DNA of 64,000 bases from Arthonia radiata. Its lineage: Eukaryota; Ascomycota; Arthoniomycetes; Arthoniales; Arthoniaceae. The notes beneath the pieces are model-generated. The model saw only the letters and a list, made by a program, of their open reading frames with translations, ran no database searches and had not been told where the DNA came from. Position numbers and translations under genes: made by a program. Within the stretch, counting starts at the first letter, position 1; the number at the start of each line of letters is the position of its first letter. The stretch is from contig PSQN01000001.1 in the NCBI GenBank assembly GCA_002989075.1, positions 595,760 through 659,759 of the forward strand, read 5' to 3'. This document shows, one piece after another, positions 1 to 64,000 of the stretch.

Positions 1-833
1 TCGAGGTTCAACTCCGCCTCCCAATGCTGACGCATGGCTTCTGTGAAACCTCGCCCCGAAGCTTGTCCGGCTCTGCGCATGTTGGCGATTTCCGCGCCAC
101 TTTTGAATGTTCGCAATTGATTCACATATGGGCGCAAAGGCCTCGGATTGCCGGTGTCAAGAATCTCCCGGAAGCGCTGCCACTTAGAATTATTTGAACC
201 GAACACTATTCGTGAAAAGGTAGATCGCTGTTGGGCCTGGGTAGGGATGTCTGTGAGGATGTGCGATGCACTGGCAACGATGTCTGAGAGAGGCTTGTTC
301 ACGAGATTGATGTCGCCGGCCTCGTCCGCGTTGAAGACATCTTGTGCAGCCTGTGTGCCTGATCTTGATCCTTCCCACACCTCTTTCGTAGGATCTTTCG
401 GCCTCACGTAGAGATGAAACGTGTGGTCATTGCCCGAAGTGCCTTTCTCGATGACAGCGACTGCATCAGGCTCGTTGAAACCGGTCAAATAGAAGAAGGA
501 GGGCTCTTGGTGAAATTTGTAAAAGACGGCACCTGAGCGCGTCTTGATGTCAGAAGCTGCGAGAATGGCTACGCTGCCTGCAGGCATTGCCTGGGCGAGC
601 TTCGCGCGCCTTTCGGCATACTCGAGCGCGGTGATACCAGGAGTCAGTTCACCGAGCTTTAGCAGATGTGGGTGTGTTTCGTGGAGAGGCTGGCCGAAAT
701 GTAGATCGGCCGCAGATACATATGATCGCCTGCATGGGCGGATCGTAATGTCACCGTGCAGAGCGTGAGAACGCCATGCCGGCCGTACGGCTCTCACTAT
801 ACGACTTGCAGCATGCAAGATCGACGAGTGCAT
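1..833 (-). CDS. ICP55: Icp55-like mitochondrial Xaa-Pro aminopeptidase, 5' part
   Basis: The first 277 codons run unbroken off the left edge. Seen: an Arg-rich amphipathic leader (about residues 1-40, start MHSSILHAAS) followed by an aminopeptidase P N-terminal domain, with FYLTGFNEPDAVAVIEKG, the HLYVRP segment and an RTFKSGAEIANMRRAGQASG helix. These are typical of Icp55/XPNPEP3. Known for the family: Icp55 removes one residue from mitochondrial precursors after MPP cleavage, in the matrix. The metal-binding catalytic domain would lie outside the window. The start at 833 is the first ATG in frame and gives the presequence. The gene is divergent from the sirtuin. Identity is secure; activity cannot be judged from this part. 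Confidence 0.88.
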   Translation of the reverse strand, partial: MHSSILHAASRIVRAVRPAWRSHALHGDITIRPCRRSYVSAADLHFGQPLHETHPHLLKLGELTPGITALEYAERRAKLAQAMPAGSVAILAASDIKTRSGAVFYKFHQEPSFFYLTGFNEPDAVAVIEKGTSGNDHTFHLYVRPKDPTKEVWEGSRSGTQAAQDVFNADEAGDINLVNKPLSDIVASASHILTDIPTQAQQRSTFSRIVFGSNNSKWQRFREILDTGNPRPLRPYVNQLRTFKSGAEIANMRRAGQASGRGFTEAMRQHWEAELNL

Positions 834-1191
834 AGATGAATGCAAACTCCATGAATGCAAGAAGAGATGAAGAGACGCTGTTGGACTTTGCTTCGCGCGT
901 CGAATTCTCGGAGCAATTGATGACTGCGCGAGTCATATCCCTATCGATAATCACCACCACCAACTGAAGCTGTCTTGTCGTGCTTACATTGGTCGCACGA
1001 GGCAAAATCCATAGAGGGCAACAAAGGATGCCAACATCCAACCCTGGTGCGCTCGCAACCACTTCTCTGCACAGTGATCCATGCGCTATAGCGCTTTCCG
1101 TAACCCATTTTCCAGCATTTCCATGGTAGTCTCGAAAGACTTGAAGCGTGAGTTGCGCGCGAAAGCTGCTGAAGTAAACCGTCGCTACACC
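834..1191. other. Divergent intergenic region
   Basis: Shared upstream region of the Icp55 and sirtuin genes. In-frame ATG 1081 lies inside it and could extend the sirtuin by 37 residues. No clear TATA box or binding site was recognised. Confidence 0.5.
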
Positions 1192-2163
1192 ATGGCGGCC
1201 CCAGCTCCAACGACGGAGACTCACGTCACGGCAGAAGATAAAGCTTCGTTCAGAAAGCATTTGGCTTCCTCTAAACGCGTGCTCGCCCTGTGTGGTGCAG
1301 GTCTGAGTGCAGCTTCTGGCCTTCCTACGTTCAGAGGCGCGGGTGGTCTGTGGCGCAACAATGATGCTACCCAGTTGGCAACACCGGAAGCATTTGAGAC
1401 CGACCCCGGCCTTGTGTGGCAATTTTATGGCTACCGTCGTCACATGGCGCTGCAGGCCAACCCAAACCCCGCGCACTACGCCTTGGCCGAGCTCACAGGC
1501 AAGAAGGACTTCTTGACCATATCACAGAATGTCGACGGTCTATCTCCACGCGCGAATCATCCTCGAGACCAGCTTGAACTTCTCCACGGCTCGCTCTTCG
1601 ACATCAAGTGCACAGGTTTTGACTGCGACTACATCGAGAAGGACAACTTCAAGGACCCCTTGGTGCCCGCTTTGGAGATACCCAAAGATCCTAACGACCC
1701 TAGCAAAGATATGGACATTTCTCAAGTTGCCTCACCACTTCGCAAGATACGACCGGACGAGCTTCCACAGTGTCCAAAGTGTCGTAAAGGTCTTCTACGC
1801 CCTGGCGTGGTCTGGTTTGGGGAGTCTCTGCCTGTCGATACCATAGATAGGGTAGATGCATGGATAAACCAGCCCGACAAGATCGACCTGCTTATGGTCA
1901 TAGGGACGTAAGTATCGACAGTCTAAAAGATTGAGATTTCTGTGGCAAGATGCTGACAACTTCCGAACAGCTCGGCCATTGTCTGGCCTGCGGCCGGATA
2001 CATCCAGAAGGCCCGCGCGAAAGGCGCTAGAGTCGCTGTCATCAACATGGAGCGTCCTGGGGAGGTTGCCAGCAAGCTTCGGAAGGGTGACTGGTTCTTC
2101 GGTGGTGACGCCGGTGCAATACTTCCTGAGATACTCGGCGCTGAGTCGACTACCCATCTGTGA
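1192..2163 (+). CDS. SIRT5-like class III sirtuin (NAD-dependent protein deacylase)
   Basis: Exons 1192-1907 and 1971-2163 (63-nt intron) encode 302 aa. Seen: GAGLSAASGLPTFRG NAD-binding motif (from residue 35), QNVD (112-115), catalytic His132 in LHGS, one zinc Cys pair at 140/145 and a CPKC pair further on. FYGYR holds Tyr79 and Arg82, matching the Tyr-x-x-Arg that in SIRT5 binds succinyl or malonyl groups, so desuccinylase-type activity is inferred. The ATG at 1192 has an excellent context (CACCATGGCG). ATG 1081 is in frame and adds a basic, Ser-rich 37 residues that could be a mitochondrial leader, as expected of SIRT5, so the start is unsettled. Family identity is secure. Confidence 0.92.
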
Positions 2164-2219
2164 ACGCATTGGAGATGTGCTCTGATCGCTTCCAATGGCA
2201 CTGATTGAAAATATCACGG

Positions 2220-2800
2220 CTACCAGCCGTCGATGTTGATGGGTGTCGACCCAAGTTCGGTTCGAACATAGTCAGCCATGGCTCGTGCCTTCAGAATGTG
2301 TATACTGAGCACAGATCTTTCGAACGAGTCACTGTCGGCGGCGTCGAATAGGTCTTGCTCAAGCAGTGAAGCTGGAGGCACTTCATGATGTTCGAACGCT
2401 GATGCTTCGATCCGAGGTTCGGGGCCTGTCTCACCCACCAGAACTATGAAAAGATCCGGCTGAATGCATCGCACAATCATATCATGGTCAGAGCCTGGAA
2501 TAGCAAATGACTGAATGCCCTGTCCATCGATCTGCACCTGCACTATTCCTTGTGGCTTGCTCGAAGGTTGGCTTGCAAGCTCTTTAAGTGCCATAGATGC
2601 TAGTGCGGCCTGATCGCGGAGCTGCTTAATGTCGGCTGGGGTAGAATAGGCTACGAGGGTGCCTTTGCGTGACATTGCACTGCAGCAGTCAGCGATCAAC
2701 AAGACGTGGCTGTCCTCTGTTGTGCGCACAATATGCTTGGGCAAAACTCTCGGTGAACATTTTGCGTCAAAAGCTCGCTGAGATTGCGCGCATTGAGCAT
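2220..2800 (-). CDS. Roadblock/LC7 protein, LAMTOR2-like
   Basis: Exons 2800-2730 and 2679-2220, joined across a 50-nt intron (GTGCGC...CTGCAG with a CTGAC branch), encode 176 aa. Joining gives MLNARNLSELL at the start and RKGTLVAYS about 27 residues on, the spacing of LAMTOR2 (MLRPKALTQVL..., GSLLAYS). The end LKARAMADYVRTEL matches the last helix of that family. Known: LAMTOR2 forms a Roadblock dimer in the Ragulator complex that tethers Rag GTPases at the lysosome/vacuole for TORC1 signalling. The protein is about 50 residues longer than human LAMTOR2, with insertions before and after the third strand. An unspliced reading starting at 2744 loses the first helix, so I prefer the spliced model. 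Role inferred from family only. Confidence 0.75.
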
Positions 2801-3023
2801 TATCGAATATTCATTGAGCGTAAAACCAGTAGCACACTCTTTGCAAGCGTCAGTCAGCTTCCTCTGTCCGTGCCGGTCCGGTCAACAGTGTGGCTGTTTG
2901 ATGTAGTTGCTCTCAGATGGAAGGTTTTGATGTGGGGCTTCCTTCGACGGCGGTTACGGTACCTTGCAGCTGTGATGTCATTCATTGGTCGAAGGAGAGG
3001 GGCGTCATGTCCTTGAAGAGAAC

Positions 3024-3030
3024 TATATAT
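3024..3030 (+). promoter_or_regulatory. TATA-box-like site before glyoxalase I
   Basis: TATATAT lies 24 bp before the in-frame ATG at 3048 and about 170 bp before the ATG at 3198. If it directs transcription some 30 bp downstream, mRNA would start at or after 3048 and favour 3198 as main start. Confidence 0.35.
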
Positions 3031-3197
3031 CGAGCGTGAAAACGGCAATGAAAGCTTTGTCAACTTTTCAAAGATTCTATACCGCGTTTTCTTACAGGAC
3101 ACACAGATTGGCGACACAGTCACTCCCCTTTAATACCACATCCAGATTAGCTCAAGCACATTCACATCACCAGAACTTCACACATCGATTCGCAACG

Positions 3198-4257
3198 ATG
3201 GCGACCGACACATCGAAATACAAGTTCAATCACTCCATGATCCGCGTCAAGGACCCTCAGGCCTCGATCAAGTTCTACGAGTTCCTGGGCATGACCGTCA
3301 TCAACAAGCTGTCCAACCCCGACAACAAATTCGACTTGTATTTTCTCGCGTATGACGGGCCTGGTGCCGTCTCCAAGGGCAAACACTGGACGGACAGAGA
3401 AGGCATCGTCGAGCTGACGCACAATTACGGCAGCGAGAAGGACCCCAATTTCAAGATAGCGAATGGAAATTCCGACCCAGGTCGGGGTTTCGGTCATCTT
3501 TGCGTATCAACGGACAACATTCAAGCAGCCTGCCAGAGACTCGAAGATGCAGGGTATAAGTTTCAGAAGAAATTGAGCGACGGCCGCATGCGCTCCATTG
3601 CCTTTGTGCTCGACCCAGATGGTTACTGGGTGGAGATCATCGCACGGAATCCAGTTGATAAGACCGAGGGCGTCAAGGAGACTGATGCTAATACTTACCG
3701 CATGAATCACACCATGATTCGTGTGAAGGACGCTGATAAGACCGTCAAGTTCTATCACGACAACTTTGGCATGAAGCTAAAGCGCGTGTCTGAAAACAAG
3801 GAGGCTGGGTTCAATCTCTACTTCCTTGGGTAGGCCAAGTCCCTCAATGATGGTAGGTATCAACTACTGATGATGTGCAGATATGGTGCTGGAGCCGACG
3901 AGTCCAGCTCCAATGGCACCAATCCTCAGGTTACGCAGGAAGGTCTTCTCGAGCTGACTTGGAACTACGGCACTGAGAAAGACCCGAACTTCAAGTACCA
4001 CGATGGCAACAGCGATCCGCAAGGGTTTGGCCACATCTGCGTGGTTGTCGATGATGTGGATGCAGCATGCGACAGGTTGGAGAAGAATGGCGTCAAGTTT
4101 GCAAAGAAATTGAAAGAGGGCAGCATGCACAATCTGGCTTTTGCCCTTGGTATGTATGGCCTGTATGCCCTGATGGTTGTCAGCTAACGTCTCATCAGAT
4201 CCGGATGGTTATCGCATCGAAGTAATCCAGAACGAGACTTTGAAGTCGCGCATGTAG
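3198..4257 (+). CDS. GLO1: Glyoxalase I (lactoylglutathione lyase), two-domain
   Basis: Exons 3198-3829, 3881-4149 and 4199-4257 (introns 51 and 49 nt) encode 319 aa. It isomerises the methylglyoxal-glutathione hemithioacetal to S-lactoylglutathione. Two glyoxalase folds lie in tandem, each with a MIRVKD strand, an E-L-T-x-N-Y-G block, GFGH and a terminal DPDGY-x-(V/I)-E-(I/V)-I metal strand, as in yeast and other fungal monomeric enzymes. The start MATDTSKYKF is typical of fungal Glo1. The frame stays open upstream to ATG 3048, which would add 50 residues rich in Arg, Ser, Thr and His with no acidic residue, a possible mitochondrial leader. Both starts may be used. Very sure of the function. 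Confidence 0.95.
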
Positions 4258-4633
4258 GGAACTGGCATCCTGATCGCTATGTGAATCTCAGCGTCGATGA
4301 TGCACAGTAGGGACACACGCAGCGTTTTCGAGTGCTAGAAGACACTTTACGCGTCCTCCGACGCGAAATAGGCACGCTACTTGTAATAGAGTTCGAGATC
4401 GCGGGGTACCTGACGCCAGTGAGATCATTTCGGCCCCAAGAGATCGTGCAAATCCAGCTCCATCGACCTGGTCTCGTCCCTTGTATATTCAATCCCATTC
4501 CTATCCTGTCTACGTGTAGCCTTTTCCTTGTTTGATGCTCAAGAAACCGATATCAATTGCTTATCTTGTAAAACATCTTTCATATAGGCGCGTTTGCATA
4601 TCTGTAAAGCATTTCAGCATCGAAGCCACTACC

Positions 4634-6397
4634 ATGTCGAAGCACGAGCGTAGCTCCAGCCAGGATGATGCCCTTCGCCATCCATCTACAAAGCGCGCGA
4701 AGGAGATCGACGCTGATACGCCCATGGAGCAGCTGTCCGCGGCCTTGAAGAAAACCAAAGGCTCACACAAACCGCGCAATGTCCTCCATTGGTTCCGATC
4801 TAAAGACTTGCGCATGCAGGACAACAAGGGTCTATCTGCTGCGTCAAAAAAGGCCAAAGAGGGTGATGGTCATTTGATTACCATGTATCTTTTCTCGCCC
4901 AAAGATATGGACTGGGTAAGCTTCCGATGGACAAATTAGACTGCCTTGTGAACGAGCGTACTGATCAAGCTCAATTAGCACGGCACATCTCCCGCGCGCT
5001 CTGACCTGATCCTCCAATCCATGCAACTGCTAAAAGATGAGCTCGCTTCACAGCATATTCCACTCGCGTGCATTACCGCTGCAGAGCGCAATGAGAAAGT
5101 CGCCGACGTCCTCGAGTTTGTCAAAGACAACGACATTACCCACGTCTACGCCAACTTCGAATATGAAGTCGACGAGCTCCGCCGCGACCTCAAATTTGCT
5201 CGCAAAGTCGCTGAGCAGAAGGACCTATCATTTGAAGCATTTCACGATCAGACTGTGATGGAGCCCGGTGTCATCACGACTGGCAGTGGAGGACCTCATA
5301 AAGTCTTCACGCCTTATCACAAGCTCTGGCTGTCCGAGGTCTCCTCGAACCCGGATCTCATCAAGACAGTCGATGTACCCGCTGCTAACGACAAATCTGC
5401 CAGTAAGGACTTAAAGAGCCTTTTTGATATGAGGGTCCCGGACCTACCTCAAACTAAACAATATGCTTCCGTCGAAGATCAGAAGCGTATCCGAGGCCTC
5501 TGGCCCGCTGGCCATAAAGCCGCCATCGACCGGCTGGATCATTTTCTCAAGAAGAAAGTGGGAACATACGCGGCGCACCGCAGCGAGCCCGCTCTTGACC
5601 CCTCGTCTCGCCTATCAGCGTACTTCTCTTCTGGAGTGCTGTCTGTGCGGGAGGCCCTCTCTGCTGCCGCAAAGCACAATGAGACTGGAGCAGATTTCTC
5701 ACAGAGCGGCGACCCAGGTATCAGCAGCTGGGTGAGAGAGATAGTGTTCCGTGAGTTCTACAGGCAAAGACTTGTCATTACACCCCACACTAGTATGAAT
5801 CTTCCACAGAACCTCAAGTTCGACTTTGTGCACTGGGAAGATGACTACGAAGGGTGGAAGAAGTGGTGTGATGGCACGACAGGTGTTCCGTTTGTGGATG
5901 CGGGCATGCGGCAACTGAAGGAGGAGGCGTATATGCACAATCGGCTGCGGATGAATGTGTCAAGCTATTTGCGGACGAATCTATTGATTGATTATCGTAA
6001 GGGAGAAAGATACTTTGCGGAGATGCTGGTGGACTGGGATTTGGGGAACAATACGCAGGGGTGGTGAGTCCTTTACCTTGATGACCCTCTATGAGCTTGA
6101 GCCATGACCAAACGTGTTGAAGGGCACAGTGACTGACAATGAACTAGGGAGCCATCCTACACTGTCTTCAACCCCGTATCTCAAGCCGAGAAGTGCGACA
6201 AGAACGGCGACTACATCCGCAAGTGGGTGCCCGAGCTGAAAGATGTGCAGGAGAAAGCAATCTTCGCGCCGCATGCGCGCCTGGACAAGAAAGAATTTGA
6301 GAAGCTGGGGTATCCGAGGCCGCATGTCGACTTTACTGAGAGCAAGGACCGCGCCATCTCAAGGTATAAACAGGGCTTGGCTGATGCGGACCCTTGA
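4634..6397 (+). CDS. PHR1: CPD photolyase (class I)
   Basis: Exons 4634-4915, 4979-6063 and 6148-6397 (introns 63 and 84 nt) encode 538 aa. It repairs cyclobutane pyrimidine dimers with blue light and FAD. Seen: a Lys/Arg-rich N-terminus (STKRAKE, possible nuclear signal), photolyase alpha/beta domain starting NVLHWFRSKDLRMQDN, linker, then the FAD-binding helical domain with PGISSWVREIVFREFYR, VPFVDAGMRQL, HNRLRMNVSSYL, and NNTQGWEPSYTVFNP across the last intron. The start at 4634 has ACCATG. ATG 4535 is in frame and adds 33 Lys/Arg/Ser-rich residues, suggesting an alternative mitochondrial form; yeast Phr1 is found in both compartments. Very sure of the family; targeting is inferred. Confidence 0.95.
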
Positions 6398-6964
6398 TGG
6401 AGATTTGTTGATCTGAATACACAAGGCAGCGTCTCTTAGAGTGGTGGTCGGATCGATCTAGCAAGAATGTAGTCACCTGTCGTGCTGAAGGCTCTGTTAG
6501 TAAGCATTGCGCTGCCACCGGTGCCACACCAAAAGTGCCGAAATCTGTAGCGTGACTCGCGTAAAAGGAGACGAAAATGCTTGGCCACATTAGCATCTTG
6601 GCAAATCGGTGCTCTGGCATATAATATGGAGTACATACCTCACATGTTCTCTTGCTTCCACACCTCAGAAAACATTCACACAAATCTCGATGAATTTGTG
6701 AGGCCGCGCGTCGCTAAGTGCACCGTCATGCGCCCTCGGTCGTACGCCCTCGGCATGCATGTGCCGGCCTTGTCCAGGCCTGTCGTAGCCTCTTCCAACC
6801 TTTTCATATGGCCATTGTAGGATAGTAAGACCGCGCAAGACCGCTCTTGCTCTTTTCCTTCAATTGCTAAAAGCTTCTCAAAGCAGAGCGAATTTCGTTG
6901 CACTGCTACTTCCTTGCGGTAGATCTCGCTGACCTCTTCACTCTTTCGCGTCCTCATCGAGGCG
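6398..6964. other. Intergenic, photolyase to PLD gene
   Basis: Holds the photolyase 3' end and upstream region of the next gene, same strand. No gene or clear signal seen. Confidence 0.5.
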
Positions 6965-9109
6965 ATGGCGGAGTCTTCATCCGAGGCAGCGTCGATGCAC
7001 AGAGAAGCAGAGAACGACATGATATCTGACCATGTCTATGAAAAATGCACAAATGCAAGAAGCATCGCAGCATCACTGAAAGCATACCCAAACTTAGAGC
7101 CCGGCGACGCAGCAGATGTCCTCTTCAAGACCCATAACCTCAAGGTGCTCGAGTCGCCCAGACCTAAGCATACCAGAGATGCGACAGATCGCGACCTCGA
7201 GCGTGCGCGACAATGCGGTCGTTTTGACGGCACACAGCCCAGTGAGCTCTTCCTACGCGCGTTCCACGATGTTCTTGGTACGCTTGACAAGGATCCCTTG
7301 GCGAGCTGCTGCTCTCCATCACTGATCGGAACGACCGCCTACAACCCTGTCGCCATCATCGGACCGCTATGGGACATCGTGAGACACATGTCCAACCTCA
7401 TCGTACGCGCCGAGAAGGAAGTTCTGCTGGCGACGAACTACTGGATGGCTTCAGGTGCCAGTCAGATGATCACCGATGCTCTGGTCGAGCTCTCTCGCCG
7501 AGCTGGAGAGCGTGGCCTCAAGATTCCTGTCCGCATCATGTATGATCGCGGTGACGTAAAACAGGTGATGAAGAACCATCAGCTCGTAGATGTAGGCACC
7601 TATTCGGGAGGTACGATCCAGCTTCCAAAGCCAGAAATTGTGCCGAACCTGGACATGAAGGTCGTGAACTTCCATAGGCCGATGTTGGGAACGTTCCATG
7701 CAAAGTTCTTAGTTGTCGACCGAGAGTACGCCATTACTCAGAGTAACAACATCCAGGTATGGTTGCCCCAAGTTGAGGAAAATATGCGCTAAATGCAGCC
7801 TTAGGATAACGATAATGTTGAGATGGCTGCGCAATGGGAAGGCCCAGTTGTCGATAGTCTATGGGAGACTTTCGTTGTGTCTTGGCATGCAGGCATCGCG
7901 CCCTTGAATTGTTTCAACCACAGCGCTGCCAAAAACGTATCAGCGACATTGCAGGAGCGATCTTTCGACGAGCTAATGACTGAAAATGGCGAGTTTCGCT
8001 TACCTGAAGGAGCGGAGCTAGATACGAGCCTTAAGCAGCATGTGGGTGGCGATCCTCATTGGGATCATGATCTTGCGGCAGAGATCCGCAGAGCACACGC
8101 GACGCTCATGCCAAAAGACAACGGTACTGAGCTTGATGCTGTGGCAAAACATTTGAGTAAGCAACCCTCAACAAACTAAATAAAACTTTGCTCATAAACA
8201 GCAGATCAGTCAACCAAGCTCACCGTCGCCGCAACCGCGCCCCCAACCACTGCATCAAAGCGCTTCATGCCCTTCATTCCAGTACCAAGACATGATGCAG
8301 TACCGATAGCCATCGTTTCCCGCAAACCCTTCGGCAGCCCGGCCAACAGCTCTCTCTACGTCCCGCAAAACGAATGCTTCCTCTCCCTCCTGCGCAATGC
8401 AAAGCACGACGTATTCATTCAAACCCCTGACCTCAACGCCTCGCCGCTCTACTCCGCCATCACCGACGCCGTCCGCCGCGGCATCACAGTGACTTACTAC
8501 GTCTGCCTCGGCTACAACGACGCCGGCGAACTCCTTCCAAACCAGAATGGCACGAACGAGATGTTCGCCAACTCGCTCTACCGCGCATTGGACGAGGATC
8601 CTGGACCCGATGGGCGCGAGCAGGCGAAGGAGCGGCTGAGAGTGCACTTCTACGTCGCCAAGGATCAGGTACGGCCTATCTCCAATAAGTTCAAACAGCG
8701 CAGTTGCCATATCAAGCTTATGATCGTGGATGGCCATGTCGCGGTGCAAGGGAGCGGAAACCAGGATACGCAGAGCTGGTGGCACAGTCAGGAAGTCAAT
8801 GTGATGGTGGATAGTGAGGTTGTGTGTCGGGCTTGGCGGGAGGGGTTGGAGCGGAATCAGAACACTGGGGTCGTGCCGTCAGATGTCATGGAGGGCGGCG
8901 GGAGACCGCATATGTTCGATCCGCGAGGAATGCAGGCAGATGGTAGGTCGAGCGAGAAGGCGTATGGACGGGCGGCGGTGGATGGATGTTGGTATGATAG
9001 CGAGGGAAAATTGGCTGACGGGAGTCTCGGCACTGACCCGGGGAGGTTTGCGTGGGCTAAAGGGATGGTGGGGGCTGTGAACAGGATGAGAGGTGTTGGC
9101 GGATTTTAA
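6965..9109 (+). CDS. Phospholipase D-like (two HKD motifs) protein
   Basis: Exons 6965-7756, 7805-8156 and 8202-9109 (introns 48 and 45 nt) encode 683 aa. Two PLD catalytic motifs are present: HAKFLVVD from His245 and HIKLMIVDG from His551, the second followed by GSGNQD-x-QSWWHSQE as in PLDc_2 proteins such as cardiolipin synthases. No signal peptide, PX/PH or C2 domain was seen, so it is not a classical fungal PLD1; substrate is unknown (phospholipid or other phosphodiester). The second intron ends in CAGCAG, so two acceptors three bases apart can be used without a frame change. The last 150 residues are rich in Gly and Arg. Related single-copy proteins are common in ascomycetes but uncharacterised as far as I know. 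Confidence 0.85.
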
Positions 9110-9622
9110 GGGCACGATCGACGCAGCAACGTGGGCGCAAACTGTCAGCGAGGTTTCAGGGCACATATCCGCTTCTCACGCGGACCTGCTCTGGAGTGTA
9201 CAACGGTGTCAAACAGATTTCTGGAAAATCGATCGACAAGCCTTCTCCGCCTCCGGACATTTCGAGCTCAAAGTTGTGCCCAAGCGAAGCCCCCAAAAGC
9301 GCTGGCCGACGATACAATTCTGGGGCAAAAGGACCCGTAATGAACCGGCGCTTCATCGCACGCTAACCCTCTTGACCATGCTCTTCTACGAGCCGCTCCT
9401 TCGATCTTTTCTTCTTCAACGTCCCCTCTTTCTTTCTGCGGTCCTTCAGCTCGTATCACCAGGGTCTCGGACACACCAAGTACTCTCCCAGTGTGTCGTG
9501 CTGCTCAATAAGCTTCACAGCTGCAATTTCTCCATCCATCATCCGCCACGACTCGTCGATTCCTTCCAGACCGTCTGAACAGGTACTCACTATCACGCTC
9601 ATGCACATACTCACAGCGACAG
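9110..9622. other. Convergent intergenic region
   Basis: Lies between the 3' ends of the PLD-like gene and the first Met-Cys family gene. Pyrimidine-rich around 9370-9440. No gene supported. Confidence 0.5.
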
Positions 9623-10612
9623 CTACAGATGGCCATCCCGTTCAAGCGCAGATCTGTCCACCACGATCTCGAGTCCCTCAGTACGGTATATCGCCACAAG
9701 ATCGTCCCTCTCCAGCGCGCGCCGAACAATCTCTGAGCCCTCAGTCCTCCGCTGCTTATACGGCTTGCCCGCGTTCTTCTGCGAGTCCCACCAGATCACC
9801 GGCGTAAACCCATGCGCTTTGCTCTCCTTCTCGGCGAACTTTTGGAATTTCCAAAGTTCGTGTCTGACTTTGCTCGGATTCGTCCCGCTGAGATTGGCCA
9901 TCAGCAACGGCGTGTGGTAGAACCTCTTGTTGGGGTCGTGTTTGGCGTCGTGGATCCAGTCGGTGTTTGTGACCAGCGCGATGGCCTGCTGATGTCTTGT
10001 GTGCGTGCGATAGCCCATGTTGTCGAGGCTGTGGATGAGTTCTTCGCCGGTGTAGTAGTCGGGTTCGTCGCCGCGTTCAGATGATGCGGACGAGGATTGC
10101 TCTTCCTGATGGTAAGCGGCGTGGTTGAAGTTGCGCGATTGTCCTGCAGGCGCCATGTTGATGGTGTTGTGAGGATGGCCAGCCAATGATTGCAGACTTT
10201 CCTGGGACGATCTGTCTGGAGAGTGTTCCTGTTGCTGTTGATGCGCAGGATGTGCAATGTGATATGCAGCTTGGCGGATAGCGCCACCGCTTGATGGACC
10301 CATTGTTACCGTGCTGTGTCCCAGATCAGCACGATACTGGGCTCCGGCGACTCCCTGCGGAGTTTGTTGAGGTTGCACGTGCATCGCGTGGGCGAAGTGT
10401 TGCGCAGCAGGCTGAAAGTACCCCATAGGATAGCCCGATGTAAAGTGGGGCTGTGCACCAGAGGCGTATACAGGTCTCGGGCCAACAGAAGACTCATCAT
10501 CGTCGGATGTTGAGTCTCTCCTTCTGTTGTGATGATCCGAATAGGAACGTTTAGAGTGAGAGCTGCGTGACAGGGACTTTTTGTGCTTACTCGGGGGTGA
10601 TGTGATGCACAT
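9623..10612 (-). CDS. Met-Cys tandem family member 1 (disordered protein)
   Basis: Single exon, 329 aa; function not recognised. Start at 10612 (MCITSPPSKHKKS) is chosen because the three neighbours also start MC-I/Y followed by a basic stretch; the frame is open further upstream without an ATG. Order: basic Ser/His/Arg region (5-50), DDDESS acidic patch, a Tyr/Gln/Ala-rich middle with HQQQQEH, then a more folded C-terminal part (about 200-329) not seen in the other copies, with TGEELIHSLDNMGY and HELWKFQKFAEKE. The end carries an internal near-repeat, RTEG-x-EIV...ALERD twice. Confidence 0.6.
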   Translation of the reverse strand: MCITSPPSKHKKSLSRSSHSKRSYSDHHNRRRDSTSDDDESSVGPRPVYASGAQPHFTSGYPMGYFQPAAQHFAHAMHVQPQQTPQGVAGAQYRADLGHSTVTMGPSSGGAIRQAAYHIAHPAHQQQQEHSPDRSSQESLQSLAGHPHNTINMAPAGQSRNFNHAAYHQEEQSSSASSERGDEPDYYTGEELIHSLDNMGYRTHTRHQQAIALVTNTDWIHDAKHDPNKRFYHTPLLMANLSGTNPSKVRHELWKFQKFAEKESKAHGFTPVIWWDSQKNAGKPYKQRRTEGSEIVRRALERDDLVAIYRTEGLEIVVDRSALERDGHL

Positions 10613-11159
10613 GAGGTGTTGGCCAAGGATTGATCTGAATGCAACAGGACGCCCACCCAACCGGGATGAATGCTACTGGCATAAATCTACGGACAACACT
10701 TCCCTACCAACAGAGATCAAGGTAATGGGAATGGATTGCTCGCAGTGGGCTGTATTCCACCTACTAATTGTCAGATATGATCATGAAGCTGCCTATAAGA
10801 GCAATGGATGATCGATCCGCCTCTGTCAAAGAGCGGCTGAATAAGATATGCCAGATAGCATCGCGATCGCTTCTTATGCCTAATTTGGCTGACGTATGAG
10901 ACTGAGACACTAGATGAACAGAAGGTGGTCAAAATCGGAGCATTGCCAGATCTTAACGCCAGACTTGTCCTTGTATTGAGTTTGCACATTTTCCGCTGGC
11001 CTTCTTGCACGGGTGAAATAATCGCCTCAAAGCCTGTTGCGTTTCTCTCTGCTTCGCGCCGGGCAACGTGCGCGTCCCAACAGAGACTCAAGGGAACTGA
11101 TCCTACTACCGGCATTAACGCCACGGGCAAGCTGCAGACCGCATGGTCAATCAGCGAGA
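10613..11159. other. Spacer between family members 1 and 2
   Basis: Upstream region of member 1. Short ORFs on both strands have no coding look. Could hold 5' exons I cannot define. Confidence 0.4.
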
Positions 11160-11759
11160 TTATCGCGGATCGCCTTGCACTGAAAATCGCCGACGACCAG
11201 CTGCCTCCAGCCGTTGCCGGAGCTCTTGTTTTGCAGGAATGCCAGTCCCTTTGGGAACATAATAATAGTCATGACCAGAGCGCGTGAAATCGGGTTGTGG
11301 CAAAGACGATGTGGCAATTGACTGTGGAGCGGGCTCGCTATGTCCTCGTGCCGACGCGGTGAAAGGACTGTGGGTCACCGTGCTGGACGCCAACGTTGTA
11401 TGAGTACGGTGTGTTGGCTGGGTAGGCGCCGTAGTTGTAACAACACGGTATGTCTGTTGGGTAGGTGCTGATGTTGTATAAGTACGATGGGTCTGCTGGG
11501 TAGGCGCACTGCTGTACGAATTGTGACTTTGCGCAAACATTGTCGGATGGTGCGGGACTGGAGCACGGTGAGCATTGAGCGAGTCGGGGTGCGGGAGACG
11601 ACGAATGGGATGAGGGGAGTCATCGTCCTCTGAAGATGATGACTGCGTAGAGGGCGAGTATGTTCTGTGACGAGGCGAGCTCTGATGAGATCGATGTCCT
11701 GACCTTCTGCTGGGTCTATGCTTTCTCCGTTTTGGCTCTTCTATGACTTTGTAGCACAT
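11160..11759 (-). CDS. Met-Cys tandem family member 2
   Basis: Single exon, 199 aa; function unknown. MCYKVIEEPKRRKH start, an Arg/Ser/His-rich stretch to about residue 35, SSSSEDDD patch, then HPIRRLPHP, VPHHP, and a middle built of imperfect APTQQT-(H/Y)-R-(T/V)-(Y/V)-TT units repeated about three times. The end YYYVPKGTGIPAKQELRQRLE matches the (I/V)-P-(R/K)-G-x-G/T element that closes members 3 and 4. No signal peptide or membrane segment. Likely intrinsically disordered; the basic region could be a nuclear signal. Confidence 0.6.
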   Translation of the reverse strand: MCYKVIEEPKRRKHRPSRRSGHRSHQSSPRHRTYSPSTQSSSSEDDDSPHPIRRLPHPDSLNAHRAPVPHHPTMFAQSHNSYSSAPTQQTHRTYTTSAPTQQTYRVVTTTAPTQPTHRTHTTLASSTVTHSPFTASARGHSEPAPQSIATSSLPQPDFTRSGHDYYYVPKGTGIPAKQELRQRLEAAGRRRFSVQGDPR

Positions 11760-12294
11760 CTTTTGCTGAGTTAAAAGGCTTTTGATGTTGTGCGCAAGAC
11801 GGGTAACGCTAGATTTAGCAGAGGTGTTGTGCCACTGTGCCAATGTGTGTAAGCACCAGATTGCTAAGATCAAACTTGTACAGGAGGATGGTCCGTACCA
11901 AAGATTGTGTTGAGACGATGTCGCCCAATATACTGTATTCGTTTGGACGCTTGAGGCAAGAAGAAGACATCAGATGGGGCTGAAACAGAAGATGAGTGTG
12001 TTCAATCTTTCGCCGCAGATTCTTGGGTGTGGGAAATTTCCAGCGCCGAGCACGAACTCTCCCTTTTCAAGCCGCACGTTCAATATCCTGCAATGCGTAG
12101 CAGGGTTATTCGTGGTCTCTTCAGCGTTGACGAAGAGTCCTAATTTAGCATAGAATCGCCCCAAAATCTACGATATTTGACGCACGCTATTGGCACCACA
12201 GTGTGGGCATACAAAGCATTGCCGACATTGTCTTGATGATCTTTGGAAAGGCTTCATCACGCATGGCCGAAATCTCAGCCAAAATCGTCGAGGA
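11760..12294. other. Spacer between family members 2 and 3
   Basis: Contains, at about 11973-11990, GATGGGGCTGAAACA, found again in the next spacer at about 13228-13243. On the minus strand it reads TTCTG...TTTCAG|CCCCATC, which looks like an intron acceptor and may mark a 5' UTR intron or an old duplication end. Confidence 0.4.
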
Positions 12295-12792
12295 TCATCG
12301 TGGAGGCGAATATACGCACCGAGCCTTGATTCGGAGCTGCGCTAAGCGTTCCACCGTCTCATTCATACGTTCAGTCTGCCCTGGGCCTCGCGGAATACGA
12401 TAGATCGGCACGCCGTCGGGTGTGTGGCTATCCGGGGTAAGAGTGGAGCCGGTGCTGTAGAATTGATGAGCGTGGCCAGTACTGTAGGACTGGTCAGCGG
12501 GTGCGGTGCTATAGGTTTGTTGAGCCGGCGCCATGTTCTGCGTGTGGTGAAAGTACTGAGCTTGCTGCGGAAGAGGAACACTGTCGCTTTCGTGGTCTGC
12601 ATGTGCGTGAAGGTACCGCCTGACTGGCGACATCGAATAATCATCCGAAGAAGCTGTTGCTGCGGGAGAAGAGCTGCATGTACGGTGGTGTGACTGGTGG
12701 CGTGTTCGATGGCTTGACCTTCCCCTGGAACGGTGCTTTGACTTCTTCGACCGATGTCTCTTTGGCTCGTCGACCACGCTGCAGATACACAT
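12295..12792 (-). CDS. Met-Cys tandem family member 3
   Basis: Single exon, 165 aa; function unknown. MCICSVVDEPKRHRSKKSKH start, Arg/Ser/His-rich to about residue 42, then SSDD, SPVRRYL, VPLPQQAQY and Gln/Tyr repeats (APAQQTYSTAPADQSYSTG). It ends with YRIPRGPGQTERMNETVERL and a short helix. It is the copy closest to member 4. No targeting peptide or transmembrane segment. Start chosen by alignment with the other copies; the frame upstream is open to 12900 and includes an unmatched Arg/Ser-rich stretch. Confidence 0.6.
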   Translation of the reverse strand: MCICSVVDEPKRHRSKKSKHRSRGRSSHRTRHQSHHRTCSSSPAATASSDDYSMSPVRRYLHAHADHESDSVPLPQQAQYFHHTQNMAPAQQTYSTAPADQSYSTGHAHQFYSTGSTLTPDSHTPDGVPIYRIPRGPGQTERMNETVERLAQLRIKARCVYSPPR

Positions 12793-13434
12793 CTTTTGGC
12801 GTGATGAGAGGTGAGTTGAACACAAGGACGACAAATTGCGGAGGGCTAAAGAGTGTCTGAAGCCGGCTGTACTCTTTCGCTGGGTTGTGATTAGGTGCAT
12901 CAGCTAGGTACAAGTATTCGTAGAACGACCGTGGAAGCTTCCAACCGGAATGCGACTTGGCGGCGCTGTCTTTGTGCGACGCGGCAGACTTGGGCCGATG
13001 AAGTGAGCGTGAGTCGATGCAAGAGATCTAGTGTATTGATGCCGTCAACTTTGGATGAGCTAAAGTGGATGTACATTCTTGCAATTCTGCGCTCAAATAT
13101 AGAACAGTTTCATTTCTTCAAGAACGCTGCACCTTGCACGGCAGCGGAGAGGATACGCCAACTCGCAAGACGGTCGCTCAATGAGCCGTATACGTTCGAA
13201 ACCGAAACACAAGCAAGAGTCCACTGGATGGGGCTGAAACACAGAATAATGATCTCGTTTAGCTCGCAGAAGGTTTCAGTGCCAAAGGCTGCGTTCGTAC
13301 TGTTCGCTTTGAGATTGCAGGCTAGCCATGCCGCAAAATCTTGCACATTTTTTGCTCGATGCGGGCTCGTAGTATATCACCACATACTTCACCGAGCACG
13401 GGAACACATCTCCTAAGAGCCAGTCACATCTCAC
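12793..13434. other. Spacer between family members 3 and 4
   Basis: Holds the second copy of the GATGGGGCTGAAACA element (about 13228-13243). Short ORFs on both strands are not supported as genes. Confidence 0.4.
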
Positions 13435-14013
13435 CTAGGTGTATATGTGCGCATTGGTGACCCCAGCGTTTACAATGTTATTAATGCAGTCGTTCAAATG
13501 TTCTCGCTGCGTCGGACCGCGGGGTATCTCAAATAGCCGGGCACCCGGGTCGGGAGCGCGGCCGGTGCTGTAGGATTGCTGGGTAGGTGCGGTGGCATAG
13601 GATTGTTGAATAGGGGCAAAGTTCTGTATGTAGTGACCGGAGTGTTGAGCGGGGCTGTGGGTGTAGTTATACGTGTGGCTATCAGTTTGCTGCGGAGCAG
13701 GAGCGCTATACCCGGGCACATGGGAGTATGTGTAAATGGCTTCCTGCGGGACCGGAACGCTGTGGTAGTGAGTGGTGTGGCCTGTGCCGAAGATCCGTCT
13801 GATAGGCGGGTCCGAGTGGTTCGAAGAGGAAGAGATGTCTGACATCGATGAGGGAGATGGCGATCTCCTGTGATGGACGGCTTGGAGTTGTGGATGGTGT
13901 CGTGGTGTGCTTCGTGGCCGATGGCTTGACCGATGTCCTGACTTCTTGCTCGACCGCCTCTTGCTTGACTTATTTCGACCTGGCTCGCCCTCCACGGGGC
14001 TGAAGATGCACAT
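13435..14013 (-). CDS. Met-Cys tandem family member 4
   Basis: Single exon, 192 aa; function unknown. MCIFSPVEGEPGRNKSSKRR start, a Ser/Arg/His-rich region to residue 60, an SSMSDISSSSNHSD patch, PPIRRIF, VPVPQEAIY, then Tyr/Gln repeats (FAPIQQSYATAPTQQSYSTG), and LFEIPRGPTQREHLNDCI at the end. The order of elements matches members 2 and 3. It is the array's upstream end and is divergent from the KCH gene across 1.6 kb. Confidence 0.62.
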   Translation of the reverse strand: MCIFSPVEGEPGRNKSSKRRSSKKSGHRSSHRPRSTPRHHPQLQAVHHRRSPSPSSMSDISSSSNHSDPPIRRIFGTGHTTHYHSVPVPQEAIYTYSHVPGYSAPAPQQTDSHTYNYTHSPAQHSGHYIQNFAPIQQSYATAPTQQSYSTGRAPDPGARLFEIPRGPTQREHLNDCINNIVNAGVTNAHIYT

Positions 14014-15646
14014 GATCCCACGGAAGAGCTTGTGGTAGGGGAAATAGGCAATATGCCTGGTATGTGCAGAGAAAGGGGCTTGACCGTGGGCAACTTCTTA
14101 GCCTAGTGATTTAATACAACCATGCTTTGTGATGAAGGGAAGGACGTGGGAGCGCTACAGATGATCTAGACCGAAAACTTTCCCGCCGCACTCTACACTT
14201 GCCACGCGGCGAGCTTGGCTCGCTGAAAGAAACAGACCCTTACCAAACAGAGGCCTCCAAGCTAAGATAGATTGAATGTAAGGTACAAAGCGCTGTGAAA
14301 GCGACGTTAGGGGTCATCTTGCGACGAACCTTCTGAATGAGCTTTGAGGACAGCAACTCCATCGCGCAATGAGAGTAAACTGAGTCAGGGTCGAGGCCAA
14401 GCTTATAAGGGAGCGTGTAGCAGCGTAAACATGGGAACATAGCAACGTGAAGGCTCACCAAATTCATCTGCATGTGATGAGCTTGTGCGGATTCCGTGAT
14501 TTGGAGACCGCCTTTATCGCCGCGGGCAGCTATTGCATAGTGCAAGTGATGGAATAGTTTCGTACCCGTGCTGGACTGTGCGATGGAGTCTTGCCTTGGC
14601 CTGAACAAAGCCATTACAAGCGACATCAGAGCTGCAGCATTGAGAAGGGTTCATGGCCGCTCCTTGTTGCTTGATCGGTATCTCTCAGTCAACGTTTGAG
14701 ATGAGGGGGCATAGAAGGGAAAGAAGGGGAGGACGCATTGGCCAAGGAAAAACGCAAAGTCACGTGCATTGATCTCTGATTGGCTGACAGATGAAACTCT
14801 GGCCTTCTAGCGCCAAGGGTCTTGGCGTTGTCTCAACTTCAAGACACCACGTCCTCTCCTCCCTTCTCCGCCCGCTGAAACGACCACCTTGCCTCGTCGC
14901 AGCGCCACAAGCATTTGACCGTTTCTGAGGCTGGCAATTGTTCATGCCTCGAGCGACTCCTCGTCCGGCGTCACGCTTCAGCAACAATAATGCCGGCCGT
15001 TCCTACATCCAATGCATGCATACCCGTCCGTAGCCGCGTAACACTCCCATTCATTTTGCCATTGACTTTTCTACGAGTATTTCCTTACTGTCGCTCGCTC
15101 TTCACTAACCTCTCGCAGTCCTGCTATCAGCCAGCGTTCGTTTTGTCACTCATTTCGTATACCACGAAGGATTTCTGCTCTGACCACCTCTCGCCGCATC
15201 CGTCAAGAGGACACATTGGATTCTCTACTTTACGTCATTCGGTCTGTGCATCGTATTCTTGCTAACAGCTGTCAACGCAGGTCGTGAACAGTCACTACAG
15301 CCCCGACGCAAAGCCACATCAGCTTCAGCGCCATTGTCAAGCGCACACGCGCCCAACCAGCTGTCGACATCTGTACACAAGGCCAATCGCAGGCCTCGGC
15401 TATCACAACCACAGCAGCTTGCAACCCGTGCGCTGTCGTCATCCACACGACTATGTCCCTGCGTTTCGCAGTCGCCTCTTGATCTCTTCCTGTCTTCTGC
15501 TCCGCCGGCGGAGACACTACACTCGTTTGTCACCCCACACGCGATCGCGCACCACCAGTCATTGTGGCAACCCATAGCGGCCTCGCTCTGAGAGCGCTCC
15601 TCTCCACAATCGTCAGTCCATCTACGACGTCCGCCGTTTTGTTGTG
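14014..15646. other. Long divergent intergenic region
   Basis: Between family member 4 (minus) and the KCH gene (plus). The last 600 bases are rich in C and T, like a long 5' leader. A 128-codon minus ORF (14240-14626) has no recognisable feature and is not called. Nothing else seen. Confidence 0.5.
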
Positions 15647-17227
15647 ATGAAGTCGGAGATCAAGGCGGACGTCGAAGCATTAGTCACCGAAGAAGACATC
15701 GACAGTCCGAACTTTCACCACTATCAAAAATGGGATCGCATTGTATGTCTCACGCCCAACTTAGTAAACCATCACTGACGTCCACAGAACCTCGACGAGT
15801 TCAAGTCTACCACCCTCTGGCACCAAATTTACTACGCCTACCTCTGGCTCGTCTGCATCGTCTCCATCGCCGCCTATGCCGCCGACACCTACACTGCCGT
15901 CATCCTTGTCGCCTTCAATCGCTGGCCCGGCTCAGTCAGTCCCACCATTCCCTTCAATATCAGCCGCTGGATCTTCTTTGGTTGTATCTGCTTCTCGTTC
16001 ATCTTGCTCGCTTTCAAATGGATCCGCGCCTACATCGTCCTGAAGCACAACAGCCCCGCAAAAGATTATCTCGACCCCCTCGCGGCCCAATACCAGTCTC
16101 TTCGCAGCTGGCAGCGTTTCCTCGTCTTCGCGGAACTCACCGAGTCCAAGAAGGGCACAACGTACATCGCCCTCTTCACTTACTTTTCCTTCAAGGGCGC
16201 CGTCGAGACCTTTATAGCCAGAGGTCCTCGCCAAGCTATCAACGCCATGACTCTTTGGGCCTTCTTCAACCAGTCCTTGCTCCCAAAAGGCGCTCACAAA
16301 GACGCAAACATCTTCTTTAGTAACTTAAAGACGCTCGCCGCCGAGCAGCAGGAGCACGCCATCATCATCTTCACCATGTTCTTCACGCTATGCGTGTGGA
16401 TCTTCTCGGTCAGCTGCGTCATCATCGGCGCCTTGTTCTACGCCTTCTTTCTGTACGAAATCGTTGGCTGGAATCTCACGCGGTACTGCAAACGCAAGAT
16501 TGAGAAGCGCCTACGCAGGATCGTGGCGCAGGCGATGAACAACATGATGGGTCAGCAGGACTTTGATGAGATGCGCAAATCGCGAATGCTGAACAAAGGC
16601 AAACATAAGCAAAGGATCAGACCAGAACCGACGCTCACAACGCTCGAACAGCGCCTTGAGAACTGGCATTGGCCTGGCCTGGGACGGACGTACTCAAACG
16701 ACTCATGGCTCTCCTCGAACTCCACCGACACCAGCACCAGCTCAAGTAGCAGCTCGCTCTCGTCTGACTCGTCGGAGTCCGAACCAGACCGCTACGCTGA
16801 TCACAAGCCTTTCTTCGCAAAGCCTGCGAATAAGACAATACCTGATAAGTACGCGGATAACAAGCCCTTTGCGCAACGCTCGGTGCAGCCGCCGCGGTAC
16901 GCACAGCCGCAGCCACTGTACCAGAAGCTGCAGCATTACCAGCAGCAGCATCAGCAGCAAAGGCGACCGACCGAGTACACGACAGAAGGCGGATTCAAGA
17001 TCCATCCACTGCCGCAAAGCGCACGCATGGAGAAGCCAGGACGCGGCGTGCCCATGGGGCGGTACAAAGCGCCTAGTGGGACTGAGCCGGTGCGGAGAGT
17101 GCCTGGGCCTATGTACGGTGGCTGGGGTGAGAATCATCGATACGCGCCAGAGAGGCGACGGGAGGGCACGGCAGCGCAAGGAGGTTACATGGATGCGAGG
17201 GCGATGGAGGCGCTCGGTGTGAGGTAA
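15647..17227 (+). CDS. KCH-family (Kch1/Prm6-like) potassium transport protein
   Basis: Exons 15647-15742 and 15788-17227 (45-nt intron) encode 511 aa. Known family: Kch1 and Kch2 of yeast are plasma-membrane proteins needed for K+ influx during pheromone or stress signalling. Seen: an acidic N-terminus, hydrophobic spans at about 52-76 and 92-115, FNRWPG in the loop, a region beginning FLVFAELTESKKGTTYIALFTYF, and a long hydrophobic hairpin HAIIIFTMFFTLCVWIFSV...FYAFFLYEIVGW. After a basic segment (CKRKIEKRLRR) comes a long cytosolic tail with a Ser run, DRYADHKPF and DKYADNKPF near-repeats and a Gln-rich stretch. The tail is likely disordered. Sure of the family. Confidence 0.88.
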
Positions 17228-18086
17228 TAGAGGTATGACAGAATGGGTCTATGGGTTCGAGGGTAATGCTGGACGACCTGGGAGGATGATGATTTGATGT
17301 ACATATTGATACCACTGACGACTCACGAGCTGTACTACCTGTGTACCAACAAATAAACAACTTTCACATATCTTGTACCCGTCCAATGTTCTGTCAAGTC
17401 ACTTGTTGACACACGGTGAGCAGCAGAATGGGTGATCCTTGGATAGTCGGACGCATGAATGCAAGTCAAGTGACCGATTTGTGAAGACGGTGGGCTTGGC
17501 GAGGCAGAAGAGATTGAATGAACGACACAAGGCAAGTTAGGTGAATCCGTGATAGGAGGAGCGAGACAGTGACGGGTGGAATCCAGCGACCAGGCAGAAC
17601 AAGTCGCGAGCTATGCGCAAGAGCGCATTACAAGCACAGGCTTCTTTCTAAACTGCACGAATACTACTGGCCTGTGGCCTAGATGGGCAGCTACTCTTCC
17701 CAAGACAAGAAGTGACATTGCAAATGGGATTGAACAATCTCTCTCTCTTAATAGCACCTGCTGAAACTTTCCAGACTTCATTTTCGGAAGGCACCTTATC
17801 TCTCATCGTTCAACACCACGACCTCGCCAACACCACCACTTCCCTACACCTCCAAATCTCCCCACCCAACCTTCCACCACACCACCACCACCCTCACCCC
17901 TCTCCCCCAAACCGATAAAACCTCACCCCACCACAACACCCCCTCCCTGCCTATACAACCAATCTCCCACATCCACATACTCACTCTCCGCGGGTTCATC
18001 AACCGTGCCAGTTCCCCCTCCCTCCCCACATGCACATTCTCATCAAAGATCCCCGCATAATTATACGTCTCATCCACCTCCTATCG
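17228..18086. other. Convergent intergenic region
   Basis: 17820-17960 is strongly C/A-rich (CACCAC runs). On the minus strand, 18077-17970 reads as a possible degraded tail of the pseudogene next door (DETYNYAGIFDENVH...). No intact gene. Confidence 0.45.
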
Positions 18087-20562
18087 CTAAACTGCTTTTT
18101 CACGCTCGGACCCGTGAAGATTGGGAATTTCCCAGCGGCGTGTAGATGTAGCGTTTGAGTATAGACCCGCCGCGCCGCGCGAAGTAACGTTCAGGTTATG
18201 GTGCCCTCGCGTTCGGTTAGGCTGGATTCGGTGGCTAGGCTGGGTTCGGTGGTTACGGGGGCGCGGAGGTGAGCTCGGCGTGCATATCGGCGGCCCAGGA
18301 CAAGTTCCGGGCGGTGGCGAAGTGCTGCAGGAGATCGGGGAGGGATGTTTCGACCCCATCGATTGTGGCGATGGAGGACTGCCGGGACGCGAAGGGGGAC
18401 AGGCGGGCTTTGGCGGCGGCGTGGTGGGCGTCATCGGTGGGTTCGATGGGGGTGTGGCGTTTGGTGAGGTGTCGTGGCGGCTTCTTGTTGGGGTTTGCGG
18501 GTTTCTTGAGACCCTCAGGCATGCGGCGGAGGGGCTCTCCGGATGTCTTCCGGGACGGCTGGAAATCGGGTTTCTGGGGTTTCTTGAGGCATTGGCGGAG
18601 GCGTTTGAGATGTTCCTCGGGCGTTTCTTCGACGGGGTTGGGTTCGGGTTAGGTGGGTTTCTTAAGGCCTTCGCGGATGCGGCGGAGGCGCTATATTGGG
18701 GTTTTGTTGGCGGGCCCTTGGATTGGGTCGTCGGATGATCTTCTGGAATACCAGGCTGATGACCTTTTGGGAAACCAGGCGAGCGACCCTCCGGAGTATC
18801 AGGCGAGGAATCTTCTGGAGCATCAGGCGAGTGACCCTTAGAAGAGCCAGGCGAGTGACCCTCCGAGCCAGATGAAGAGCCAGAAGGAGAGTCGCCAGCT
18901 GCCTCCATGGCTTTGGGCGCGGTTGGCTTGTAGTGCTCGATCAGGATCTTCTCGAGAGGCTTGACCTTTACGATCTTCTTACGGACCTCGCCGCCGTGTA
19001 CTATTGGTGGCGAATGATGTGGCTCTTCAGCAGGGCCAGCGACAGCATCAGGAGGGGTCTGTGGCGGCGAATGCGGAGGCCTGGGCTCTTGAATAGGAGG
19101 CGAGATACCGTCATGTGAAATATGCGGTGGTGAGCGCGGAGGCCTAGATTCCTCGACTGGGCCAATGAGAGGCTCATGCGGGCTTTACGCTGGCGTGTGA
19201 GGCGCGGCGTGATCTTGCCCTGGTACATGCTCGTTCCCGACCGATAGGAGGCTATCGGTACTGCCACCATGAATAACCACGACCTCAGGCGTCGCGGGCT
19301 CCGGCAATGTGACAGGCGCAGCTCGCTCGTGATCATTCAAGAGCTCGCGGGTCTCTGCACTCAGGCTCGGCGACCAGGGATGCATGAAATCCTCCATAGC
19401 GTTTTCGATTTTTCTCAGGCAGACGGCTCGGGATCTCCGCTCAAGCCACGATGGCAGCAAATCAGTGAGCATATAGGGGTGATCACCGACTAGCCTTCTG
19501 AAGTGAGGAAGATTCCGAAACTGCGTCATGTAATGCCCGCGTTGACGAGTTTGTTGAAGTCAAGCGAAGACAAATGGCCACGGCGCCTTTCATCAGGCTG
19601 TCCCAATCAACCCTGCTTCTGCACTTGAATGGGTTCTCGATGCCGCTCGCTGTGCTGAATGCGCGCTTTAAGCAGCTCGCCTTCATGAAATTGTCCATCG
19701 TGAAAGTGACGAGGTTGACGTCGCCATCAGGACCGGTGACTTCTGTGCACATCGTGCACATGCCACAGGCTCCGGGTTTCCCTGGTTTGCGACAAACCTC
19801 GTGCTTAAGATCGGACATGGCTTCTCTGCTGTTTCTCTTGTAGCCGTCTGCGGTAGGTGCCCATTCCTCGGCATTGACATTGCCTGTGAAGACGTCTATA
19901 TAGGCCATCGCGTTGTCTACACGACAGACAAGGGACGGCTTGGGGCCAACGTAGAGGTAGGGTTGTCTTTGTTGAGCATCAAATAGTGCTCGTACATCAT
20001 CCCGGGATCATCAGAGGGTGGCTCAACGGTGACTTGGTCTGATGGACCGGGGCCGTGAGCAATCTGGAGGTGGGCAGCACGCCGAACGCAGAGTCGTCTC
20101 CATGCAGCGAGTCGCTCGCGAGGGTATCAGTCTTGTCGAGGTCCGTCGTCGGGCATTTCGATCATGAATTCCATTGGTGACGGAAGCGGACACGCCAGTG
20201 GTGCCGGCTCCGGAGCCGGTGGGCGCTCTGGCGGGAACATTTGGGGGAGGATGGGCCAGTCTCGTGGGTTAGGAGACAGGATACATACTCATTATCTCTC
20301 GGAAACTCGAATCATCGTACAAGTCCAGAGGGATGAGCTCATGGGTGGGAGAAGGCTGAGTGTAGTCTTTTCAGTCGACGGTGGCGTGGACGATACCGCG
20401 CTCTGATCGGGCCTCGATGGTCTTGCTGGGATTTAAACGGCTTGTGGCAAGCGTGCTCACTGCATATGAGGACTGCGGGGCGGCGGAGGCGGTGCTGGTG
20501 CAGGCGAGAGGAGCCGCGAGCAGAAGGGTGATAGGGCGGCGGAGGCTGGCGTTGGTAATCAT
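18087..20562 (-). pseudogene. Decayed copy of the 21-24 kb secreted-protein gene
   Basis: Starts with a signal peptide (MITNASLRRPITLLLAAPLA) at 20562; a GTGAGC donor at about 20459 would give PTHELIPLDLYDD next. Blocks matching the intact gene follow in order: YLMLNKDNP versus YPMLNKEDP; AMAYIDVF...EEWAPTADG versus YMGLFRNV...ENWSPKPDG; CLKRAFSTASG versus CQTRAFRTASG; an intron with the same phase ending at 19500; and TIDGVETSLPDLLQHF near 18300. The blocks need different frames: shifts at about 20130, 20070 and 19960, a TAA at 19185-19187 inside a frame open on both sides, and another shift near 18600-18700. A Pro/Ser repeat region (SPD-x-PE) lies at 18730-18910. Introns could rescue one break, not all. 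Confidence 0.65.
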
Positions 20563-21112
20563 CTTGGAGCTATTGTTCCTTTTGGTAGCGTGGGAGCTGG
20601 GAGGGTCGCGAGGGGACGCGCTGAAGAAGGAGCAGAGGCGTGACTATATACCTGCTCGCAGAAAATACTGAGAGCGACTAGCATGTAGCCTGTGCAACCA
20701 TGTGCGAGCCGTTGGAGTACCGACCAGCTGATGACCTCGTCTGGATAGCGCCGACGGTACGACGATCGTATTCATGGAACGGTAATGACAGTTCCATCAT
20801 AGAGCCTGCCGCTCATGAAAGGGGATCAATATGGATCCGCAGGCACAGGGTTTGAAGCGAGCAATCTGTTGCACCACACCATGACTATCTTTCGAACAAA
20901 TTCAACCTATGGGATATGAAATACTTTTTCTAATCTTGAAACACTTTTCCCAATTATGAAACTTACCATAATCCTTCCTCCCAATTGTTCACTCTCACAG
21001 ATGCCAAGCCATTTTTTTCAAAGTCCCAGAAATACAATTTAATGCCACCACCGTGCCTCCATGGCCAATCACCATCTCAACTGACCGGACGTATACCCAT
21101 CTCAGGTAGACT
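20563..21112. other. Intergenic region between the two secreted-protein loci
   Basis: Holds a minus-strand TATA-like site and the 3' end of the intact copy. No gene seen. Confidence 0.5.
20645..20650 (-). promoter_or_regulatory. TATA-box-like site before the decayed copy
   Basis: TATATA on the minus strand, 83 bp before the ATG at 20562; a sensible distance for a fungal core promoter, so the decayed copy may still be transcribed. Confidence 0.4.
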
Positions 21113-24100
21113 TCAGTAGCCCTTCTCCAAGATAGGATCATACTCACCACCATTTCCCATCTGCCCACAAATTGGATCCCAGTCGTTATAGTAGCCCTCT
21201 TCATTGCACCTTGGCTTCAGCAAGTGCGGCTCATACGCGTTGTCAGCGTTTTTGTGCATGAACAACACCTCGGGTTTCCGCGCGTGCCACTGCGTGCGCG
21301 TGACATAGTTGCTCTGAGTCGGCCACATAAACTCCTCCATGTCGGTCCTAAAGATTGATGTCAGCACAAGTGCTTCTGAGAGCGAAACATGATGCCCTAT
21401 TAGGTACTCACCAGTCGCCTAGGACGACGCTACCATCGTACACCGCCACCTTTTGTCTCTCATATCGTGCATCGCCTGGTTGGCCAGGACCGGTCTGCAT
21501 CCAGCAGATGGGCACATCGCCGACTGGTAAACGAACAGAGCCAGCATCACACTCCACATGTTGCTCTTGGAAGAATTGTTCCCAGGTGATTTGGTCGCGC
21601 TTGGCGTGCGAAGCAGTGCTGGCGGGGCCATCGGGCATGGTGTCATTTAGAAGTTCGACGAAGTGTGCCATGAAGGTGTCGAAGTCCACGGGCTTGCCAT
21701 TAACGTTAGCGACGTGCTTGTGCCAGTCCTGCATCTGCTCTGCGTTGGTGGCTGCGGCGTGCGACCAGTCTGCTGAAGGTTGATTGAAATCGACGGTCGC
21801 GGTAAACACTTCGCTGCGCTTCTCTTTGGGCGAGCTGATGGCTGGCTCTGGGCCACCCTGGAGATCCTCAGCTGTATTCTCATTTGGGAGGCTTTCCGTG
21901 ACATTAACAAGTACTGGCACGGTCGTGACAGTGGGTATAAAACCAAAAGCAATAACGCGTGGGTCATCTGCTGCGTTCTCTAACTCAGGCTTTGAAGCAG
22001 ACGAAGAAGCTGGCTTCAGGCCGTCTTTCCGAACATCTGCTGGGTCGTCTGGCTATTCAGCTGCCGGTTGTGGTGCAATAGGATGAGAAGTTGGTCTCAT
22101 TCTGCCACGTAGGCCTTCCGTGAAGTTTCTGGGTACCGGCACGGTCGTAAAACCGGGTGAAAACGTAAGAACAACGATGGGCGGGCCATTTGCTGCATTT
22201 TCTAGCTTAGACTCTGAAGCAGGCGAAGGGGCCAACTTCAGGCCATCTTGTCGACCATCTGCTAGATTGTCTGGCTTGGGTTCCGGCGTACATGGAGTAG
22301 CTGGCTGCAAGGGATTCCCGCAGCTGTCACATGGTTGAGGAACCGAGGTCTCCACTGGCCAGTCCGTGACTTTATGATGTTTAGATTTCTGACTCACAAA
22401 TGGAAGGATTGCACCGGATCCAAGCGTCACGAATGGTCGCGTTGGACCGCTTGGGGGGGCTGCCTCAGGGTCATCGTAAGGCAAGTCGGGATCGAAGTCA
22501 TCGAGAGGGTTGTAATGCGGGGGATCGATGAACGTGTCGCCATCGTAGTCGGAATCCTCTTCCACCGGGTAACGGATGACCGTGTCGTCGCTGGCGCCAG
22601 AAGACGAGTCCTGCGGGGAATCGATGAACGTGTCGCCATCGTAGCCGGGATCCTCTTCCACCGGGTAACGGATGACCGTGTCGTCACTGTCGCCAGAAGA
22701 CGAGTCTGGATCTTGGGGATCGTTTGGGTCTTTAGGGAGCTTTCTCATCGGAGGCAGATCGTCATCCGACGAGTCTGAGTCTTCGGGTGTTGGCTGCGTA
22801 TTTTGACGATTACGTTCTTGTTCTGCTTGTTTAGCTCTCGCCTCTTCGTTCTGCTTTTCGATGAACTCTTTGAATTCTTTTCGCTTTCTGTCAAGGACAT
22901 CTTGCGCTGCCTGCTTGCCCGCATCCTCTGCTTCGACTTCAGCCGCATGGTCGGGGGCCAGTGTCTCTTTGGCTGGCTGGGCATCTTGCGTTGCCTTCGT
23001 GGCCGCATGTTCTGCTTCGACTTGAGAATGATCGTCGTGGAACCATTTATTGTTGCGGTCGACGCGTGCCTGCTCAGCGGCCTTCCGAGCCTCCTGGTCT
23101 TCTCGCCACTTTTTCATGGCCGCTTCGTTGATCGCATCTACTCCTTTCTTATTCGCTTCATTGATCGCATCTACTCTTTTCTTTTCCGCTTCGTTAATCT
23201 TCCGTACTCTTTCGACCTCCGCTTCGTTGATCGCGCGTACTCTTTCCACCTCCTTCTCGTGCTCGAGGGCCCTCTCCAATTCGGCTCTGTGAAGAGCCAC
23301 ACGCCGAGCGTTTTCTGCTTCAACAGCATGACGAGCGTCCTCTGCTTCAGTAGCCCTTCGAGCGTCCTCTTCTGCTGCAGCAGCGATCTGTGCAGCAGAC
23401 GGTGGCACAGACACATTAATGGTGCCTGGGAGCTCGACGTAGGGAGTCGATGGTTTCAGGGCGACTGCGAGGTTGTTACCCTCTCCCAACGAAATCTTTC
23501 GAGTGAAACCTGAATCATAGGCCGGAGCCCAACCATTGTAGTCACGCTCAGGTTGTCTGCTGAGTCTGTCGAGTTTCGGGAGCAAGGCGTCTTAACAACA
23601 AATTTGCGGGCAATCCAAACGGCAATCCTATCCAAAGTCTCAAAAACGCGAGAATGATCCTGACAAAAGACGCGAAGTCCCTTACATCTTTGCAGATTAA
23701 GTCGTTTGGGGAGTGCTCAAGGGCTCCGGAAGCTGTTCGAAAGGCACGCGTCTGGCACCCGGGTTTCATTCCAGGCGTTGCTCGATAGTTGATCATTTCG
23801 ATGTCGCCGGAAGGGCCGAGAATTTCGTGCCAATAATCGCACGTTGGGTGGCAATCCAGTCCACCACAGAGCTCATCCTTTAACTTGGAGATAGCTTCTC
23901 TATTGGTGTAGGGTGTACCGTCAGGCTTGGGACTCCAGTTCTCGGTCTGCAGATTCGCCATTAACACGTTGCGAAAGAGTCCCATGTAGTTACGACAGAA
24001 CGGCCTCGCTAGGATTCCATGTTAGCATTCACCAGCGAAGAAGTGTACTCATTCACTCACGTTTCTGGCCCGTCCACATGGCAGGGTCTTCCTTGTTCAG

Positions 24101-24648
24101 CATGGGATAATCATCAGCGTTGTAATGATTGTCAGAGCCCTTGGCAAATTGTCGTTCGTAGGTGCCAGTACCATCACTGGAGATTGATACTGCGAGCCTC
24201 GAGATATCCATACCCTCGGGTACTAGAGCGAAGTCGTCGTTTCCGAAGCCGCCGACTGGTTCATAGCGAAGACCATTTTCTGGAATCATGCTGCTGAGAC
24301 CGTCGGTACGTGGTGTGAGGGCGCTTCGAGTTATCAAGTTTTTCGTTGAAGCGTTGTGGCTTGATGCTATGGAACTTGTCAATAGTGGCCATAGGATACA
24401 TTTAGAGGTCATCACTTACAATCATCCTCCAGTATAGTCGCCACGCTCGCAGTATCAAAGGCGAGTAGTCGACTATCTTGCTCTTCATTCGCACCAGGAA
24501 CAGAGTTGTTATCAAAGGGCAGTGTTGAGTTCATTGAAGTGACGTCGACATCGCGATTAGTACGCGATGCACGACGGGCTGAGACACGACCGACTATGGA
24601 CGGCCATGCCACAAGCCAGAGCATGAGCAGGCTCCGAGAGCAAGCCAT
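21113..24648 (-). CDS. Large secreted repeat protein with coiled coil; one in-frame TAG
   Basis: Exons 24648-24420, 24366-24061, 24008-23621, 23565-21412 and 21347-21113, all phases matching, total 1104 codons. No known domain recognised. Order: signal peptide (MACSRSLLMLWLVAWPSIVG), a Cys-containing domain (DELCGGLDCHPTC, CQTRAFRTASG), a Glu/Ala/Lys coiled coil with four exact 33-nt repeats, Asp/Ser-rich acid repeats (22524-22706), two copies of a 50-residue unit ending TTVPV-x-x-N-x-TE, and a conserved end with three Cys. A TAG at 22053-22055 interrupts the frame at the start of the second 50-residue unit. If it stops translation, the product is 811 aa. An 84-nt in-frame GTACCC...AATAG intron could remove it, but the sites are weak. 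The fourth exon may start at 23556 instead. Confidence 0.65.
22524..22706 (-). repeat. Two 87-nt direct repeats encoding acidic units
   Basis: Copies 22524-22610 and 22620-22706, 9-nt spacer, nearly identical. They encode DSSSG-x-SDDTVIRYPVEED...YDGDTFID. Confidence 0.85.
23121..23252 (-). repeat. Four 33-nt tandem repeats in the coiled coil
   Basis: Units begin at 23121, 23154, 23187 and 23220. Each encodes an 11-residue unit (R/G)-V-(R/D)-x-INEA-x-x-x. Eleven-residue periods fit a right-handed or undecorated coiled coil. Confidence 0.85.
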
Positions 24649-25235
24649 CCTGGCTTGAGTGCGTAATTAGTCTTGGTGTAAGTAGTCAGTGTTGAATTTG
24701 CAAACTGTGCTGTGTTGTATAAAGGGTGCCGTTTCGATGTTGGAAAGGTGCGCAGAAGGGGAACGTTATGAGAAGAGCAGAGAGAAAGAAGTGAGAGGGC
24801 GCAGAACTTATGCAGATTCTGCCAGAGCGTGACTAATGACTGCGTTCTGACAGCTTGTCAAAGCTCGTCTGAGCACCTGTGCATCTTTGACGGAGCCCGC
24901 AAATATAGAGACCACTCAGCATGCGAGGACAGGCTGTCTGAGCACTCGACAACCACCGAATATGGCTGCACGCAGCAATGACGTCTTGATGTATTTGCAG
25001 ACTTGCATCTCACGTTGATCGCGTTCACGGCGTGGCCATACTGCGATACGGGATAGAGGCATGATAATACGCTGCACTCCCAGTTTGCCGAATGGGCACC
25101 GTGGACCCGACTGGCTCGTTCCTGGTTGCAAAATTATGTGCCATGTACGACTCCAATTGATGCATGAGGTTTGGGTTTACGCTTTTAATGTGCCTACTGC
25201 TCACACACACCCTTTTTTCCATTTTACTCTTGTGC
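24649..25235. other. Intergenic, secreted-protein gene promoter side
   Basis: Between the 3' end of PEPCK and the upstream side of the secreted-protein gene. AT-richer than its neighbours near 24690-24730. No gene seen. Confidence 0.5.
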
Positions 25236-27530
25236 TCATACGGTTGGTCCAGCCTTAATGACCTCTGGCGTCGCTTCCGACTCGTACCTACAAATGCAGC
25301 ATTAGTACGGCATACTCAAATAGATAACGAATGGGTACCACATACTTCTTGAAGTTGTCCATAAATAACCCGCCAAGCTTCGTCACCTCCTCCTTGAAGT
25401 CCGCAGTACCGGTCCAGCTCTTCTTTGGGTTGAGGAGCTCATCGGGCACATTACTGCAGCTCTTGGGCACGCTAAGATTGAACGTCTCGTAGGTCTCGTA
25501 CTCGGCCTTGGCAAGCTCACCACTGTGGATGGCGTCCAGGATGGCACGTGTGTACTTCAACGGGCAACGCTTGCCACCAGTCGTAGCGCCCGCGCCCACC
25601 CAACCGGTGTTGAGAAGCCACGCGTTGACGTTGTGGTGAGCGATCTTATCAGCCAGCATTTTTGCGTAGCGCATTGGATGCAGCGCAAGGAAGGGCTGTG
25701 CAAAGCAGGACGAGAAGGTGGCTTGTGGCTCAGTGACGCCGTCTTCCGTACCCGCCATCTTTGAGGTGTAGCCGGAGATGAAGTGGAACATTGTTTGCTC
25801 AGTGTTGAGCTTCGAGATTGGAGGAAGTACGCCGCGCGCATCACAAGTAAGTAAGACGATGTTCGTTGGGTGGTGGTCCGTAATGCAGGGGATCTTTGTG
25901 TTCTCGATGTACTCGATCGGGTATGCACATCGCGTGTTTTCGGTGAGCGTGCTGTCGTCGTAGTCAACGACACGAGTCACAGGATCAAAGACAACGTTCT
26001 CAAGGATGGAGCCAAACTTGATGGCGTTGAAGATATCTGGCTCTTTCTCAGCAGACAGGCCGATGCACTTGGCGTAGCATCCACCCTCAATGTTGAACAC
26101 GCCGCGGTCTGACCAGCAATGCTCATCGTCGCCGATCAAAGCGCGCTTCGGGTCCGCTGAGAGTGTAGTCTTGCCGGTGCCAGAAAGACCAAAGAAGACT
26201 GTCACGTCGTCCTGCTGTCCGATGTTTGCGGAAGAATGGAGTGTCAGGACATTGTGCTTCACAGGCATCTCGTAGAAGAGTACAGTAAAGATTCCTTTCT
26301 TCATCTCGCCGGCGTATTCGGTACCCAAAATGACCATTTCCTTCTCAGAGAAGTTGAGAGCCACCGACGTTGCCGATGTCATGCCAGTCGTGAAGCGATT
26401 GGCAGGGAAAGCGCCGGCGTTATAGATGATGTAGTCCGGATGAAAGCCTTCCAGCTCTTGCCTTGAGGGTCGAATGAGCATGTTACGCATGAAAAGAGCA
26501 TGGTAGGCGCGTGCGCAGATAACGCGCACGTTGATTCGGTAGCGCTCATCCCAGCCGGCGTAGCCATCGACGACGTAGATGCGGTTTCGTGTATTCAAGT
26601 AGTCGACGGCGCGTTCTCGGTTGATGCGCCACACCTGGGGAAGATGTCAGCAACGCGATCAATTTGGTCGTTCGTGCGTGTCGAGAAGGTGACCGGCAGA
26701 GAGAGCACGGACGTTGCCGAGACATCGCCAGATCACGTGCGCACGTGGGGCCAAGCTCCGGCGACGTCACTGGGGTCAATGCGGGGTTGCAAACTGAACG
26801 GTGCGATCAGACGAGCTCTTCCCCTGTTGCTCGACCATTTTGCCGCGGGTAACGGTCGGCTCTGCGGAGCTGGTTTCGGTACTCTGGTGCGTGTGGGGAA
26901 GTGCAGCGACAACGATGTCGACGGCAACGACAACAGAAAGTAGAGCCACGTACCGCCGGGTCCATGGGCTTGTTGACCGGACCCCACCACACATCTTGCG
27001 ATGAGCCCTCTTCTTTCACGATCCTCTTGTCTGATGGCGAACGACCGGTCTTTGCACCGGAGTAGGCGGAGAGAGCGCCAGAAGACGTAATGGCAGAGCC
27101 GGATTCGTAGACGAGGGCGTCTTCGTAAAGGGCGGCGACAGAGGGATTGGCGATCTACTCAGGAGTCAGTGACAAAGTCGCAATGTACCACCGCAGGGCT
27201 TGAAGCCAACGTACGATGGCCACACGATCATAGTCAATGTGCGACTTCTCGTGGAGCTCTTCTTCGAGCTCCGTGTGTTCTGTTTGAGGCCTGAATAGGT
27301 CAGCCAAAGGGCATGCCGCGTTCGGAACGAGATTTGACGTACTGAACACCGCTCGGGTAGAGCGAAGTCCTGTTAACGCTGCTTCCTGAGACCATTGTGG
27401 GAGCGGAGCTTTTGAGAGATGTAGAATGAAAGTTTCCTTGTTCTTGCTTTGAAACCTGTTGTTTCACGAAATCGTCTTTAGCTGCGGAAGCTTGGGAGCA
27501 CGGCTCTTGCTCTTTATTAGCTTCTGACAT
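25236..27530 (-). CDS. PCK1: Phosphoenolpyruvate carboxykinase (ATP)
   Basis: Exons 27530-27343, 27290-27215, 27154-26954, 26634-25346 and 25287-25236 encode 601 aa. It makes phosphoenolpyruvate from oxaloacetate with ATP, the committed step of gluconeogenesis, in the cytosol. Seen: a variable N-terminus then [54 protein letters not shown], the P-loop [15 protein letters not shown], and GDDEHCWSD. The length is slightly above the usual 540-560 because of the N-terminal 60 residues. The third intron (26635-26953) is 319 nt, far longer than the other introns of this gene, and holds a CACGTG palindrome. The start is the first ATG in frame. Ubc8, which in yeast marks gluconeogenic FBPase for degradation, lies 26 kb away, with no evident link. 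Confidence 0.97.
26734..26747. promoter_or_regulatory. Palindrome with two CACGTG boxes in PEPCK intron 3
   Basis: CACGTGCGCACGTG is a perfect 14-bp inverted repeat with two E-boxes two bases apart. bHLH factors bind CACGTG; intronic control of PEPCK is an inference. Confidence 0.4.
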
Positions 27531-28025
27531 TGTGATCAAAGGCTCGGGAGCAATTGGAAATAGCAGCTTTGAGTGGAGGAGCACGGAAGAGTACTTGTGA
27601 ATAGCGAACGATCATTGGCTACGTCTAATGCGCCATTGATGCGTTTGTACCTGGCAGACGCACCGCAAATGCCGAGGGATCTCCCTCCCTGCATTTCTTC
27701 CTGCTTCTCCCGATCCCGCCCTACATCGTGACCTTGAAATGTACCTCTTCGGAAAGAGCATGCGGTAACCTTTCGGGTCAGATATCATCTGATCTTCCCC
27801 ATTGCCGACGATCAAATGATTTGGATTTCGTGAGGAGCAATCGAGGACGCTGTCGGATGTCAGGAAGTATGTGGCTTCGCATGAATATGCCCGCGACGAT
27901 CGCAGCCCTCACAGCAATAGTCTATGTACCTAATCAATGCTGAGATGTATGCTGATACGCACGCGCACTCTAAAGCTGGCTCGAGAACTACCCTGAGGCC
28001 TCTGGCTGTTCGCTGGCACAGAATG
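27531..28025. other. Intergenic, upstream of PEPCK
   Basis: PEPCK promoter plus the MFS gene's 3' end. No clear TATA or gene. Confidence 0.5.
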
Positions 28026-30706
28026 CTACCCAGGATCCCCAGGAAGTCGAATCTCATGGCCATTGCCCTCATATACAAGCCAGCTCGCACCAAACGCAAG
28101 GATGGATTCAACAGCTAGGATCCAGAAGCCCAGTCCGACGTATCCCCTTTGAAGTCCCAGCCCGTACAAAGAGCTCCAGACAACTGGGCCTAACGTTCGC
28201 GCACCCGCACTGACGCTTTGCCCTAAGCCATGCACAGAAGACAGAACGGAAGGATGCGGGCTGCAGTTGTTGACCAAGATTTGGGTGATTGGCAGACTGA
28301 ATGTTCGACCGGCCTGCGATCACGTATGTCAGCATGTCGTACTTATAAGAGCGTGTAAGCTAGCTGCCAGGTATTCACGATCCCGCCTCTCTCAGCCAAC
28401 GCCAGGGAATTTGCTCGCTAGAAGAGCATTGAAACGGATCAACATGGACGGCGTGTAGGCTCAATACGTACCACGACGATGAACAATAGCAACACGATGC
28501 CAGTCCATACCCACGGCCCATCGACTGAGTGTGGTGCCTGGTGTTTTGTTGGTAGCATAGATAGGTAGGGGACCAAGCTGTACGCAAGTGGAAAAAATAG
28601 GAGCGCCCATCTGTAGGTGTTCATGATGCCCAAACGATGTGTGACCCTAGTGTAGACACCGAACTGCATGCAAAGGCCAAGAGCACCAATGATACCTAAT
28701 GCAAATCCGATTGTGGATGGTGTGAGCCCTAGTCCGCCGGTGAAGTGAAACGGAAGTGTCTGAGGAGTATGAGCGCTCTTGTCGGAAAGCTGAAGGTCGT
28801 ATCGTGGTGTCGAAAAGAAGAGGAACAGCATGTTGTGAAAAGCCCCGAGATGGCCAGCCAATAGTCCGTGGACCATAAACGTGCAGATTACGTTGCGTGT
28901 GAAGATCCGACGGTAGGGTAACTTTGGTCGCAGACCGGGTGGTGCCTTGGCGGTATTAGAGCGTAAACGATAGGAGCTCTCCATTTCATGCGCCGCTTCT
29001 TCATCGCCATTCAGCGGCGCGTAGCTGACGCCATGCGACCTGCTGCACCGTATCAGACGCTTGATCGCTCTGCCAACTGTTCTTCTGAAGTGCAAGCCGA
29101 GATCAGACCTGTGCTTTCGGTCTAAGTGAGTCTATGCTTTGTCAGCATCCTGCAAGAGCCACAGGTTTAGGGCGCTCACCTCTTCGAGCCCGAATAAGAC
29201 CAAGAAGACAGAACCGAACAAGAAAGTCGCGGATACTAGATTCGGCAATGCGTATGGGAACTTCGCCATCCACGCGACACCACTGGCACCTCCTAATGCT
29301 GATCCAGGTCCAAACGATTTCGGGAAGGTATGGACGGGATCTTGCAGCCAGCCGCCGAGCAAGGGTCCTACCAGCACTCCCACGTTGAACGTGACAGGCA
29401 TAATTAGGAATGCTTTGGTTTGATACTTCTTGTCAACGATAATCTCGGAGATCTAAAAGCCAGAATATCAGCAGGTTCCTTTTTGTACAGCATCGTCGCT
29501 AGAGCTCGAAGGGTTCAAAATAGGCTCATCTGAGCAATGCCGGCAAACGGACTGCTGAAGCAGTCACAACAGGCTATGATATGAAAGGCATAGAAACTGT
29601 AGATTTACCATCGTTCTCATGACACCGACGTTGCCATTCAATGCTCCACCTGTACAAATTTTGTCAGCTCGAATGTTTCCGTACAGCAACCAAAGGGGTT
29701 GCGCCCGCTTCCGAGCGAAGGCTTTCGGGACAGCGCCGGCAGATGGCCCGCGGAAAGCAGAATAATTGGCGAGGACCTAAAAAGCGTGGGATGCTCAAAG
29801 ACTCACCTAGGCTGCGAAAGAGCATGGCCGACATGAAGGATTGAGAAAAGCCAAAGCCGAGACATGAGATGAAAGTCCCGATGAGGCCCACAATGAGGAC
29901 GTTCTTGCGACCCATCCACTCTTTGTCAGCTAATCTGCCCCACATGACCGCAGTGAGACATTGCGCAAAGGTGAAGCTGCCAGCGAGGATGCCAGCCTGT
30001 GACGAGATCTTCGAATCGGGTAAGCTTTGGTCAAAGGACTTGAGCATAAAGAACATGTACGACGCAAGTGAGGTTTGCACAATAGGCTCGGCCTATTTGG
30101 GATATTAGTGAAACGAACAGCATTGGCACAGGTTGCGACGGTCTTTGGGGTCTGCGTTCTGAGGCTACGCCAGCAAGTCGGCCATAACCAGAGGGCAACC
30201 AGACAATAAGGCACGCATGCTCGCGACTCACCAATCGTGCCAAAGTCAGGATAAACAGCTGATCCTTACGGGGCAATGATGACCATGAGACCGGCTTTTC
30301 TCTCTTCTTGCTTTTCTTCGATGGGCTCTCAGCCTTTACGACGTCCTCCTCAAACTCGGCATCATCTCGCACCGGAGTCGCGTATGACGAGAAGGCGGAA
30401 TCATCATGGATATCAGATGCATCGCTGGGCGTGGCAGGGTCTAGCTCAGCGTCGGCCAGGTAGGCAAGGACATCTCTGTCGTCTCCGACTTGAGACTCGA
30501 TCTCAACATTCGAGAGTCGTGAAGCGCCCAAGAATGGGGAGGATTGCTCCCTGGATAGCGCATGTCAGAATTAGACTGGCGCGCAGCAGCGACTACGTGC
30601 GCCTCGTCACCAGAGAAGTGATCATTTGAGCGATGTCAGGCATCTGCATCATTGACGAACGAATAACACCCCAAAGAGAAGCCATCTGAACTCACCTGAG
30701 AGACAT
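28026..30706 (-). CDS. MFS transporter, DHA1/ZIFL-like (YCR023C type)
   Basis: Exons 30706-30696 (11 nt), 30550-30232, 30092-29807, 29649-29609 (41 nt), 29452-29180, 29113-28472 and 28313-28026 encode 619 aa. Seen: MSLREQSSPFLGASRLS start, LARLAEPIVQTSLASYMF, the MFS motif GRLADKEWMGRKNVL between helices 2 and 3, GGALNGNVGVMRTMISEI (helix 5 region), GVLVGPLLGGWL, a long basic central loop, then six more helices and AGRTFSLPITQILVNNCSPHPSVLS. Twelve helices are expected. Substrate unknown; relatives export small molecules or drugs, or act on vacuoles. Five of six introns are 139-158 nt, very unlike the usual 50-65. The 5' exon of 11 nt was set by the clean splice and the MSLR start. Confidence 0.85.
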
Positions 30707-31701
30707 GTGCCAAGAGGATGCTCATTCGATAATATCGATGGTACACGACCCCGGTCTGCCCCGCAGTCGATAGAAGTGGGGCGTGTGAGTGTCGTCAGAG
30801 TTGCACAATCAAGACGTTTGCGATGATGGCTGAAGCGACGAAATCAGTGTGCGTCTCATGTTGGGCCAGACGGTCTGAGACATGCCTTACCACCTGCAGC
30901 AGTGAAAGATTTTGTCTCATCAGCGCCACACTGCCATGACCCACACACTACTGCTCGAATAGCGCTCTTCGGCCGAGCTTGTTGCCGAGTGTTCGTCACG
31001 AGACCTACCATGCAATCACCACAAAACGATCCATCCTATAAGATTCACGTTGTCACCGCAATATCAATCTCACAAGATGTGGCGTGCTCCAGGCACGCGC
31101 CCCCGCCAAGGAGCAAGTGCATGCCCGTCTCCATTGTGACAGCTCTTGAAAGTTGTCAACCTGTCTGAAAACTTAGATATCGCCCCCAGACTCTTCTGAG
31201 CACCGCAAACGCAATATGGAGTAGTCGCCGCAGGTACAGTACGGTACTTCGGACGAGACCCGGTGAAATTGTAATAACCACACCTAAAACGTTTCATGTG
31301 CTGATGCCTGTGTTCGACATCGAAGCGAGCTTGTAAGGCGGTATTGTGTTACCAGGTGAGAAGAAGATCGACGAAGGGGCCATAGCGTGTTTCAGGTTCT
31401 CACCAATATCCATATCCAGTTCTTTCTTTCCCTTCCCTCCACCTCTTTATTTTCCCCCTCCACATCACATCGTCTGCTGAGCAAGATCAATTGACTACAA
31501 ACCTTCCGCCCATTTCCTCGGGAATTACATTCGTCAGATATTGAGGACTTGCAGATTATTTGGTGTCTACGCAAACTCATAGCGCCTCTACCTAGTTTCT
31601 TTGCCCACCTCACGTCAATCCTTCCAGCTCACGGCCACACGGCTGCCCCACTATCACCAGCTCGATCTGATCATCTTTCTTCATCATACACAACCGACAA
31701 A
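30707..31701. other. Divergent intergenic region
   Basis: Between the MFS gene and the epimerase gene. C/T-rich from 31420 to 31700, as in a 5' leader of the epimerase. No gene seen. Confidence 0.5.
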
Positions 31702-32749
31702 ATGGTCGATCGCCCTAACAAGCCTTCCGCCATCGCTCCCTCCAACATCTCTCAGCAGCCCCAAGTCGACATCACATCTGACGCCTCCCGAGTGGTCGCC
31801 AAACTCGCGACTGGCGAGTCCGTCGAGGTCCTCCTCTATGGCGCCACGGTCATCTCGTGGAAATCTCACCAAGGCAAACACGAGAACCTCTTTGTCTCAT
31901 CAGCCGCTAAGCTCGATGGCTCAAAGCCCGTCAGAGGTGGCATTCCCATCGTCTTTCCCGTCTTCGGTCCGCCCCCAAGCAATCATGCAACCTCCAAGCT
32001 ACCACAACACGGTTTTGCACGCAACACCAAGTGGGAGTATCTCGGCAAGAGCAGTAGTGAGAGCGGGGCGATTAGCAAGAGTGGCAAGGGTGACGATTGC
32101 GTCAAGCTGGACTTCGGGCTGTTCAAGAGCAGCTTGAGCGAAGAACACAGAAAAGCATGGCCCCACGACTTCGGCCTGATCTACAGTGTTACAATCGGCG
32201 TTGACAGCCTTCAGACCATGCTGAACGTCCGCAACGAAGGCACAGAGGCCTTCGAATTCCAGATGCTGCTGCACAGCTACTTCGCGGTTGAGGACATCGG
32301 CAAGACCACCGTCAATGGACTCATGGGCGTTGAGTACATCGACAAGGTACTGGATGCTCGCACGGCGACTGAGTCAAACACTGCGATTGGCATCACGGGT
32401 GAGGTGGATAGAGTGTACCAGAAGATCCCACAGGATACAACGAGCATCCTCACTGGTGGCCAGCCGCGGTACGACGTCATCCGCGACAACCTCTCCGACA
32501 CTGTTGTCTGGAATCCGTGGAAGGAGAAAGCTCAGGCTTTAGGCGACTTTGAGCCCAAGGATGGATATCAGCGCATGATCTGCGTTGAAGTCGGATCAGT
32601 ATCTGGTAAGCACTTACGTAATACGATTATTGGAGTCTTTGCCATGTTGTATACTGACAAACATTTCCGCAGGTTGGCAGAAGCTTGATGGCGGCGAGAC
32701 CTTCGAAGCTGGGCAAATCGTCCGCGCGCATGGCTCCGGCGCTGGATGA
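31702..32749 (+). CDS. Glucose-6-phosphate 1-epimerase
   Basis: Exons 31702-32605 and 32673-32749 (67-nt intron) encode 326 aa. It interconverts alpha and beta glucose 6-phosphate, like yeast YMR099C. Seen: LLYGATVISWKS, RGGIPIVFPVFGPP, the catalytic His in LPQHGFARN, DDCVKLDFGL, VWNPWKEKA, and the late Glu in CVEVGSVSGW. The start MVDRPNKPSAI has AAAATGG context and agrees with fungal orthologues. The frame is open upstream of 31702 without coding look. Cytosolic; no targeting peptide. Sure of function. Confidence 0.95.
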
Positions 32750-33098
32750 TCTTCCCGTGTCGGCTCTCTTGCAAAGGCCACTGCGCCAAGGACCGCCGCA
32801 TGCAACTCGATCGCCTGTGCACGCCGACAAAACGATGGACGAGATGTGACTCGCCAAAACCCGGGACACCCACACGAGTGATACAGATCAAGGCATGAGA
32901 TCCCAATGAACTAACGAGCTCCACGAACAGTACGAGTGCAGCATGTCACCTGAGCATCCCAAAAAATGTAATGAATCTAGAGGCATAGCCCGCGAGTCTT
33001 TTATTGCTCGCACTTAGGTCTCGTGACGAGCTTGCCTTGTGGGCATCCAAGGTGCTCCAGTCACTGCCCACTCAGATGCCACAAACGCACACGTAGCG
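32750..33098. other. Convergent intergenic region
   Basis: 3' ends of the epimerase gene and of the next minus-strand gene. Nothing recognised. Confidence 0.5.
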
Positions 33099-34313
33099 TC
33101 ACATCCCGCCCATCTCAGTTTCCCCACCACCGTCACCTCCACTCTCACCCACCTTCTCCTTCCCTTTCTCCTTCCCCTTCCCACCATCCCCACTACCCTT
33201 CCCCTCCCTCCCCTTAACAACCCACCCCCCCTGCCCCCTCACCTCCTTCGCAGCCCTCAACACCCTCTCCACAACACTTCTCTCCTCCCTCCCCATCTCC
33301 ACCCCCACCCTCACCCCATCCACCTCCCTCCCAATCCCATTCACCGTAACCCGGAACCCCTCATCCCCCAGCCACCCGAACCCCTCCAGGTCCACCTCCG
33401 GCGAATACGCAAATTCCTCTAGCGTCCCCACCACCCACCGGCACCAGTTCAGCGGGCGCGCGCGGAAGTACGCCCAGTTGTTGCGGATGTTCGTGATGAA
33501 GTGGGTCACTTTTATGTCGGTGAGATTGGTATCTGGGGTGTGGCGCGTGTAGGTTGTTGTGTCGATTGGGGAGGGCGTGGAGGCGCGGTCGGCGGGCGGG
33601 ATGTCGGCGGGGTTGGTGGGTGGGGTGGGGGTGGGATGCGTGTGGTGGGAGGTGAGGGCGGTATGAAAGTGGTCGGAGGCGGTTGAGGGTGATTCTGCGG
33701 CGAGGACTTTGATTTTTAGGGCGCGGAAGGTGAGGAGGAATTCTTGTTTCAGGTGGAGTTCATGCGCGGAGAGGGACGACGGGCGGAGAATGGGGAGGAG
33801 ATCGAGACCTTCGTTCAGGGCTTGCAGAAGACCGCTGCTCGCGGCCACGTCGGCTGTGTCGCGCTCGTTCCAGTTGGCGTTGAGGTCTGTCAGTGTGGCG
33901 AAGACAGCCTCGACGTGATCACGCTCAGGGAAGGACGCGTAGAGACACTGGATTTGGCGGATGCTAGTGAAGAGGTCGGTGAGGCTCTCGACTAGCTGTT
34001 GGATCTGCGCTGCGGATGTTGGGGTTGGAGGGGGTTCGTGCAGTTCTTCGCGCTGGGAGCGGGCGATGTCGTTGGCGGAGACGGGGCGCTGGCGGATGGG
34101 GGGTTGAAGGAGATGGAGACGCGTGCTGTAGTTGGTCGATGCGAAGCCGCTGTCGGGGCGCATGTCGTAGTCGGCTTGTGTGCGCTCGGGGTCGTTTGCG
34201 GCTGTGCCTGGGGGAGCGGTGCGTTTGCCTTTGGCGGGGTAGGAGTGATGAACGTCTACGATGAGGGCTTCGTCGTCGTCTGGCTTTGTACGTTTCTGCG
34301 GCCGGTGGGCCAT
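33099..34313 (-). CDS. Uncharacterised protein, 404 aa
   Basis: Single exon; not recognised. MAHRPQKRTKPDDDEAL start; a probable folded helical core at about 95-215 (LVESLTDLFTSIRQIQ, HELHLKQEFLLTFRALK); a Pro/Thr/His-rich linker; a second ordered part about 265-345 with FITNIRNNWAYFRARPLNWCRWVVGTLEEF; and a Gly/Lys/Glu-rich tail. No signal peptide or membrane segment. The frame extends upstream to 34496 with hydrophobic, non-conserved-looking residues, so the ATG at 34313 is preferred. The plus strand here is strongly C-rich, and its long antisense ORFs are shadows. Confidence 0.7.
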   Translation of the reverse strand: MAHRPQKRTKPDDDEALIVDVHHSYPAKGKRTAPPGTAANDPERTQADYDMRPDSGFASTNYSTRLHLLQPPIRQRPVSANDIARSQREELHEPPPTPTSAAQIQQLVESLTDLFTSIRQIQCLYASFPERDHVEAVFATLTDLNANWNERDTADVAASSGLLQALNEGLDLLPILRPSSLSAHELHLKQEFLLTFRALKIKVLAAESPSTASDHFHTALTSHHTHPTPTPPTNPADIPPADRASTPSPIDTTTYTRHTPDTNLTDIKVTHFITNIRNNWAYFRARPLNWCRWVVGTLEEFAYSPEVDLEGFGWLGDEGFRVTVNGIGREVDGVRVGVEMGREERSVVERVLRAAKEVRGQGGWVVKGREGKGSGDGGKGKEKGKEKVGESGGDGGGETEMGGM

Positions 34314-34833
34314 GGTGTGCGAGTTCGTTCGAGCGTGGGATATAGGTTTAAGAGTGTTGGTGGATAGCAAGAGATATAGAAGTTGGTAGGCAGCAAGTTT
34401 GAACGGAAACAAGGTGACGAGGTATGAAGTGAAGGATCTGAAATGCTTTGCTAAGGAACGATTTGACAATATCCACTTGGTGACGAATGTCAACACCTAC
34501 ACAGTGCATATGACGCACGAGGTAGTTTTATCACCATAACAACTGAAGATGGTGGGGATCATCGCCCCAGGCTTACATTTTGCGGGCACGAAGTGATGAT
34601 AGGACAGCTGATATTCTTTGACAGTTCATGTATCTTCTGGTATTCCTCTGCTCTCTCTACTACAACCAAGCTTGGCCGCCTTGCAGCCTGCTGATCCTGC
34701 TCAGGGCACGGCACCACAATTCTTGTTGGGGAAGGTTGACGTTGGGCTTCTAATGAAACCCTTCGAGTTTGACATTGGTGAGACTGGCGCAAATACTCCG
34801 TTCGCGCGGTGACAACGTTGCGCAATTGTCCTA
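34314..34833. other. Intergenic region
   Basis: Between two minus-strand genes. No gene or clear signal seen. Confidence 0.45.
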
Positions 34834-35679
34834 TCAGTCTGTTTGTGCGCAAACGCGCACTGCACTAGTCGACTCAGTCTCAGTAGAGCTACCGCTGTCG
34901 CTGCTGGAGCTTGATGGGGCGTCGGCGGATCCAAAGACTTTCTGGTGAGCACGACTGGAAACGCGTCTAGCTTGTGGACTGGGGTTCTGAGCTGAGGAAT
35001 CTTCCGCAGAAGGAGGCTGGTCCGGGTCCACGGTGTGAGTGCTGAGGAACATCGAATGAGTAGGATTATTCTGCTCGTAGAGAAGCACAATCAGGTAGAG
35101 GATTGCGTTCGTGATTGCGAGGAGCAAGAGACGTGTGACGTATCCCTGGTGAAACACGTATTCGAGGCTCTTGTCAACGTGAATAAACTTGACGTTGTGT
35201 ATTTCAATCGCGTTCATCAGACTGTGGGAGGTTGAGATCGCGTTACCCGCTGACTGCGTAACCGCTGCCAGTACGATAAGGTCGAGCATAGCGTGCATCT
35301 TGTTAAGATATTGTCGGACACTCTTGTGTGCATTGGCCACCGGATGTGGATCCAAGGTAGGTCTCGAGACCAAGCGAGCGAGAAACAATAGCGGGCCAGC
35401 GATAGTGAAGATTGGTGGCGCGATGGTATTGCCAGTCATATCTCGCAGAGTGAGGGGTTCTCGAAATTCCGCGCTGAGAGCGACGACCGTGGCAAACTGA
35501 AAGGGTATCATCAGGAGTAAGAGAACCTCGCTCATGGAAATGTTGGGCATCGTTGCGATGTATGTTGTTGGCTGGTAAGCTTGATTCGTGCGGGATTGTT
35601 GGTTGTTGAACTCGCCTGGCAAGAGACCGTATGTTGTCGGTTGTTGACTATTTTGACAACAAACCGAAAAGCTTGACAT
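34834..35679 (-). CDS. Uncharacterised 4-TM membrane protein
   Basis: Single exon, 281 aa; not recognised. A Gln/Asn/Thr-rich N-terminus (1-43) is followed by four hydrophobic spans: SEVLLLLMIPFQFATVVALS, PPIFTIAGPLLFLARLV, LDLIVLAAVTQSAGNAI and RLLLLAITNAILYLIVLLY. The tail is Ser/Pro-rich (PSSSSSDSGSSTETESTS). ATG at 35550 (MPNISMSE), just before the first span, is an equally good start, and a TTTAAA directly precedes the 35679 ATG, which speaks slightly for 35550. Confidence 0.65.
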   Translation of the reverse strand: MSSFSVCCQNSQQPTTYGLLPGEFNNQQSRTNQAYQPTTYIATMPNISMSEVLLLLMIPFQFATVVALSAEFREPLTLRDMTGNTIAPPIFTIAGPLLFLARLVSRPTLDPHPVANAHKSVRQYLNKMHAMLDLIVLAAVTQSAGNAISTSHSLMNAIEIHNVKFIHVDKSLEYVFHQGYVTRLLLLAITNAILYLIVLLYEQNNPTHSMFLSTHTVDPDQPPSAEDSSAQNPSPQARRVSSRAHQKVFGSADAPSSSSSDSGSSTETESTSAVRVCAQTD

Positions 35680-35927
35680 TTAAAGGAGGCGTCCGACGCG
35701 TCACTTGCGCCTGGCTTGTACCTTCTTTGCCACTTAAAAGCACAGAGCTCATTTTCCGAAGGCGACCATTCACTTGAAACAGCTCCATGGTGTAGTCTAC
35801 CACTTGCGCCAAATCAGTTTACGTTACCGTTCATCTCCATTTTGGACCAGCCGAGTTTGTGTTGTGGACGAACTGATCTTCACGACGCACAGGGAAGCTC
35901 AAGAGGTTTCCAGTACGATTCTGATGG

Positions 35928-37221
35928 CTAGTATTCGAGGGTAATTTTGATCGCATCGTACACTCCTAGACTGGTTCAGCTTGGGAAGCACCCGGAGTTC
36001 ACTCACTACTAGGAACTTACTTGCGACGTCAGGGACATTGAAACGTTCGTAAATCAGGCCAGCATGAGTACTCCATCCGCAACATCTCTGCACAGGAGCT
36101 TCAAGACGCAAGAAACATCTTTCTTGCAAAGTCGCAGCAACCTCTGCACCCACACCTGCATTGACCATACTTTCATGCACAACGACGGCTCTTCCTGTCT
36201 TGTTTACGCTGTTCATAATGCTCTCTCGATCCCAGGGATAAATCGTTCTCAAGTCAATCAGCTCAATCTTCTTACCAGGCATGTCTGCCTCCAAGCTTTC
36301 GATTGCTTTTTGACATGTATACATAGGCGCGCCGTAGCTTATCACTGTGACGTCGCTGCCCTCCTTCACCACCTCCGCTATACTCAGGGGAATGCTATAA
36401 TATTCGCTCGGGACCTGCTCTACCGCAGCTCTATACAATACCTTTGGCTCCATAAACACCACGGGGTCGTTCGACTCCATGATCGCACTCAATAGTAGGC
36501 CCTTTGCTTGCCAAGGTCCTCTTGGTATGACTACACGCAACCCTGGAATGTGACTGAACAAACTCTCCGGGCTCTGCGAATGATAAAGAGCACCATGACC
36601 AACACCACCACACGGCATCCTCACCACCAGGCCACCAATATTGCCGCCTGTAGCACCCTCGCGGTACCGCCATTTAGCAGCTTCATTCACCAACTGATCA
36701 AACGCAGGGTACACATAGTCGGCAAACTGAATCTCAGCAACAGGCTTCAACCCTTCCGCTGCTGCTCCAATGGCGAAACCAGCAATGCCCTGCTCAGTAA
36801 GAGGGGTGTTGAAAACGCGATCGGAGCCGTAATTCAGAGCCAGATCAGACGTGCAGCGGAAGACGCCACCAAAGGCCACATCTTCGCCGAATATGAGCAC
36901 TCGAGGGTCTGCAGAAAGAGCCGTGGACAACGCAGAATTGATGGCCTGGAAGAGGTTCATGCGCTTGGTGGTGCCGCTTTGCGCGTCTTGCGGCAGGCCT
37001 GGGGATGACAAGGCCGTGTTGCTTATGTGGTGAAGTAGTGATGTGGTCGCATAGTCCACAGGCGTGTTCAGACGAGCGTTTGGCGGATGTGTGGAATGGC
37101 GCGTTTGGCTGCCATAGCGGAGAGAGTTGCCCAGTTGATATATTGGCCCTGATGTGGTAGATGCTACTGGCAGCAAACGCACTCCCCTCACAAGTAATTG
37201 TCGACTGGATTGCGCCATCAT
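35928..37221 (-). CDS. Branched-chain 2-oxo acid dehydrogenase E1 beta subunit
   Basis: Exons 37221-36021 and 35965-35928 (55-nt intron) encode 412 aa. It pairs with the E1 alpha subunit as the thiamine-diphosphate decarboxylase of the mitochondrial complex that breaks down Val, Leu and Ile keto acids. Seen: an Arg-rich presequence (MMAQSSRQLLVRGVRLLP), MNLFQAINSALSTAL, FGEDVAFGGVFRCT, FNTPLTEQGIAGFAIG, VVRMPCGGVGHGALYHSQSPE and the end DVARVYDAIKITLEY that the last exon completes. The matching E1 alpha is not in the window. The BCKDHB type rather than pyruvate dehydrogenase beta is shown by GRAVVVHESMVNAGVG and the N-terminal spacing. Very sure. Confidence 0.95.
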
Positions 37222-37864
37222 CTACTTTCCGCGCTCATAGGCCACCCTCACGAGACTTAATTGACAACAGGACAATGTATGCTGGTGTGGAGGTTGTATG
37301 GATTGAGTAGATGCCGCCTCGACCCGTAACGGATAACAGTGGCCGCCTCTAAGAATCATCTCGTGTTCAACATCCACTGGCCCTTGCTTCTTGGCCTCTC
37401 GCTTACCAAATACTCACTTCAGTGTGAAACGGTTGTATCCCGCGTCTGCCTTGCGCGTGCCTCAATCAAGCGCCACTATGCAGCAGAGGCGTATCTTCGA
37501 GCGGCATTCACGATGGCGATCGTCGCAGGTCCAGGCGCTTGGGATGAGATGGCCAGTGAGAGCTCACGCTTAGCGAGGCTGACCTGCATACAGAGTAGAT
37601 TGGTACTTATCTGCAGACTCGCGGCAGCCGGAGTGGCTCGTGCTTGTATTCCCAATGCACTGAATACTTCGACCCAAGGAGAAAGATTGTGCACTTCTTT
37701 TGAACGCAGCTGTTCGATATTCATTCTTCTCTCACTGAAGCGGTCCTGTAGCGCTTTCAGGGTTCGTTCATGGTGTAATATCGATTACTCCGAATTATCA
37801 GACCGTTCAGAGTAAAGTCGCACTCGCCACTTGTCAAGCCTCTGCAAAGCCTTCTCCTTCACGG
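37222..37864. other. Divergent intergenic region
   Basis: Between the E1 beta gene and a DUF3176 gene. The 158-codon plus ORF at 37339 begins with GTG and is not called. Confidence 0.5.
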
Positions 37865-39921
37865 ATGGCCCATTCCCTACCTCAAGGGAACCGAGCTCTC
37901 CGAACGCCAGCTCACTACAGCAGCCTCCTCTCAAAAGACGGCGCTGAGACGACTGTCAAGCCAGCGAGTTGGGATGTCACACACAATGCGAGACCAACGC
38001 GCTCAACCTACTCCTCGGCGTTTCGGAGACATATTGAGAACAGTTGGATCTGGGAAATCCTGGCGTCAATTTTCAGTCTCGTCTGTCTCATGGTCATCAT
38101 CATTGTCTTGCATTTTGAGAACGGGCGAGAGCTGGGCCAATGGCGTCTCAAGATCGCACCCAACGCCGTGATATCCTTCATCGGTACACTGGCCAAGTCA
38201 TCGTTCATGCTCGCCATTGTGGAAATCATAAGTCAATTGAAGTGGCTACACTTTCGCAAACGAGCGCACCGCCTCAGTGATCTACATGAGTACGATCAAA
38301 GTAGTCGCGGTCCATGGTAAGCCATAGATCCTATGCGCATCGTTTCTTTGTAGGGTCCCGCCACCAGAGCGACTCCTCAGACTTGTCACGCACTCAACCA
38401 TGGTCAGCCATGCCACGTTTCCTACAATACTGACGTGCCTCGGGACAGGGGCGCCACCAAATTCGTTTTCTTCCAGCACAAGAATGCATTGCTTGCTTGC
38501 TGGGCGGCATTAATCACCATAGCCGCTCTCGTTGTCGACCCATCGTTGCAACTTGTCTTTTCGTATCCTTCGCAATTGTCCGTGGATCACCAAGCGGCAC
38601 CCTCTTTCCCAATCACAACCGTATACGATCCCAACAATTACTTGTATGATGAGTTCGGAGCATATTACGCAGGTGAGACGTTGTCGTACGTGTAGCTGAG
38701 CGGAGATACTGATCAGTGCGTTCAGCTACGAGCGTCAACACCGAGATGCAGGCGTCCATATTGAGCGGACTCTTCGATACTATACCGCCTCCCAGCATGT
38801 TTTGTCCTGGGACATCGTGTAATTGGACTGATGTTACAACCTTGGGTGTATGTGGTGACTGCACGGATACTATTGCAGATGTTGCAACGAGCTGCGACAC
38901 TCCTTGGCGTGATCCGAATGGACGTCAGCAGCCAGCTCGCTGCAATTACACCATGCCAAATGCGGGGCCAGATGGTTTGATGTTGGAAGGCCGATGGATT
39001 AACTATGGGAAGGAGCCCATGGTCTCAACGCTGTGGAACTCAACAGGCGTAGACCTGTCAGGGCAGCCAGAGGAGAACAACAATGAGACCTTGCTGGCCA
39101 TGTTCTCCGCCGTCAAGATCGCGAATGGCTCCATCACGGAGCCGGCGCCCATCGGATCCCCTCCGTCACAAGCCTATCTGTGTGGCTTCAACCTCTGCGC
39201 GAGACACTACTTCAATATCACAAGTGTCAATGCTACCGGAAGTGTCCGCTCAGCGGAAGGAGCCCGGCTTATGATCCGTAACAATACATTTGACAGCTCT
39301 GGAACCAAGCGGATGTTGACTCTCGTCCCAAGATCGCGCACTCCTGGAACTGAATCTGCCAAGGCGGAATTCACAATCAACGAAGCCGACTTTCGAAACC
39401 TGGGTGCCTATCTGAGCGAACTCTTTTCCGTGAGCCTGATGAGCCGCAACAAGATTGACCGGCAAGCATTCCAGAACGGGACCTGGGCCAACGGCAATCT
39501 ATACAGCACGCCACCCATTGGTTCGCCATTGTTCCAGAGCAGCGATCTTCCGGCAACAGTGGACGCCATCGCTGATGGTATGACCGAGGGCATGAGGACA
39601 AGTGTTAATGGAACCAGTGTGATTGGTCAGAGCTTCGTCCCAAAGACGTTCATCGCTGTCGACTGGCGGTGGCTCGCCTTGCCGGTTGCGCTCGTCGTCA
39701 TGACTTTGATTCTACTGATCATTGTGGCCGCGAAGTCGCACCGTACGAACGTTGTCTCGTGGAAGAGCTCTGGGTTGGCATTACTGTTTCACAAGCTTGA
39801 GGGGTGGCACGAGGGTAACATCAGCATGGCCAACAACCATGAGCTGAAAAAGACGGCCAGCAACATGGTGTCTCGTTTGGACGTCACCAGCGACAGACAT
39901 GTTTTCGTAAGGCAAGACTAA
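37865..39921 (+). CDS. DUF3176 membrane protein (intact copy)
   Basis: Exons 37865-38316, 38449-38672 and 38726-39921 (introns 132 and 53 nt) encode 623 aa. Function unknown; the family is fungal and often multi-copy. Seen: N-terminal spans WEILASIFSLVCLMVIIIVL and VISFIGTLAKSSFMLAIVEI, the family signature QLKWLHFRKR...DEYDQSSRGPWGATKF, a third span ACWAALITIAALVVDP, a long Cys-rich ectodomain (CPGTSCNWTDVTTLGVCGDC) with many N-x-S/T sites, and a last span LPVALVVMTLILLIIVAA. The first intron is set by the GPWG-ATK join, which restores the family motif. A related, broken copy lies at 57.7-60.1 kb. Confidence 0.88.
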
Positions 39922-40971
39922 CCGTCATACCTAAAAAACGCCAGTGCAGTATTCTTGTTTGTTAAATGTCGCAAAGCGCACTGAGAACTACGCACCTTCG
40001 TCGACACGGCCGAGTCCATCAAACAGCTTTCCAATAGGGGCCCGTTGATATTGGTACGGAGGACCGCTCATGCTCACAAGAGCCGCATTGCCCTTTCGTC
40101 GAAGGCTTGGCGTAAATATAGCGCTAGCTACTAGCGTACCGACTCCGCAGTCGCAGACTCACAATTCACGCACCACAAGCACCTCAAGAGCATACTTATT
40201 ACACTGGCATCCGCTCCCATCAGATTTTGCCGAAAAGCTCAGATATCGCATGTGCAAGAACTGAGCGTTGGTGTAGCGGCCCTGGTCGCGCATTTCTCAA
40301 TCCACAGTCCCAAAAGGGTCTAGCTTACTTAGCGGTCCACTAGCGCCAAGCTAACCAGCCACGAGTATACTGCGAGGCTGGTGAAGCCGCCCAGCCAGCT
40401 CAACTGAGTCAACGACACGCAGAATCTATGCAGCTCACCGAGCGTGTGGCAGGCAACCGGCCACGCTGGTCGTGGGGTGCTGATGGCTTTTCTTTGCGTT
40501 GTGAGATGTTTGCTTTCCTTCTTTCCTCTGTTGCGTTCATCGGCTAGCTTCACATCTCGTCACGTCTTACATCTTCGGCGACAGCATAACGACCGCTGTA
40601 AAGGACTGAGCGACTTGTATTGCATTTGACAGCATCTGTATGGTTCACGAATTGCATTGACGACATCACGACGACCACGAGCTTTCACGACGGCATATTA
40701 CTACCCAGACGACGTTCAGCACTATCACGCACACATCAGCGAATCCTTCATACAACCATCACCAAAGCCAGAGCTCTCCAATCTCAGAGACCACCAACAG
40801 CCTATACGTTCAACTACTACGTCCCCCATACCACCAACCACAGCTCCTCTCCACCCACTCCTCGCACCTTCGCTCTCCACCCCCAAGGCACTCTAACAAC
40901 CCACCGACGTATCCCTATCTCTATTAGCTACACACCCACCACATCTCCACAGACACAATAAGACCACCACA
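39922..40971. other. Intergenic region before the 51-residue gene
   Basis: The 300 bases before 40972 are rich in C and A (CACC, CCAC), like a long 5' leader. No other gene seen. Confidence 0.45.
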
Positions 40972-41127
40972 ATGGTCCAAGCAAACTACACCATCGCCAT
41001 CATCATCATCGTCCTCTTCGTCCTGCTCATCGCCATCGGCTTCGGCATCTGGTTTCTGAACCGCGGGTTCACCGGGTTGCGGCGACGGGGCGGGAACAGC
41101 GCGAGTAGTGAGGAGGATAATGCTTGA
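40972..41127 (+). CDS. Small single-pass membrane peptide, 51 aa
   Basis: Single exon. MVQANYT, then a hydrophobic span (residues 8-29, IAIIIIVLFVLLIAIGFGIW), then basic RGFTGLRRRG and an acidic tail ending EEDNA. The start has a strong CACAATGG context and a C/A-rich leader. The hydrophobic span followed by Arg/Gly residues suggests N-out/C-in orientation. No relative known to me. The opposite strand has a longer ORF (122 codons) with low-complexity Asp/Glu runs that is simply the complement of the repeated ATC codons. Confidence 0.6.
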   Translation: MVQANYTIAIIIIVLFVLLIAIGFGIWFLNRGFTGLRRRGGNSASSEEDNA

Positions 41128-41754
41128 CGTTGGCTTGCGGTGGTATTGACACCGGCTTGTGGTGTTATCTCTCAACGAAAGAAAGCCGGGTTGCACACGC
41201 ATTTCCCCCGGGAAGGACGCTGAAAGAAACGAACGTTGGACGGTGGACGGACAGCTGCAGGGGCACCATTGGACGTAATGCGGTGAGCGCACGATAATCA
41301 GCTGCGGCTCAGAAGACGCAGAACTCTAGGTGGCATAGTAGGTCAAGAAGAGAGGTGCACTGGGCGCATTGGAAAGATTCGGGATTGGAGGTGTGGGATG
41401 GAATGTTTGAAGATCGGATGAAAGCATACAGGCCAGGCATTTGGAGATCGGGACGGTCTACGACATTTACGACATAGATACTATGCCATCCAATGCCATA
41501 TAGCGCACTTGCGCATTGCAATCTTAGCGCCATACTTCCTCCGTCTTAGTCTGTCTTCGCTTCGCTGCTCGCGGTCTCCCATATCCACTCCAACCCCACT
41601 GAACATGAGATTCTTCAAGAACGCATCGCGCGAAACCTCCCGCGAGATGTCCTCTCCTTATGCATGATACCTTCGACCGACACTCCACTGCTTCCCCAGT
41701 CCACCCACACGCCGGACTTCCTGCGCATAACTTCCAACCACGCCACAGAGCAAA
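41128..41754. other. Convergent intergenic region
   Basis: 3' sides of the 51-residue gene and of the following minus gene. Nothing recognised. Confidence 0.45.
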
Positions 41755-42489
41755 TCACTTCTTGCCCACCCCACTCCCCTTAGCCCCCCGCGTCTGCCCG
41801 CCACTGCTCGATCGTCTCGTTCCATGCGTCTCCACCTCGCTCTTCTCGCTCACCTGCTCCGTAAACGGCTTGTTCGCTTCGTGGTTCCCTGGTGAGACTT
41901 CGATCGGGTTGCTAGCGCCTGCTTCTTCCTGGGTGGATGTTAGCTCACTTGTCCTAACATGCCCCCATATCTTTATCTGCCCATGCGCCCATCCATGCAT
42001 CTATGTGTACTCATGCGCGCGTACTCCCATTCACGAAAATGCCCCCATTCCCCTCAATCACCTTTCTCCCCACACACAACCCAATCCACTCAGTCCTCCA
42101 CTCCACTGCACCCACTCCACTACCCCACGCCCACCACACCACCGACACAGTCCACTCCAACCCCCTCCCCCAACAAAGAAAACAAGACTCACCTTAACAC
42201 CCCCATGCTGTCCCTCCGGACTAGTATCCGTCGGATCAAACGCCTTGCTCGTATGCGCGGCCCCCGCATCTCCTCCCCCCGTCTTACTGTACTCGTTCGA
42301 ACTCGTATTAATGGCGTCTTTATCCATCATGGCTTCTTTTTTGGATTGGGTGTCGCCGCCGTTGGGGTGGGTGCGGGAGAGGGAGCGGGTGAAGGAGCGG
42401 TGGAGGGGGGCTGTGAGGGTTGGTGTTTTGGTGGTGCGGAGGGTTCGGAGGGAGGGGAGGAGGGAGAGGTGGGGGAGGCGGGTTGTCAT
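41755..42489 (-). CDS. Small mitochondrial-like hydrophilic protein, uncharacterised
   Basis: Exons 42489-42193 and 41928-41755 encode 156 aa, joined in phase 0 across a 264-nt intron with GTGAGT donor and CTAAC branch. Residues 1-40 are Arg/Thr/Ser/Leu-rich with no acid (MTTRLPHLSLLPSLRTLR), a typical presequence. Next is KDAINTSSNEYSKTGGGDAGA and FDPTDTSPEGQHGG, which resembles a block seen in small fungal stress-type proteins, then a hydrophilic, Lys/Gly-ending tail. I cannot name it. The long intron is G-rich; an unseen small exon inside it is possible. Confidence 0.6.
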
Positions 42490-42944
42490 TGTGTCGTGGT
42501 AACTGGCGGTTGGTGGGAGGTGGTTTGAGGGTGGATGCGAGAGAGTTGGAGGGTGTCCGGGACGCTGCGGCTAGGATCTTGATTTCGAAATGGATGATTG
42601 GAGTTCCTTTGAATGTGCAGAGAGGCGAGAGAGAGGTGCAAAGGGTGACTCAGGATAATTGCTGTAGGATGTTGGACACAAAGGGCTTGTCGAAGGTTGT
42701 TACAATGGCGCACTGAAGAGACGCAGAGCTCCGACGCAAAAGCGAGGTCGGTGATGTCATGATCTCTCCCCACGAGAGCACGGGATTGAGATCTTTAGCC
42801 TCAACGGCTACGATGCAGCGTGGGTATTGATATGGAGCAGTAATTGAAATTGCTCAGCGCATGGTTACCAAAACATCTATCGATGAGGTACCCAACACCA
42901 TCTATACCCAAGAGACTCATAACATCGTGACCAACCGAATTCAC
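42490..42944. other. Intergenic region
   Basis: Upstream of the small protein, strongly G-rich to about 42560. No gene seen. Confidence 0.45.
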
Positions 42945-45900
42945 TTACCACCGCCTCCCATACACCTCACCAAACTGCCCCTGCACCTTCGGTTTCCCTG
43001 CATGACCACCACTCACCACCCTTTGCCCTCCAGCACTATGGCTCCCCTGACTCCTCTGACTGCCCACACTATCCAACACCCGCCCACTGTCCACATCAAT
43101 TCCACCATCCCCATGGCTAGTATCATGCTCGGCATTCCTGTTGAACAGATTGAGTATATCATTCATACTCAACTTGTTCACGGCCTTCCCGCCTTCGAGC
43201 GCCGCATTAGCAAGTTCACGCTTCTTCTCTTGTAGCGCAATAATCCGTTCTTCAACGCTGTCCTTGATCGTGATCTTGTACACCTTCACAGCCTGCGTCT
43301 GATTCAGGCGGTGCACACGATCGATCGCCTGCTCTTCCACAAAGGGGTTCCAGAAGGGTTCAAGTAATACGACCCTGGAAGCTGCGGTGAGGTTGAGGCC
43401 AAGAGAGCCGCAGCGCAAAGAACATAGCATAATGCGTGTCTTGGGGTCATTACGCAGAGAGTGCAGCGAGGCTTCGCGGGCGTCATTGCGCATCTTTCCG
43501 TCGTACCTCACGAAGCGGAAGCCAGCGTCAGAGAGAAAGGGCTCGATGATGTCGAGCATTGAGGTAAACTCGGAAAAGACGATGAATTTATGAGAGGCGC
43601 ACTCGGCGCGGAGGATGGAGAGAAGGCGGCGGATCTTTGTAGATTGGATGAGCGTGCCTTTGGGTGGGCCGTCGCTGGTGAAGGAAGCGTCATCTTCAGA
43701 GGCGTCTGACGAATCTTCTGAAGCAGAGGTCTCGTCATCAGAGACAAGCCACTCACCGCCGCCTTCAGCGTCCTCGTCTTCTTGGCCGCCGGCTTTGCCT
43801 AGGTGATTGTTCGATTGTTGAGAGGTTCCGACGATCCACTCGCCTTCTGAGTTTGTATCTTCATCGTCCTCATCGTCGACGATGATCTTGCGAGTGCGCT
43901 TTCGCCTCGCCTCAGAGGCGCGCCGCTTCTCCTTCCTATCCTTTTGGTGTTTGTGCTTCTTCTTGCCCTTGCTCTTGCTGATATCTCCACTGCTCATGAG
44001 AGAGTGGTTATTCAGATCATTTTCGCAATCGCTACATCTAATGGCACCCTCGCGAGCCTCCTCTTCCGGTATGACATTCTGACAAGCATCGCACTTCTTC
44101 GTCTTGACCGATAGATTGGAGAACATGCTCGTTACGTCGCCGAGGTCATCGTCCATGAGATTGCCCTTTCGACCCGGCTGCGAGTTCATTCCCGAGATAA
44201 TCTCCGCTTCGGTCTTGAGGTTCTTCTTGATCAAGTTGGGATGGTTACACAGCTGTCGAAGCCGAAGCAGCAGCACAAGCGCTCCAATGTAGTCGGACTT
44301 CTTCTCGCCCATCAATGCTTCAAGGCTCTTCTCTGTGCGCTCCGCGAAACGGGTGTAAAATGCCCGCTCTTGCGCATTAAACTCCGCCTCGACGCTCTCA
44401 ACATCGCGCGCAACGATCTGGAAACCTTCACTGCCTTCTTTGCCGTCTTTGTTGCCGCCTTTGCCAAAGTTCAGGCCACCGTCCTTCTTCAGCACGTCTT
44501 TCGTACGGCGCTTCATGAAGGCTTTCAGGAAGTATTGCAACCGCTTCATCGCTATGCCGCCTTTGCCGTTTTTCATCGGGTTACCAATCTGGTCTTTCCA
44601 GACCTTGAGATCAGTGAAAGGCTTGATCTGGAGAAATCGAATGAGTGATTGCAATTCATCGAGGTTGTTCTGCATTGGGGTGCCGGTCAAGCACCATCGG
44701 TAGACGGACTTCAAGGCATACGAGCCCTTTGTCATCTTCGCGTTGCGGTTCTTGATGGTATGAGCCTCGTCGAGGATGACCCTGAACCAGTGCACGCCAA
44801 AGCAGCCGACTTTGAGGCCACCGTCTTGTGGCGACGACGATGCATGCTCAGAAGTGAGCGTCTGGTAGGTTGTGATCACAACATCGTACTTCTTAAGGTC
44901 CTCATAGGATTTTGTCCGAGACGGGCCATGGTGCACCAGCACCTTCAGCTTGTGCGAGGGGAGTACCTTGTCCTTAATTTCGGCCTCCCACTGCTTGATC
45001 AATGCCAAAGGCGCGACAACCAGCGTGCCCTTGCCAGCCGCCTCGGGGAACTTCTTCTTCGGATTTTCTTTGACCCACTGCGCAGACGGTCGAGGATTGG
45101 ACAGAATGAGACCGAGCGCTTGAATGGTCTTGCCCAAGCCCATGTCGTCAGCGAGGAGGCCGCCCTTGGGCAACACGCCGTTCTTCTTCCGCGTGCCAAT
45201 CTCCTTGTCAAGCATCCAAGCAATGCCGTCAATCTGATGAGGGAGGAGCTTGACCTTCAGCCCGTCCAACGTTCCATCGTCTTCCTCTTCGTCCTCAGCT
45301 TCAGCATCTTCTTCCTCTTTCTGCTTCTCGTCCTTGGCAATATCAATGTTCTTAAGCTTGTCCGCAAGACGCTCAGCCGCACTATCGGCTTCTTTCTTCT
45401 CCACCTTGGCCTTGCGCTTGCGCAGCCTCGTTTTGGGCTTGTCTTCATCATCCTCTTCAAAAGCGCCTTCCAACAACGCCTTGATGTTCTCGCTCGCTTG
45501 GACTTGATCGACGTAATTATATGGATCAGAGCTGCCAAACCGATCCTCGCTCGCCACAGCCTTGCTCACATCAAAGCCATCATCCGGATCCCTCGTCTCA
45601 CCTCCGGTCAGATCAACCACATTGCGCGCTGCCGGTTGGGCGTACTGCGGCGGTCGCCATTGACCTGCAATAACGGGCCCTTCGGTCTTTGAGGAGAACA
45701 TCGGTCGCGGCGCAGCTGGTATGGTCTGATAGGCGGTGTTTGAGGGTTGGGATATGGGGACGGGAGCAGGACCTGCTTTGGCAGCGTTAGCATACTCTGG
45801 CCCGTACTGCGACATGAAGCTCGGCAAGCGGAAGCCAGTGGATTGCTTGCCAATAAGGTCTGCGGCTGAGTCGCCATAGCTTGGTGCACGAGTGCTCGAT

Positions 45901-46388
45901 GTCGAGGCTGGAATTGGATAGGCGTTGTTTTGTGACGTTTGGCGGTGGTGTTCTGATCGTGGCTGGTTGGGCTTGGGCATGTTGAATACAGATCCATGGT
46001 TGGGCTTTGAGCGGTCGAACAACGGGCGTTGCGCATACGGGTCTACGCCTTCACGGAGCTTTTGTGCGACGATGGTCTGCTCGTACGGCACCCTCTGGGC
46101 AGGCTGTGGCGGCTTCTGTGACGAGCCCATCGATGCGGACGCTGATTGATCTGGCGGCGAGGACTGGTTCAGAAAAGCTGGCGGTCGATCCATCGTGTTG
46201 GACGGTTTGCGAGGGCTTGCGTATTTTGGAGGCTCTCGTTCTTTGACCATGTTGTATTTGGGCTCTGGCGCAACGTTGCCTGACACTTGCTGTAAAGGAA
46301 ACGTGGGCTCCCCCTGCGAAGTCAATGTATTTGTAGGCGCAAAGGCACCGAGCCTCTGCTGATCCTTACGAGGCGATCGTGAAGTCAT
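42945..46388 (-). CDS. SNF2-family DNA-dependent ATPase (Rad5/16-like)
   Basis: Single exon, 1147 aa from ATG 46388 (1187 aa if ATG 46508 is used; MTSRSPRKDQQR looks the natural start). ATP-driven translocase on DNA or chromatin. Seen: a disordered Pro/Gln-rich N-terminal third; helicase lobe 1 with LLPHQIDGIAWML, GGLLADDMGLGKTIQALGLI, VVITTYQTL, the DEAH box in VILDEAHTIKN, and RWCLTGTPMQNN; an inter-lobe insert with CDACQ...CSDC (a Cys4 zinc-ribbon-like pair) and a very acidic/basic stretch; and lobe 2 with KFIVFSEFTSMLD and LNLTAASRVVLLEPFWNP...VHRLNQTQAVKVY. No RING finger or HIRAN domain was found, which argues against true Rad5; Uls1- or TTF2-like remain possible. Nuclear. Confidence 0.88.
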   Translation of the reverse strand: MTSRSPRKDQQRLGAFAPTNTLTSQGEPTFPLQQVSGNVAPEPKYNMVKEREPPKYASPRKPSNTMDRPPAFLNQSSPPDQSASASMGSSQKPPQPAQRVPYEQTIVAQKLREGVDPYAQRPLFDRSKPNHGSVFNMPKPNQPRSEHHRQTSQNNAYPIPASTSSTRAPSYGDSAADLIGKQSTGFRLPSFMSQYGPEYANAAKAGPAPVPISQPSNTAYQTIPAAPRPMFSSKTEGPVIAGQWRPPQYAQPAARNVVDLTGGETRDPDDGFDVSKAVASEDRFGSSDPYNYVDQVQASENIKALLEGAFEEDDEDKPKTRLRKRKAKVEKKEADSAAERLADKLKNIDIAKDEKQKEEEDAEAEDEEEDDGTLDGLKVKLLPHQIDGIAWMLDKEIGTRKKNGVLPKGGLLADDMGLGKTIQALGLILSNPRPSAQWVKENPKKKFPEAAGKGTLVVAPLALIKQWEAEIKDKVLPSHKLKVLVHHGPSRTKSYEDLKKYDVVITTYQTLTSEHASSSPQDGGLKVGCFGVHWFRVILDEAHTIKNRNAKMTKGSYALKSVYRWCLTGTPMQNNLDELQSLIRFLQIKPFTDLKVWKDQIGNPMKNGKGGIAMKRLQYFLKAFMKRRTKDVLKKDGGLNFGKGGNKDGKEGSEGFQIVARDVESVEAEFNAQERAFYTRFAERTEKSLEALMGEKKSDYIGALVLLLRLRQLCNHPNLIKKNLKTEAEIISGMNSQPGRKGNLMDDDLGDVTSMFSNLSVKTKKCDACQNVIPEEEAREGAIRCSDCENDLNNHSLMSSGDISKSKGKKKHKHQKDRKEKRRASEARRKRTRKIIVDDEDDEDTNSEGEWIVGTSQQSNNHLGKAGGQEDEDAEGGGEWLVSDDETSASEDSSDASEDDASFTSDGPPKGTLIQSTKIRRLLSILRAECASHKFIVFSEFTSMLDIIEPFLSDAGFRFVRYDGKMRNDAREASLHSLRNDPKTRIMLCSLRCGSLGLNLTAASRVVLLEPFWNPFVEEQAIDRVHRLNQTQAVKVYKITIKDSVEERIIALQEKKRELANAALEGGKAVNKLSMNDILNLFNRNAEHDTSHGDGGIDVDSGRVLDSVGSQRSQGSHSAGGQRVVSGGHAGKPKVQGQFGEVYGRRW

Positions 46389-46508
46389 CCAGAATGTTAC
46401 AGATTTGTGGTGGGAGTCCAACGTGGCAGCTGTGCCTCTGCGTAGTGCACGCCAAGTGTTTGTGAGTGGCGTTGGCGAGGCAACAGCAAATTGGGACGTG
46501 CACGGCAA

Positions 46509-47137
46509 GATATCATTCTGCGGGCATTATCGTCAAGCTTGCGTCTCGCGCCTTCTTGTACATCTGTCTATAATCTAAGGAGTATGTGATTTAACTTGCA
46601 CCCATCCACCATCCCCAGGTGGCGTTGGCAAGGCAACGACGGGCTTAGGCGTGCAGGGTAGCAGGTAGACGAAGAGATTTAGCACATAATTCTACCGCTA
46701 CGATTCACGAAAGCCGTTTTTACCAATGGTCTGACAACGCATCCGAAAGATCATACTGTCGAAGGTCGAATATTGTATTGTGTATTTATCTTGCGCCTAT
46801 GTGTCTGGATACTCAGACAACTATCTCCGCAGACTCGGTACCATCTCACAAGACGCCGTGCCTCTATATCACTCACTCCGCCCTTGCTCTGATCCCGCGT
46901 ACGCCAGGCGCGTGCTTTCACTCGCCTCCCTGTGTCCCTAGATTCGAACGCCTGTACTAGCGCTCACCCGCCCCACTCTCAAGCAAGTAATGGGTATCAT
47001 AAACATACGTCCTCCCACGAACTGCGATTCTGACAGATCTCCTTCACCGCTCAATGTTGTAGACTGGCGGCTGTTCTCTGCTCCTTCTTGCCTAGTGTCC
47101 CTCGTAAATGCCCAATAATGACCACATAGATTCTTCA
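46509..47137. other. Intergenic region
   Basis: Upstream of the SNF2 gene and 3' side of the kinase gene. No gene seen. Confidence 0.5.
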
Positions 47138-49176
47138 TCACTCCTTGATCCACACTCTGCACCCTTCCTTCCCGAGCACGCCTTCAGGATACTTCTTGGC
47201 TGACGCCGGGCTCTTCCCTCTGTTCTTGCCGCTCTTCAAGAACGCCACAATGCCCTTCGACCGACCGCTTCTTCCACTGTCGTCAATCGCCGAACTGCCG
47301 CTCCTCGTCCCACCCCTCACTCTCGGCGTCGGCAACTTCGATATCGTATTAGTATCGCTCTCAGTCCACGTCGTACTTCGCGTGGGCACGCCGCTTCCGC
47401 TGACGCTCTTGCTACGATGCGCTTGCGGCTTCTGTGGGAGCGTTACCTTTTGCTTTTCTGACTCAGGCGAGCGGCCTTCTGGCTGCCGTGAGCGGACCGG
47501 GACCAGCTGGGGTAGGCTGGCTTGCGAGGTGAGAGGTGGTGAGCCTGTTGGCGAAGGTGGCTGGGAACTCTGTGCGTGTGGTGTAGTAGCTCGAACTTCC
47601 TCGTCTGTTACGATTTGCTCGAGCTGCTGGTCGCCCGGCCGTTCTGAAGTGGCCGAGCCGGGCTCTCTTGGGTCGCCTGAGCCTTCTGCCACGCTTGATA
47701 CCCTGGGCACTGTCAGTATCTGCTTGATAGCGAAGGAGAAAGCAAACTCACTTCTCGAAGGTCGCGGCTGTGTAGTCGAATGGCTCAAAGTACTTTTCGA
47801 TCATCTCATACAATTCCGCCGCGCGCCTTTCTTGATCCGAGGCGTTCTCCTTCAGCTTCGGACGAGGCTTCTGATGCCTTGCTCGAGCCTCAAGCGGTGC
47901 CTCTTCCAGCAATAGCTCCTCGAGGTCGTACGTGGCATCGAAGTTGGTTTTCTCACTCGACGGCACAAACACCGGTGGTATTTGCTTCCGTTCCAGCGCA
48001 TCAAAGTCGATCGGGTAAAAGAAAGGGTGAGAGGTGAAGCTTTCGAAGCTATTAGCGCCTATCCGATCAACGACGCGCTTGCACATGAGCCTTTGAATTG
48101 CGGAGACGCATGATGTATCCACTTGTGGCTGCGTCTGTGGGTACCGAGGATTTGCTGCTTTGATCTTGTTGCCGAGATCTTCGTGATTCCGTGCGTCGAA
48201 GGGCCGCTGGAGAAATTGTCGGCGATCAGCACCTTCACAAATTCCCAGATAACAAGACACTCACCTTCCCATACACGCACTCGTAGAGCACGACGCCTAA
48301 TGACCACCAGTCGACCTCGCACTTGTAATAGCCATCTTCGTACACTTCGGGTGCGAGATACGCCAACGTGCCAGATTTACTCGACAGCGGCCGCTTTGGA
48401 TTCGTGTAGTCAGCAGCAACGTTCTGCATGATTGTCAGAGGCGTGTTGTCCAAACCGAGCAGAGATAACTTACGAAATCTGCCAAATGCACGTGGCCTTC
48501 CGAATCGAGTAGCACGTTGTCGGGCTTGACATCGCGGTGTACGATGCCTTGACTGTGCACGTATCGCAGCGCGCAGCCGAGCTGGGCAGCCCAGAAGCGT
48601 ATTGTTCGCTCCTCGAATGTCTTTCGTGATATGTGAAATCGCAAGTCGCCGCCATTCATGAGATCTACGACCAAGTACCTGTGCGAATTCGGTCAGCCCC
48701 TTGCGACCCAGATCGCTATCAAATAATCATACAGATATTCGTAGTCTTGAAAGCTGTAGCGCAAGTTGCACAAGAACGGGTGATTCAGATGCTCCAGCAT
48801 CTTGCGTTCTCGTATGATATTCCTGACGTTCTCTTGCCGTACGACTGCCATGCGTGTCAGCATCCACGGTTCGCCATCCGATCACATCCTTGTATGCGCA
48901 CCTTCATCTTTCCGAATGTATTTCAGGGCGAACGTCAAGCCGGTGTCCTTCCTTTCCACAATGCGGACCTTGCCAAAAGCGCCCTTGCCGACGACCCTGA
49001 GGAGCTTGAAGTGGTCGAGTTGGACTGTAATGGGCGCAGTGTTAGTGAATGGGATTTCAATGCACCAGACATCCACGCGAAACTGGGGTTCCTCTCTGCG
49101 TCCAAGCGAACGCTCCGTGGAAATGGGACTCACCCTGATCTGTGAAGACCACCGGCCTTCCTTGATTGTTGCCCAT
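47138..49176 (-). CDS. YANK/STK32-like AGC serine/threonine kinase
   Basis: Exons 49176-49134, 49024-48902, 48844-48733, 48678-48474, 48423-48265, 48206-47752 and 47702-47138 encode 553 aa. Seen: [11 protein letters not shown], a Gly-2 myristoylation-type N-terminus like that of STK32; GKGAFGKV glycine loop; FALKYIRK with the catalytic Lys; MVVDL-like hinge [28 protein letters not shown] in place of DFG (ADFNVAADY), exactly as in STK32; [11 protein letters not shown]; and [17 protein letters not shown]-terminal 250-residue tail is Ser/Pro/Lys-rich and disordered, longer than in animal STK32. Substrates unknown. Six introns of 49-109 nt, all phases consistent. Upstream lies a 2-kb region. Confidence 0.92.
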
Positions 49177-51243
49177 CGCTATTATAGACGACGACGGCGG
49201 TCGACAACAGCAAAGGTCTGATCGGCTCGGCGCGCAAGGCAAGCTATGAGATGGAGAGGGTAATGGAGTGTGACGACGTATCGATCATGCTGATCAGCGG
49301 TCTAATCAGGCAGGGGGTCTCTAGGCCAGCTATCAGAGGTGGGCTGCACAACGTCCAAGTGGCCGAAATGCGCGTCGTGCTGTGAAGAAGCTCGAAATGG
49401 ATCTTCTGATCTGTTGGAGAGAGGTAGGTCGACAGAATATCTGATCACAAGTGGAGACAGCGGAGGGCGGTCGGTAGGCGCCAAGAGAGATAGTGGGTTG
49501 AGTCAAGAGGATGGTAGGTGGCGGCGGTAGCGATTCCGCACGACGGCAGCATTAGCAGGTTGAGCTATGCAATCTGGAGGTGGTGAGGGACAGGCGGGAT
49601 TGAGTGAGAGAAAGCGGTAAGGGCTGGGACAGAGGTAGATGCAGACGAAAGGGGTCTAGCGAGAGACGGCACGCGATGGAGCGCAGAGACCCAGTGTTTT
49701 CCGATGGCGCGGGAGAGAGCGGGAGAGAAGTGCAGGTGCAGGAGAGTGGAGTGCTGCTCGATGGTTGAGTGGCAGAAGAGACGAGATGATCTGCTCGCCC
49801 CTCAGACTTAGTGTGGGCTAAGCGAAAGGAAGCGACCACGATCGAGGCAGAAGAGTTCTGGAATGTCTCTTGGTAGATGATGCTGATGACCGACGGCACA
49901 GAAGGTGAGAAGATCGTTACGAATTGTTACGAGCGAGAGTAGTCGAAGTTGGCAGTTTGGGCGGGTTTCATCTGACAGAGGTGTGCGGTCGAGAAACGGG
50001 GGCGAGGAGAGCTGTAGCGAATCAGACAAGACCTGATTGATGCCATCCCCAAACAGCTCCCCATCCTAGTCCGGCATTGCATTATTGCGCATCGAGCTAG
50101 CAAATCATAAGACCGTGCCAGCTGGGCTCTCTCTTGTACTCTTGTACCCTTCATTATCATTTCTGCCCACTCTTGCTCCAGCATCCACACAGTAGTCTGG
50201 ATCCGACGTCAGTATTGAACGCCAATTATTGTCCCAATCAACAACGACAACCAACAGCAATCGCCAAACGGACGAGTGCATCATCACCCATGGCTGGTGC
50301 CGTTTCATGCATGCGTTGCGTGCCCAATGCGACAAGCCACACTTGCCCTTGCCCGACCACGTGCGCGCCTCGTGGCCGCAATGGCTGCATCCTCCCGCCA
50401 ATCCGACCACTCACCGCGCCCCAAATCTCACTCTTAATGTTACTGCTCGTCTCATCTTTCCACTCCGACCGCTGTTATTTGCATTTTGTGTCCTCTTCAC
50501 TCGTCCGCTTGCGTCGGAGTTTGTCCCTTTGACCTCGTGCATGGTCTGATTGTCTTGGCTACATTCCCCGTACCAGTTCGCAGCTAGGACAAGGCGAAAT
50601 CTAGTTGCGAGGCTGGAGTAAGCCGTCAGATCTCGGTCCAGCGTTGCATTTGTCTCAAACCCTCTGCCGAGTCCCGACCCATTGTTCCACCTTCCACGTG
50701 CTGTGGCGCCCTTTTTACTTTGAAGCCTTTGCGAGCTCGCGGCTCGCACAAACGCCCCTTATCTCCACCAACCCCCGGTCTGAAAACCCCGTGGAAGGTG
50801 ACGGGAGCATGCAAGCCGGCGTTGCAAAGTGTCCTGGAATTCGACCCACCCCGAGGGTTCGGTGTCGCTCAGTGTGCGGAAATCATGGTAGATACGGTGG
50901 TATTCTTGACTAGATACAGTCTCTTTATCAATCTTCGCTCATTTTAGATGCGTTGCATGGCAATCTCTCCGAAGACTCCAGCTGAACCAGAATAGTCTGC
51001 ACGCGGACAGCTTCTTGCTTGATGATCTCCATAATGTTTCCCGGAACGCCGGCACCCAGATCCAAACGTCAAGACACTCAGGAGTGAGATCCATGATCGA
51101 CACACGCCGTCTTCCGGTCGATCATAACACGTCACGTTGCAGTTGCATGCTCGTCCATCTCATGTCATATCGTGATGTCGCGTGATCGTCTTTCTTCAAG
51201 GATCTTGCATGCAACATTGCGGCTCCCTGGGCGCGGCGAACTC
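49177..51243. other. 2-kb intergenic region upstream of the kinase
   Basis: The minus strand is C/T-rich at 49550-49800, as in a long kinase leader. Plus-strand ORFs around 50134-50550 are low complexity and not called. Nothing else recognised. Confidence 0.5.
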
Positions 51244-52303
51244 TTACAGCTCGTCCATGTTGCCCGCCGGCTCATCGTCCTCATCTCCAGATTGATAACT
51301 CCCCACTGAGCTCATCTCATCGTCGGACTCGCTGTCGCCGCCGGCGTCGTCCGCAGCTTCTTTGGACGCGAAACGGGACACGTAATCTGCTCATTTTGTC
51401 AGCGATGCTCGAGATGCGGCGACCCAGAGGATGCCTCTCGTGAGCAGCAGAGCTGACCTTTCACCTTGGCTTCATAGCCGTCCTTGTCTCGCATCATCAA
51501 GGCAGCTGCCTCGCCGTTGAGCGGGTCCGTGGGGTTTGGATATCGCAGCAGTTGCGGAAGGAACACCTCGAAGATGTTGACCATATCATACATCGGTGAC
51601 CAGGTCTGGTTGATGACATCGAGGCAGACAGAGCCGGACCTACGATGTTCGTCAACACATCAAGCCCTCCCATGGAGTCAAAGGTGTGGGGGTCCCACAT
51701 TTCATCAATGTTCGGATGGAAGATGCGATTCACGAAGCCTATACTGGGGCTCTTGTAGGGATACTGGTCGGGAAGCTCGACATGGATCTTCCACAAACCG
51801 CCGGAAAAGGGTGCTGCCGCATATCAGCGACCTGAATCTGAGCATAGTAATGGCCGGGCACACTGACTCTCCGTTGGGCCTTTGAATCGTACGAAGAACT
51901 CTTGCCTGAGAGATTGTCAGCTTTGGGTGCTTGTAGATGCCAGCTTGCGTTTTCATGAACGAACACTGCAGCATGATGGTCAGTGTCTTGCTTTAAAACG
52001 AACGCTTAGCGATTCACAGATAAGCTATGTCACCTACTGTTATCATTGACCAGAGTCACCTCGTAGTCGCTCATGAGCCTGGTATCATGTCAGACAGCCG
52101 AGCTGCTGTATCAATCTAGCTACCCCGTTGATAGTGGACGTACATCCTAATACATAGTCAGCATTTGTCGTAGGGTAGTATCTTTCCATATGCCTTACTT
52201 CATGACCTGTATCGAAAAGACCTTCTGTCAGTCAATGGTCTCTTCAGATGCTGGATATACAGCCACTCACGTCTGTCTCGATCCGGCGCTTCGGACTACT
52301 CAT
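51244..52303 (-). CDS. UBC8: E2 ubiquitin-conjugating enzyme Ubc8/UBE2H, micro-exon gene
   Basis: Nine exons give 187 aa: 52303-52271 (33 nt), 52206-52199 (8), 52146-52144 (3), 52078-52038 (41), 51965 (1), 51905-51868 (38), 51813-51699, 51639-51458 and 51386-51244. Joined, the N-terminus reads [39 protein letters not shown], an exact fit to Ubc8/UBE2H. The active Cys85 is in [13 protein letters not shown] and HPN is at 74-76; the tail is Asp/Glu/Ser-rich as in the family. Known: yeast Ubc8 serves the GID ligase that degrades gluconeogenic enzymes. Each intron has GT-AG ends. Skipping the 3-nt exon loses one Met (VMKLMSD); the frame needs the 1-nt exon. Assignment very sure; tiny exons rest on frame and family match. 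Confidence 0.88.
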
Positions 52304-52953
52304 CTTCACTCTTGCGCAAGGCCACTGAGGCCTTGACTGATCTCTCTTGGGATAGGAAGCGGGGATGCCGGCGGGTTTCAGTCAATGGATGTTGATGGAC
52401 GTCGTCCGTGCCTCAGAGCCTCTTGGAAGTAGGTAATGCTCTTTGCAGGTCTTTTGATCGTGTGTCGAGCTGAAGAAGCGTGCAGAGCTGCTTTTTGTCT
52501 GTCGCCCTTCAATGGGGAGGCGTTCAGTGGTGTGCTAAGGCCGAGCTCGTGGAGCTTTCGTCGGGTATGCGCTGCTGTGACGACTCTGTTGAGCAATCTG
52601 TGTAGGGAAGTATTAGCCAAAGAAAGGACAGTAGGCTTAACAAGGTCGATCAGGGATGAACGAGCGAGGGAGACCTGATGATGAAGAGCGTCAGATGATG
52701 GCGGTCTTGCGCGCTCGGCACCTTGCGGGGCGCTTTCACGCAATCGGCCGAGTGACCTTTCTTATCAACCAGCTTATCCGCTCGACAAAGACATTACCTA
52801 CACGCAAGAGCTTATTCTCACATAAATGAGTGGAGCATGTTGAAAATGATTGATAACATAGTCAGTATATACAGCTAGCCCTACGGGTCATCCAGTCGTA
52901 CATCCATCCTCCTAGAGCCAACTTCGATAGACGCAGAGGTGCAAACGTCCACT
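52304..52953. other. Intergenic region
   Basis: Upstream of Ubc8 and 3' side of MsrB. The 121-codon minus ORF at 52378-52743 lacks features. No gene called. Confidence 0.5.
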
Positions 52954-53649
52954 CTATAATTTCTCCTGGCTGATCTTGCCACTACCATCACCCTTCTCAT
53001 TCCCAAAGTTGATGCTCACGCTGTTGACGCAATGCCGTTCATTAGTAGGGGTGTCGTACCCCTCGCCTTTGAAGATATGTCCAAGATGACCCCCGCAGTT
53101 GCTGCACACGATCTCCGTCCGCTCCATACCAAACGTCGTGTCGGTGTGTCGCGTCACGGCGCCCGGAATCGCATCGAAGAATGCTGGCCAGCCGCACCCG
53201 CTCTTGAACTTGTGGTTCGCCCGGTATAGTGGCGCTTCGCAGGCTCCGCAATTGTACGTTGTTGTATCGTCCGGCGAGGGCTGTTGTTTGTCAAAGACGC
53301 CGGTGCCGGGAGCTTCTGTGCCTTTCTCTCGAATGACTCGGAATTGCTCTGCGTAGGTATGTTAATCTCCGTCCTTCGTTCCTCGCGCGGACATGACGGA
53401 GGCTCGAGGGGGCGTACCTTTAGTCAAGATCGCCTGCCACTCGTCGTTGCTCTTTTCCACGGGATAAGACATGTTTCGTGTAGGTGCTGTACTGAATAGA
53501 GACGAGAATAAAGAAGGCACCATAGGAGGTCTAAAGCTTGATGCCCTTGAAAGAGCTGCGAAAGGCTGCTGAGTAGGAATGTATCGCGAGGTGAAGTTTG
53601 AGACGGCGTAGATGGACTGGACTACTTTGGCAAGAGATGGAGGGCGCAT
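52954..53649 (-). CDS. MXR2: Methionine-R-sulfoxide reductase (MsrB), with 1-nt frameshift
   Basis: Exons 53649-53418 and 53349-52954. The enzyme reduces methionine-R-sulfoxide. Exon 1 encodes a basic Ser-rich mitochondrial-type leader then MSYPVEKSNDEWQAILTK. Exon 2 encodes REKGTEAPGTGVFDK, CGAC and CSNCGG (the zinc Cys4 set), FKSGCGWPAFFDAI, RHTD, GHLGHIFKGEGY and the catalytic RHCVNS. The splice gives EQF correctly, but the next bases are TTCCCGAG where the family needs TTC-CGA, one C too many, so the rest lies one frame off and would stop early. No intron can correct it. Either a real mutation or a sequence error. Length otherwise matches fungal MsrB with a leader. Confidence 0.8.
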
Positions 53650-54560
53650 GTGGTAGTTTCAAATACTCAAGGGCTGCTGGAAGGCTGTGCTGCTCGACAG
53701 GATCTGTATTTTGAGATTGAAGCTTCTCGATGCTCTGGAATCGCCGCACCGCCTGATTCCATAGCACGTCATCAATTGTCCTTTCACGCTAGTGGTGCTA
53801 GCCTTTCGCGATGACTAAGCAGCTGTTTCCTCATCATCGAGTCGCTCTTTCGACTTATCGCTGTGCATGCTCCTGCCGATGCCCCTCAACGTCAACACAC
53901 TGTCTTGCCGACGTAGTTGTCGGAATTAGGCCCGTGCCAGCGTTGGCGGTGGGTGGTTAACAGCCATTGGTATGCAGAGTGTATACAGCAGTGCTCCTGT
54001 CATCCCGCCCTCCGAGGTTTGCGCGTTTGTTACGCGGGTCACAAGTCGAAGTAAGAAAAGCATACATAGTTCCTCGAATTTCATAGATCTGGCCAATACA
54101 ATTTCCATTCGAAATAAACCTTTCAATCACTCTCTCCGCCCGTTCCAATTTTGCGGGTTCGCAGGTAAGGCTGCTTCTCGCAAGCAAGGCTGCTTCTCGC
54201 AAGTAAGGCCGCTTTTCGCATACTATTTTCAACGTGTATGCAAACCATTCGTCAATCAACTCATGAGCACAGAGTTACACTTGCCCTTCTCATAAGAACC
54301 ACCTTCCTTCTGTCATAAGCCGGAGCCGAACATAATCAAGGTGGATTTCGAAGACGCGTTTGCCGTATGCGTGCGCGACAGCCATGTTGCGGAGGCTCTG
54401 ACCCCTGTCACCAAGTCATGAATACAGTGTCCTCTTGCAACTACTAGGGCAAACACGGTATATATTACGGGATGCGTTAACCATACACAGCTCTGCTTTG
54501 GCCTGCGCATTTCAAGCGCTTCCGTTCGGACGCTAATCTAAATTTTCATTGAGATTTACA
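53650..54560. other. Divergent intergenic region
   Basis: Between MsrB and the hydrolase. 54160-54220 holds a short direct repeat (GCAAGCAAGGCTGCTTCTCG-type, AAGGCTGCTTCTCGCAAG repeated two to three times). No gene seen. Confidence 0.5.
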
Positions 54561-55673
54561 ATGCCGCAGAGTGATTCAGCTTTCTATAAAGCTTGGGACG
54601 TTGAAATATCCATCCCGAAGCAGAAACATGCAAAAACGGCGAGCGTTGAGGGCGGTCGAAAGATTCAATATTGGTCACAGTGAGCTCCTCTACCTCTGCT
54701 AATCTGCGCCTGCTAACGCATTCAGCGAGCCAGAAAAGCCCGTTGAATGGCTGCTGGTCAACGTAACCGGCTTGCGGAGCGTCAACACCGACCAGCGCTT
54801 CGACGATACCCTTCAGTACTTCGACACTCTGCAGCATCGCATGATAATCGTGCAAACAAATTATCCTGGTTACGGCGACACCTCACTCCCTTCTCAAGAA
54901 AAAAGCAGGTTTGAGACCCTTGTTTCGGACACGGTGGAAGTCGTGAACCACGTGGCTCGACGCAGGAAATTGAAGTTAATATACTTTGGGACTTCGATGG
55001 GTAAGCCGTGGCCTGTATTTCCTGTGGGATCTGAAGTTTATTTACATGCTATCTCTCAGGTGCCGCAGCGTGCTTCTCGGTAATGTCGCAGGACAGCAGG
55101 TTCAAGCTTGGCATCCGTGTCTGCGGACCGCGCACGTTCGACGATATCTACCTCGATGGCAAATTGGGCGAGTCACTCAAAAGCCATAAGCATGAACAAC
55201 GCCTGATTCCCTTCAAGATGTTCAAAGACCCCGATTACCTCCTTGGGGACGACCAAGTATGTTTGAAGAGGCGGATTATGAAGAAAGTCGCGCCAGTGTA
55301 CATGTTCCACAATTTCGATGATAAAGTCGTTCCGCTGTCGGCATCCGAAGTACGTGTCAAGCTGGTGACAAACAACGAGAGATCCACAGCTGTTTCGGCT
55401 GACACATTTGGGTAGGAAATTTGGCACAAGATTGCATCGAGGCACGAGTCGCTTTTAAACAGCGGCTACGAAAAGCAATCGGCATTGATCGTAATGAAGA
55501 CAAAAGGGCAAGGACACGTGTCTGCACGTTGGGATCACCGCAAGCCTATCTTTGACTGCATAAGCGCGCATATTGACCCGAACAGTGGATCGGGGAGTGA
55601 AGCGAACAGATACTTGGGCAAGCAGACGGATATCGAGCTCGCGGATGTCAAGTGGAATTTGCCTGGATGGTAA
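54561..55673 (+). CDS. Alpha/beta hydrolase-like protein
   Basis: Exons 54561-54679, 54726-55000, 55060-55411 and 55463-55673 encode 318 aa. Seen: IIVQTNYPGYGDTSLP (oxyanion region), the nucleophile elbow GTSMGGAA with Ser130 formed across the second splice, NFDDKVVPLSA (acid residue of the triad) and KGQGHVSARW (candidate His). The order Ser-Asp-His fits the fold. Substrate unknown; no signal peptide. Without the third intron (51 nt, GTAGGA...AACAG) an in-frame TAG at 55413 would stop the protein before the His, so the intron or a readthrough matters. The end ELADVKWNLPGW is duplicated at 57.2 kb. Confidence 0.65.
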
Positions 55674-56490
55674 GACATGCAGCGATGAAGCCCGGACTTC
55701 GACCGTGACAATCGGTGGGCCCACTCCTGGTTGGACGCGGAATTTGTGCGTCGTAACTCACAGATTCGGCGTGTATCACAACGGCTAATTCTGGTTGTCA
55801 AACGTCCCACCTCTCATCTCTCCACACTGCCTCGGGTGTAACTGCGTTTGCACAGCCTAGGCTGCCTTTCGCGTAGGATTTTTTCGCTGCGCTATACAGC
55901 AATTCTCAAATCGAGTATGAGTAGAGAACTACAACTAGACTGAAGATAGAGCATTTCCTTCTGTTGCGAACCGGGGCCAGGCATGGCCGAGGTTGATATG
56001 CGTAAAAGAATGTTCGTCGTGCACAAGTGCAACACGAGATTCTTGAGTGTTAAGAATATGCGTGTCATGGGGGGTGATCATGGCGTCGCCATGCAACTCT
56101 TTCGTCAGTGACCGCGTCCACATTTCTGAGTCATAATGAGGTGTGCGGAAGTTTCGAGTCGCGTGCTTACCGGCTTGATCAAGTCGCGCTTGCTGTTCCT
56201 TCCAGCTTGCCGCGCCCATCAAAACAGCTGGCAAGCCGTAAAGCGCGCGTTCACGATCTGAAGCACCTGAGACGCAGCGCCAACGGGCGACTCTGTATGC
56301 TGAACGTCGAGCGTACACGTGGGAACCTTTCAAGAAAAAAATTAGTCGTGGAGACACTGCAGAGCTGGCGTCGCTAGCCGCCCTTGGGATAATAGAATTG
56401 CTTATCCTCCACAAAGGCTCTGCTTACGGTGAGTGGTTCTGACGTTGGACTCGTGAGCTATGCTGACACGCACAGCAGGAACTCAGCAGC
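55674..56490. other. Intergenic region
   Basis: Between the hydrolase and a membrane-protein gene on the same strand. Short ORFs not supported. Confidence 0.45.
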
Positions 56491-57120
56491 ATGCCAAACT
56501 TACAGCCACCACCATATCTCGATCACCACTTTGCCACGAGCGTAACTGACCAAGCTCCTGGCGTGGCGCAAAAAGACCCCCGCGGATCTATAACCGACAT
56601 CGACCTCAAGCTCAACGACGAAGAGGCTCAGCTAATACCCTCAGCCGAGCGAGCTCTCGATCAAGTCACCCAAAGCTCAACGCCGCGCTCCTATATCTGG
56701 TTTTCAACATGCTGCACATACCTCTGCAACACCGCCCTCCTCGTCCGCATCCGCAGAATCCCTGCTGGTCACTACTACCTCCTCTTCTGGCTCACCACCA
56801 CGATCCTCCTCTTCGCCAGCCACATCGCCTTCCACGACCCTGATACCCATACGAACTGGCTCTGCAAGCCCGGCTTGATGTACCCAGTGCTGGACGAGTC
56901 ACTCAAGATCCTTCCGTTCACGCTCCTCTGCTCCGTTTGGACTATTGGCCTCTTTTCTCTCATTAATCAGTTGAATAGGGGCTGGTTCTTCAGCTATGAG
57001 GGAGATCAGATCTGTTTTGATGTTGGTGGTGGGATAATGGCGGGGTTGCTTGTGTCTTTGGTCATGCCGGTGTGGAGCCCGCTTTTGGAGGTGCCGTGGC
57101 CTGTTTGCGTGGGTCGATAA
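56491..57120 (+). CDS. Uncharacterised membrane protein, 209 aa
   Basis: Single exon; not recognised. A hydrophilic N-terminus (1-68) is followed by hydrophobic spans at about 69-85 (YIWFSTCCTYLCNTALLV), 94-110 (YYLLFWLTTTILLFAS), 138-158 (ILPFTLLCSVWTIGLFSLI) and 180-198 (GGGIMAGLLVSLVMPVWSPL), probably four helices. No family signature known to me. It sits in a stretch of damaged genes and may itself be recent. Confidence 0.55.
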   Translation: MPNLQPPPYLDHHFATSVTDQAPGVAQKDPRGSITDIDLKLNDEEAQLIPSAERALDQVTQSSTPRSYIWFSTCCTYLCNTALLVRIRRIPAGHYYLLFWLTTTILLFASHIAFHDPDTHTNWLCKPGLMYPVLDESLKILPFTLLCSVWTIGLFSLINQLNRGWFFSYEGDQICFDVGGGIMAGLLVSLVMPVWSPLLEVPWPVCVGR

Positions 57121-57178
57121 GGCTACTTGAAGTTGCTGCGGTGTGTGGGTTGCATACACGCGGGTTTTGAGCCCAGCA

Positions 57179-57259
57179 GTGCTGAGTGAAGCGAAGCAAC
57201 ACTTAAGCAAGCGGGCGGAGATTGAATTTGCTGAAACCGAGTGGGATCTGCTTGGATGG
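57179..57259 (+). pseudogene. Duplicated tail fragment of the hydrolase
   Basis: VLSEAKQHLSKRAEIEFAETEWDLLGW matches the hydrolase end SEANRYLGKQTDIELADVKWNLPGW at 55593-55670 in order and length. No elbow or acid block is near it, and the frame runs on without a stop at the matching place. Seen: only the C-terminal block. A remnant of a second copy is the simplest reading. Confidence 0.6.
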
Positions 57260-57692
57260 GAACAGTGGTACAGACTGTCGGTACTATCGGCTAATGACAT
57301 CAGTGCGGGTGCTGTCCATCGACAGGGAAGGCTGCAAGGCCGTAGAGAATGCAGGGCGACATGTTGTTCTATTCCAGAGGTCCTCCTGGGTCGTAGTGAA
57401 TTCGACGGATCAGCGGCAGCCTGCGGCTTTCGATCGCCATCCTCCTCGAAGCGCACAGCCGCCAATGTCATCAACGTATTCAGATAGGCTCAAGGTCAAG
57501 TCACGATTGCAGGCAATCCAGGCAGAGACAACCAGGCAGAGACAACTCTTCCTGTTCCACCATGTACACACAACCTCCATTCTGAAAACTGTTTGTGTCG
57601 TGCTAGTATGATGGTGCGGCGCTATCAATGCTCCCGTGACTGCTCGCAGCTATTCTGTGTTCCTGCCGTGTGGTGATTGACTACTGACCGCT

Positions 57693-60084
57693 TCAGGCAA
57701 ACTTCCAGCCCTGATCAGTCTCCGTCAACTCCACCCGCTGCCTCTTCGCTAGCTCTTCAATGTCTTCAATCTTCAGTTTCTTCTGCTGCGCCAACTTGAC
57801 CGAAGGTTTGAAGTCGTCCAGACCGTAGAGCAGCAGAGGTAGAATACTGCCCTTCCAGTCTTTCTCAGGCCTACCCCGGTCCTTGAACAATATGAGTGTC
57901 GTTGGGACGAGGCTGCTGAGAACCAAAAGGATGGCGATGGCGAGATAAGTCAGCCATACCCAGCGTATGTGGTACACTGTCACATAGGTTTGAGAAATCT
58001 CTGGCGCGGGTACGCTAAAGCGCCCGGGAGCTCCGTTTTGCCGTACGTAGACGCTTGCAGAGTGGGCGACCCTCGCAAAGGATTCGTTGAGCGTAGAGAC
58101 GTTAAAATCGCCGTGGTTGAACAGCTGCGAGATGTAAGATGAGCTGTGCACCCGCCCTGCCTCATCTATACAACTCCTAGGGCTCGAAAATTGCAGTTTC
58201 TCACCAGGCCAATGCAAGTCTTGGGCCATGGTGCCTGTATATGTCTGAGCGTTGAATCGTATAATCGATTGCCCAACACCATAAACACATTCTTGGTATT
58301 TGTCTATGATAAGACTCGGTTTAATAAGCCAAGTTTCAGTAAGGGAAAACTCCGGCTCAGGAACGATTATATGTAGATCGTGTTGTAAGTACTCCTCCCA
58401 CGCTGCGGTGGCAAACCAGGATTCCTGGTTCTACCGATACTACACTAGGATCAGGGGTCTCATCGCCGTCGATCAGGAGGCAGTGCTAGGCAGCAGCATT
58501 AGTAAAGGTAGGATATATAAGGGTTCTCCGAGACACTGTAGAATATCAAGGTCGGTAGTAGTAGCAATCGAGCGACAGTATCCGCTATCCCTTACAACAG
58601 ATCGTAGCCATCAATAGACATTGCGGCAGTCTTAGGCACGGTATAGTTGATGTTAGAACTTTCAAAAGCTATATTGATGGGGAAGGGCCCCGAGCCCTGC
58701 TCAGTGAGACAAGTCGCATTCGCAACAGCGGAAAACACAAAAGTGAAGGGTCTCGTATCGAGAACCGTTTCCTGAAGCGTATTATTCACGACTGATGAAT
58801 CGATCTTTTGGATACAGGGCCTGATTGAGCATCTGGCTGCACCATATCCACGACATTGCCAATTATCCTTGCCAGATTGACACGTCGAGTGACCATAATT
58901 TGGAGACTACCACGGCGCTCCGTTCAGAAAACCGCCAAGGACTGTTATGTCGTTGGTGTAGTAGCATGAGGTGACATTCATGAAGCCATCCGGTGATTGA
59001 AATCGTTTGGCAGGGGTGCTATCGAATAGGGTTTCTGGGTCGCTTTCGTAGGACAGATATGCTTCTTCAAAGCAAGTCATAGCATGAAGTCGAGCAGATG
59101 AAGATTTGTTGCCATCGTCGCTTTTTGTGACGCTTCGCGGAATAGTATATGAAGCTTTTTGGCGACTGCATGGGCCCTTAAATATTTTCCCTTCCGTGTT
59201 CTGGCAACTAGAATCTGGTAACGGTATTGAGCCGTTTTGGAAAACGATATGATCACTAACGTCGTTACACCCGCCACAGTAGCCGAGCGTGTAGAAAAGA
59301 CCGAACTGACAATTCCCTGTTGAGCAGTACGGGCTAACTTTTGGGTGACTGGTCTCGAATAACGGGCTGAGTAAAGCTTCTTGCATGCCCCCTGAGAGGT
59401 GCGGCTCATGATTCTGGGGGTCATCGAATGGGACACCGTCATCAAAGAAATTAGTGCGTGGTATTGAGGATGATAACTTAGGCGAGAGCTGTAACTCCCC
59501 TCTTTGGCTAACACTTTGTTGCGTGAAGGCAGGAATTCCTAGCAGTACCAAAGTTGCGAGGGCGCTAAGATAACCAGAGAGACTTCTAGGGCGGAAGTTG
59601 AGAACTTGAGATTCACTTCTCGCGGTAAAGTTGTTTGGTTGCTTACCTATCTTTGATCTTGTAGAGATACTTCAGAGCTCCTAGAGGCCCACGACTTGCT
59701 TCATCAATAGTGTTTAGGTCTGCAAGAGGGTGTGGGTTCTGAAAACTGTGCCACTTGAGTTGAGCAAGCGCTTGCGAAGACTCAGCTTGTGTTTAGCGTT
59801 AATAACTAGGAAGGCACTCACAAGATCCTATCACGTAAGCGAGGAGACTTTGTAGGGCTGTAGCTAGTACTGCAATTGCGGTGCCAACACTTATACTGTG
59901 CGGAGCAGTCGGGATCCGTTGTCCATCATTAGTAATCAAAGTAGCGATAGTCGCAGTAAAGCATCCTGCTATGGCGACGAGTGCAGCTATCGAGAACTTC
60001 CATGTAAGTAGGACTAAAGCTTTTAGTTGCATAATCAACAGAGTACGGAACAGGGACGCTTACAACGTGCCACGCCTTTGTCAT
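57693..60084 (-). pseudogene. Broken DUF3176 copy
   Basis: Related to the intact gene at 37.9 kb. Exons 60084-60064 (MTKAWHV), 59996-59822, 59770-59647 and from 59585 are phase-consistent and give TM span FSIAALVAIAGCF, the signature QLKWHSFQNPHPLADLNTIDEASRGPLGALKYLYK, YLSALATLVLLGIPAF and a Cys-rich ectodomain (CSTGNCQFG...CGGC). A TAG at 58907-58909 then interrupts a frame that continues as STCQSGKDNWQCRGYGAARCSIRPC. After VPKTAAMSIDGYDLL (about 58592) about 160 bases cannot be read in any matching frame before WFATAAWEEYLQ resumes near 58430, leading to the last span WLTYLAIAILLVLSSLVP and a stop at 57693. Two defects make it a likely pseudogene. Confidence 0.65.
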
Positions 60085-60149
60085 CCCTTCCTTGCTTTGC
60101 TGACTGCTGCTTCTGAGACGTCCGCGATATCCACTGAAAGCTGAAGAGG

Positions 60150-60629
60150 TCACAAATCCTCTTCCAGAACGTTAAGCTCTCCAGTGACGCTACAGAACGC
60201 TTTGAAGGGTGTATTGATCGAACCAGGTTCGTCTATCACAGATGTGATGGGGTGAATGAGGGCTTCCATAATGTTTTGTAATTGAGCGGGAAGCTTGTTG
60301 AGCGTACTGATGGATGTAGGCAGATTGACGAGGCTCGTTCTGCCTTGCCACTGTTTCACCATCCATAAAGCGTCGCTAATTATATCAGCCGCAGGGTGCA
60401 TGCATGAGCTATGTGCGAGAAGTCGCACACATAGAAGTGGCTGTGTCCTATGCAGGAACGGGAGCCAATCTATAAACTGGAAAGCTTTCGATTCCGTGAA
60501 CGCGTGAAATGAGTACATACAACAGAATGCGGCAAGTAACGGTACGTAGAGCTGCAACAAAGCTCGGTCCCTGTCAGCTGAGCGTTGATTGCGCAGAGGA
60601 CGAGGTCTCAGCGACGTGGCAGTGTACAT
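60150..60629 (-). CDS. Doubtful hypothetical ORF, 159 aa
   Basis: First ATG in frame is 60629 (MYTATSLRPRPLRNQRS). Contains YVPLLAAFCCMYSFHAF and Cys/His/Leu-rich stretches without a known motif. It lies just upstream of the broken DUF3176 gene. Function unknown; may be chance. Confidence 0.25.
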   Translation of the reverse strand: MYTATSLRPRPLRNQRSADRDRALLQLYVPLLAAFCCMYSFHAFTESKAFQFIDWLPFLHRTQPLLCVRLLAHSSCMHPAADIISDALWMVKQWQGRTSLVNLPTSISTLNKLPAQLQNIMEALIHPITSVIDEPGSINTPFKAFCSVTGELNVLEEDL

Positions 60630-61099
60630 GTCATGGGAAGGAAAGCTCTGCGCATAGAAATAGGCAAAAACATGCGAAGTTGCTGTGAAGGTAGAGGCGA
60701 AGTGCAATGGAGCCTTTTCATCCGGCGTATAGCGTCGCGCAGGGTTCTTGACGGCTGTCGTTGTTATAAACGGTTAGACTTGGCCAAGGCCAGACGGAGG
60801 ACTAGTTGGGATTTCACGAAAAAGATAGCAGGCGACGGGCCCTTTTGTGAACGTCCCAAACAAAGGAGAAAGTTGCCTCACCACATCGTGCGACATTGGG
60901 CCAAGTCATCAAGAACTGTCTGTCAAACCCACTGTACCAGCGGCCGGTGACTGGTTGTATAGTAATACCATTCCTTCACTTACCGTCGACGTTCTCAACT
61001 CGGCTGTATGTTATTTGCTGGATTGCCAAATATATTAGTGTATGTCCTCCGAGGGCCAAGCTGTGTCCTATCCAAAATCTCTGTGCAAATGTCGAGCGA
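60630..61099. other. Intergenic region
   Basis: 3' side of the CUE-SMR gene. No gene or clear signal seen. Confidence 0.45.
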
Positions 61100-62833
61100 T
61101 TATCGCCCCTTCCCGACAACAAACACACTCCCCTCCAAAAACCTCACCCGCCACCCCTGCCCCTCCAACATCCTTCCCACCGCGGGCCCCAGAACTCCTC
61201 TCCCACCCTGACTATGTTGCCCCCGTCCCGTCACGATCTCCAAACCCCCGTCCTCGCCTTCCTCCCTGTACACCCGCCCATCCATCCCCTTCATCCCGCG
61301 CCCGCCGCCGCTCCGCCACCACCCCTCCGTCCGACAACGCGCGATCCTGACAGCGTCTCTAACGCTGACACCGTGCAGATCCACGTACCCAGCCCCGGAC
61401 TGCGAGGACACGAGTCTATCCGCTTCTGCGCCCCGCGCTTCCGTGGCGGCTTTCGCGTGGTCGCGGCCGACTTGGCTGTAGTAGCCCGCAGCGGCGGACA
61501 TAAGGCGGTCGGAGTGCGCGCGGCGGTGGGCGGCGGACGCCTGGTCGAAGGCGCGGGACGCGAGGGCGGAGTGCGCAGTGGCGATTTGGGAGTAGGAGTG
61601 CTTTGGAAGGGAGGGTGTGACGGGTGTACGGGTGGGTGAGGCGACTGTTGTGTAGTCTGATCCTTTGTGATGAGTGGAAGTGGGAGTGGACGACTGCGGT
61701 GCGGGGCTGGGACGGAAGACGAGGTCGATTCCGCCGGGCGTTCTGGAGGAGGTGGTCAAGGCTGTGGCGAGTTCGTGGGCTGCGCTTTCGGAGGGGTATG
61801 TGAGGCGCACGATGGAGACGAGTTGGCTGGGTGGGACGGTGCGGAAGTCGCGGCCGAGGTTGCAGGATTGTTGCTGGAGGGTCGGATCGCCAGCGGGCAG
61901 AGTCGCGTTGGGGTGGTCGGTGGGTAGAGGGGCATCGAGGATTGCAGCGACGGCGCGCGCTGCTGAAGCGCCCTGTTTGTGGTAGATGGAAGAGACTGAG
62001 TGCTTCGGAAGTTGAGTGCAGCGCACGATAAGCTCGATGTCTTCGTTCCCCGTGTGCCAGCTATTCTTAGAAGCGCGCGTCGGACTTGAAGGTAGACTTG
62101 AGGTCCGTCGCGGACTATTGCTGAGCTCGCTGCCTTTCCATTTATTCTTCTTCCGGGCCTTCTGTCTGCGGCGGTTCAGATCTTCTGAAAAGGCTTCGAT
62201 GCCCTTCGCTGGGAGTTGGAAGCTCTCTTCGCCATCAACAAAGTCGCCGGAGTGGAACATCGCGTGATTGAGCAGCTCATCCATTGCGCGATCTATGCTC
62301 CAATCGCATCTCTTCAGCGTATGCCTCAGCGAGTACTCCTTCGTATCTGGAAACATCTCCTGTAGGACCGCGGTCTTGTCGTCGTCGCTGGCGTCGCGAA
62401 GTTCGCGGATGCTTTCCGCCAGTGGAATATCGCCGCTCTCATCGCTGCGCACATCGAGTGAGCGCAATCCATTAGACAGGCTTGTTACATCAGTCGCTTG
62501 AGTCTGGACGTCATATGTACCTGGACACGACTCCGCATGCACTGAGGTCTCATCCTGCTCTTGTGTTGGTGCTACCCCGCCGCCTGTGCCAGAGGGGTCA
62601 AAGCCGCTGTCTGACTGCTCTTGCGCTGAGCCTTTGATTGAGTCGAGAACATCGCGGGCTGCGCTTTGTCCATCATTTGTATTGAGGTTGTAGTCGGATA
62701 CAATTGCCGACAGTAGCGCTGGGTCGAGTGGGGGACAATACTCCCTCTGCTCAACATGATCAGCATCCAGTCAAGTTTGAAATTAGAGGACAGACTGTGC
62801 GCGTACCTCGAGCGCGTTCAGGGTTTCAGTCAT
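61100..62833 (-). CDS. CUE-DUF1771-SMR protein, Cue2-like
   Basis: Exons 62833-62807 and 62746-61100 (60-nt intron) encode 557 aa. Known: yeast Cue2 carries CUE domains and an SMR endonuclease that cuts mRNA at collided ribosomes in no-go decay. Seen: MTETLNALEREYCPPLDPALLSAIV; a CUE-like helix at about 150-190 (VLQEMFPDTKEYSLRHTLKRCDWSIDRAMDELLNH); FQLPAKGIEAFSEDLNRRRQKARKKNK; a second CUE-like block ELIVRCTQLPKHSV; a DUF1771 helix SQIATAHSALASRAFDQASAAHRRA; and the SMR domain VDLHGVSVRDAVRIA (DLHG) and GLEIVTGRGQHSQGGRG (TGRG-x-H), the catalytic-type motifs. Sure of the architecture; the role is by analogy. Confidence 0.88.
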
Positions 62834-63385
62834 GAGGTGGGTCTATCGCTCTCAAAACAAGTTGTGATTTTGAACTTTTGATTAACCGGCTGGAAAACAT
62901 TTCTGAAACCTTTGGATTCATTGGTGCAGAGTTTCGACTAGCATTTCTCAATGGCCGAGCAGTATGTAAGGCGGCCTTTGGGCTCGCGAAAGACGGTTTG
63001 CCCATGCTCAGGCGCTTTGATGACGTCACTAAGACATCTAGCTGAATGAAACGTGCGCAAAGCATATTACCTTGAACGAGCAGAGACCGAATGAAAAAAG
63101 ACCATATGATCAAGGAGCTCGTTGCGTTGATCTTGGAAGCTGTTGCTCTAGTAGAAGTCGCCATTGCATGACCAATCTTTCAAAACCTCATCCCGCTGCT
63201 TCACGGTTCGAAGCCATTCTTGAGCTCATATTTGGATCTCGCACCAACCTCCAATTGACGACATTGCCAACGGCAGTACGTTTTCGAACTGCCTTGAGCG
63301 CCAGTCGCCCAAGCGCCTGTGCCCTGGCGTGTGCCCCAGAAACGCCGAGATACGTTGAGTCAAGTCCTCTCGGTCCCCAGGGACC
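62834..63385. other. Intergenic region
   Basis: Upstream of the CUE-SMR gene, 3' side of the dynamin-family gene. Nothing recognised. Confidence 0.5.
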
Positions 63386-64000
63386 TCACTGCTGCCGAGT
63401 CACGCTGTTCAGTAAATCCATCGCCTTCTTCAGCTTGGCAATCTCCTCTGAAACCTCTTGGCGCCTCTGCTCTCGCCTTCTATCCTCGGTCAGAAGCTTT
63501 TTGCAATTCGCCACGCTCTCCGCGTCATCCCCATCGATGCCCAGACCTCGTGACAAAGCTGTCGCCAGCCGCTCGCGAAGTCTCTCGAAGACTTCGAGCT
63601 GAGACTTCTTTCCAATGTTGTCTGCCAGCGTGCCTGCCGCGAGATTATAGTAACCGCGAATGCGCGCCATTACTTGTATCTCGGCATCCCGCGGATCTTC
63701 GCCTATCTTTTCGTCTTTCAGGGTTTGAGCCTTTTTGTCACGAGCTGGACCTTCAGTAACCGGCTTGCCAGTCATTCTCTCATCCCAGTTGACGTACGCT
63801 CTCTTTCGAGATCTCTTTCTCTCATCGCGTAGGAAGGCGAGCTGTCTCTGTCTGTAGATCTTGAGCATCTCTGCGTTACACGTAAACGGCTTGCGCTGCT
63901 CTGCCTGCAGTGTTCGCATGCAATTCTGCTCGTGGGCATCGAATATCTCATCGAAGCACGTGTTGACAGCAATCTGTATTGCACCTGGCAGTTCAGTACT
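63386..64000 (-). CDS. Dynamin-family GTPase, C-terminal (GED) part
   Basis: The last 204 codons of a gene that starts beyond the right edge. Seen: NTCFDEIFDAHEQNCMRTL, AYVNWDERMTG and the GTPase effector domain AEIQVMARIRGYYNLAAGTLADNI...QLEVFERLRERLATALSRGLG with a charged coiled-coil end (EEIAKLKKAMDLLNSV). The GTPase and stalk are outside the window. Fungal Mx/Vps1-type dynamin-like proteins end this way; the subfamily is not fixed by this end. No internal intron was seen. Confidence 0.82.
   Translation of the reverse strand, partial: STELPGAIQIAVNTCFDEIFDAHEQNCMRTLQAEQRKPFTCNAEMLKIYRQRQLAFLRDERKRSRKRAYVNWDERMTGKPVTEGPARDKKAQTLKDEKIGEDPRDAEIQVMARIRGYYNLAAGTLADNIGKKSQLEVFERLRERLATALSRGLGIDGDDAESVANCKKLLTEDRRREQRRQEVSEEIAKLKKAMDLLNSVTRQQ

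Follow-up and report, generated by a model that had tools for sequence, protein, structure and literature searches.

The question raised by the 5' part of the ubc8 gene of Arthonia radiata is whether the start of a conserved protein is written across exons of eight, three and one nucleotides. The gene lies in a 64,000-nt stretch of contig PSQN01000001.1 (referred to here as the window), and the genome of the window comprises 33.5 Mb on 16 contigs. The ubc8/UBE2H gene is intact, is read from the minus strand (52303-51244), and encodes a product of 187 aa from a CDS of 564 nt that is open to the stop. In the proposed model its nine exons measure 33, 8, 3, 41, 1, 38, 115, 182 and 143 nt, and its eight introns 52-72 nt each, with GT-AG ends throughout. 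The occurrence of 8-, 3- and 1-nt exons within one conserved gene is unusual. The product matched the yeast E2-24 kDa (Ubc8, PDB 8pmq_E) at 241 bits, the human E2 H (UBE2H) at 219 and 217 bits, and the further E2 chains 2onu and 1yf9 at 213 and 192 bits, respectively. The next-best E2 was of the Ubc13 type and, at 96 bits, scored far below the Ubc8/UBE2H matches. The UQ_con domain was found in the product at 134.8 bits (cut-off 27). The alignment to yeast Ubc8 is gapless over residues 1-150, passing through the micro-exon region, and 29 of the first 39 residues are identical by hand count. The motif SVCLDVINQ presumably marks the site of the catalytic Cys. By best match and by near full-length alignment the gene belongs to Ubc8/UBE2H over other E2s.

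Other features of the neighbourhood were recorded as well. An unbroken frame of 1193 codons at 42945-46526 (minus strand), with SNF2-related and Helicase_C matches, contrasts with the heavily split ubc8 nearby. A second frame at 48235-48726 (minus strand) matches Pkinase over profile positions 146-195 of 263; since this match is partial, the frame probably represents a single exon of a gene that is divided by introns. A scan for RNA families over window positions 44000-60000 returned no matches. A pattern scan returned no matches in viral contigs and 24 in prokaryote contigs, none of them a relative, and neither collection bears on conservation.

Table 1. Exons and introns of the proposed ubc8 gene model and one competing intron, in window positions.
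Feature	Position	Strand	Length (nt)	Details
exon 1	52271..52303	minus	33	from ATG; gapless to yeast Ubc8
intron 1	52207..52270	minus	64	GTGAGT...CAG
exon 2	52199..52206	minus	8	micro-exon GTCATGAA; encodes Val-Met-Lys, with the Lys codon completed in exon 3
intron 2	52147..52198	minus	52	GTAAGG...TAG; branch GCTGAC
exon 3	52144..52146	minus	3	micro-exon GAT; end of Lys-14 and start of Met-15
intron 3	52079..52143	minus	65	GTACGT...CAG; branch TCTGAC
exon 4	52038..52078	minus	41	end of Met-15 to first base of Met-29
intron 4	51966..52037	minus	72	GTAGGT...CTGCAG; branch ACTGAC 14 nt from acceptor
exon 5	51965..51965	minus	1	putative single-nucleotide exon T, middle base of the Met-29 codon
intron 5	51906..51964	minus	59	GTTCGT...CTCAG; branch GCTGAC 11 nt from acceptor
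exon 6	51868..51905	minus	38	begins with last base of Met-29
intron 6	51814..51867	minus	54	
exon 7	51699..51813	minus	115	
intron 7	51640..51698	minus	59	
exon 8	51458..51639	minus	182	contains SVCLDVINQ
intron 8	51387..51457	minus	71	
exon 9	51244..51386	minus	143	to stop
competing single intron	51906..52033	minus	128	donor GTGACA; NDN-SR-QEF; disfavoured

An earlier note on this DNA had named the gene Ubc8, which the E2 bit scores and the UQ_con match bear out. Its micro-exon coordinates are all correct (GTCATGAA at 52206-52199, GAT at 52146-52144, T at 51965, with A at 52038 and G at 51905), and the letters also agree with its introns of 72 nt (52037-51966) and 59 nt (51964-51906) with GT-AG ends.

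Splice signals were scored with a model that was self-trained, without RNA, on 244 kb (the window and 20 further stretches), with ubc8 excluded and the loci L001-L009 left out of all training. Earlier training sets of 40 introns, mostly long, and then of 110 introns were poor or mixed. The working set contains 72 introns, of which 22 are 110 nt or longer and were distrusted; the 47 introns shorter than 100 nt were used for a repeat. At least one of the 72 training introns is wrong, namely in L014, where the frame stays open across what had been picked as the first intron. At this locus (minus strand, offset about 1464-1577), whose protein we take to resemble glutaryl-CoA dehydrogenase, a false intron of 113 nt was picked, and the frame continues to a 60-nt intron. 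The false AAA exon of L014 demonstrates that micro-exon calls made on score only mislead. Genome-wide specificity is poor, with 931 candidate introns in real and 1001 in reversed sequence. Because of these errors and the weak specificity, the tests were repeated with the 47 short introns, and frame and signals were weighed together. When micro-exons of 1-20 nt between coding flanks were scanned for, two candidates came up in real and two in reversed sequence, and ubc8 itself was missed, probably because its flanking exons are too short; the scan provides no frequency estimate of such exons. A candidate 18-nt micro-exon, GGACGCCAAAGGCAGAGA, was observed in L021 (7897-7772, minus strand) between well-scored introns (sum 32.3), in frame and with the coding sequence open on either side. 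Some split by an exon of 1-39 nt (frame unchecked) outscores the single intron in 16 of 25 sampled introns of at least 100 nt, and a possible one-nucleotide exon is present in three of the 25, the best scoring 14.6 as against 24.0 at T. For the chance controls, the outer donor and the last 30 nt were fixed and the remainder was shuffled with preservation of dinucleotides, at 20,000 shuffles per run and with one run for each splice model (72-intron and 47-intron sets).

For the region between exons 1 and 4, parses with up to three GT-AG introns, each scoring at least 5, were listed. Of the 29 parses, the one with the 8-nt and 3-nt exons scores highest (44.0); its product reads VMKMLMSD and aligns without gaps to VMKLLMSD of yeast. 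The next two parses (42.4 each) move only the first acceptor and insert five or six residues. The donor of intron 2 is weak, outranking one of the 47 sampled donors, and its branch site is strong. The main support for the 3-nt exon comes from the alignment to yeast, which has no gaps, and from the chance controls: its signals were matched in none of the 20,000 shuffles of either run and in none of the real AG-NNN-GT stretches of the genome (0 of 285 under the 72-intron model, 0 of 213 under the 47-intron model). If GAT were not an exon, an intron of 120 nt (52198-52079) using the intron 2 donor GTAAGG would be removed as a whole; the product would read VMKLMSD, in frame, one Met shorter, and lower by only 0.7 Pfam bits. 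This reading leaves one residue missing from the aligned N-terminal start, and the stretch scores 10.8 with GAT skipped against 28.5 for the two-intron parse, although sums reward splitting. Skipping of GAT thus has little chance of being the correct model; it touches the 3-nt exon only and is compatible with the one-nucleotide exon.

The case for the one-nucleotide exon starts from the reading frame. Exon 4 ends in ...GTC AAT GAT AAC A and exon 6 begins with G CAA GAG TTC, both of which align to Ubc8, and the 132 nt between them must yield one base, or one modulo 3. As G follows the A and GG precedes CAA, removal of a single block cannot write ATG with AAC and CAA kept, and the Met therefore requires a lone T. 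A single base between AG and GT is present here, and it is required for both the frame and the conserved residue. In-frame, stop-free parses were listed between the flanking exons, allowing one or two GT/GC-AG introns with a minimum length of 40 nt each. The parse with the one-nucleotide exon is the top one of 45 (32.1, next 26.2), and among the best 25 and the three single-intron parses of the 45 it is the only one to give NDN-M-QEF without loss or gain of a residue. Since summed scores reward splitting, the difference between 32.1 and the 13.4 of the top single-intron parse is by itself not evidence, and the weight rests on the shuffle and real-sequence controls. Without the length term, introns 4 and 5 score 16.7 and 14.0, and introns 6-8 score 13.0-16.6. 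The 47 short sampled introns span 45-94 nt, and the lengths of 72 and 59 nt fall inside this span. The intron 5 donor GTTCGT is weak and outranks four of the 47 sampled donors.

In each run, one shuffle out of 20,000 produced a one-nucleotide exon whose internal signals equalled those observed, and none produced such an exon made of T. Any AG-N-GT at all arose in 3633 of 20,000 shuffles (about a fifth), so the bare pentamer is no evidence, while the surrounding signals are. Among real GT...AG stretches of the genome of 112-145 nt, none of 1456 (244 with any AG-N-GT) reached the observed one-nucleotide score; in the repeat with the 47-intron model none of 1102 did (164 with any AG-N-GT). The signals around T thus exceed chance both in the shuffles and in the real stretches. 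The frame, the protein match, the splice signals and the chance rates were computed directly. Taken with the frame, these rates argue that T at 51965 is very probably a true single-nucleotide exon that completes the ATG of Met-29.

The Met-29 column was compared in 17 paralogous E2 stretches of the genome, chosen from 35 genome matches for a start no later than profile position 19. Leu, Ile or Val occupies the column in 14, Pro in two, Trp in one, and Arg or Ser in none; the Trp belongs to L015, whose match probably starts with translated intron. Among five aligned PDB chains the column is Met in one, Leu in the two human chains, Val in one and Thr in one; the turn is also shorter by one residue in the human protein. 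Given the Thr in one chain and the shorter human turn, the turn is not absolutely fixed.

The earlier note had held that the N-terminus is rebuilt only with the micro-exons, and this was overstated, as it overlooked a donor GTGACA at 52033, four bases downstream. A single GT-AG intron of 128 nt from this donor (52033-51906) would keep GTAG and need no one-nucleotide exon; the mRNA would read ...AACAGTAGGCAAGAG... and the protein NDN-Ser-Arg-QEF. Its frame is intact and free of stops, its branch and acceptor are good, being shared with intron 5, and the difference of one residue in turn length between yeast and human favours it. The Pfam scores of the models lie close together (134.8 bits for the parse with T and GAT, 132.0 with Ser-Arg, 134.1 with GAT skipped), and the Ser-Arg form costs only 2.8 bits. 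The donor, however, falls below all 72 and all 47 sampled donors, C at +5 having a frequency of about 0.01 (pseudocount included). Arg and Ser would take a position that is hydrophobic in 14 of the 17 paralogous stretches and is Arg or Ser in 0 of 17, with one residue added, and the ACTGAC...CTGCAG module and the GTTCGT donor beside T (1 of 20,000 shuffles) would not be accounted for. The 128-nt intron is for these reasons quite improbable. A single intron of 137 nt (52037-51901) with the AG within GGCAAG as acceptor has the top score of the three single-intron parses (13.4) and a good donor. It would write NDN-Lys-FF with loss of Met-Gln-Glu, that is, one residue for three that are aligned in yeast Ubc8, and its acceptor is weak (1.5), which makes it very improbable. 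An assembly or base-call error that dropped a base from a gene with one simple intron is hardly credible, since such an error, though a classic source of frame trouble, would not build matching branch, acceptor and donor signals around T, and the remainder of the ubc8 gene is clean. The exons of 8, 3 and 1 nt are accordingly retained as the best parse by splice signals and protein. Two further statements of the earlier note were confirmed: loss of T disrupts the frame, and skipping of GAT costs one Met in frame. Without T, a stop is reached after 65 codons.

With the one-nucleotide exon in place, the first 124 coding bases would be cut by five ordinary GT-AG introns into pieces of 33, 8, 3, 41, 1 and 38 nt, with the expected spliced joins ...GTCATGAA/GAT/GCTCATG... 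and ...AACA/T/GCAAGAG.... Introns 4 and 5 would each use a donor, branch and acceptor of their own and appear short enough for intron definition. Recognition across the intron is usual for short fungal introns, and with it the length of an exon would in principle not matter. Only one base separates the intron 4 acceptor from the intron 5 donor; the two sites could not both be occupied, so the two introns would have to be removed successively. Either order of removal would give the same mRNA, the second intron then being an ordinary one with its signals intact. We infer that the RNA is spliced in this way, with sequential removal of introns 4 and 5. The earlier proposal that these introns leave one after the other stands to this extent, as argued from the one-nucleotide spacing only. 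As two junctions lie downstream of the stop that follows T skipping, such an mRNA would be a candidate for decay. That the 5' part of ubc8 acts as a splicing checkpoint, in which the 8-, 3- and 1-nt exons force an ordered removal of introns, is doubtful and probably wrong; if it were true, the amount of Ubc8 could be governed by the order or the efficiency of splicing, a GAT skip yielding one Met fewer and a T skip a frame-shifted mRNA with an early stop.

Two further readings of this arrangement were considered. In the available part of PMC7138796 a stwintron is described as an internal intron that interrupts, or loosely lies inside, an external intron; further ascomycete stwintron papers, likewise available in part, are PMC9024468, PMC12403724, PMC8469720, PMC6616335 and PMC5639578. 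The comparison with stwintrons drawn in the earlier note fails, as introns 4 and 5 are not nested, neither is interrupted by the other, and the base that separates them is retained. The reading of introns 4 and 5 as a stwintron was rejected: their donors, branches and acceptors are intact and unshared, the introns stand side by side, and removal of all of 52037-51906 breaks the frame, so that the T must stay. Like stwintrons as described there, ubc8 has two short U2 introns packed together and would require consecutive reactions; unlike them, its introns adjoin rather than nest, and one base is kept where in stwintrons the whole block goes. An origin from introners or duplicated introns was rejected as well. 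A 451-base query against the genome (E <= 10) returned only the self match, with simple repeats and common words skipped, so that the search is not a proof of absence, and of the 28 pairs of ubc8 introns two reach p about 0.04 (introns 1 and 8, introns 2 and 5), as expected by chance. A 10-nt near repeat, AGTGTTCGTT and AGCGTTCGTT, occurs at a distance of 39 nt: AG-C-GTTCGTT in intron 4 (52006-51997, minus strand) lies 39 nt upstream of, and echoes, the surroundings of the T exon, AG-T-GTTCGTT. A second one-nucleotide exon at 52006-51997 is unlikely, since the first intron from the 52037 donor would be only 33 nt long.

One-nucleotide exons are already a known kind; the mechanism is not new, and ubc8 would be a further rare case. 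In a partial survey of the literature, by title or start of abstract, no paper on ubc8 micro-exons was found, and RNA-supported nuclear one-nucleotide exons were found for few genes, namely plant APC11 and VPS55 and Fusarium CYP621A. The ubc8 gene would offer a compact natural substrate for the handling of abutting acceptors and donors and for the order of neighbouring introns, and automated models of such genes may have a wrong N-terminus. Single-base exons are also described, in sources available in part, for mitochondrial genes, e.g. placozoan cox1. Xlr2 of Trichoderma likewise has a micro-exon in a filamentous fungus, which according to the accessible part of the report is included alternatively with glucose level (PMC11121469), whereas the ubc8 micro-exons are without sign of regulation. 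A single-nucleotide exon is described for Arabidopsis APC11 (PMC4674806) and one-nucleotide micro-exons for APC11 and VPS55 of land plants (PMC8831610), and in the excerpts of both papers these exons are missing from annotation. As in ubc8, the plant exon is coding, and when it is left out the frame or the start of the protein is disrupted. The plant intron stretch is longer (422 nt in total around A333), and the plant exons were proved by cDNA and reporter constructs or by RNA reads, which for APC11 were remapped in soybean (PMC8831610), whereas the ubc8 exon was read from the sequence. In Fusarium CYP621A (2026), a one-nucleotide exon G (AGGGT) was reported in 20 orthologues and with 18 SRA reads, and in the portion of the paper available the authors call it the first for a fungal gene (PMC12940212). 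The ubc8 case differs from it in the exon T (AGTGT), in the E2 enzyme encoded, in the 8- and 3-nt exons alongside, and in its sequence-based support. Like it, the putative ubc8 exon is fungal, lies between two short introns and is demanded by the frame and by a conserved motif, and in both cases a long apparent intron is the giveaway (139 nt in Fusarium CYP621A, 132 nt in ubc8).
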